From assembly GCA_021286645.1 (NCBI GenBank), contig JAJTBZ010000067.1, forward strand, positions 1-33,312: 33,312 nt of DNA, in the 5' to 3' direction. Positions 1 to 33,312 of this stretch are shown piece by piece. Below the pieces are notes generated by a model. The model saw nothing but the letters and a program-made list of their open reading frames with translations, was not told the DNA's origin and made no database searches. Made by a program: the position numbers and the translations under genes. How positions within the stretch are numbered: position 1 is the stretch's first letter; each line of letters starts with the position of its first letter. This DNA is from Ignavibacteria bacterium (lineage in GTDB: Bacteria > Bacteroidota > Ignavibacteria > Ignavibacteriales > Ignavibacteriaceae).

Positions 1-192
1 TTGACAGTGACGAATCTGTTAGGAGAGATCACTGGCGATCTCGTTAACGGTTTTCTTTCCGCCGGTATCCATAATGTGCAATATGATGGGAGGAAAATCC
101 CATCAGGCGTTTACTTTTATACCTTAGCAGTATATTCACCGGATGGCAATTTAGAATATAAGGCTTCCAAAAAATTAGTTTTAATGAAGTAA
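1..192 (+). CDS. C-terminal end of a T9SS-exported protein (5' partial)
   Basis: The reading frame is open from the first base, so the true start lies outside the window. The 63 visible residues are a T9SS type A sorting domain: a beta-rich stretch with GEITGDLV, then IPSGVYFYTL, ending in the basic KKLVLMK typical of these tails. The usual YPNPFNP motif would lie upstream and is not visible. The sorting domain marks a protein moved across the outer membrane by the type IX system. The stop is 10 nt before the start of the next secreted protein, so the two probably share a transcript. Nothing can be said about the catalytic or binding part. Confidence 0.75.
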   Translation: MTVTNLLGEITGDLVNGFLSAGIHNVQYDGRKIPSGVYFYTLAVYSPDGNLEYKASKKLVLMK

Positions 193-202
193 GGGGCCGA
201 CA

Positions 203-2482
203 ATGAAAAAGAATTATTTTAGCAAAAACGTAATTGCAGTAAAAATGAACGTATTATTCATTTTAGTCTTAATGGGTTTGTTCATTAGCGTAAATGCACA
301 AACCGGCAAAGTGGTAATAAAGAAAAAAAATAACGGCGGGATTATTACCGTTTCGACAGATTCTGTTAAGAGCATGTCATTCCCGGCTATATCTCAGCAA
401 TATATTAACAACATAAACGGAGGAAATATTATCTCACCGCAGGGTGCAGTTCTGACCATACCGGCAAATGCTCTTCCAACAAGCGGAAATGTATATGTGG
501 GCCGAACGGGCAATGAACCGTTAAGCGTATCAAACAGTAATTTAACACTCGCAGGCTCGCCGGTGACCATAGGACTCCCGGTCAGCGCAATCCAGCAGTC
601 AATAAAATTAACATTTAAGAAACCGGCAATAACAGTTCCGATGGAGAATTACGGATTATTTTTATATAATGGAGAAACATACTATCCGATAGAATATATG
701 CTGTCAGGCGACAGCATAAAAGCAGTAATCGATACAATTAACTGGCAGCCGGCAAAGAAACTATACCGTTCGGGAGCGATAAAAGATCCGCAATTGCTCA
801 CCGAAATAGTGTTGATAGGATTAATAATTAAACAGACGCCGCCGGCAGAGCAGATGGGATTGAAACAAGTGAATGTAGCGCCTTCAGGAGAACTCAGTTT
901 CTCACAGGCAAGCGCGGCGGATACATCAGAGATTCTGTTGCTAATTCATGGCTGGACATCTCAACCGGCCATGTGGAAAACGATGATAAAGAAAATCAGG
1001 CAGCAGGCAGATCCGTCATTAAAAATATGGACATTCGGGTATAACTCGTCATGGAGTATTTCAAGCAACGCAGCTCTACTCGCACAGCAGCTTTCACAAA
1101 GCACGAATGGTGCAAAATTAGATATTATAGCTCATAGTATGGGGGGGCTGGTATCGCGTTCTATGATAGAGGGAAATAACGGAGCGCAATATGTGCAGAG
1201 GCTGATAACGCTTGGTACGCCTCACCGGGGTTCGCCGCTGGGAGCAATCAGGGGATTTCTTGGGCTGATAACTTCACTGCAGGGAGGACTTGGAACCGGC
1301 CTATTATATAATTACTTCACGCAGGGATTCAGGGACTTATATACGAATTCAAGTTATATACAAAGTATGATGAATATGAGTAATCCTTCCCTGCCATATT
1401 ATTTGATTGCAGCGACAAACGATGCGGCGTCATGGTATGCTATGATGATGGAGCCGGTATTGCCGGGACCGGATGACGGGGTTGTCCAGGAGGTAAGCGC
1501 CCGCGGTGTTCCCAATTCGGCCGATGCTTCGACATTTTCCATACCGGTGATAATGGCTCATACTGAAATGCCGGAAAACGGAGCAATATATCAGCAGGTA
1601 ATAAATTACCTAAAACCCCATAAACCTGAATTGGCATCACCGGTAAACGGCGATACTAACCAGACCGTAACGCCGACTTTAAAGTGGAGAAAGAGCCTTG
1701 GAGCGAAAAAGTATTCAGTGCAGGTAGCCAAAGACAGTATTTTTACAAGTGTCGTATTTTCTAAATATGGAATCAGCGATACATTACTGCAGGCAGACAG
1801 CTTAAAGGACAGCACACAATACTATTGGCGGGTAAAATCATATAATGCCTTTGATACAACGAATGCATCGGATACATATTCATTCAGAATAGGAAGTAAA
1901 TCATGCCCCGGTACACCAGTAGTAATATATGCAGGCCAAACATATAATACTGTACAAATAGGAACCCAATGTTGGCTGAAAGAGAACCTGAATGTGGGAA
2001 CAAGAATAAACGGCAGCCAAGATCAGGCGAATAATGGTGTAATAGAGAAATACTGCTATAATGATATTGAATCCAACTGTACCACCTATGGCGGTTTATA
2101 CCAATGGAATGAAGCGATGAAGTATGTAACTACAACAGGAACGCGGGGTATATGCCCGCAAGGGTGGCATATACCAACATATGCGGAGTTTTATACACTC
2201 TTAACGACAGTAAACGGTGATGGAAATGCGCTGAAAGCTATCGGGCAGGGAACAGGTTCAGGTACAGGCAATAACACAAGCGGCTTCTCGGCCTTGCTTG
2301 CGGGCTACCGCAACTACAATGGACTCTTCTACGATTTAGGGAGCAATGCTCTCTTTTGGAGTTCCCCCGAGTATGATTCCGGTTTCGCATTCTTCATGAA
2401 CGTGTACTACTATAACAGCTATGTCTACCTGTACTACAACGGCAAGCAGGTCGGGTTTAGTGTGCGCTGCCTCAAGGATTAG
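203..2482 (+). CDS. Secreted alpha/beta hydrolase with C-terminal FISUMP domain; target protein of a diversity-generating retroelement
   Basis: This 759-residue exported protein begins with a signal peptide (hydrophobic core about residues 16-31, cleavage probably after VNAQ). A lipase-like alpha/beta hydrolase domain spans about residues 235-470. It has an oxyanion-type LIHGW (His249-Gly250), the nucleophile elbow AHSMGG (Ser312), an acid candidate in DDGVV (Asp424/425) and a catalytic His candidate at 453. A fibronectin-III-like domain follows (about 475-565), then a FISUMP (Fib_succ_major) domain from about 569 with QCWLKENLNVG, GICPQGWHIPT and a terminal VRCLKD. Residues 696-758 are encoded by the variable repeat and are rich in Tyr and Phe. 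No T9SS tail follows the FISUMP domain. The hydrolase could be an esterase, a lipase or a PGAP1-like acyl hydrolase; the substrate is unknown. The diversified domain is inferred to be a ligand-binding face. Confidence 0.88.
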   Translation: MKKNYFSKNVIAVKMNVLFILVLMGLFISVNAQTGKVVIKKKNNGGIITVSTDSVKSMSFPAISQQYINNINGGNIISPQGAVLTIPANALPTSGNVYVGRTGNEPLSVSNSNLTLAGSPVTIGLPVSAIQQSIKLTFKKPAITVPMENYGLFLYNGETYYPIEYMLSGDSIKAVIDTINWQPAKKLYRSGAIKDPQLLTEIVLIGLIIKQTPPAEQMGLKQVNVAPSGELSFSQASAADTSEILLLIHGWTSQPAMWKTMIKKIRQQADPSLKIWTFGYNSSWSISSNAALLAQQLSQSTNGAKLDIIAHSMGGLVSRSMIEGNNGAQYVQRLITLGTPHRGSPLGAIRGFLGLITSLQGGLGTGLLYNYFTQGFRDLYTNSSYIQSMMNMSNPSLPYYLIAATNDAASWYAMMMEPVLPGPDDGVVQEVSARGVPNSADASTFSIPVIMAHTEMPENGAIYQQVINYLKPHKPELASPVNGDTNQTVTPTLKWRKSLGAKKYSVQVAKDSIFTSVVFSKYGISDTLLQADSLKDSTQYYWRVKSYNAFDTTNASDTYSFRIGSKSCPGTPVVIYAGQTYNTVQIGTQCWLKENLNVGTRINGSQDQANNGVIEKYCYNDIESNCTTYGGLYQWNEAMKYVTTTGTRGICPQGWHIPTYAEFYTLLTTVNGDGNALKAIGQGTGSGTGNNTSGFSALLAGYRNYNGLFYDLGSNALFWSSPEYDSGFAFFMNVYYYNSYVYLYYNGKQVGFSVRCLKD
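2286..2480 (+). repeat. DGR variable repeat (VR)
   Basis: This 195-nt 3' end of the hydrolase/FISUMP gene aligns over its whole length with 3051-3244. Shared anchors are TCTCGGCC at the 5' end, CTTTTGGAGTTC in the middle and GGGTTTAGTGTGCG near the 3' end. Where the template has AAC or AAT, this copy mostly has TAC, TTC, CTC, GTC, GGC, AGC, GAT or TAT. Altered residues include 705, 708, 710, 711, 714, 717, 728, 730, 731, 735, 737, 740, 742, 744, 745, 747, 749 and 750. This is the pattern left by adenine-specific mutagenic retrohoming. Confidence 0.9.
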
Positions 2483-2512
2483 ACTATTTGTCAATTTGAC
2501 TATTTTAATTTT

Positions 2513-2527
2513 ACCCCCTTTGGGGGT
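2513..2527 (+). other. GC hairpin 33 nt downstream of the VR
   Basis: The arms ACCCCC and GGGGGT flank a 3-nt TTT loop, followed by TCG, A and a run of seven T. In studied DGRs a GC-rich hairpin or cruciform just downstream of the VR promotes target recognition for retrohoming. The same structure with its T-run could equally be a rho-independent terminator for the target gene, although the T-run starts a few bases after the stem. The sequence alone does not decide between the two. Confidence 0.6.
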
Positions 2528-2548
2528 TCGATTTTTTTGAAAAAAGAT

Positions 2549-2905
2549 ATGAGCTTAACTGAAGAATTGCCGGTATACAAAGCAAGTTACGACTTGCCGT
2601 TTTTCATTTTTAATATTGCAAAGAACTTTCAGAAAGATTATAAATGCACTATTGGCGAGAGTTAAAAAAATGAAGTGGTATCTATGGTGACGAATATATA
2701 TCGTGCAAACAGCAGCCGGGAAATGAGCGTTCACTTAGGCTTGGCGCGCGAATCTTTGGAAGTTGTCAGGCTCTATGTGCGTTTGTTAAAGGATTTGCAC
2801 CAGATTAACGTGAAACAACTTGCGGCAATAACCGTCCATATCGAAAATATATCGAAACAATTAACGGGGTGGCAAAAATCGGTTAGGCAAAAAGAAAATA
2901 ATTGA
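2549..2905 (+). pseudogene. avd: DGR accessory variability protein Avd, interrupted by an in-frame stop
   Basis: From ATG 2549 the frame reads MSLTEELPVYKASYDLPFF and continues to CTIGES, then a TAA at 2663-2665, then KNEVVSMVTNIYRANSS through KQLTGWQKS to the stop at 2903-2905. Both halves are in the same frame, giving 118 codons, the usual length of Avd-type four-helix-bundle proteins. Family features are LPVYKASYDL at the N-terminus, IYRANSS in the middle and a basic C-terminus. In family members the stop position is usually Leu in a GEKLKNE-like segment, so one T-to-A change (TTA to TAA) explains the lesion. Avd binds the reverse transcriptase and template RNA and is needed for retrohoming. 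A shorter product from GTG 2675 or ATG 2684 would lack the first helix. Confidence 0.85.
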
Positions 2906-3050
2906 ACGGCAGTAAATGAAGAAAGTAGCGAGAGTCATTTTTTGTTACGGCAAAAATGAGAGAGCTGATCAATCCAACAACCCGCCCCTTGCAAAAGGAG
3001 CAATGTTAAGCTGTATTGAAAAAATTCAGCGAATAAAGCGGTTGTTTACA

Positions 3051-3244
3051 TCTCGGCCCTGCTTGCGGCTACTGCAACAACAATGGAAACTTCAACAATT
3101 TAGGAAACAACGCTAACTTTTGGAGTTCTTCCGAGTATGACGCCGGTAACGCAAACAACATGAACCTGAACTACAATGACAGTAATGTCAACTTGAACAA
3201 CAACAACAAGGAAAACGGGTTTAGTGTGCGTTGCCTGAAGGATT
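3051..3244 (+). repeat. DGR template repeat (TR), non-coding
   Basis: This 194-nt copy of the VR lies between avd and the RT remnant and is not in a credible reading frame. It is very rich in AAC and AAT triplets: about 22 of the 49 triplets aligned to VR codons 2-50. These are the adenines that become random bases in the cDNA. It lacks one G found in the VR near its 5' end. About 14 substitutions lie outside template adenines, including two in the 3' anchor. Those indicate drift since the last retrohoming event. The order target-avd-TR-RT and the 33-nt TR-RT spacing match canonical cassettes. Confidence 0.9.
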
Positions 3245-3277
3245 TATATACGATACTGCCGTTCATTTTAATATGTT

Positions 3278-3418
3278 ATGGATATTAAACTTTTAGAAGA
3301 TTTATTTTATGCATATTTTGAGGTGCGCAAGAATAAAAGAAATACGCCAAGCGCCCTTGCATTCGAAATTGATTATGAATCGAATCTTTTTCGTTTATGG
3401 GAAGACATTGAAAAATAG
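3278..3418 (+). pseudogene. DGR reverse transcriptase, N-terminal fragment only
   Basis: ATG 3278 opens a 46-codon frame, MDIKLLEDLFYAYFEVRKNK, continuing RNTPSALAFEIDYESNLF and ending RLWEDIEK before TAG 3416-3418. This matches the N-terminus of DGR reverse transcriptases: a helix with LxxLxxAYxxxRxxKR, then a conserved Phe-Glu and a L-x-x-L-x-x-E/D-L/I segment just before the fingers domain. Everything after it, including the catalytic YxDD region, is missing. The next bases encode an unrelated transposase in another frame. The rest of the RT is not found anywhere between here and the tmRNA. The loss is probably an IS-mediated deletion, but an assembly join at a repeated IS is an alternative. 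Confidence 0.8.
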
Positions 3419-3419
3419 A

Positions 3420-3857
3420 TCTTATGAAATAGCGCCGAGTTATTGTCCGATGGGACAGGCAATGAGCTTCATTGGAGAGCGGAAGCGCAAAACAGCAACC
3501 GGATATTTGCAACTATCACGTCTGTATCAGGCAGTGAATTGTCAGGGATGCCCGTTGCGTGGAGCCTGTCATACGGGTAAGTCCAATCGGGTGATCGAAG
3601 TAAACGGAAAATTAAACAGATATCGTAAACAAGCAGAGGATCTGCTGACCAGCGAAAAGGGAATTGCCTTCAGGAAAAGACGTTGCTGTGAACCGGAGCC
3701 GGTATTTGGGAATATGAAACAGAACAAGGGGTTCAAACGCTTCTCTCTGAAAGGCCGACTGAAGGTTGCTATCGAAACAGGTTTGGTGTTTTTGGCTCAT
3801 AACATCAAGCGGGCTGTTGTTCTGGGTTATAGAACACCGGCGTTCCAGGTGAGCTAA
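3420..3857 (+). pseudogene. IS1182-family transposase, C-terminal fragment
   Basis: About 145 residues match the end of IS1182-type DDE transposases. They include CPMGQAM, a cysteine pair region NCQGCPLRGACH, the segment with the third catalytic acidic residue EPVFGNMKQNKGFKRF, and the closing LAHNIKR. Full-length family members have roughly 450-550 residues, so about two thirds, including the first two catalytic Asp residues, is gone. The frame stays open upstream to 3309 only by chance, overlapping the RT remnant. The junction with RT sequence falls near 3410-3425. No left terminal repeat is visible there. The fragment cannot be an active transposase. Confidence 0.85.
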
Positions 3858-3988
3858 AATGAGGCCAATACGTATGAATATGAACCTTTTTTTTGCACAT
3901 TATCCGATAGTGCCCGCGCATCACTAACTATTTCTCCGTTTTTAGTCCAATTAGCATGTCGGGAAATCACCAGGCAGCTACATATGAA

Positions 3989-4023
3989 AAAGGCCGCCTC
4001 AGATTGACTTCTGAGACGGCCTC
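3989..4023 (-). terminator. Terminator of the tmRNA gene, possibly also the right end of the IS remnant
   Basis: Read on the minus strand, GGCCGTCTCAGA and TCTGAGGCGGCC form a 12-bp stem with one G-U pair around AGTCAA, followed by TTTTT. It begins 14 nt after the tmRNA 3' end, as expected for a rho-independent terminator. On the plus strand the same bases end in CTGAGACGGCCTC, which resembles the terminal inverted repeat of IS1182-like elements in Bacteroidota (recalled, not searched). It lies 166 nt after the transposase stop, so it could also be the IS right end. Confidence 0.7.
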
Positions 4024-4036
4024 ATAAAGATCTTTG

Positions 4037-4388
4037 TGGAGGTGGCGGGAGTCGAACCCGCGTCCGAAGAAAGGACCCTGTAAACATCTACGATACGTAG
4101 TCTGTCTTTTAATCTCGTACTTAAAAACTCCGGCAAACAGGATTTCTTAAATACCATCCGGTTAAGTGTTTTGCCTCTTCTACCCGGCTCTCAATTTGGC
4201 TATCTCATCAAAACGACGTTTCTTCCTTAACCGATGAGCAAACTAAGGAGAAACGGCTGCTTTAATTAAGCAGCGAGGGCGTAATTAGATTCGCCAATTA
4301 ATGTTTTTCCGACTTTTTAGCGTGCTTTCGGAGAACACGGTACGCCATTTACAGATTCACTGACCCCGTCGAAACCAATTTCACCCCC
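4037..4388 (-). ncRNA. ssrA: tmRNA (transfer-messenger RNA)
   Basis: The minus-strand transcript starts GGGGGTG, followed by the hallmark TTGGTTTCGACGGGG, and ends in the tRNA-like T arm GGGTTCGACTCCC and CACCTCC plus discriminator A. The 5' GGGGGTG pairs with 3' CACCTCC with one G-U pair. CCA is not fully encoded (ACAA follows), so it must be added after transcription. The length of about 352 nt is normal for a one-piece tmRNA. With SmpB it rescues stalled ribosomes and tags the unfinished protein. The tag frame is listed separately. The 3' end of ssrA is a common integration site for mobile DNA, and here it faces the IS/DGR remnant. Confidence 0.95.
4266..4310 (-). other. tmRNA-encoded proteolysis tag
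   Basis: Within the tmRNA, AGTC is followed by resume codon GGA at 4310 and a 14-codon frame GKTLIGESNYALAA ending in TAA (4266-4268). The C-terminal YALAA is the degron read by ClpXP-type proteases. The GE-x-NYALAA core resembles Bacteroidota tags (GETNYALAA, recalled). Compared with those, about five residues (GKTLI) are added in front. Confidence 0.85.
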
Positions 4389-4415
4389 ATGTTATCATGG
4401 GACTTGAAACATGGG

Positions 4416-4955
4416 TTATTTTTCCCAATTTACATCGCTCACGTGCTGAAAGAAATTTTCATACCGGGCGAGGACGAACAATAAGTCTGAAATCCTATTA
4501 ACAAATATAAGGATATTTGGATTGATATTTTCTGTTTTTGAAAGAGTAAATATTTCTCTCTCTGCCCTTCTGCACACAGTTCGCGCAACATGCAAAGCAG
4601 CAGCAGAACGAGTCCCGCCTGGCAGAATAAAATTTGATAATTCCGGAATCTCGATTACAACAGCATCAATATATTCCTCTGCCTTACTAATAGCTTCCTG
4701 GCCAAGCCGATCAATGTGAGAATTTGCCTCAAAGGGAGTTGCCAGGTCGGCACCTGCCACAAACAATGTATTTTGCAGCCAGTTAGTTACCTCACGAGTC
4801 ATTGGAGCAGCGGCATGTACCATCGAGAGCCCTAAGAATGCATTTAATTCATCGATTGAACCATACGCATTCAATCGTTGATGATCTTTTTCAACTCTGC
4901 GCCCGCCAAATAATCCGGTGGTACCGCCATCACCGGTTTTCGTGTAAATTTTCAT
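4416..4955 (-). CDS. Cob(I)alamin adenosyltransferase, PduO type
   Basis: This 179-residue cytosolic enzyme transfers the adenosyl group of ATP to cob(I)alamin to make adenosylcobalamin. The N-terminal KIYTKTGDGGTTGLF forms the ATP-binding loop. RLNAYGSIDELNAFLG, LPGGTRSAAALHVAR-TVCRRAERE and NRISDLLFVLARYEN are the other conserved blocks of the PduO/MMAB family, including the Arg and Asp that fix ATP and the corrin. Length is normal. Its ATG overlaps the stop of the upstream YgfZ-like gene (TAATG), so the two are translationally coupled. It is followed at once by the tmRNA gene on the same strand. No cobalamin riboswitch is seen upstream. Confidence 0.93.
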   Translation of the reverse strand: MKIYTKTGDGGTTGLFGGRRVEKDHQRLNAYGSIDELNAFLGLSMVHAAAPMTREVTNWLQNTLFVAGADLATPFEANSHIDRLGQEAISKAEEYIDAVVIEIPELSNFILPGGTRSAAALHVARTVCRRAEREIFTLSKTENINPNILIFVNRISDLLFVLARYENFFQHVSDVNWEK

Positions 4956-6037
4956 TATGATTTACCAGGAATTTTAACTACTACTTTCCCGAGATCATTC
5001 CCGTTCCGTACGAACACTTCAGTTCCTTCCGAAGCATGAGTATTTCGAATAAACCCTAATCCTATATGCATATTAGAGCGGGGAGCTTTAGCTGAAGATG
5101 TAATTTGCCCAATCTCTTCATTTTCTTCATTATATAGTTTTAATTCCTTATCCTCGGGAATGTTTTCCATAAAATGAAAAGTTCGTAAATATTTCTGCAC
5201 CTTGTTATATGTTTCCAAACGTGCAATCACTTCCTGCCCAATGTAACAACCCTTCGAGAAACTAATTTCATCCTTGAATAGAAGCTCATGCGGGTTATAT
5301 TGATCATTTATTTCATTAACACCAGGTAAACCTTTTGCAATCCTGTAGGAATTATATGCCTTTTCACCAACAAAAGAAAACGGCACCATAGTTTGCCCTT
5401 CCATGCAGGCGTTAATTATATTGATAAGCGGCACTGACCTGCCATATAACCAAATTCGCAAAGTACCATCTTTTTCAGTAAAAGGAATTAATACACACTC
5501 CTGATGATTGAACTCAGTAGAAACCACAACACCGGGTCGAAGATTTTTTACTGCATCGCCAAACACTAAAATCATTAATGCCAAAACCTGATCACCCATA
5601 AACTCGAACAATGAGAACTCTTCGTTCATGCCAGACACTGTTACATCATCATTGATAATATAACGTGTTAACCAAAACTTTAAGAGTTTCGCCCGTTCTT
5701 CATTGCCAATTAATAAAAAACTGTCTTGCAGATACACTAATAGAGTCCTATCAAGGAGCCTACCTTTTTCATTAACGAACAACGTATATTTCATTTGCCG
5801 CGGCAGCATTCCGTTTACTTCATTCGTAGAGATACGATGGAGAAAATCCAATGTATCGGTGCCTTTAAGTTGAATAAGTGCTTTTGCCGAAATCTCTCTA
5901 CATACAGTTCCACTTTGCAATGTTTCTGCCTCAATTGCGCTATCTCCGTAAGTCTCTATTAATCCTGATTCGTTGAGTTCAAGATTTAGAAAACCCTTAG
6001 ATCGCAAATACTGAATAAAGAATCTGTTTTGATCCAT
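4955..6037 (-). CDS. ygfZ: YgfZ/GcvT-like folate-binding protein
   Basis: This is a 360-residue homologue of YgfZ, a tetrahydrofolate-binding protein that supports assembly or repair of iron-sulfur enzymes. The family signature K-G-C-Y-x-G-Q-E is present as KGCYIGQEVIARL. The N-terminal part (ALIQLKGTDTLDFLHRIST) and the LPGVNEI/PHELLF segment also match the GcvT-like fold. The frame is open 27 codons further upstream, but MDQNRFFIQYLRSKG at 6037 is the natural N-terminus; the extra residues are low-complexity and AT-rich. It overlaps the adenosyltransferase gene by one base. It lies divergent to the DUF971 gene across about 210 bp. Confidence 0.88.
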   Translation of the reverse strand: MDQNRFFIQYLRSKGFLNLELNESGLIETYGDSAIEAETLQSGTVCREISAKALIQLKGTDTLDFLHRISTNEVNGMLPRQMKYTLFVNEKGRLLDRTLLVYLQDSFLLIGNEERAKLLKFWLTRYIINDDVTVSGMNEEFSLFEFMGDQVLALMILVFGDAVKNLRPGVVVSTEFNHQECVLIPFTEKDGTLRIWLYGRSVPLINIINACMEGQTMVPFSFVGEKAYNSYRIAKGLPGVNEINDQYNPHELLFKDEISFSKGCYIGQEVIARLETYNKVQKYLRTFHFMENIPEDKELKLYNEENEEIGQITSSAKAPRSNMHIGLGFIRNTHASEGTEVFVRNGNDLGKVVVKIPGKS

Positions 6038-6240
6038 TATATGATAATTTTGTGGTATAATTTTTGTTGTTCGAAATATACAAATTTCGCGCACATAATA
6101 AAATATCTCAAAAAACATATTTGTTTTATTTGGGAACTTAGTGCGATGCTTTGTAACTTTATTGTTTAAAGTATTATTAATAATTTGAAGTTGTATTTAG
6201 TTCCCGGGAGCGTTTCTACCCGCAGGAGGTACACGTAAGT

Positions 6241-6273
6241 ATGAGCATTCATGATTCAACCGATCTCAATTAA
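6241..6273 (+). other. Possible 10-codon leader ORF overlapping the DUF971 start
   Basis: ATG 6241 follows AGGAGG by 11 nt and reads MSIHDSTDLN then TAA, in a different frame from the DUF971 gene, whose ATG is 10 nt further on. The arrangement would permit translational coupling, or the strong Shine-Dalgarno may simply act at long range. No known peptide family is recognised. Confidence 0.3.
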
Positions 6274-6568
6274 AGTTTTGCAAAAAGAGCAGGAATTATT
6301 CGTACAATGGAATGATTCCACTGCTGATTCAATTGCGTTGGGCAATGTTCGAAGATTTTGCCCCTGCGCGTTTTGTACCGAGGCACGTATAAATGAAAAG
6401 GAACATTTTATTCCTATTTATGGACGTGAACAAACTACAATTATCTCGATACAAACTATCGGCTCGTATGCACTTAAAATTTCGTGGGCTGATGGACATA
6501 ACGATGGAATCTATGAATATGCGGTGATTAAAGCCATTGCAGCTATGCAATTTGAAGGGGCGAAATAA
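6251..6568 (+). CDS. DUF971 (GBBH-like N-terminal domain) protein
   Basis: This small 105-residue cytosolic protein consists of one DUF971 domain, the zinc-binding fold also found at the N-terminus of gamma-butyrobetaine hydroxylase. The expected metal ligands are in RRFCPCAFC (Cys37, Cys39, Cys42). The typical second half SYALKISWADGHNDGIYEY is present. The function of stand-alone members is not settled; some occur fused or next to Mrp/ApbC iron-sulfur carriers. The start at 6251 is forced by an in-frame TGA at 6242-6244. AGGAGG (6224-6229) is 21 nt away, better placed for ATG 6241, which opens a 10-codon leader in another frame. The stop is 2 nt before pgsA. Confidence 0.85.
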   Translation: MIQPISIKVLQKEQELFVQWNDSTADSIALGNVRRFCPCAFCTEARINEKEHFIPIYGREQTTIISIQTIGSYALKISWADGHNDGIYEYAVIKAIAAMQFEGAK

Positions 6569-6570
6569 TT

Positions 6571-7173
6571 ATGCTGCTGCCGAACCAATTAACAGTCGCC
6601 CGAATTATTCTTACGCCTTTTTTCATGTTTTTCTTCCTACACGGAAATCAAACATTCCGGGAAATATCTCTGGTTATCTTTCTTATTGCAGCTTTAACTG
6701 ATTGGTATGATGGTTGGCTTGCACGGAAATTTAATTATTTTACCAGCTGGGGAAAATTTTGGGACCCCATGGCCGATAAGATTCTTACCGCCGGTGCATT
6801 TTTCGGTTTGGTTTTTATTGGTGTTCTACCGGCATGGATGGTTATTTTAATAATTATCCGGGATTTTGCTGTTACCCTGTTCCGTGGATATGCCGATCAT
6901 AAAGGCCTTTCATTCCCCACCAGCAGGTATGCGAAATGGAAAACATTCATTCAAATGGCATACCTCTATTACATTCTCATAATGGTAACGGCTTCCCGCA
7001 GTTCCTTTTTATCATCGGACATCCTCTACTTTATTAATCAATATTTATTAAACGGTACTGCAAACTACTATGCTCTGTTAACCGTTACCATCATCACCAT
7101 ACATTCCGGTATTCTCTATTTCCTTGAGAATAAAAATGTTATTAAAAAAGCCTCATCGCATGAACAAGTTTGA
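6571..7173 (+). CDS. pgsA: CDP-diacylglycerol-glycerol-3-phosphate 3-phosphatidyltransferase
   Basis: This 200-residue integral membrane enzyme of the CDP-alcohol phosphatidyltransferase family makes phosphatidylglycerol phosphate from CDP-diacylglycerol and glycerol-3-phosphate. The full signature D-x2-D-G-x2-A-R-x8-G-x3-D-x3-D is present at Asp44, Asp47-Gly48, Ala51-Arg52, Gly61, Asp65 and Asp69. About five or six membrane segments are visible. The substrate is inferred from the neighbour: the next gene, pgpA, encodes the phosphatase for the following step and overlaps by 14 nt. A second family member lies at the right edge of the window, so the division of labour between them is uncertain. 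Confidence 0.88.
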   Translation: MLLPNQLTVARIILTPFFMFFFLHGNQTFREISLVIFLIAALTDWYDGWLARKFNYFTSWGKFWDPMADKILTAGAFFGLVFIGVLPAWMVILIIIRDFAVTLFRGYADHKGLSFPTSRYAKWKTFIQMAYLYYILIMVTASRSSFLSSDILYFINQYLLNGTANYYALLTVTIITIHSGILYFLENKNVIKKASSHEQV

Positions 7174-7630
7174 AAAATTTATTGGCTCCGGATTCGGAAC
7201 CGGTTTTATCCCTTTTGCCTCGGGTACTTTTGGAAGTTTTGCCGCCCTGATATTATACTGGATACCCGGTTTTGAGAATATCTACATTATTGCGCCGTTA
7301 ATTATGCTCACAACCATTTATGGAGTTGCGCTCGGCTCAAAGTTTGAAATAGCATTCGGAAAAGATCCTTCCGAATGTACCATTGATGAAGTTGCAGGAA
7401 TGTGGATTTCCCTTCTTTTTCTGCCTAAATCCATTATTATCTCTGTAATTACGTTTTTCGTCTGGCGTATATTCGATATTGTAAAACCTTCTCCGGTAAG
7501 GAATATGGAAAAGCTCCCCGGTGGGTATGGTATCATGCTTGATGATGTAATGGGCGGCATTTATACATGCCTGTTAATGAATATTTGTGTTAATTACATA
7601 GCACCCGGTTTTTTTAAAGGACTTATATGA
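7160..7630 (+). CDS. pgpA: Phosphatidylglycerophosphatase A
   Basis: This membrane-bound phosphatase converts phosphatidylglycerol phosphate to phosphatidylglycerol. The 156-residue protein from ATG 7160 begins MNKFEKFIGSGFGTG and carries the family blocks IPFASGTFGSFAA, CTIDEVAGMW and a late acidic DDVMGGIYT. Three or four hydrophobic segments follow. The frame is open 12 codons further upstream, but those residues lack homology and lie inside pgsA; ATG 7160 gives a 14-nt overlap typical of coupled genes. Its TGA overlaps the ATG of cinA (ATGA). Together with pgsA it forms a two-step phosphatidylglycerol module. Confidence 0.88.
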   Translation: MNKFEKFIGSGFGTGFIPFASGTFGSFAALILYWIPGFENIYIIAPLIMLTTIYGVALGSKFEIAFGKDPSECTIDEVAGMWISLLFLPKSIIISVITFFVWRIFDIVKPSPVRNMEKLPGGYGIMLDDVMGGIYTCLLMNICVNYIAPGFFKGLI

Positions 7631-8883
7631 ACGCTACTATTATTTGTATTGGTGACGAATTACTTATTGGTCAAACCATAAATACCAATGCCGCTGTTAT
7701 CGGCGAGGCTCTATCTGCAAATCAGGTTAAAGTTCATAAATCAGTTGTTGTTGGTGATGAAGAAGCACCTATCCTGGAAGAATTTGCTTCTGCATGGAAT
7801 TCAAGTAATATTGTCTTTGTAACTGGCGGTCTGGGGCCTACACATGATGATATAACCAGAACAGTTATTACTAAATTTTTCAATACCGAGTTGATAGAAA
7901 ATGAAATCGTTCTTCAGGATATAAAAGATCGATTCCAAAGCCTGAATCGTGTAATGGTTAAAATAAACGAAGAACAGGCTCTCGTACCTGCTGTTGCTGA
8001 GGCCATACGGAATTCACGCGGAACCGCCCCCGGATTCTGGATTGAAAAAGATGGGAAAATATTTATTGCCACGCCTGGTGTTCCATTTGAAATGCGAACC
8101 ATGCTCGAGTCATTTATTATTCCAAGAATTCAAAAACTTACCGAGTTTAATGATTCATATACTTCCCAAAAAACTCTGCTAACAACGGGAATTCCTGAAA
8201 GCACGTTATTCTTTAAGTTGGGCAACCTTGATGCACTGCTTGAAGGCGCAAAATTAGCGTTTCTACCCAGCCCAATGGGTGTTAAAATGCGTGTTACTGT
8301 AACAGAAGCAAATAGAAACGATGCCGAATCGAAATTAACCGGTATCGAGCAAAAAATTAGGGCAATTGCCGGTAAATATATTTATGGAACCGGGACAGAT
8401 GATTTAGCACAGGTAGTGGGTAAGCTTCTGGCGGAACGAAACTTAACAATTGCTATTGCCGAATCTTGCACGGGCGGCCATATTAGCGATCGGATTACAG
8501 ATTTTGGCGGCAGCAGCAATTATTTTGAACGTGGAGTGATTTCATATAGTAACGCGGCCAAAGTTGAGATATTAAAAGTTGATGAAGATGCGTTGGCTGA
8601 ACATGGCGCAGTAAGTTATGAAGTCGCACGCCAAATGGCTGCCGGAATTAAATCAATTAGCGGTACCGATATCGGTCTATCCATTACCGGAATTCTTGGC
8701 CCGGGTGGGGGTTCTGAAGCCAAACCGGTAGGTACTGTTTTTATCGGGTTTTGCGATAGCAGTGTTTGTTCTTCAATTAAATTACAGTTTGGTAATGATA
8801 GAATTATCAATAAAGAACGAGCAGCCCAGGCTGCATTAAATTATTTAAGAAAATCTATTCTTGGAATTTCTCCTGATGAGTAG
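7627..8883 (+). CDS. cinA: CinA: competence/damage-inducible protein A, nicotinamide-nucleotide amidase type
   Basis: At 418 residues this is a full-length two-domain CinA. The N-terminal MoCF-like domain (about residues 4-170) has IGDELLIGQT and TGGLGPTHDD. The C-terminal domain (about 255-415) has AESCTGGHISDRIT and SITGILGPGG, the signature of NMN deamidases that recycle nicotinamide mononucleotide to nicotinate mononucleotide. The N-terminal domain of CinA enzymes can also hydrolyse ADP-ribose. The gene sits four base pairs into pgpA and overlaps thpR by 8 nt. Location next to recA is a conserved arrangement in many bacteria. Cytosolic. Confidence 0.95.
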   Translation: MNATIICIGDELLIGQTINTNAAVIGEALSANQVKVHKSVVVGDEEAPILEEFASAWNSSNIVFVTGGLGPTHDDITRTVITKFFNTELIENEIVLQDIKDRFQSLNRVMVKINEEQALVPAVAEAIRNSRGTAPGFWIEKDGKIFIATPGVPFEMRTMLESFIIPRIQKLTEFNDSYTSQKTLLTTGIPESTLFFKLGNLDALLEGAKLAFLPSPMGVKMRVTVTEANRNDAESKLTGIEQKIRAIAGKYIYGTGTDDLAQVVGKLLAERNLTIAIAESCTGGHISDRITDFGGSSNYFERGVISYSNAAKVEILKVDEDALAEHGAVSYEVARQMAAGIKSISGTDIGLSITGILGPGGGSEAKPVGTVFIGFCDSSVCSSIKLQFGNDRIINKERAAQAALNYLRKSILGISPDE

Positions 8884-9418
8884 AACGTTCATTGCTCTGG
8901 AAATTCCGATTACGGCCCGAACAGAATTGTATTCACGGCGTGAAGAAATATTTGATAGTAAATACCTGCGATGGGAACCAATAGAGAAAATTCATCTTAC
9001 AATGAAATTTCTCGGCGATACTACGAGCAATCAAATTTCGGAAATCTCTACTGCCTTACTGCACTTTGAATCGCTGGGGCTATTGCCACTGGAAATAACT
9101 CAATTTGGTGTTTTTAAACGATCAAACACGCCAACTATCTTATGGGCGGGGCTATCGCAAACTTCTGCTCTAACTTCCTTATATCAAAAAATTGAAGATT
9201 CTTTGGCTGGGCTGGGATTCGTGAAAGAAATAAGAGGGTTTAATCCTCACTTGACTATCTTGAGAATAAAACCCGGTTCTGATACTTCATTTATTAACTC
9301 ATTTAGTGGCGCTTCACCACTCAATATCCCATTTCAGGCAAAAAAACTCACGTTTTATGAATCAATCCTAAAACCATCGGGATCAGTTTACCAACCACTG
9401 ACAAGTGTAAACTTGTAA
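8876..9418 (+). CDS. thpR: RNA 2',3'-cyclic phosphodiesterase (2H family)
   Basis: This 180-residue 2H phosphoesterase (formerly LigT) opens 2',3'-cyclic phosphate RNA ends to 2'-phosphate. Both catalytic H-x-T motifs are visible: [11 protein letters not shown] in the first half and NPHLTILRI in the second. The first residues [11 protein letters not shown] are typical of the family. ATG 8876 was chosen over the in-frame ATG five codons upstream because homology starts at RTFIAL and the overlap with cinA is then 8 nt. Length is normal. It is followed by a gap of about 100 bp before recA, where a separate recA promoter may lie. Confidence 0.9.
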
Positions 9419-9519
9419 AGCCCAATTTTTTTCTCTTATTTATTTTAATATTAGTTTCAAAAAGGCGCCGGAAGTTAGTATTTTTCGGTATTATTAAACG
9501 CAAAATAGAAGAAGAGGAC

Positions 9520-10587
9520 ATGAGTATGAGTGATCGTGACGCGAAAATAAAAATTCTTGAAGACACGATATCCACCATCGAAAAGAATTATGGGAAAGGT
9601 GCTATTATGCGCCTTGGGGATGGAGTAATTAATCAAGTTGAGTCAATTCCAACAGGGGCATTATCACTGGATTGGGCATTAGGAATTGGCGGTATTCCGC
9701 GTGGAAGAATTATTGAAATTTTTGGACCTGAATCCAGCGGTAAAACCACCCTGTGTTTACATGTAATCAGTGAAGCACAAAAAACTGGCGGACTCGCGGC
9801 CTTTATTGATGCTGAACATGCCCTGGATGTACAGTATGCACGCCGCCTTGGTGTAGATACTACCAACCTGCTGCTCTCTCAACCTGATTTTGGCGAGCAG
9901 GCACTTGAGATAGCTGACACTCTCGTGCGTAGTAATGCTTTAGATGTTATTGTAATCGATTCAGTTGCCGCATTGGTGCCCCGGGCTGAAATTGAAGGTG
10001 AAATGGGGGATGCGCATATGGCCGTACAGGCACGTTTAATGTCTCAGGCATTACGTAAATTAACCGGTGCAATAGCTCGTTCAAAAACTGCTGTTATTTT
10101 TACCAATCAACTTCGCAGTAAAATTGGAGTTATGTTCGGCAACCCTGAAACCACAACAGGCGGCAACGCATTAAAATTTTATGCGTCTGTACGTATGGAT
10201 ATCCGTCGTGTAGCTCAAATTAAAGAAGGCAACGACACCATCGGGAATCGGACTAAAGTAAAAATAGTTAAAAGCAAGGTTGCGCCTCCCTTTAAAGAAG
10301 TTGAATTTGATATACTTTATAACGAAGGAATTAGTAAATCCGGAGATATTCTTGATTTAGCGGTTAACTTTAACATTGTTAAAAAAAGTGGTGCCTGGTT
10401 TGCTTATAAGGAAGATCGTTTTCAGGGACGTGAACAATTCCGGGCTAAGATTGTAGAAAGCAAGGAATTATATGACGATTTAATGAGCGAAGTTAAAACC
10501 AAGCTCGGAATGATAAAATCTGATGATAAACCCGCTGTTGAAGAAAAACCGGCAGCTCCGGTAAAAGAAAAGAAATCGTCTAAATAG
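9520..10587 (+). CDS. recA: Recombinase RecA
   Basis: This is the ATP-dependent strand-exchange protein of homologous recombination and SOS activation. Walker A is GPESSGKT (residues 69-76); [20 protein letters not shown] and the L2-type loop with [17 protein letters not shown] are diagnostic. The 355-residue length is normal, and the C-terminal tail is rich in Lys, Pro, Ala and Glu. The start may be ATG 9520 or ATG 9526. GAAGAGG (9511-9517) is only 2 nt from the first but 8 nt from the second, so 9526 (MSDRDAK) fits the ribosome site better. No SOS box that I can recognise precedes it. recX follows immediately. Confidence 0.97.
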
Positions 10588-10589
10588 TT

Positions 10590-11240
10590 TTGGCTGTTAT
10601 CGAGAGAATTACCGTTCTTGGTGAAACTACTTGTAAAGTCTTTTTCACAGACCAGGAAGCACAACTGATCCTCCCTAAAGATGTTGTATATGCTTTTGGT
10701 TTGCGTAAAGGTGATTCTCTCGATGAGTCGTTAATTGAAAGCTTGCAAATTGAAGCTTTGTCATTAAAAATTGAACATACCGCGTTACGCTATCTTTCAA
10801 TCCGTCTGCACAGTGCATACGAGCTTCAGTCCAAATTATTAAAAAAAGGCTTTACAAAATCTCAAATATCTCCAATCATTGCTAAACTTACGAAAAGTAA
10901 CTTAATTAATGATCTACGATTTGCCGAAATTTATCTTGGCGAACGAAATGGTCGAGGTGACGGGCTGGGCAAAATTAGAAATAATTTACTGAAAAAAGGA
11001 ATATCAAAAGATATTGTTCAGAATGTTTGTTCCTCCATTGATATGGGAGAGGATTATTTGGCAAAAGCCCGGGAGATATGTAATAAAAAATTCAGGATAC
11101 TTACCAAAACATCAAAAAGCAAAGAGAAATTACAACTATCCTTAACCAGATTTATGCTTGCACGAGGGTATAGTTATGATATAGTTAAAAAGTGTTTCAA
11201 AGATTTGGATTTCTCAGCGGATGAAGTTCCGGAGGATTAG
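10590..11240 (+). CDS. recX: Regulatory protein RecX
   Basis: This 216-residue alpha-helical protein binds RecA filaments and modulates their activity. RecX features visible are ALRYLSIRLHSAYELQSKL (first three-helix repeat), LINDLRFAEIYLGER with the conserved Asp-x-Arg-Phe/Tyr-Ala, and a C-terminal FMLARGYSYDIVKKC repeat. The best start is TTG 10590, 2 nt after the recA stop, implying translation coupled to RecA. A good independent Shine-Dalgarno is absent. The N-terminal 50 residues form a beta-rich extension seen in some RecX proteins. The gene ends just before a bidirectional terminator. Confidence 0.88.
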   Translation: MAVIERITVLGETTCKVFFTDQEAQLILPKDVVYAFGLRKGDSLDESLIESLQIEALSLKIEHTALRYLSIRLHSAYELQSKLLKKGFTKSQISPIIAKLTKSNLINDLRFAEIYLGERNGRGDGLGKIRNNLLKKGISKDIVQNVCSSIDMGEDYLAKAREICNKKFRILTKTSKSKEKLQLSLTRFMLARGYSYDIVKKCFKDLDFSADEVPED

Positions 11241-11271
11241 CCGACACTATCCTATACGATTCATAATGTAA

Positions 11272-11306
11272 AAAAAAAGCGGACCTTGATACAGTCCGCT
11301 TTTTTT
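11272..11306. terminator. Bidirectional terminator between recX and the secreted-protein operon
   Basis: GCGGAC (11279-11284) and GTCCGC (11294-11299) form a perfect stem extended by A-T pairs, with A-runs before and T-runs after. It can end transcripts from both sides, serving recX on the plus strand and the convergent T9SS operon on the minus strand. Confidence 0.9.
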
Positions 11307-11313
11307 ATGGAAA

Positions 11314-14300
11314 CTATTTTAGTAGAAGCAATTTTTTCACAGAAGTGAAAGAACCTGCTTTTAATTCATAAATGTAAACACCGGAAGCATAAGAAGCGGC
11401 GTTCCACTTTTGCTCATAATATCCTGCTTCCCTTTCATCATCTACAAGTACCGCAACTTTTTGCCCTAATTGATTAAAGACCGTTAAGGTTACGTGTTCT
11501 TTAGTCGGGACCCCGAATTTAATTGTCGTAACGGGATTAAACGGATTAGGATAATTTTGTGATAACGTAAATGTAGCTGGTATCGAAGTAAGGTTAACTT
11601 CAATTTCAGTTACAGCAGAATTAGTTAGAGTAACCGGTGAATCCTTTTTCAGTGACGCGCTAAATAATTTTCCGCCGGTAGCTTTATCTCTTAGTTCAAG
11701 ATTAGTATTTGCTGCAGCAAAAATTACCGGATAGCTTACACCATTCAATTGAACAGTTGCGCTTTTCTCTGCAAGATTTACCCGATTTACGTCACCTGAG
11801 TAACGTACATCATAACTTCCACTTGGAGGAACCGGAGGTAATGCATCATTGAAGTTGCCATTTTTATTAGCAACATTTGTATATAATATGGTTGAGTGAC
11901 CAAGATTATCAGTAATTGTTAACTGTCCCTGAGGTTTTTCTGTACTGCCTTCAGATGATGCAGCGATAACCTTTTCTGCATAGGTACCAACAGGAAGAAT
12001 AATTGAACCTGCCTGTGAGGCACGTACCCAGAATGCTCTTCCCGGTTGTAAAGTTGATTCAGTCTGATAACCGGCATTATAACTAAAAAATGAAGAATTG
12101 ATTATACCTGCAGGATTGGTTGTGATTCCCGAAACCTGAACAGTATTAGAATAAATTCCAATCAAATTCCAACCAGCGTTTAAAGGTATTTGCGTACTGG
12201 TTACTGCATTTCCATTTACTGTAATATTGCCGGAATTGGCAAATCTTACCCAATATCCTTTTCCATTATCAAGGGTTGTAACAGGATTATAACCATTTTG
12301 ATACATGAATACAGACGAATTTGCTGCCGGGAAAATTGTGCTGGCGCTCATATCCGAGGCCAGTACAGGCACTGAAAGCATGTTCCAGCCTGCAATATTT
12401 GAAATCTGAATGCTCGTGAGTTTCTTATATTCAATATATAATGTTGTATAATTAACATTGAGTAGTGAAACTGAACTAACCGATTTCATATCCACATTAA
12501 CCAATGCTCCGGTAGATGCATCTTTCAAAGTGAACGTACCTGCCGGTAATGTTGCAGAATTCCAAGATATTGTCATTGGATAGCCGGCTGTACCAGGTAC
12601 AGTAGTGATTTTCCATTTTACCGTAGTATTGGTATCATTTCTAAAATCGACCAGAGAACCTTGTAATGCAGGTAATATAAATCGTGCATCAAATGCCGAA
12701 GGTACCGGATCAGCTAGTTTAACTTCACCAAGTGCTGCGTCAATCGTATCTGTAGCATTCGGTGAGAGGCCAAATGTCAATGCCTGCTGAGTAGTAGAGG
12801 CACTTTTAACAGTAACTGTGCTCTGCCAGGTAATAACCGGAGGAGGAACCGAAATGGTAAACACCGAGGCACTCTGTCCATAAACAGTATCGCTTGCTGT
12901 TGAAGTGATTTTCACTTTACATGTAGTAGAAACTGTATTAGGAACAGTCCATGAGTAAGTTCCGTTAGTTGCTGCAACTGATGGTGCAATACTTAACCAG
13001 TTGGTTCCATTATTTGTTGTGTACGCTATTTTAACAGTAGCGACCATACTGCTGGTCCAGGTTATATTTTTGGTTGCACCGACCAGAAGATTTTCACCGC
13101 CATTTGGTGAAAGGACGGTAATTGCAGGTGTAACGGGTATCAATTGCTCATTCACATAAGTTAAAGCATTTTTAACTGCGCGGTAAACAGGTGATCCTAT
13201 AGGACTGTCTGTTGCTCGTACAAGATACCTGATATCGAATCCATAGACTGCGGTATTATATGTTGTGGTTATCTTACCAATCGCGCTAACGGAATCCAAA
13301 CTATTAATCATTCGGAATTTGTACAGCACGGAACCATTAGAATTCTGGGCTGACCGTTTTAATACATCAGGCCATATAGATGACCCGTACAAACTATCGG
13401 TTTCATAAGTTTTAACATTTTGAATCCCTACGTTTGCTGTTGAAGGTTTATCTGCAATGTATTGAAAACCCAGGTATGATCTTGCGAAGGCAGAATCATA
13501 ATTTGTTCCGCCAGAACGATCACAATTATAACCGATATCTTCAGAAAATACGATGAAACGTGATTTTGTTAGCGGAGTCGGGCCACCGGAGTTTAAATAA
13601 GCTTTAATAGAATCTTTTTGCGTATTTGTCATTAACGATGTACCACCACCGAGCCAAATTACCGTACTGTATCCTCGCATAGTAAATGTAACCGTTGAGC
13701 TGCTGCTTCCCCGATTTACCAATTCATAAGTTTTACCAAGTACATTAAGCGCGCTTAAAACCGAATCTTTACTTATAATACAACCGGCGCTGGTAGAATC
13801 GTATACAACAAGATTTTCACCCCGTGCCAGACGTTTTAAGTTTAAGTTAAAAACTTCAATCGAAGCAAGTGAATCAGTGGCATTTCTAAAAGCATAGACT
13901 TTCCACTGCCCGCTAATTGAGTCTCCCCTATTGACGCCTAAATAAGCCAAGCGACTATCTAAATCGGATGAAGTCAATGTAACCGCGGTGTCGTACCCAC
14001 CGTTATCTGATTGCAAATATAATTTTGTTTGTCCCTGACTTTGGAATAACCATTTATATTTCAATCCTTCACCGGATCTTTTCCATAACATTCGTACTGG
14101 TATCATACTACCCGCGGATGTAGTAATAGTTGCATTATTTACCGGTTCGGCTAAACTGAAAGGAATTAATTGTGGTACTCCACGCTTTATAGTTAATGCC
14201 CGGGGACCATTCGAAGCTGCAAGTGAATCAAATAGTGGTGCATTATTTCTATATGCCATAACGGTCCATTGCCCTACAATGGAATCACCCTGAGCTATTC

Positions 14301-16014
14301 CCGCAGCTGCCAGTAAATCATCTAATTGACCGGCGGTAAAAGATAATTGATTCTGAGCTGCACTCATTGAAATGAGTCGTGGATTAGCCGTAGTACCGAA
14401 AAACCATTTGTACGTCGCGGTTGACGAAGAAGTATCCCATTTAAAGTCAAGTTTTCTAACTGAATTCGGGAAGCTCACAAACGATGTACCCTGTGTCGGA
14501 ACTTGCAAATTATATGCGTTAAGTGGAAATGTAGCCATGGTAAGTTTACACGTCCAGCCTTGATATAAACCGGTTCTGTCATCGCACCAATATGGGTACA
14601 CAACATTATTAACCGCAGCTACACCAATATAATCTCCCTGGTAACCCGTAGCAAGACCGTTAATTGTTTTTGGTTTAAACGGGGCACTGCTTACTTTGAT
14701 ATTATCAAAAGTCTGACCACCATTCATTGAAGTAGCCAGATATACTTCAGCACTATCATTGCTTACGTTTCTACTATCATAAAAAACAACATGGAAAGCT
14801 CCTGTGGACTGATCCACGCAACTCCATGGGAAGTACTGATCTTTACTATTATTCAGATCATCATTATTTACCCGTACCGGATTGCTCCAGGTGTTTCCAC
14901 GATCTGTAGATTTTATCATGCAGATATCTATACTGTTGCCACAAGGCGTAATGCCGGACTTTTGCGGAAATACCACGTATATTTCATTAGAATTTGTATT
15001 TACCGCCATTGACGGAAATGAACAAACTCTGATGCTGTTTTTATTTGTCAGGTTTCCACGGATACCGAAATTTGTTACATTGTAAATGTATTTGGGCGTA
15101 CCCCAGGTCTCTCCACCATCAGTGGACATATTAAAGCCAATTCCATCTTCGCCAGTTGATACAGAATTATCTTTATATACCGCCCAGATAGCATAAACCT
15201 CACCATTAGCACCTGTTTGCAAGTTTACACCCTGATCGAGATAGGAACCGGTTAGACCTGTAGAAATATTTTTTTGAGTTGACCAGGTCTGGCCGTAATT
15301 GGTCGAGTATTTAAATCCAATTTTTTGGTTATTGGAACTGGAAGAAATGAAATCGGTCCAAGCCGCATAAATTCTACCTTCATAAGGGCTGCCAGCCTTC
15401 CGATCACCCGTCAAATGGTTTTTATCGAGCATATCAGAAGAACTTGTTGGTTTGTTGGTCACAATATAACGGGTCCAATTTGCTCCGTTATTCGTTGAGA
15501 CCGCTATTCCCTGCCCACCGGAATTTGTTCCTCCATCGATAAATCCGATATAAAAGTTGCCATTACGGGTTACAACTGCAGCCGGATCACCAGAATTTGT
15601 ACCAAATGGAGGATTATCGTAATTCGTCCAGTTGGTTCCATCATTCGTGGAAAAATAAATACCTGTTCCATAAACGGTGGAAACTGTTGGACCGTTAGTT
15701 GCATTGGCAGAACCAAAGATTATCTGGTTATTTGCCGGATGCAAATCAATACTCATTTCCGATTGAGTAGTGTTCGTTGTTGGATTTGGGCGAAAATTGG
15801 GCCCAATGATAGCTTCAGTATTTCCATTACGGTAATATCTTGTGCGTTCTGAGGAGGCCTGATATTTTACATTAGGCGCCGGTGTTTGTGTCCCCGGATT
15901 AGCAGTATAGATCCGAGACCATATTAGTTCATTTTTATTCTGTGCAAATGTACATTGGACAGCAAATAAAACAATAAGAAGAGCCGTAAATAGTCTTTTG
16001 TAATTCAATTTCAT
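11314..16014 (-). CDS. Large T9SS-exported multidomain protein with BNR/sialidase-like propeller
   Basis: This is a 1566-residue exported protein with signal peptide KRLFTALLIVLFAVQCTFAQ. Residues about 35-500 form a sialidase-like propeller with many Asp-box repeats (STNDGTNW, STNNGANW, STNYGQTW, STDGGETW, STDRGNTW). Two similar beta-domains follow (YKWFFG...GDSIVGQW and YKWLFQ...GDSISGQW), then an alpha/beta segment around NLVVYDSTSAG and STVIWLGGG. An Ig-like SPNGGENLLVG domain comes next, and the T9SS tail has QNYPNPFNPVTTIKFG and a final KKLLLLK. Canonical sialidase catalytic residues cannot be confirmed, so substrate binding or structural function is as likely as hydrolysis. ATG 16014 was preferred to a start five codons upstream. 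Last gene of a three-gene operon, 18 nt after its neighbour. Confidence 0.85.
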   Translation of the reverse strand: MKLNYKRLFTALLIVLFAVQCTFAQNKNELIWSRIYTANPGTQTPAPNVKYQASSERTRYYRNGNTEAIIGPNFRPNPTTNTTQSEMSIDLHPANNQIIFGSANATNGPTVSTVYGTGIYFSTNDGTNWTNYDNPPFGTNSGDPAAVVTRNGNFYIGFIDGGTNSGGQGIAVSTNNGANWTRYIVTNKPTSSSDMLDKNHLTGDRKAGSPYEGRIYAAWTDFISSSSNNQKIGFKYSTNYGQTWSTQKNISTGLTGSYLDQGVNLQTGANGEVYAIWAVYKDNSVSTGEDGIGFNMSTDGGETWGTPKYIYNVTNFGIRGNLTNKNSIRVCSFPSMAVNTNSNEIYVVFPQKSGITPCGNSIDICMIKSTDRGNTWSNPVRVNNDDLNNSKDQYFPWSCVDQSTGAFHVVFYDSRNVSNDSAEVYLATSMNGGQTFDNIKVSSAPFKPKTINGLATGYQGDYIGVAAVNNVVYPYWCDDRTGLYQGWTCKLTMATFPLNAYNLQVPTQGTSFVSFPNSVRKLDFKWDTSSSTATYKWFFGTTANPRLISMSAAQNQLSFTAGQLDDLLAAAGIAQGDSIVGQWTVMAYRNNAPLFDSLAASNGPRALTIKRGVPQLIPFSLAEPVNNATITTSAGSMIPVRMLWKRSGEGLKYKWLFQSQGQTKLYLQSDNGGYDTAVTLTSSDLDSRLAYLGVNRGDSISGQWKVYAFRNATDSLASIEVFNLNLKRLARGENLVVYDSTSAGCIISKDSVLSALNVLGKTYELVNRGSSSSTVTFTMRGYSTVIWLGGGTSLMTNTQKDSIKAYLNSGGPTPLTKSRFIVFSEDIGYNCDRSGGTNYDSAFARSYLGFQYIADKPSTANVGIQNVKTYETDSLYGSSIWPDVLKRSAQNSNGSVLYKFRMINSLDSVSAIGKITTTYNTAVYGFDIRYLVRATDSPIGSPVYRAVKNALTYVNEQLIPVTPAITVLSPNGGENLLVGATKNITWTSSMVATVKIAYTTNNGTNWLSIAPSVAATNGTYSWTVPNTVSTTCKVKITSTASDTVYGQSASVFTISVPPPVITWQSTVTVKSASTTQQALTFGLSPNATDTIDAALGEVKLADPVPSAFDARFILPALQGSLVDFRNDTNTTVKWKITTVPGTAGYPMTISWNSATLPAGTFTLKDASTGALVNVDMKSVSSVSLLNVNYTTLYIEYKKLTSIQISNIAGWNMLSVPVLASDMSASTIFPAANSSVFMYQNGYNPVTTLDNGKGYWVRFANSGNITVNGNAVTSTQIPLNAGWNLIGIYSNTVQVSGITTNPAGIINSSFFSYNAGYQTESTLQPGRAFWVRASQAGSIILPVGTYAEKVIAASSEGSTEKPQGQLTITDNLGHSTILYTNVANKNGNFNDALPPVPPSGSYDVRYSGDVNRVNLAEKSATVQLNGVSYPVIFAAANTNLELRDKATGGKLFSASLKKDSPVTLTNSAVTEIEVNLTSIPATFTLSQNYPNPFNPVTTIKFGVPTKEHVTLTVFNQLGQKVAVLVDDEREAGYYEQKWNAASYASGVYIYELKAGSFTSVKKLLLLK

Positions 16015-16032
16015 ATTATCATTCCACAAATC

Positions 16033-17733
16033 TTATTTCACATAGGTTAATTTGTGTGAAGAGATCTGATTCTCAAACACGACTTTATAGATATAGTTGC
16101 CACTAGCGGGTCTGCTGCTGAACTTTGAGAAATCAACATTTACGGAATGATATCCGGCACTCATGTTCTGTTGAATAATAGTACCAACTTCTCTGCCAGA
16201 TATGGTGTAAAGCTTCACTGAGACCTGGCCGGAACGGGGAATGCTAAACCCAATAGTCGTTGAAGGGTTAAAGGGATTCGGATAGTTTTGATATACAACA
16301 AAATCAGTTGCGACATCCTTTTTAATATTTACACTATTAGGATTAACGGGGAGTATTCCGGTATATAAATCGAATAAATTATTACGGCCATCAGTCCAAA
16401 CGGCTGCTACCTTATTTGCACTGGCGGTTATGCCATTGTAATCACCAATGTAATTATTAATCTGCAATGAAATAGGATCATACGATTTTGATGAAGCTTT
16501 CACATTAGTGAATGACTTACCATCTTTGGACTCGCCAAAATACGTATCAACCAGAATATTCTTTACATCTTCACGTGAATCATGCCAGCTGATATATATT
16601 TTGTCGGCAATTACCATTTCAGGTGAGAATTGATCATTCGAGGTGGCATCAGTATTTACACGTACCGGAGCATTCCAATTCCGTAAATCAGATGATGAAG
16701 AAGTTAAAAATATATCAGATAAATCATCACCATTCTTTGCAGAATAACAGAGGTATACAACATTATTTTTATCTACGCCGATATTGGGATAGCTTTTAAT
16801 TTTTACGCCTGCGGTACCATTGTATTTAACCAGATATTTCCCATTAACTTTAACACCCGAGTGCTCAAATGATACAGCTTTAACAGGCTCAGAAAATGTC
16901 AAAGCCCCATCAGTGGATTTTGCCATATAAATACAATTGCTCGTAGCTAACCAGGCAACATAAATAGCTCCGTCCGGCCCAACTGTAACATCCGCTGCAT
17001 TTACATTACCCGTAGCAATAGTTACCGGTGAGCTGAATGAAACAGCATGATCTGTTGACCGTGAAATTAAAATTTTACTTCCCGATTCTATATCTGATGT
17101 CCAAACTACATAAACATTATTTTGCCATTGACTTTTAGACTTATCACAAGTGATTGCCGGTCTGTCTTCAAATATTGTTGCGTCATCATTCTTCCAAACT
17201 GTAGTTGCATGATCTTTCCATGACGCACCCTTATCTGCGGAAGAATTTACAAAAACACCATCGCCCGAACCAAGTGCCTGGTAATTCACAATAGCGTAAA
17301 ATACATTACCGAGGTTATCGTAGGCCACAACCGGATCAGTTGCCTCCGAGAATCCCGATAAACCCGATAAAGGAACACTTTTTGCATCCCATGAATTTCC
17401 ACCGTCAATGCTTATAAATGCTCTTGCATTACCTCCCTGTAAGCGAAAATCGTTACATACAACAATAATATTCTCGTCATCCAGCGGATTGAGCGCAATT
17501 TTCGGCTCTGAAACACCGTCGAAGGAATTTACCTTAGTATTCGTAATACTATTGATTGAGCTACGATCTGAAGCGATGTGGTTAATCTCTTTGAAGCGTT
17601 GCTCGAAAATTTCCTTTCGTGGTTTCTTTGTGGTAGCGGCATGCTCAGAATGAGGTTTCAGGAAAAGTAGTGTCGTAGCAGACACCGCCAAAATAAATAA
17701 TAAAAAAAGCCAATAAGGCGCTTTTTTATTCAT
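16033..17733 (-). CDS. T9SS-exported BNR/sialidase-like propeller protein
   Basis: This 566-residue protein starts with a membrane-spanning signal sequence (YWLFLLFILAVSATTLLF). It then has a propeller (about residues 50-470) with Asp-box-like repeats SIDGGNSW, SADKGASW and STDGALTF. The T9SS type A tail contains YQNYPNPFNPSTTIGFSIP and ends HKLTYVK. It resembles the propeller of the next gene, suggesting duplication. The gene begins 9 nt after the stop of the upstream gene and ends 18 nt before the next start, so all three belong to one operon. Catalytic function is not shown by the sequence. It is most likely a surface or secreted carbohydrate-related or adhesion protein. Confidence 0.85.
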   Translation of the reverse strand: MNKKAPYWLFLLFILAVSATTLLFLKPHSEHAATTKKPRKEIFEQRFKEINHIASDRSSINSITNTKVNSFDGVSEPKIALNPLDDENIIVVCNDFRLQGGNARAFISIDGGNSWDAKSVPLSGLSGFSEATDPVVAYDNLGNVFYAIVNYQALGSGDGVFVNSSADKGASWKDHATTVWKNDDATIFEDRPAITCDKSKSQWQNNVYVVWTSDIESGSKILISRSTDHAVSFSSPVTIATGNVNAADVTVGPDGAIYVAWLATSNCIYMAKSTDGALTFSEPVKAVSFEHSGVKVNGKYLVKYNGTAGVKIKSYPNIGVDKNNVVYLCYSAKNGDDLSDIFLTSSSSDLRNWNAPVRVNTDATSNDQFSPEMVIADKIYISWHDSREDVKNILVDTYFGESKDGKSFTNVKASSKSYDPISLQINNYIGDYNGITASANKVAAVWTDGRNNLFDLYTGILPVNPNSVNIKKDVATDFVVYQNYPNPFNPSTTIGFSIPRSGQVSVKLYTISGREVGTIIQQNMSAGYHSVNVDFSKFSSRPASGNYIYKVVFENQISSHKLTYVK

Positions 17734-17742
17734 TATACACCT

Positions 17743-18999
17743 CTACTTTTGTAAAATAATTTTTGTATTGAGGACGTTCCCTGCTAGTTTCAGGTTTACT
17801 ATATAGATGCCTGTAGGTAAAAATTCAAAATTTAATTGAAGTGTATTCCGGCCTGCAAATAGCTCTTTTTTAGAAACCGACAAAACCTGCTCCCCTAAAA
17901 TATTATAAATTTTTAACTCTGCAAGATTTTCATTTGGTGTTTGTACTTCAATGGTAATATTTCCATTAAAAGGGTTGGGATATGCGTTCATTAAAATTTG
18001 CTTTTTTGACATCTTTTCTTCATGAACCGTAGAGGAACCTGAAGTAGTATCTGTATATCGCAAAAGCCCGCCTTTGCTTCCGCAAAACCAGAAAGTCTTT
18101 CGATTCGAACATAGTGAATGGGTGTAAGCTTTTGGCACTTTAACGACTTGCTTCCATGAAGTTCCATAATTTTCAGACATCAGAATGCCCCCAATTCCTG
18201 TCACCCAACCAAACTTCCCCATAAATGAGATCGAATTCAAAGCTCCTGAAGTAAAATTAGTATTTTGCAATTGCCAGCTTTCGCCTTTATCGATAGAAAC
18301 ATAGATCCAGCCGCCATATTCCGGATCACCGCCAACGGTAAACATAGTATCCGGGTTCTGAAACCAGAGATCATATAGCGGTTCTGAAGCAATAAGCTTT
18401 GTTATCCAATTAATTCCACCATCGCCGGAATATCGAATAAACCCGACGTTATCAATTCGACCGCCAGCCATCCACCCGTGCAGCGAATCGGTAAATACAA
18501 CTTTATATTTCTGGAGATAATCATTCCCGTCATTCAGTTGCTTCCATGAATTAAAAAAGTCGTTAGTAACATAAACACCACCACTTACCGAGCAGGCATA
18601 AATATGGAAATAGTCCAATACATATATATCACTCAATAAAATGGAAGAATTAGGGAAAGTGCGTTTTTCCCATTTTTCCCCGTTATCGGAAGACAGAAAA
18701 AAAGCGGGACCGGAATTGTACGAATTGGAGAGAATGCAAATATAATCTGAATTAATCTTAATAATTTTCCTAAAGTTCTGATCCTTATCTGCTATATCGT
18801 TTACCAGACTCCATGATTCTCCCCCGCTATTTGATTTCGCACAGAATGCTGAATCCCCAACAATATATCCATGCAGACTATCCAGAAAACATATACTATA
18901 TAGATCCGGTGAATTGGAGAATGATTTATCACTCCATACCTGAGCATTAACAGATAAAGGTAATACCAGAAGAGTAATAAAAATAATAAAATATTTCAG
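17743..18999 (-). CDS. T9SS-exported Ycf48/BNR-like repeat protein, start uncertain
   Basis: The coding frame is open well beyond the first conventional start (TTG 18636) and yields a clear signal peptide KYFIIFITLLVLPLSVNAQ from about 18996, so the gene must begin near 19000. No ATG is in frame there. Candidates are CTG 18999 or ATT 19002, about 4-7 nt after GAAAGG. Alternatively ATG 19013 followed by one missing base would give MKGVFLKYFIIF. The mature part has repeated SNSGGESW, SSDNGEKW, SGDGGINW and SIDKGESW motifs of Ycf48/Hcf136-like propellers. The T9SS tail has NAYPNPFNGNITIEVQ and ends TKIILQK. First gene of the operon; about 418 residues. Confidence 0.75.
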   Translation of the reverse strand: MKYFIIFITLLVLPLSVNAQVWSDKSFSNSPDLYSICFLDSLHGYIVGDSAFCAKSNSGGESWSLVNDIADKDQNFRKIIKINSDYICILSNSYNSGPAFFLSSDNGEKWEKRTFPNSSILLSDIYVLDYFHIYACSVSGGVYVTNDFFNSWKQLNDGNDYLQKYKVVFTDSLHGWMAGGRIDNVGFIRYSGDGGINWITKLIASEPLYDLWFQNPDTMFTVGGDPEYGGWIYVSIDKGESWQLQNTNFTSGALNSISFMGKFGWVTGIGGILMSENYGTSWKQVVKVPKAYTHSLCSNRKTFWFCGSKGGLLRYTDTTSGSSTVHEEKMSKKQILMNAYPNPFNGNITIEVQTPNENLAELKIYNILGEQVLSVSKKELFAGRNTLQLNFEFLPTGIYIVNLKLAGNVLNTKIILQK

Positions 19000-19526
19000 A
19001 ATACACCTTTCATTCGAAAATTCTAATAAGAAAATATAAAAAAAAGCAAAGTTGTATGAAGTTCAATTAAGTTATAAAAAAAAGCGTATAATTGATGCAA
19101 ATGACTCCCGTAGTATTATCTGCATTACGTACTTCAATTGTAAAAACAAAAGTTAGAAAGCAATATTATTTCTTCAATAAAATTAGCAATGAAAATTTCA
19201 TTGTGCAAGCAACAGGCAGCACCGGATTTTTGTGAAATAGGTAATTTTATTGCGAAATAGATATTTGCCTGGTTTATTCTAATATATTTTCTCCGATTAA
19301 TTTACTTTCATAGTATTTATTATTATTTTTATAAGGCTCATACGTTGTTACTATTCATCCTTGGTTTGAGCCAATTATCAGCACATTAATTGCTCATATC
19401 AGGAAAACATTTCTTGGTATAATATTTGCTAAATATCAACAAATATTGTTGAATTTTTTAATTTTTCATAATAAAACTTCTAAATATTGATAATTTTTTT
19501 CCATTTATGATAAAGAGGAATCGTTA
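19000..19526. promoter_or_regulatory. AT-rich divergent intergenic region before nuoA
   Basis: These roughly 520 bases between the divergent secreted-protein operon and the nuo operon contain no credible gene. They hold a near-perfect inverted repeat at 19187-19203, a pair of 14-nt direct repeats at 19230-19263, and a TATAAT at 19418-19423 inside TTGGTATAATATTTG, which could be a promoter element for nuo. Bacteroidota promoters differ from the E. coli consensus, so the assignment is tentative. The nuoA ribosome site AAAGAGG (19512-19518) is 8 nt from its ATG. Confidence 0.4.
19230..19263. repeat. Two 14-nt direct repeats, 20-bp period
   Basis: TTGTGAAATAGGTA (19230-19243) and TTGCGAAATAGATA (19250-19263) differ at two positions. 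Their start-to-start distance of 20 bp, about two helical turns, would place two regulator molecules on one DNA face. They lie about 265 bp before nuoA and 230 bp before the divergent operon. Confidence 0.4.
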
Positions 19527-19982
19527 ATGCTAACCGAATTTGGTAAAATTTTTGCCTTCCTCATCTTTTCAATAGTTTTTGTTTTAATTGCATTGATATC
19601 GGCAAAGATCGTTGCGCCTGCACGTCCTACCCGAGAAAAACTATTGACATATGAATGTGGTGAGAACCCGTTAGGAACACCATGGATCAAATTCAACTTC
19701 AGGTTTTACGTTGTTGCCCTTATATTTTTAATCTTTGATGTTGAAATTGTACTTTTACTTCCATGGGCAGTTACATATCGCCAATGGGGCCTTGAAGGCT
19801 TCGCAATTGGTGCCATCTTTCTTATCTTATTGGTATTAGGTATGGCTTACGAGTGGCGAAAAGGTGATCTTGAATGGGAACGCCCTTTGGTGAGGCCACC
19901 GGCCACCCCCCAAGCCTCTGTAGAAACAGAATTACATCCGGTAATGGAAAACGAATCTCCAATCACAGAAATCAGCAATTAA
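19527..19982 (+). CDS. nuoA: NADH-quinone oxidoreductase subunit A
   Basis: This 151-residue membrane subunit of respiratory complex I has three transmembrane segments. The family block YECGENPLGTPWIKFN and the second-helix DVEIVLLLPWA are diagnostic. Compared with the usual 120-130 residues it carries an extra hydrophilic C-terminal tail of about 30 residues rich in Pro and Glu. It is the first gene of nuoABCDHIJKLMN, with a good ribosome site (AAAGAGG, 8 nt spacing). It lies at the junction of the peripheral and membrane arms, near the quinone channel. Confidence 0.95.
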   Translation: MLTEFGKIFAFLIFSIVFVLIALISAKIVAPARPTREKLLTYECGENPLGTPWIKFNFRFYVVALIFLIFDVEIVLLLPWAVTYRQWGLEGFAIGAIFLILLVLGMAYEWRKGDLEWERPLVRPPATPQASVETELHPVMENESPITEISN

Positions 19983-19991
19983 AGGAAAAGT

Positions 19992-20486
19992 ATGGGACTT
20001 CTGGATAAACAATTTTCAGATGAAAATATAATCTTAACCAAGGCTGAAGATTTGCTCAATTGGGCACGTCTTTCATCGCTTTGGCAGGTTGGCTTTGGTC
20101 TGGCCTGTTGCGCGATTGAAATGATGGCCACTTCAGCATCACATTACGACTTTGATCGATTTGGCGTCATTCCCCGTCCTTCTCCCCGCCAGGCCGATAT
20201 TATTATTATCTCCGGTACGGTTACATTGAAAATGGCGACCCGTATTAAAAGAATTTATGAACAAATGCCTGATCCTAAATATGTTATATCTATGGGCAGT
20301 TGTTCTAATTCCGGTGGGCCATATTGGGAACACGGATACCACGTTGTAAAAGGCATGGATCGGGTTATTCCTGTTGATGTATATGTCCCCGGTTGCCCAC
20401 CCCGTCCCGAAGCTCTGCTCGAAGGATTATTAAAACTTCAGGAAAAAATCAGGAATGAGTCTTTAGTTAAGAAAGAAAAAGTATGA
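19992..20486 (+). CDS. nuoB: NADH-quinone oxidoreductase subunit B
   Basis: This 164-residue subunit holds the terminal iron-sulfur cluster N2, which hands electrons to quinone. All four ligands are present: the tandem Cys39-Cys40 in [10 protein letters not shown], Cys104 in MGSCSNSGG and Cys135 in [10 protein letters not shown]. Length and motif order are normal. Its stop overlaps the start of nuoC by 4 nt (ATGA). It sits 9 nt after nuoA. Confidence 0.97.
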
Positions 20487-21007
20487 AAACTCAACAAGAA
20501 ATCTTTGAGATTCTAAAAGCTCAGTACCCTGATTTTATTACGACTCAGGATACTGAGGCAAATGAACTGGCAATTGAAGTTCCTGCTTTGCAAATCAACT
20601 CTGTTTGCCAGTTTTTGGCGAGTAATCCCGATCTGCTTTTCGATTCTCTAATTTTACTTTCAGCTTTGGACGATGCGAATGGGAAAAAGAATTCAGAGGC
20701 TGACGGTAGTTTTGAATTTGATGGCGGTACTCTGAGTGTTATTTACCATCTTGAGTCAAGTAAACTTCGGCACAAAGTAGTACTGAAGGTTGTTGTTCCC
20801 CGTGAGAAGCCGGAAGTTGAATCGGTAAGTTCAATCTGGCAACATGCAGACTGGGAAGAACGTGAAGCGTATGATATGATCGGGATTATTTTCCTGAATC
20901 ACCCAAATTTACAACGTATTCTTATGCCCTATGATTGGGATGCAGGTTTTCCTTTACGTAAGGATTATAAAAACCCTGAATTCTATATGGGTATTAAGGT
21001 TCCGTAA
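20483..21007 (+). CDS. nuoC: NADH-quinone oxidoreductase subunit C
   Basis: This 174-residue subunit of the complex I peripheral arm (30-kDa family) has no cofactor. The conserved [17 protein letters not shown] and a late [16 protein letters not shown] match the family signature. It is a separate protein, not fused to NuoD as in E. coli. It overlaps nuoB by 4 nt and is followed after about 33 nt by nuoD. Confidence 0.95.
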
Positions 21008-21040
21008 AAAATTAAGAATTATAACGAGTTGTAAAGAACT

Positions 21041-22156
21041 ATGAGTATCAAAACCGAACACATGGTATTAAATATGGGTCCGCAACACCCCTCAACACAC
21101 GGTGTATTGCGACTCGAAGTTGAATTGGATGGTGAGATTATTATCGATGTAAAGCCTCATATCGGCTATTTGCATCGGTGTTTCGAAAAACATTGCGAAG
21201 CACTTACTTACCCCCAGATTATTCCGTATGTTGACCGACTTGACTATTTGGCCTCGATGTATAACGAATTCGGCTACGTAGTTGCTGTTGAAAAGATGTT
21301 AGGAATTCAGGTACCGGAACGCGTTGAATATATAAGAGTAATAATGGGTGAATTACAAAGAATAGCCTCACATCTGGTTGCTGTTGGTACGTATGGCATC
21401 GATATCGGGGCATTTACACCATTTTTATACTGTTTCAGAGATCGCGAACGAATCCTTAACTTATTTGAAATGACTTGCGGCGCGCGGCTTCTCTATAATT
21501 ATTTCTGGATTGGCGGTTTAAGTCATGATATCCCCCCTGATTTCGTACGCATTGCAAAAGAATTTGTACAAGATTTTAAGGGTACTTTAAAAGAATTAAA
21601 CAACCTGTTGAGCTACAACAAAATTTTTGTTGAGCGAACAGCTAACGTTGGTATACTTTCTGTCGAAACAGCCATTAATTATGGTATAACAGGTCCTAAT
21701 CTTCGTGCCAGCGGTGTAAAATGGGATTTGCGAAGAGACGATCCATACTCTGTCTATAGTAAATTAGATTTTGACATTCCGGTTGGGCAAGGCCTTCAGG
21801 GCACAGTCGGCGATTGTTGGGACAGATACTATATCAGGGTGTTGGAAATGGAACAGTCGGTAAAAATTCTTGAACAGGCACTCGATCAGATTCCGGAAGG
21901 AAATGTACAGGAAGCATTACCAAAACGAATAAAACCAGCCGAAGGACAAATTTACACCCGTGTTGAAAATCCAAAAGGTGAACTGGGCTATTTCATTGTG
22001 AGCAAAGGTGGGTTACAACCACATCGCGTAAAAGTACGCGCCCCTTCATTTGTACACCTTGGAATAATGGGTGAACTATGCAAAGGCCATCTGGTTGCCG
22101 ATATTATTGCAGTCCTGGGAAGTATTGATATTGTTTTAGGTGAGGTTGACAGATGA
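21041..22156 (+). CDS. nuoD: NADH-quinone oxidoreductase subunit D
   Basis: This 371-residue, 49-kDa-type subunit forms the quinone-binding pocket with NuoB. The conserved start NMGPQHPSTHGVLRLEVELD includes the quinone-site His. HIGYLHRCFEKHCE and the final HLVADIIAVLGSIDIVLGEVDR are also typical. The protein is compact compared with many NuoD proteins of about 400 residues, but no internal block is obviously missing. Its stop overlaps the nuoH start (ATGA). Confidence 0.96.
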   Translation: MSIKTEHMVLNMGPQHPSTHGVLRLEVELDGEIIIDVKPHIGYLHRCFEKHCEALTYPQIIPYVDRLDYLASMYNEFGYVVAVEKMLGIQVPERVEYIRVIMGELQRIASHLVAVGTYGIDIGAFTPFLYCFRDRERILNLFEMTCGARLLYNYFWIGGLSHDIPPDFVRIAKEFVQDFKGTLKELNNLLSYNKIFVERTANVGILSVETAINYGITGPNLRASGVKWDLRRDDPYSVYSKLDFDIPVGQGLQGTVGDCWDRYYIRVLEMEQSVKILEQALDQIPEGNVQEALPKRIKPAEGQIYTRVENPKGELGYFIVSKGGLQPHRVKVRAPSFVHLGIMGELCKGHLVADIIAVLGSIDIVLGEVDR

Positions 22157-23247
22157 TATACGATTCTTTAATTGAACTATTAAAATGGCTCTCGATAACC
22201 GGGCCTGCAGCCTCAGCAATAGCTGCTTTTATTAACTCTATCTTCCCGGTCGTCTTTATCATTCCATTCGCGCTTTTTGCCGTGTACCTGGAACGAAAAG
22301 TTTCAGCGCATATGCAAGACCGTCTTGGCCCAATGCGTGTCGGTTGGCACGGGTGGTTACAGAGTTTCGCAGATATATTGAAGCTGATTCAAAAGGAAGA
22401 TGTAGTACCTGCACAGGCAGATCGTTGGCTTTTCAACATAGCCCCTGTTCTTGCTTTTGTTGGTAGTTATGCTGCTTTCGCGGCCATTCCATTCACTTCA
22501 ACATACGTTGGATCTGGTATAGATTTGGGAATTATCTTTATTGTGGCAATTTCCAGCCTCGTAGTTGCATCGCTTTTAATGGCTGGCTGGGCATCGAATA
22601 ATAAATATTCTTTGCTTGGTGCAATGCGTAGTGCAGCTCAGATCATTAGTTATGAAATTCCAACCGTGGTTGTAATTCTTACTTTGCTATGTGTTACCGG
22701 CACATTGAGTCTTTATCAACTTAGCGAAAATCAAACAGGTAACATTTTTAACTGGATGATATTTGGCGGTTATAGCGGCGGATGGCAAAAATTTGCTCTC
22801 ATTCCCTTTATGCTTGTTGGAATGGTAATTTTATTCATCTCAACACTCGCAGAAGTTAATAGAACTCCATTTGATATTCCTGAAGCAGAATCAGAACTTG
22901 TTGCCGGTTATCATACTGAATATACCGGAATGAAATTCGCAATGTTCTTTTTGGCCGAATATGCTAACATGTTTGCAGTTTCGGCAATTGTCAGCGCGTT
23001 ATTTTTCGGTGGTTACCAATCGCCTTTCGGTTATGTTGGCAAATTGCTTGGGATTTCCTGGTTGGTTCCATTCGAGCAGCTTTTCTGGTTTACCATGAAA
23101 GGAATGTTCTTCGTGTTTGTTCAAATGTGGTTGCGCTGGACGCTTCCGCGTTTACGTGTTGATCAGCTCATGAATATGTGCTGGAAATATCTTATACCTA
23201 TCTCGATTGCGAACTTTTTGATAGTCGCATTCCTGATGGCTTTATAG
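22153..23247 (+). CDS. nuoH: NADH-quinone oxidoreductase subunit H
   Basis: This 364-residue integral membrane subunit has eight or so transmembrane helices and links the quinone pocket to the proton-pumping arm. YLERKVSAHMQDRLGPMRVG with GWLQSFADILKLIQKED and LAEVNRTPFDIPEAESELVAG are the diagnostic loops. The N-terminus has an additional short hydrophobic stretch. Spacing to nuoI is about 24 nt. The Glu- and Arg-rich loop facing NuoD is intact. Confidence 0.97.
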   Translation: MIYDSLIELLKWLSITGPAASAIAAFINSIFPVVFIIPFALFAVYLERKVSAHMQDRLGPMRVGWHGWLQSFADILKLIQKEDVVPAQADRWLFNIAPVLAFVGSYAAFAAIPFTSTYVGSGIDLGIIFIVAISSLVVASLLMAGWASNNKYSLLGAMRSAAQIISYEIPTVVVILTLLCVTGTLSLYQLSENQTGNIFNWMIFGGYSGGWQKFALIPFMLVGMVILFISTLAEVNRTPFDIPEAESELVAGYHTEYTGMKFAMFFLAEYANMFAVSAIVSALFFGGYQSPFGYVGKLLGISWLVPFEQLFWFTMKGMFFVFVQMWLRWTLPRLRVDQLMNMCWKYLIPISIANFLIVAFLMAL

Positions 23248-23271
23248 TGAATTATTGAAGTGGTATTGATA

Positions 23272-24048
23272 ATGAAAACCTATTTTGAAAATATTTACTC
23301 GGCCCTTTACACGGCGCTTGTAGGAATGAAAATCACTTTCAAGCACCTTTTTACACCGGCAGTTACCATTCAATATCCTGAGGTTAAGCCTCGCATGGTT
23401 GAACGCGTGCGCAACCGTCTTTATGTAAATATGGACGATTGTATCGGCTGTGACCAATGTTCTCGAGCATGCCCGGTAAGCTGTATTACCATTGAAACAG
23501 TAAAAGCTTTACCAACAGATGATATTGGGAAAACTTCGCAGGGTAAAAAGAAAGCTCTATGGGTAACACAATTTGATATAGATATAGCAAAATGCTGTTT
23601 CTGTCAGCTTTGCGTGTTCCCTTGCCCGACCGAATGTATTTATATGACCGATGCATACGAGTTTTCTGAGTTACAAAGATCCAATCTCGTATACAAGTTT
23701 GCAACTCTTTCAGAGTCCGAAGTCGCTGAAAAGAAAGCTAATTATGCTAAACTGGAAGCAGAAAAGGCAGCCGAAAAAGCTGCTGCCGCTGCTGCTAAAG
23801 CTGCTGCACCAAAACCTGCTGAAGCAGTTGAGAAACCTGCAGCCACAGCACCAAAACCAGAAGTTGCTAAACCTGAGCCTACAGTTACTACTGCTCCGGC
23901 GAAACCTGTTACTCCGGAGAAAAAAGAAACAGACGCTGTGCCTCAGCAGGAATCTTTACCATTTTCTGAGCCGTCTGCTGACGCTACAGTGAAACCTGAG
24001 GATTCAACTGCTGCAGAAAAAACTAACGATACTAATTCAGTGAGTTAA
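23272..24048 (+). CDS. nuoI: NADH-quinone oxidoreductase subunit I with long Ala/Pro/Glu-rich tail
   Basis: This 258-residue ferredoxin-like subunit carries two 4Fe-4S clusters (N6a and N6b). Both motifs are complete: Cys57, 60, 63 and 67 in CIGCDQCSRACP, and Cys108, 111, 114 and 118 in the CCFCQLCVFPCP block. The family core ends near residue 155. The remaining 100 residues form a low-complexity tail of Ala, Lys, Pro, Glu and Thr, probably disordered, with an initial Lys/Glu/Ala-rich stretch that could be helical. ATG 23272 was chosen over an in-frame GTG four codons upstream. nuoJ begins 2 nt after the stop. Confidence 0.93.
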   Translation: MKTYFENIYSALYTALVGMKITFKHLFTPAVTIQYPEVKPRMVERVRNRLYVNMDDCIGCDQCSRACPVSCITIETVKALPTDDIGKTSQGKKKALWVTQFDIDIAKCCFCQLCVFPCPTECIYMTDAYEFSELQRSNLVYKFATLSESEVAEKKANYAKLEAEKAAEKAAAAAAKAAAPKPAEAVEKPAATAPKPEVAKPEPTVTTAPAKPVTPEKKETDAVPQQESLPFSEPSADATVKPEDSTAAEKTNDTNSVS

Positions 24049-24050
24049 AT

Positions 24051-24551
24051 ATGGATTTATACTTAATATTATTCTATTTTTTCGCAATTATTACACTGGT
24101 GTCAGCGTTCTTTGTTGTAACAACAAGAAATGTAATTTACGCTGCATTTAATCTTATGCTTACCCTGTTTGGAGTTGCTGGTTTTTATGTACTCCTGGGT
24201 GCAGATTTTATCGCGATTGTACAACTGATTGTCTATGTCGGCGGTATTCTTATTCTTTTAATATTCGGTGTTATGCTCACCAACAAAATAACAGATACCG
24301 ATATAAAATCCGGTTTTCTGAACAGAGTACCTGGTTTACTTATTGTGGGCACATTTGCCGGGATACTTATTGGAACGCTGTTGAAATCGACATGGAGGAT
24401 TGCCGCACCGCTTCCGCCTCCGGTTGCCGGACTTGTAGGTATCGGTAATCTACTGATGACTGAATATACACTTATCTTTGAAATACTTGGTGCTGTACTG
24501 CTTATTGCCTTAATCGGGGCTGCCAGTATTGCGAGAAAGCAGAGTAATTAA
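24051..24551 (+). CDS. nuoJ: NADH-quinone oxidoreductase subunit J
   Basis: This 166-residue membrane subunit has five transmembrane helices. The conserved third-helix region DFIAIVQLIVYVGGILILLIF, which contains the pi-bulge of complex I, identifies it. The order nuoI-J-K is canonical, and nuoK begins 1 nt after the stop. Length is normal. Confidence 0.95.
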   Translation: MDLYLILFYFFAIITLVSAFFVVTTRNVIYAAFNLMLTLFGVAGFYVLLGADFIAIVQLIVYVGGILILLIFGVMLTNKITDTDIKSGFLNRVPGLLIVGTFAGILIGTLLKSTWRIAAPLPPPVAGLVGIGNLLMTEYTLIFEILGAVLLIALIGAASIARKQSN

Positions 24552-24552
24552 T

Positions 24553-24894
24553 ATGACAGATATGAGTACACTTTCGACGTTTCTTACACATATCGGCTTA
24601 GGACATTTCTTATTCATCAGCGGTATGTTGTTTTCCCTTGGTATTTACGGCGTTGTCACCAGGAAAAATGCTGTTATGGTACTTATGGGGATTGAGTTGA
24701 TTTTGAATTCAGCCAATATCAATTTTGTTGCATTTGCCCGCTATGGGAATTACGGATTTCACGGCCAACTGGCTGCCTTATTCGTTATTATTCTTGCTGC
24801 GGCTGAATCGGCTATTGCTTTGGCAATCGTATTAAATATTTATAAGACATTTAACAACGTTAACGTTGACGAAATTGATAAATTGAGAGAATAG
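24553..24894 (+). CDS. nuoK: NADH-quinone oxidoreductase subunit K
   Basis: This 113-residue MrpC-like membrane subunit has three transmembrane helices. The block GIELILNSANINFVAFAR contains one of the conserved membrane Glu residues, and AAAESAIALAIVLNIYK contains the second, both part of the proton path. The frame is open eight codons upstream into nuoJ, but ATG 24553 gives the usual length. nuoL begins 1 nt after the stop. Confidence 0.95.
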   Translation: MTDMSTLSTFLTHIGLGHFLFISGMLFSLGIYGVVTRKNAVMVLMGIELILNSANINFVAFARYGNYGFHGQLAALFVIILAAAESAIALAIVLNIYKTFNNVNVDEIDKLRE

Positions 24895-24895
24895 C

Positions 24896-27040
24896 ATGAA
24901 CCAGATTCCATTTATACCTATTGCGCTCATAATTCTCGTCTTACCACTCATTGGGTTTTTCTTTACCCTGTTGTTTGGTAAAAAAATCAAGCAAATGTAT
25001 TTGTTTGAGACGGGAATTATTACAACAGCTCTGGGCCTGAGCATCTACATGGCCTTTATGAAGCTGATGTATTATGCCAATGAGAAAATTGTGAGTGAAT
25101 TAACTTGGATTGATCTTGGCAGTACCAAAGCTTTTGGCAAAATTTCAGTAGATCTTGGTATGATGATTGACAATGTAACAGTCTTGATGCTGTTTGTAGT
25201 CTGTCTTATCAGTACTTTGGTCCATTTGTTCTCTATTGAATATATGAAAGGCGATAAACGGTACAACCGGTATTTCTCCTATCTTGGTATTTTCACCTTT
25301 TCTATGCTGGGTATCGTCTTTACTCATAATATGTTAATGATGTATATCTTCTGGGAATTGGTAGGACTTTCATCGTACCTGCTCATCGGATTTTGGTTCG
25401 AAAAGAAATCGGCTTCCGATGCATCGAAAAAGGCCTTCGTAGTAAACCGTGTAGGCGATTTTGGTATGTTGGCCGGTATCCTAATTTTATTTGCCAATTA
25501 CCATACTTTCACTTTCGATAAAGTGTTTGCCCAGATTAGTCAGGGTGTATTACCATTTAATTCGGAATTCTGGCTTACTGCAATGGGAATACTGCTCTTT
25601 TGTGGTGCTATTGGAAAGTCAGCTCAATTCCCCCTACACGTTTGGCTTCCTGATGCAATGGAAGGCCCGACTCCGGTAAGTGCCCTTATACATGCAGCCA
25701 CCATGGTTGCCGCGGGTGTGTATCTCACAGTTAGGATTTTCCCTTTATTAACAGGTGATGCACTGTTGTTTATTGCCACAATTGGAGCAATATCTTCTTT
25801 TATTCCTGCGACAATTGCACTTACGCAGAATGATATTAAAAAAGTCCTTGCTTATTCCACTATCAGCCAGCTTGGTTATATGGTTATGGCATTGGGCGTC
25901 GGAGCTTATGCTTATGGTTTTTTCCATTTGGTTACCCATGCTTTCTTCAAAGCAGGCCTGTTTCTCGGTTCGGGTTCAGTAATTCATGCGATGCACCATG
26001 AGCAGGATATCCGTCAGATGGGCGGGTTAAAAAAGAAACTACCCATAACATACACGACATTTCTGATATTCTCACTGGCTATTAGCGGCATCCCGTTAAC
26101 TTCCGGCTTCCTTAGCAAAGATGGTATCCTTGCATCAGCGTATGCTTTTGGTAATTTAACCGGTTATAAAATTTTCGCGATATCCGGTTTCCTGGTCGCT
26201 CTTATGACAGCGTTTTACATGTTCCGGTTATTAATTCTTACATTCCATGGTGAACCCAGGAATGAAGAAAAATATCACCATGCTCATGAATCTCCTGCCC
26301 TCATGACTATGCCTTTAGTACTATTAGCCATCCTGTCTATTTTTGCTTTTTATACAATTAACCCCCTATCTGCACAGACAGGCTGGGTTTTGAAAGATTG
26401 GCTTAAAACTCCAGCTTCAGTCGTACCCGAACATGCGCGCTATTCATTCATGGTTCAAAAACATGATGAAAAACCTGAAGCGGCTGTTAAGCATGAAGAG
26501 GCAGTTGCTGAAAAACCTGCCGCCGAGAGTGAACATACTATCATTCATTCGGAAGAATACACCGAGGCTTTGCATCATGCACACTATCCTGCAATGTTTT
26601 TGTCGCTTGCTGTCGCAGGATTGGGAATTCTTTTTGCGTTCATAATGTATTTCTGGCGTAAAATCAATGCTGACAAACTTGCCGACTCAGTAAAGCCACT
26701 ATATAAATTCTCGTTGAATAAATGGTATTTTGATGAGTTTTACGATTTTGCTTTCGTGAACGGCACTTTACTGTTGAGCCGGTTCCTGGCCTGGTTTGAC
26801 TCCACAATAGTGGATGGGATAGTTAATGGCAGTGCAGTTGTAACAAGGCAACTCTCAAAGCTTAGCGGGTTATTCGATACATATGTTGTTGACGGATTAG
26901 TAAACCTTTCTGCAACATTAAGCGGGTTATTAGGAATTTTCACCAGGAAATTCCAAACCGGTAAAGTACAAACGTATATCATTATGGTTGTATTTTCGTT
27001 AGTAGCACTTTTGTTCATTTTAATGAACTACGGAATTTAA
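24896..27040 (+). CDS. nuoL: NADH-quinone oxidoreductase subunit L
   Basis: This 714-residue antiporter-like subunit is the distal proton pump, with the long lateral helix at its C-terminus. FWELVGLSSYLLIGFWFEK, LHVWLPDAMEGPTPVSALIH and HAATMVAAGVYL are characteristic, with the conserved Glu and Lys residues in the membrane. Between about residues 505 and 560 lies a hydrophilic insert rich in His, Glu, Lys and Ala (KHDEKPEAAVKHEEAV, EALHHAHY) before the last helices. That region is variable in the family, but this insert is long and charged. Confidence 0.96.
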   Translation: MNQIPFIPIALIILVLPLIGFFFTLLFGKKIKQMYLFETGIITTALGLSIYMAFMKLMYYANEKIVSELTWIDLGSTKAFGKISVDLGMMIDNVTVLMLFVVCLISTLVHLFSIEYMKGDKRYNRYFSYLGIFTFSMLGIVFTHNMLMMYIFWELVGLSSYLLIGFWFEKKSASDASKKAFVVNRVGDFGMLAGILILFANYHTFTFDKVFAQISQGVLPFNSEFWLTAMGILLFCGAIGKSAQFPLHVWLPDAMEGPTPVSALIHAATMVAAGVYLTVRIFPLLTGDALLFIATIGAISSFIPATIALTQNDIKKVLAYSTISQLGYMVMALGVGAYAYGFFHLVTHAFFKAGLFLGSGSVIHAMHHEQDIRQMGGLKKKLPITYTTFLIFSLAISGIPLTSGFLSKDGILASAYAFGNLTGYKIFAISGFLVALMTAFYMFRLLILTFHGEPRNEEKYHHAHESPALMTMPLVLLAILSIFAFYTINPLSAQTGWVLKDWLKTPASVVPEHARYSFMVQKHDEKPEAAVKHEEAVAEKPAAESEHTIIHSEEYTEALHHAHYPAMFLSLAVAGLGILFAFIMYFWRKINADKLADSVKPLYKFSLNKWYFDEFYDFAFVNGTLLLSRFLAWFDSTIVDGIVNGSAVVTRQLSKLSGLFDTYVVDGLVNLSATLSGLLGIFTRKFQTGKVQTYIIMVVFSLVALLFILMNYGI

Positions 27041-27078
27041 AACGATTAGATTTTAATATGTAAGGAAGAATCAGTAAT

Positions 27079-28680
27079 ATGAATCATGCACCTTTACTTT
27101 CACTCATAACATTTTTACCGGTTATCGGTATGATCATTGTTCTTCTTCTGCCTAAAGGTATGGAGAAAGCAATGAAAATCACTACACTTACGGTAACATT
27201 TCTGCAAATAGTAATCGCGGGTGTTATCTGGAGTGGGTTTAATTATTCATTAGGTGGTATTAACGACCCGAATTCTTTTCAGTTTATCGAGAAATTCCGA
27301 TGGATTGAATTAACCGGAGTTGCCTGGTTAAACACCATAAAAATTGATTATTTTATAGGAATAGACGGTATAAGCGCTCCAATGCTTATGTTAACTGCTC
27401 TTATCAGTTTTATAGCCGCTCTTTCTTCATGGAACATTAATAAAGCAGTTAAAGGCTACCATGCAATGTATCTCCTGTTAGTAACAGGTATGATGGGAGT
27501 TTTTGTTTCATTGGATTTCTTCCTGTTTTACATCTTCTGGGAAGTAATGTTGTTACCAATGTATTTCCTTATCGGTATTTGGGGAGGTCCAAGGAAAGAA
27601 TATGCTGCTATTAAGTTTTTCATCTATACATTATTTGGCAGTGTTTTTATGCTTCTTGTTATGATCGGGCTATATCTCAGTTGCCAGGAAACATTAGCTG
27701 CCGGTCAGAAAGTATTTACCTTTAATATCCTTTCAATGATGGATCCTAAGAACTATACTGCCACGGGAATACTTTCGCCTCTGAATCCGCACAACCTTCG
27801 ATTTATCGCTTATATAGGTTTATTTGCGGGATTTGCTATAAAAATTCCAATGTTCCCATTCCATACATGGTTACCGGATGCTCACGTAGAAGCTCCTACT
27901 CCTATAAGCGTAATTCTGGCAGGCGTTCTTTTAAAAATGGGTACTTACGGCATTCTCAGATTCAACTACCCAATCTTCCCTGAAATTACGCGTCAGGTTA
28001 TCTGGTGGATTGCTGCTTTCGGTATGATAAATATTATCTATGGTGCTTTATGCGCAATGGCACAGAAAGACTTTAAGAAACTTATTGCTTACTCTTCAGT
28101 TTCGCACATGGGATTCGTGCTTTTGGGTATGGCTTCGCTCAATACAATAGGTATAACCGGCGCAATATTCCAAATGTTCAATCACGGTACCATTACTGCA
28201 ATGCTCTTCCTTATTGTAGGCGTTATTTATGACCGCGCACACACGCGCGGTATATACGAATTCGGCGGACTTGCAACTCAAATGCCAATTTATACGGGTT
28301 TTGTGACAATCGCTTTCTTTGGAGCAATCGGGCTCCCAGGAATAAGTGGTTTCATATCAGAAAGTTTTGTTTTCTTAGGTGGCTTTGGTTTTGAACCAAT
28401 CAGGCTGTTAACCATTCTTAGCACAATCGGAATTCTTTTAGGAGCAGGCTACATGCTATGGACTCTGCAACGTGTATATCTTGGTCCGCTCAATGAAAAA
28501 TGGAATCAGCTTCAGGATCTTGATGGCCGTGAATATGCTATGTTAATTCCATTAACAATTATTGTTTTAATCCTTGGAATCTATCCTTCATTTATGCTTG
28601 GTTTAATGAACACCTCTGTAAATGCATTAGTAGATTTTATGGCTAAATCACCGCAACTTTTTTCATCAATCGGGATGTAA
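27079..28680 (+). CDS. nuoM: NADH-quinone oxidoreductase subunit M
   Basis: This 533-residue antiporter-like proton-pumping subunit has about 14 transmembrane helices. FYIFWEVMLLPMYFLIGIWG holds the conserved Glu, and FHTWLPDAHVEAPTPISVIL and IAYSSVSHMGFVLLG are further family blocks. Length is normal. It follows nuoL after 38 nt with AAGGAAG as ribosome site, and nuoN starts 8 nt later. Confidence 0.97.
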   Translation: MNHAPLLSLITFLPVIGMIIVLLLPKGMEKAMKITTLTVTFLQIVIAGVIWSGFNYSLGGINDPNSFQFIEKFRWIELTGVAWLNTIKIDYFIGIDGISAPMLMLTALISFIAALSSWNINKAVKGYHAMYLLLVTGMMGVFVSLDFFLFYIFWEVMLLPMYFLIGIWGGPRKEYAAIKFFIYTLFGSVFMLLVMIGLYLSCQETLAAGQKVFTFNILSMMDPKNYTATGILSPLNPHNLRFIAYIGLFAGFAIKIPMFPFHTWLPDAHVEAPTPISVILAGVLLKMGTYGILRFNYPIFPEITRQVIWWIAAFGMINIIYGALCAMAQKDFKKLIAYSSVSHMGFVLLGMASLNTIGITGAIFQMFNHGTITAMLFLIVGVIYDRAHTRGIYEFGGLATQMPIYTGFVTIAFFGAIGLPGISGFISESFVFLGGFGFEPIRLLTILSTIGILLGAGYMLWTLQRVYLGPLNEKWNQLQDLDGREYAMLIPLTIIVLILGIYPSFMLGLMNTSVNALVDFMAKSPQLFSSIGM

Positions 28681-28688
28681 TAACAGCT

Positions 28689-30185
28689 ATGAACAGCTTA
28701 AATTTCTTTAACAATCTCGGTTATGCCTGGCCCGAAACAATTATTACATTGTTTCTTGCCATACTGGTGATATACAATCTGGTATATCCTCAGGCTCGAC
28801 GGGCTCTGGGTATTATCAGTTTGCTGGGCATTGCCTTAGCTCTTGGTTTTACAATTCAACAAATGTGGACTCAGTTCCCTACCGATCCTTCGTGGCTTTC
28901 TGGTTTCACCCGTATGTTGATCCCGGATAAAATTGGTATATTCTTTAAAGTTATTATTCTGATAGCCACAGCATATGTTGTTCTTTTTACTGAATTCAGT
29001 GAAGAATTGCGAGGTACATTCGACCGGGCTGGTGAATATTACGCCCTTATTTTCGGAATGCTGCTTGGTATGATGTTCATGATCAGCGCGAACAATTTTA
29101 TCCTGCTATACGTCTCTCTTGAGCTGGTATCCTATTCCTCATACGTACTTGCAGGGTTTATGAAAACCTCTGAGCGCAGCAGCGAAGCTTCAATGAAATA
29201 CATCATTTATGGCGGGGTTGCCTCGGGTATAATGCTTTTTGGTATTTCTTTAATGTTTGGCATGACCGGCACATTCTATTATTTCGATATAAGTCGCTTA
29301 TTAATGATGATCAACATTAATTCCGTCCTATTTCTTATATCGGGTATTATGATTTTTACCGGAATCGGTTATAAAATCTCGAGTGTTCCATTTCATTTCT
29401 GGACTCCGGATGTATATGAAGGAGCCCCGACAACAATAACCGCTTATTTATCTGTGGCAAGTAAAGCGGCCGGATTTGCCGCTCTCATTCACCTCGTGCG
29501 CAACTGCTTTGTTGGCGCTGTTGCTACAGATGGTTATTGGGTTATGCTCTCTCATTTCTACTGGAAAGAATTACTCGTATACTTAGCTATTCTCACCATG
29601 ACGGTAGGAAATCTTACCGCGCTCTGGCAGGATAACCTAAAACGGATGCTCGCCTATTCCAGTATTGCACATGCCGGATATTTACTGGCAGCCATGTCAG
29701 TACTATCCAATCAGGGTTTGATTGCTATGGTGGTGTATTTTTCCGTGTATTTGTTAATGAATCTGGGAGCGTTTTTTATCGTTATCCTCATCCAAAATAA
29801 AACAGGATCAGAAAATATCGATGATTATAATGGCTTAGGAACACGTATGCCATTCCTGGGTGCCTGTCTGGGTATCTTCTTAGTATCACTAACCGGCCTT
29901 CCTCCAACCGCAGGGTTTATTGGAAAACTATATTTGTTTCTGGCTTTAGTAGATGCAAAGATGATAATATTAGCAATTATTGCACTCTTAAATAGTGTAA
30001 TCTCCCTTTATTACTATATCCGCGTACTGCGCCATATGTACCTTACCAAAGGGAACAATGAGTCTCCTATTACACCGTCATTTGGTAGTGTACTCATTGC
30101 CCTGTCTCTGGCAGTACCCGTGCTGCTGTTTGGAATTTACTTCACTCCCCTGATTGAATGGGCAAAAACAGTAGTTTTACGTTAA
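28689..30185 (+). CDS. nuoN: NADH-quinone oxidoreductase subunit N
   Basis: This 498-residue antiporter-like subunit is next to NuoM in the membrane arm. LLYVSLELVSYSSYVLAGF contains the conserved Glu. FHFWTPDVYEGAPTTITAYL and LAYSSIAHAGYLL match the family. It is the last gene of the operon, and a strong terminator follows 24 nt after the stop. No nuoE, nuoF or nuoG is present, so electron entry into this complex is not NADH dehydrogenase-like in cis. Confidence 0.96.
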   Translation: MNSLNFFNNLGYAWPETIITLFLAILVIYNLVYPQARRALGIISLLGIALALGFTIQQMWTQFPTDPSWLSGFTRMLIPDKIGIFFKVIILIATAYVVLFTEFSEELRGTFDRAGEYYALIFGMLLGMMFMISANNFILLYVSLELVSYSSYVLAGFMKTSERSSEASMKYIIYGGVASGIMLFGISLMFGMTGTFYYFDISRLLMMININSVLFLISGIMIFTGIGYKISSVPFHFWTPDVYEGAPTTITAYLSVASKAAGFAALIHLVRNCFVGAVATDGYWVMLSHFYWKELLVYLAILTMTVGNLTALWQDNLKRMLAYSSIAHAGYLLAAMSVLSNQGLIAMVVYFSVYLLMNLGAFFIVILIQNKTGSENIDDYNGLGTRMPFLGACLGIFLVSLTGLPPTAGFIGKLYLFLALVDAKMIILAIIALLNSVISLYYYIRVLRHMYLTKGNNESPITPSFGSVLIALSLAVPVLLFGIYFTPLIEWAKTVVLR

Positions 30186-30209
30186 ATTTGTTCTTTATCA
30201 AATATGAAC

Positions 30210-30230
30210 AGCCCCGGTTCGGGGCTTTTT
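30210..30230 (+). terminator. Terminator of the nuo operon
   Basis: AGCCCCG and CGGGGCT form a perfect 7-bp stem with a GTT loop, followed directly by TTTTT. It is placed 24 nt after the nuoN stop. Confidence 0.92.
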
Positions 30231-30264
30231 CATTTATGTCCCTCTTTGTATTCATTGAAAAGGA

Positions 30265-31749
30265 TTATTTCAACTTCATCATTCTTTTTACGGCAATATT
30301 ATTACCCATCCTTAGTTGACACAAATAAACGCCCGATGCGAGTCCATTTGTAGCAAAATCCACAGTGTAAATTCCTGCATTCTTATATTCATTTACCAGT
30401 GTCGACACTTCCTGACCGAGAGAATTAAAAATCTTTAGACTTACCTTTCCACCCTTCACTACATGATAAATAATACGTGTACCCGGGTTAAATGGATTGG
30501 GAAAATTTTGTTCCAAATAAAAATCTCCCGGCTTATTTTGGTACCCCGGAGATTCTTCAGTATGCAAAGTTGCTTTCGATTGCAGTAAATGGTATAGATA
30601 GATATGCCCCAGATTAGCGTACCATAAATCAGTTCTGTTGCTGATATAATTCAGATGATTTAGTAAATATGGTTTAGCCCTATCCGGATAAATAACTTGG
30701 GGGTGCCACATAAAATGATAAATCCCCTTAACTGCTAAAATTGAATCAAACCTGCTATTAAGTGACGATAGAGATGAATCCCCGCCTCCCCAACTCGGTG
30801 CCCCTATTTCAACAACAGGATTTATAGCAGCAAAGTGTTTTGTATTATTTTCCCAGTTGCTGAATGTTGCAGAAGGAATCGAATTATTGCCTATCCCGTA
30901 TAACCTCGGCACCAGGTATTTCTTCACCTGAAGAAGTGAATCAATTGTATTGTTGTAGGAACCATACGGAGCTATCCAGACGTATACATACTCTTTCGCA
31001 CCCAATGTAAATAAAGCCGGCAATGTAAGGTGACTAATGATGTCATCATAAGAACCGTTTATTTCACCCTGATAATCAACATAAGGTGTATCCGGATGCG
31101 ACCTGCTATGTGATGCCACTTCAATATAACCCTGGTTAAGCTGCGTTTGCAGTGAATTCCATGTAGCCTGTGTGGAATTATCATTGTTTGTTATAATTGC
31201 AACCGTAACATATTGATGATACTGTCGAAATAAATTCAATAATGTGGGGAACCGGTTATCGCTTACTACCCAATCAGACCAATCATCGCAACTAACCGTT
31301 ACTACCGCCCGTCTGTTATCATAATAACTACAGATTCCTCCATATTGAACAGGCACGGGGTTATTCAGACTGTCAGTAACCTGTAAAAAAAGAGAGTCGG
31401 AATATTCTGTGAATGATGCTGATATATAGACAGTCTGGTTATCCGCATCAATTCTGTTTACTTCCACTCCATTATAAAAATCACCCGCTTTTTTTGCAGG
31501 TAACTGACTCCAGCGATCATTAATTCTGGATTTTTTCCATGCAGTTAATGACATATTACCGGTATTATAACGGAGTTTATACGTTACCGGATATGCAAAT
31601 CCATAATTGATGTGATAGTCATGATCAATTATAATACATATATATTGTGGATTAGCCTGATGGATTTGAACAATTTCGCGTTGACCAAATAGCTGTGAGA
31701 GTGGAATAGCTATTAAAGCCAGGCTGAGATACAAGCGGCACTGTAGCAT
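30265..31749 (-). CDS. T9SS-exported polysaccharide deacetylase-like (NodB-type) protein
   Basis: This 494-residue exported protein has signal peptide CRLYLSLALIAIPLSQLFGQ. Residues about 135-390 resemble the NodB/carbohydrate esterase 4 fold: VTVSCDDWSDW supplies the tandem Asp, and ASHSRSHPD gives the H-S-x-S-H metal site, with a later WIAPYGSY. This suggests metal-dependent N- or O-deacetylation of a polysaccharide or a related hydrolysis; the substrate is unknown. The T9SS tail has QNFPNPFNPGTRIIYH and ends KRMMKLK. The frame is open to 31800, but that region is the stem of the ftsY terminator, so the start is ATG 31749 or ATG 31785. Probably a single-gene unit. Confidence 0.82.
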   Translation of the reverse strand: MLQCRLYLSLALIAIPLSQLFGQREIVQIHQANPQYICIIIDHDYHINYGFAYPVTYKLRYNTGNMSLTAWKKSRINDRWSQLPAKKAGDFYNGVEVNRIDADNQTVYISASFTEYSDSLFLQVTDSLNNPVPVQYGGICSYYDNRRAVVTVSCDDWSDWVVSDNRFPTLLNLFRQYHQYVTVAIITNNDNSTQATWNSLQTQLNQGYIEVASHSRSHPDTPYVDYQGEINGSYDDIISHLTLPALFTLGAKEYVYVWIAPYGSYNNTIDSLLQVKKYLVPRLYGIGNNSIPSATFSNWENNTKHFAAINPVVEIGAPSWGGGDSSLSSLNSRFDSILAVKGIYHFMWHPQVIYPDRAKPYLLNHLNYISNRTDLWYANLGHIYLYHLLQSKATLHTEESPGYQNKPGDFYLEQNFPNPFNPGTRIIYHVVKGGKVSLKIFNSLGQEVSTLVNEYKNAGIYTVDFATNGLASGVYLCQLRMGNNIAVKRMMKLK

Positions 31750-31785
31750 AACGTGACTTTCATGTTTATGAACGAATCTTATCAT

Positions 31786-31823
31786 AAAAAAAGGCATCAC
31801 TTACTCCAAGAGTAAATGATGCC
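31786..31823 (-). terminator. Terminator of ftsY
   Basis: On the minus strand GGCATCATTTACTC and GAGTAAGTGATGCC form a 14-bp stem with one mismatch around TTG, followed by seven T. It is 24 nt after the ftsY stop and overlaps the first codons of the open frame of the deacetylase-like gene. Confidence 0.88.
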
Positions 31824-31847
31824 TCGATTTATAAATATACGGAATTT

Positions 31848-32786
31848 TTAGGAAAACAAAGCTTCTACGAATTCGTATGGTGAAAATGTCTGTAGATCAT
31901 CGATACTTTCACCTATTCCAATATAACGAATTGGATATTTTTGTTTATGACAGATTTGAATTATAGCTCCGCCTTTCGCAGTGCCATCAAGCTTTGTTAT
32001 TACCAAACCGGTAATTGGGGTAGATTTTGCAAACTCTTCTGCCTGCACCAGAGCATTTTGCCCGGTAGTGCCATCAAGTACAAGAAATGTTTCATGGGGG
32101 GCATCCGGCAGAACTTTTTTAATTGTTCGATTTATTTTCTTTAGCTCTTCCATAAGGTCCATCTTAGTATGCAACCTGCCGGCAGTATCAATAATAGCTA
32201 CGTCGAATTTTTTCTGAACAGCTTCCTGTATTGTTTCATATACTACGGAAGAAGGATCGGTACCCTGACCCTTTTGTATTATTTCAACCCCCGCTCTTTT
32301 AGCCCAAATTTCAAGTTGCTCGTTAGCCGCGGCTCTAAAAGTATCAGCAGCGCCAATTACTACGTTCAGGTTAGATTGCTTAAAGTTATGGGCTAATTTG
32401 CCTATCGTGGTAGTTTTACCCGCACCATTAATTCCAACAACAATAATTACAAACGGTTTATGCTTTTCCAGAGCAGGTTGAAAATCATCACTACTTCCAC
32501 TGCTACGCAATAAATCTTCAATAACTTCCTTTACTGCTTGAATTATAACCGGTTCTGTTCTTTCCTGAACAGATTTTAAGCGCTTTTTAGTTTCAGTAAT
32601 AATTGCTTCCGAAGTTTCGAATCCGATATCAGATGTTAGTAAAACTTCTTCAATTTCGTCAAGAATTTCTGTATCCAGTTTCGCTTTACCGGCAATTGTT
32701 TCCGATATTCTGTTTACAATTTTTTCCCTGGTCTTTGTCAATCCCTCTTTTAATTTATCAAAATTGAGGTTTTTGAATAATTTCAT
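31848..32786 (-). CDS. ftsY: Signal recognition particle receptor FtsY
   Basis: This 312-residue SRP-family GTPase docks ribosome-SRP complexes at the inner membrane. The GTPase motifs are VGINGAGKTTTIGKLA (G1, residues 118-125), DTFRAAANEQLEIW, DTAGRLHTKMDL (G3) and TKLDGTAKGG (G4). The N-domain with EGLTKTREKIVNRI precedes them. The acidic A-domain of E. coli FtsY is missing, as in many other bacteria, giving a short protein that binds lipids with its basic N-terminal helix. Its ATG overlaps the stop of the upstream phosphatidyltransferase (ATGA). Confidence 0.96.
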   Translation of the reverse strand: MKLFKNLNFDKLKEGLTKTREKIVNRISETIAGKAKLDTEILDEIEEVLLTSDIGFETSEAIITETKKRLKSVQERTEPVIIQAVKEVIEDLLRSSGSSDDFQPALEKHKPFVIIVVGINGAGKTTTIGKLAHNFKQSNLNVVIGAADTFRAAANEQLEIWAKRAGVEIIQKGQGTDPSSVVYETIQEAVQKKFDVAIIDTAGRLHTKMDLMEELKKINRTIKKVLPDAPHETFLVLDGTTGQNALVQAEEFAKSTPITGLVITKLDGTAKGGAIIQICHKQKYPIRYIGIGESIDDLQTFSPYEFVEALFS

Positions 32787-33312
32787 TTTTTACCTTTTCT
32801 TAAAGTTTCTATAGCCCTTTGGGCGTAAAATGACAATGATAGTATAGAAATAAGCACAACTACAAAAACTAGTATAACATTTAAGCCTTCAAAATCATAG
32901 TCAAGGCGCATTGCTATAAAAAACAAGTATATAGCGATAATTGTTACTGTGTATTTACCCAAATCGGTTGAAGGGAGAACTTTTCCGATTTTTTTGGATA
33001 ATAAAATACCTGCCAATAAGATTAGAGCGTCTCTGCCTACTAGTATAGCGAGCATAAAATTACCCATACGATCATGCAAGTATAATTGTATTACTATTAC
33101 TGCAATGCATACTTTATCACCAATAGGATCAAGAATTTTCCCCCATTCGGTAACCTGATTATATTTCCTTGCAAAGTATCCATCATAATAGTCAGTCGCG
33201 GCAGCGATTATGGCAATTACTATAGCCAGGTAGAATGGGTCCATGGACTTATGATATTGCATAGAAAACCATAATGGAATGGCCAGGAATATCCTGGTAA
33301 GGCTTAAATAAT
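32783..33312 (-). CDS. CDP-alcohol phosphatidyltransferase, second copy (5' partial)
   Basis: The frame continues to the edge of the window, so the first few residues are missing. The readable N-terminus includes YLSLTRIFLAIPLWFS, the usual start of PgsA-type proteins. The signature is complete: counting from Met at 33262, Asp24, Asp27-Gly28, Ala31-Arg32, Gly41, Asp45 and Asp49. Four or five membrane helices follow. The likely reaction is transfer of a phosphatidyl group from CDP-diacylglycerol to an alcohol; glycerol-3-phosphate is the most probable acceptor from the DYYDGYFARK type. It is coupled to ftsY by a 4-nt overlap. It differs clearly from the copy at 6571-7173. Confidence 0.88.
   Translation of the reverse strand, partial: YLSLTRIFLAIPLWFSMQYHKSMDPFYLAIVIAIIAAATDYYDGYFARKYNQVTEWGKILDPIGDKVCIAVIVIQLYLHDRMGNFMLAILVGRDALILLAGILLSKKIGKVLPSTDLGKYTVTIIAIYLFFIAMRLDYDFEGLNVILVFVVVLISILSLSFYAQRAIETLRKGKK

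Follow-up and report, generated by a model that had tools for sequence, protein, structure and literature searches.

Remnants of a diversity-generating retroelement, very probably dead, beside a hydrolase-FISUMP gene in an Ignavibacteria bacterium

Inactivated diversity-generating retroelements (DGRs) have already been published. In the available passages of the DiGReF survey (PMC3521204), the reverse transcriptase (RT) of such elements is broken by a nonsense mutation, a frameshift or an insertion element, and the VR and TR repeats persist. Those inactivated pairs carry adenine changes only and were judged very recent, and the authors expected random changes in an inactivated DGR. In Treponema denticola, a single species whose targets are predicted FGE-sulfatases, leftover targets retain adenine-type variation in isolates without the RT and TR, according to the parts of that report at hand (PMC4891356). 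A study of metagenome variants (PMC8144416) also recognised some DGRs as inactive and tied annotated VR regions to C-type-lectin folds; there, inactivity was inferred from the enrichment of VR variants in otherwise detected DGRs, and the accessible passages do not treat broken RTs. We found no publication pairing 'FISUMP' with 'diversity-generating retroelement' in the literature searched, which covers few subscription journals.

Here, we analysed a 33,312-nucleotide stretch from an Ignavibacteria bacterium (contig JAJTBZ010000067.1; hereafter, the window). A sequence-only reading had proposed that it holds a decayed DGR with VR, avd, TR and RT in that order, a stop in avd and a truncated RT. 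We found all four parts in place and refer to the cassette as C5; all of its features lie on the + strand. The target gene (203..2482) encodes 759 amino acids, with a signal-like N-terminus recognised by eye, an alpha/beta-hydrolase domain and a C-terminal FISUMP (Fib_succ_major) domain. A Pfam profile search matched the FISUMP domain (PF09603; 1952..2476; E 6.2e-32) and the alpha/beta-hydrolase, which bears out the earlier description of the FISUMP domain of a hydrolase; judging from its N-terminus, the product would be secreted. As regards a C-type-lectin fold, there was only a weak profile match to Lcl_C, and a sequence search found no PDB relative. The 195-nt VR (2286..2480) extends one base into the stop codon of the target gene, whose frame is open over the whole repeat. 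The TR (3051..3244), at 194 nt, is one base shorter; the ends given for both repeats are those of the best local alignment.

Comparison of the VR with the TR revealed 40 mismatches in 194 columns, 26 of them at TR adenines, plus one 1-nt gap in the TR. The mismatch rates were thus 26/65 at TR adenines and 14/129 at other sites (Fisher 4.5e-6). A whole-genome search with the TR recovered the VR at E 3.1e-41, making chance negligible. The same adenine bias was present in a paralogous cassette, C26 (26/65 and 7/130), and in relatives, including an intact sister cassette (21/69 and 1/128). A chance repeat or an ordinary duplication of the 3' end of a FISUMP gene might be considered, given that six FISUMP domains in this genome score above the cut-off in a profile search, but the adenine-biased mismatches, the Avd and RT matches and the identical order in an intact relative refute it, and we give it practically no weight.

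The avd gene is split by the claimed in-frame stop at 2663-2665, which closes its first 38 codons (2549..2665); the remainder continues in an unchanged frame (2666..2902). The second part alone matched bAvd (E 2.2e-9; 38.2 bits, just below the cut-off of 40), the PHROG 'Avd protein of DGR' (phrog_3206; E 5.8e-15) and NCBIfam DivGenRetAVD (E 3.5e-8; 33.7 bits, cut-off 80). The first part alone matched the 'Avd protein of DGR' PHROG (E 0.012); searches of Pfam and NCBIfam gave no match for it. The RT frame (3278-3415) begins 33 nt 3' of the TR and comprises the first 46 codons of a DGR RT, followed by a stop (3278..3418) at the point where the homology changes frame. This fragment had no match in Pfam, NCBIfam or PADLOC; it matched phrog_1423 'Reverse transcriptase' (E 5.2e-5), the intact RT of a relative (70% identity across 44 residues) and 13 phage records (44-49% identity).

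The RT is truncated as proposed, but its homology does not end at 3418: comparison with the relative's RT traced it out of frame through 3419..3439, to about residue 54. The remnant stops short of the (I/V/L)GxxxSQ motif, and it resembles phage RTs and the relative's RT, which carries the motif. It is fused to the C-terminal part of an IS1182-family transposase (3441..3857; PF13751, E 1.5e-31; NF033551 below its cut-off). This transposase fragment has a single copy in the genome, which rules it out as a piece of a multi-copy element. Most of the RT may have been removed by a deletion into the adjacent transposase gene.

A GC-rich inverted repeat 3' of the target stop (2513..2527), with a 6-bp stem and a TTT loop, is a candidate target-site hairpin. 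The BPP-1 target-site hairpin is also a GC-rich inverted repeat shortly 3' of the VR, but the stem and loop here are unlike its consensus, a stem of 7-10 bp and a GRNA loop in the available part of its description (PMC3240598). Many relatives have inverted repeats at similar places, with stems that differ in sequence and loops of GTAA, GAA, GTA and others; the DNA 3' of the TR was inspected for a hairpin by eye only. If it worked as known DGRs do, the cassette would have had its TR transcript reverse-transcribed, with errors at adenines, by the RT together with Avd; the resulting cDNA would then have taken the place of the VR, at the 3' terminus of the hydrolase-FISUMP gene and next to the hairpin past the stop codon.

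To our search for the RVT_1 domain, the host genome, a 108-contig draft that is 99% complete and in which an RT could lie in an unassembled gap, returned no match. A full-length RT query (394 amino acids; E up to 10) found nothing genome-wide beyond two N-terminal fragments. The complete RT expected of an active DGR is absent from this draft, both in cis and genome-wide, and with neither RVT_1 nor an RT C-terminus found, we rejected a trans-acting RT within the organism's own genome. A second decayed cassette lies on contig C26, with an intact avd (68.3 bits, above the bAvd cut-off) and an RT that is gone after residue 89. Its TR encodes Arg where 42 aligned FISUMP domains have Trp (W153 of A2). 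Three of the seven non-adenine differences in C26 directly follow a 3-nt indel and may depend on the alignment.

Both cassettes might instead be non-autonomous yet alive, the VR still being rewritten from the TR by a trans-acting RT that is encoded at another genomic site or carried by a phage or plasmid. Remote targets served from afar are already described in the available parts of two reports (PMC3521204, PMC4891356), a likely case occurs at a Parabacteroides locus (below), and C26, with its unbroken avd, could in principle be served by an RT arriving from outside. However, the host genome has no detectable RT, and non-adenine differences have accumulated. Furthermore, the C5 TR carries a 1-nt deletion that is not present in six other VRs and TRs aligned, and the C26 TR has Arg for Trp, so that copying either TR should damage the target. 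We regard rewriting by an RT in trans as very improbable; on its sequence, C5 is almost certainly a dead DGR.

Another genome of the family, that of Ignavibacteria bacterium CG1_02_37_35 (MNVA01000069.1, L043/L061), contains an intact sister cassette with the order target-VR-avd-TR-RT and the target domain seen in C5. Its RT carries GNLTSQ, YVDD and PF00078 and is 72% identical to that of C26 and 70% to that of C5; its avd is 70-71% identical to the C26 avd. The sister differs in its intact RT and avd, in its single non-adenine mismatch among 128 sites and in a transposase-like gene between its avd and TR. The C5 cassette would once have functioned in the manner for which the sister's is built. 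The checks proposed with the sequence-only reading thus yielded an intact relative and no further RT in the host draft, and neither outcome that it had named as refuting, fragments lacking DGR matches or relatives lacking adenine bias, was observed. We also found a more eroded cassette within the same genus, and decay among the relatives is graded, ranging from intact cassettes to a bare avd scar.

Each VR in the host genome is closest to its own TR (C5, 40 versus 47 mismatches; C26, 33 versus 46), suggesting diversification from its own template. This argues against a transfer or copying event that brought in the target and the cassette's 5' part but left some of the machinery behind, as does the fact that the RT remnants end differently, at residue 89 and about residue 54, although a shared cut followed by a second one in C5 is possible. 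Partial transfer would fit the missing 3' part of the RT in both cassettes, and a complete RT is commonly missing among relatives (22/49); we nevertheless consider it improbable. A close phage donor was rejected, as the phage records are only 44-49% identical to the RT fragment. When viral contigs were scanned once with the RT of the relative, 18 loci emerged, at 37% over the longest match and 57% over short pieces. A 24-base pattern with octads GAYWATTT had no match in viral contigs, and we rejected these octads as a phage signature. A 13-base GAYWATTT-type pattern occurred in the host genome only at the two cassettes; because a backward control was equally frequent, we claim no specificity for it.

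Non-adenine differences between VR and TR mark the age of a cassette. They occurred at 30 of 3447 sites in 27 RT-complete cassettes, compared with 7/130 in C26 and 14/129 in C5 (C5 versus RT-complete cassettes, Fisher 1.4e-10). C5 thus lacks the near-identity at non-adenine sites of an active DGR, and both C5 and C26 differ from the adenine-only inactivated pairs of DiGReF. A high count is by itself no proof of a dead RT, given that the RT-complete cassette L099 has 11/130, a higher rate than C26; DiGReF Figure 4D includes full-length RTs with several non-adenine changes, comparable to L099. C5 represents the state that the DiGReF authors predicted for an inactivated DGR and that is unseen among theirs in the available passages (PMC3521204), with non-adenine divergence as an internal age mark.

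The target frame is open over 759 codons; in simulations of neutral drift (0.039 per site), the chance of its staying free of stops was 0.019. Constraint thus probably acted on the target frame as a whole after inactivation, and selection may have retained the target following the loss of the machinery. The paralogous targets outside the VR gave a ratio of 0.10 at a dS of about 2, a rough value since dS is near saturation, and one that also spans time before inactivation. The non-adenine changes assigned to the VR, matched by hand, comprised four synonymous and four nonsynonymous changes, too few to show selection on hypervariable residues. The sequence-only reading had taken the frozen VR as a record of what selection preserved once the machinery was lost, a statement that exceeds the evidence.

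Comparable loss of machinery was found in other, distant bacteria. We collected loci from the Avd N-terminus, so losses from the target end are unsampled. A complete RT was missing from 22 of the 49 FISUMP-Avd loci with enough flank, and these RT losses were scattered over the target tree (14 changes). The target frame was open in all 22 RT-less loci where it was read, a test biased toward intact targets because a locus counted only if the FISUMP match reached the domain end. One locus excluded for its short flank (L115) had a target match that was split in two and contained a stop. Scarred or RT-less loci were present in 31 genomes, of unstated completeness; 13 of these gave matches at E <= 0.001, and in G085, G064, G072 and G069 the match was long. 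Ten locus-to-RT comparisons produced a TR-like match for L098 only, two loci (L127 and L085) merely matching themselves, and on this basis we rejected the idea that the scarred loci are served remotely by an RT at another site; the RT loci were compared with no more than 1.5 kb of flank on either side, a range beyond which a TR would have escaped notice. L098, from Parabacteroides, matched, at 95% across 193 nt, DNA that flanks an RT at another site in its genome and is likely a target served from a distance.

What is newly added here is the aged dead state and the cross-phylum pattern. In contrast to the leftover targets of T. denticola, as far as they are described in the available parts of PMC4891356, what is left of avd, TR and RT still sits at the C5 locus, and the pattern extends across phyla. 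We infer that FISUMP-Avd cassettes have repeatedly lost their machinery, with the target persisting as an ordinary gene. Old dead cassettes of this kind would escape surveys seeded with a complete RT or with adenine-only repeats. Because the relatives form a graded series, the frequency with which targeted hypermutation is abandoned, the order in which parts are lost and selection on the last variant become testable. We tentatively suggest, at somewhat less than even confidence, that in this family of DGRs, once a useful FISUMP variant was reached, the machinery became a liability and was lost repeatedly and independently, the target being kept as an ordinary gene. If this is true, many bacterial FISUMP genes would owe their now fixed sequence to past hypermutation, and an avd scar past the stop codon would identify them.

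To establish the make-up of the diversity-generating retroelement (DGR) cassette in the window (C5), we aligned its two repeats, VR (2286-2480) and TR (3051-3244), which confirmed the pair at the positions assigned by the sequence-only reading. The repeats showed 40 mismatches in 194 aligned bases, 26 of them at TR adenines, with 26 of 65 adenines changed compared with 14 of 129 other bases (Fisher P = 4.5e-6). Read in reverse, only 1 of 40 VR adenines had changed; the copying direction, TR to VR, is therefore clear. The 26 adenine-site changes fell at first, second and third codon positions of the hydrolase-FISUMP target gene (759 aa, 203..2482 (+)) in 16, 8 and 2 cases, respectively. The C5 TR was one base short relative to all six other repeats aligned (the C5 VR, the VR and TR of a paralogous cassette, C26, on a second contig of this genome, the VR and TR of an intact relative, and the VR of genome G001). 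The frame between the repeats (from 2549) had been read as an avd gene with a stop, and Avd models in three libraries indeed matched its longer part, although those in Pfam and NCBIfam scored below the curated cut-off. It was 76-77% identical to the intact avd elsewhere in the genome and contained one TAA. Profile and protein comparison likewise identified the frame 3' of the TR (from 3278) as the N-terminus of a DGR reverse transcriptase (RT). The proposed truncation of this RT held, but its proposed end at 3418 did not: homology continued out of frame to ~3439, after which it met the tail of an IS1182-family transposase that occurs once in the genome. As the simplest reading, we infer a frameshift together with a deletion fusing the RT to a transposase gene. 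A tmRNA gene (4036-4388) lies just past the transposase remnant, paralleled by a tRNA-Arg gene near the C26 cassette (L012:7759-7833). The window, an entire contig, starts within the gene upstream of the C5 target; the protein end encoded at 1-192 resembles the C-terminus of the protein preceding the C26 target (L012:6775-7482), which by eye is type IX sorting-like, so that both targets appear to have the same genes in the same order upstream.

A TR query over the 3.72 Mb genome returned four matches, namely the C5 pair and one pair on C26. The second cassette comprised a FISUMP target of 251 aa, an avd of 123 aa without lesions, a TR and an RT ending after residue 89. Its VR and TR differed at 26 of 65 adenines compared with 7 of 130 other bases, three of these seven directly following a 3-nt indel, and its TR encodes Arg where an alignment of 42 FISUMP domains has Trp throughout (W153). 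A search of the rest of the 108-contig draft (99.02% complete) for another DGR RT found none: no RVT_1 domain was detected, and a full 394-aa RT query matched only the two N-terminal fragments in C5 and C26. With the RT cut in both cassettes and no other found in the draft genome, both are dead in cis and without a partner there.

We looked for an intact copy among relatives by comparing Avd across 59 genomes, own genome included. The closest other matches were in G034 (71%, intact; Ignavibacteria bacterium CG1_02_37_35, same family) and G001 (69%, residues 1-64, with a stop; Ignavibacteriales NC_groundwater_380, same genus). G034 indeed carries target, VR, avd, TR and complete RT, and its VR and TR were almost without non-adenine differences. 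In G001, the FISUMP target is intact, avd ends after 58 codons, and TR and RT were not found. Another Ignavibacteriales locus, L139, has a target and ~33 avd residues, its contig stopping 1 kb further on. Of 391 sampled genomes of the class, a sample evidently without G034 and G001, seven had an Avd match at E <= 1e-8, own genome included, the other six at 29-35% identity. The avd-TR gap of the G034 cassette measured ~1.2 kb (gap at L043:3793-4971) compared with ~0.15 kb in C5; a small transposase-like gene, typed by eye, lies there (L043:4405-4869).

To extend the comparison across phyla, we scanned a species-genome collection (drafts and binned genomes, some of whose host names may be wrong) with an Avd alignment. 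The best 80 of 86 relatives, together with C5 and C26, gave 82 loci, from which we excluded 20 in which no FISUMP 3' end preceded avd and a further 13 with <2 kb after the avd start. Among the remaining 49, the RT was complete (a match spanning at least 320 residues) in 27 and not in 22. Gracilibacteria read TGA as glycine; we therefore counted as complete the RTs of two Gracilibacteria loci (L090 and L095) whose matches have internal stops under table 11. In this set, avd was complete in 26 of 27 RT-complete loci compared with 2 of 22 RT-less loci (L116 and C26). The target frame was open to its stop in all 22 RT-less loci, a count that favours intact targets because the FISUMP match had to reach the domain end; seven of these targets reach the contig edge upstream, and L140 was read in the last part of the domain only. 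Losses from the other end of the cassette are unsampled because the scan started at the Avd N-terminus. In L115, which is outside the count owing to its short flank, the FISUMP match is split in two and includes a stop, and avd residues 1-80 come next, at a contig edge (L115:4356-5240); this target itself looks broken.

Genomes of 13 of the 20 scan-derived RT-less loci (best 80 of 86) gave no RT match at E <= 0.001. Those of L085 and L127 matched only through their own RT pieces, and those of L109, L122 and L130 weakly (E 2.7e-6 or worse). An RT match elsewhere was moderate in the L120 genome (E 2.1e-26) and long in that of L119, where the DNA beside the RT showed nothing similar to the L119 target. 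In a quick FISUMP-domain tree built without the VR (42 of 49 loci; seven with late-starting domain matches were dropped), RT-complete and RT-less loci were intermixed, with at least 14 state changes, about as many as in shuffles (means 14.1 and 14.4), and at least seven forced by well-supported branches. The change count itself does not separate loss from gain; the remnants point to loss. Two orphans of other kinds also appeared. Around an apparently intact avd (L071:1638-1964) we found neither a FISUMP target nor a TR or RT, and its genome gave only a weak RT match (E 2.3e-4). L079 (3-1251) combines a target that by eye is Lcl_C/DUF1566-like, an inverted repeat after it and an intact avd, with no RT match in locus or genome.

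Divergence at non-adenine sites served as a mark of age. In the 27 RT-complete cassettes (best 80 of 86), 30 of 3447 non-adenine sites differed compared with 669 of 1657 adenines. Eleven of the 30 belong to L099, a Patescibacteria cassette with a complete RT, two tandem FISUMP domains and 11/130 non-adenine mismatches; its TR perhaps serves the other FISUMP copy, or the cassette is perhaps dead for another reason. Against this set, C5 (14/129; Fisher P = 1.4e-10) exceeded all 27 cassettes, and C26 (7/130; P = 3e-4) was equalled or exceeded by one. RT-incomplete loci included young ones by this mark (L085, 2/126; L140, 0/43) and older ones (L113, 7/51; L077, 3/46); L062 (5/78) and L064 (3/140) have short flanks. 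Repeats in L109, L116 and L127 were rejected as TRs, being sited in downstream FISUMP genes with 40 to 73 non-adenine differences, and were read as paralogous targets. In the DiGReF survey, inactivated DGRs had adenine changes only and were hence judged recent, and the authors stated that random changes would be expected in an inactivated DGR (PMC3521204). C5 and C26 resemble that expected state, unlike the survey's own adenine-only cases.

Past the target stop, the octad GAYWATTT occurred at least once in the spacer of 50 of 62 target-bearing loci (best 80 of 86 plus C5 and C26), averaging 1.2 per locus compared with ~0.03 in base shuffles. Octads were present with and without an RT, between the target stop and an inverted repeat (2482-2505 in the window). 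In many of the 62 loci the octads were followed by a GC-rich inverted repeat as well as a T run. No 5-bp stem was found in 15 of 62, and chance may account for some of the stems, which are AT-rich. In the BPP-1 study, a hairpin after the VR was shown to be required (PMC3240598); the repeats here resemble it but vary in stem and loop. The octads are possibly an AT-rich stretch aiding cruciform opening.

C5 is a DGR by descent, not an active one. Earlier publications describe DGRs whose RT is inactivated (PMC3521204), target genes left behind in strains that lack both RT and TR (PMC4891356) and DGRs judged inactive on the basis of variants (PMC8144416). The literature searched did not contain a single genome with two dead, aged cassettes, a graded decay series in Ignavibacteriota, or recurrent machinery loss with target retention across phyla.

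To ask whether the target is still under selection, we polarised the 14 C5 non-adenine differences with five other sequences, which assigned eight to the VR, five to the TR and one to neither, in addition to the TR deletion. The eight VR changes, a small number matched by hand, comprised four synonymous and four nonsynonymous. Outside the VR, the C5 and C26 targets had a dN/dS of ~0.10, with dS near saturation. Their synonymous difference was 0.235 inside the VR compared with 0.70 outside, in line with resupply of the VR from similar TRs; the two TRs are 91% identical. Taking the neutral drift rate from the TR (5/129 = 0.039), the simulated chance that a neutral 759-codon frame acquired no stop was 0.019, rising to 0.13 at 0.02 per site; for the FISUMP domain alone it was 0.36. 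The low chance for the full frame makes it likely, though not proven, that the whole target has been constrained since the cassette was inactivated.
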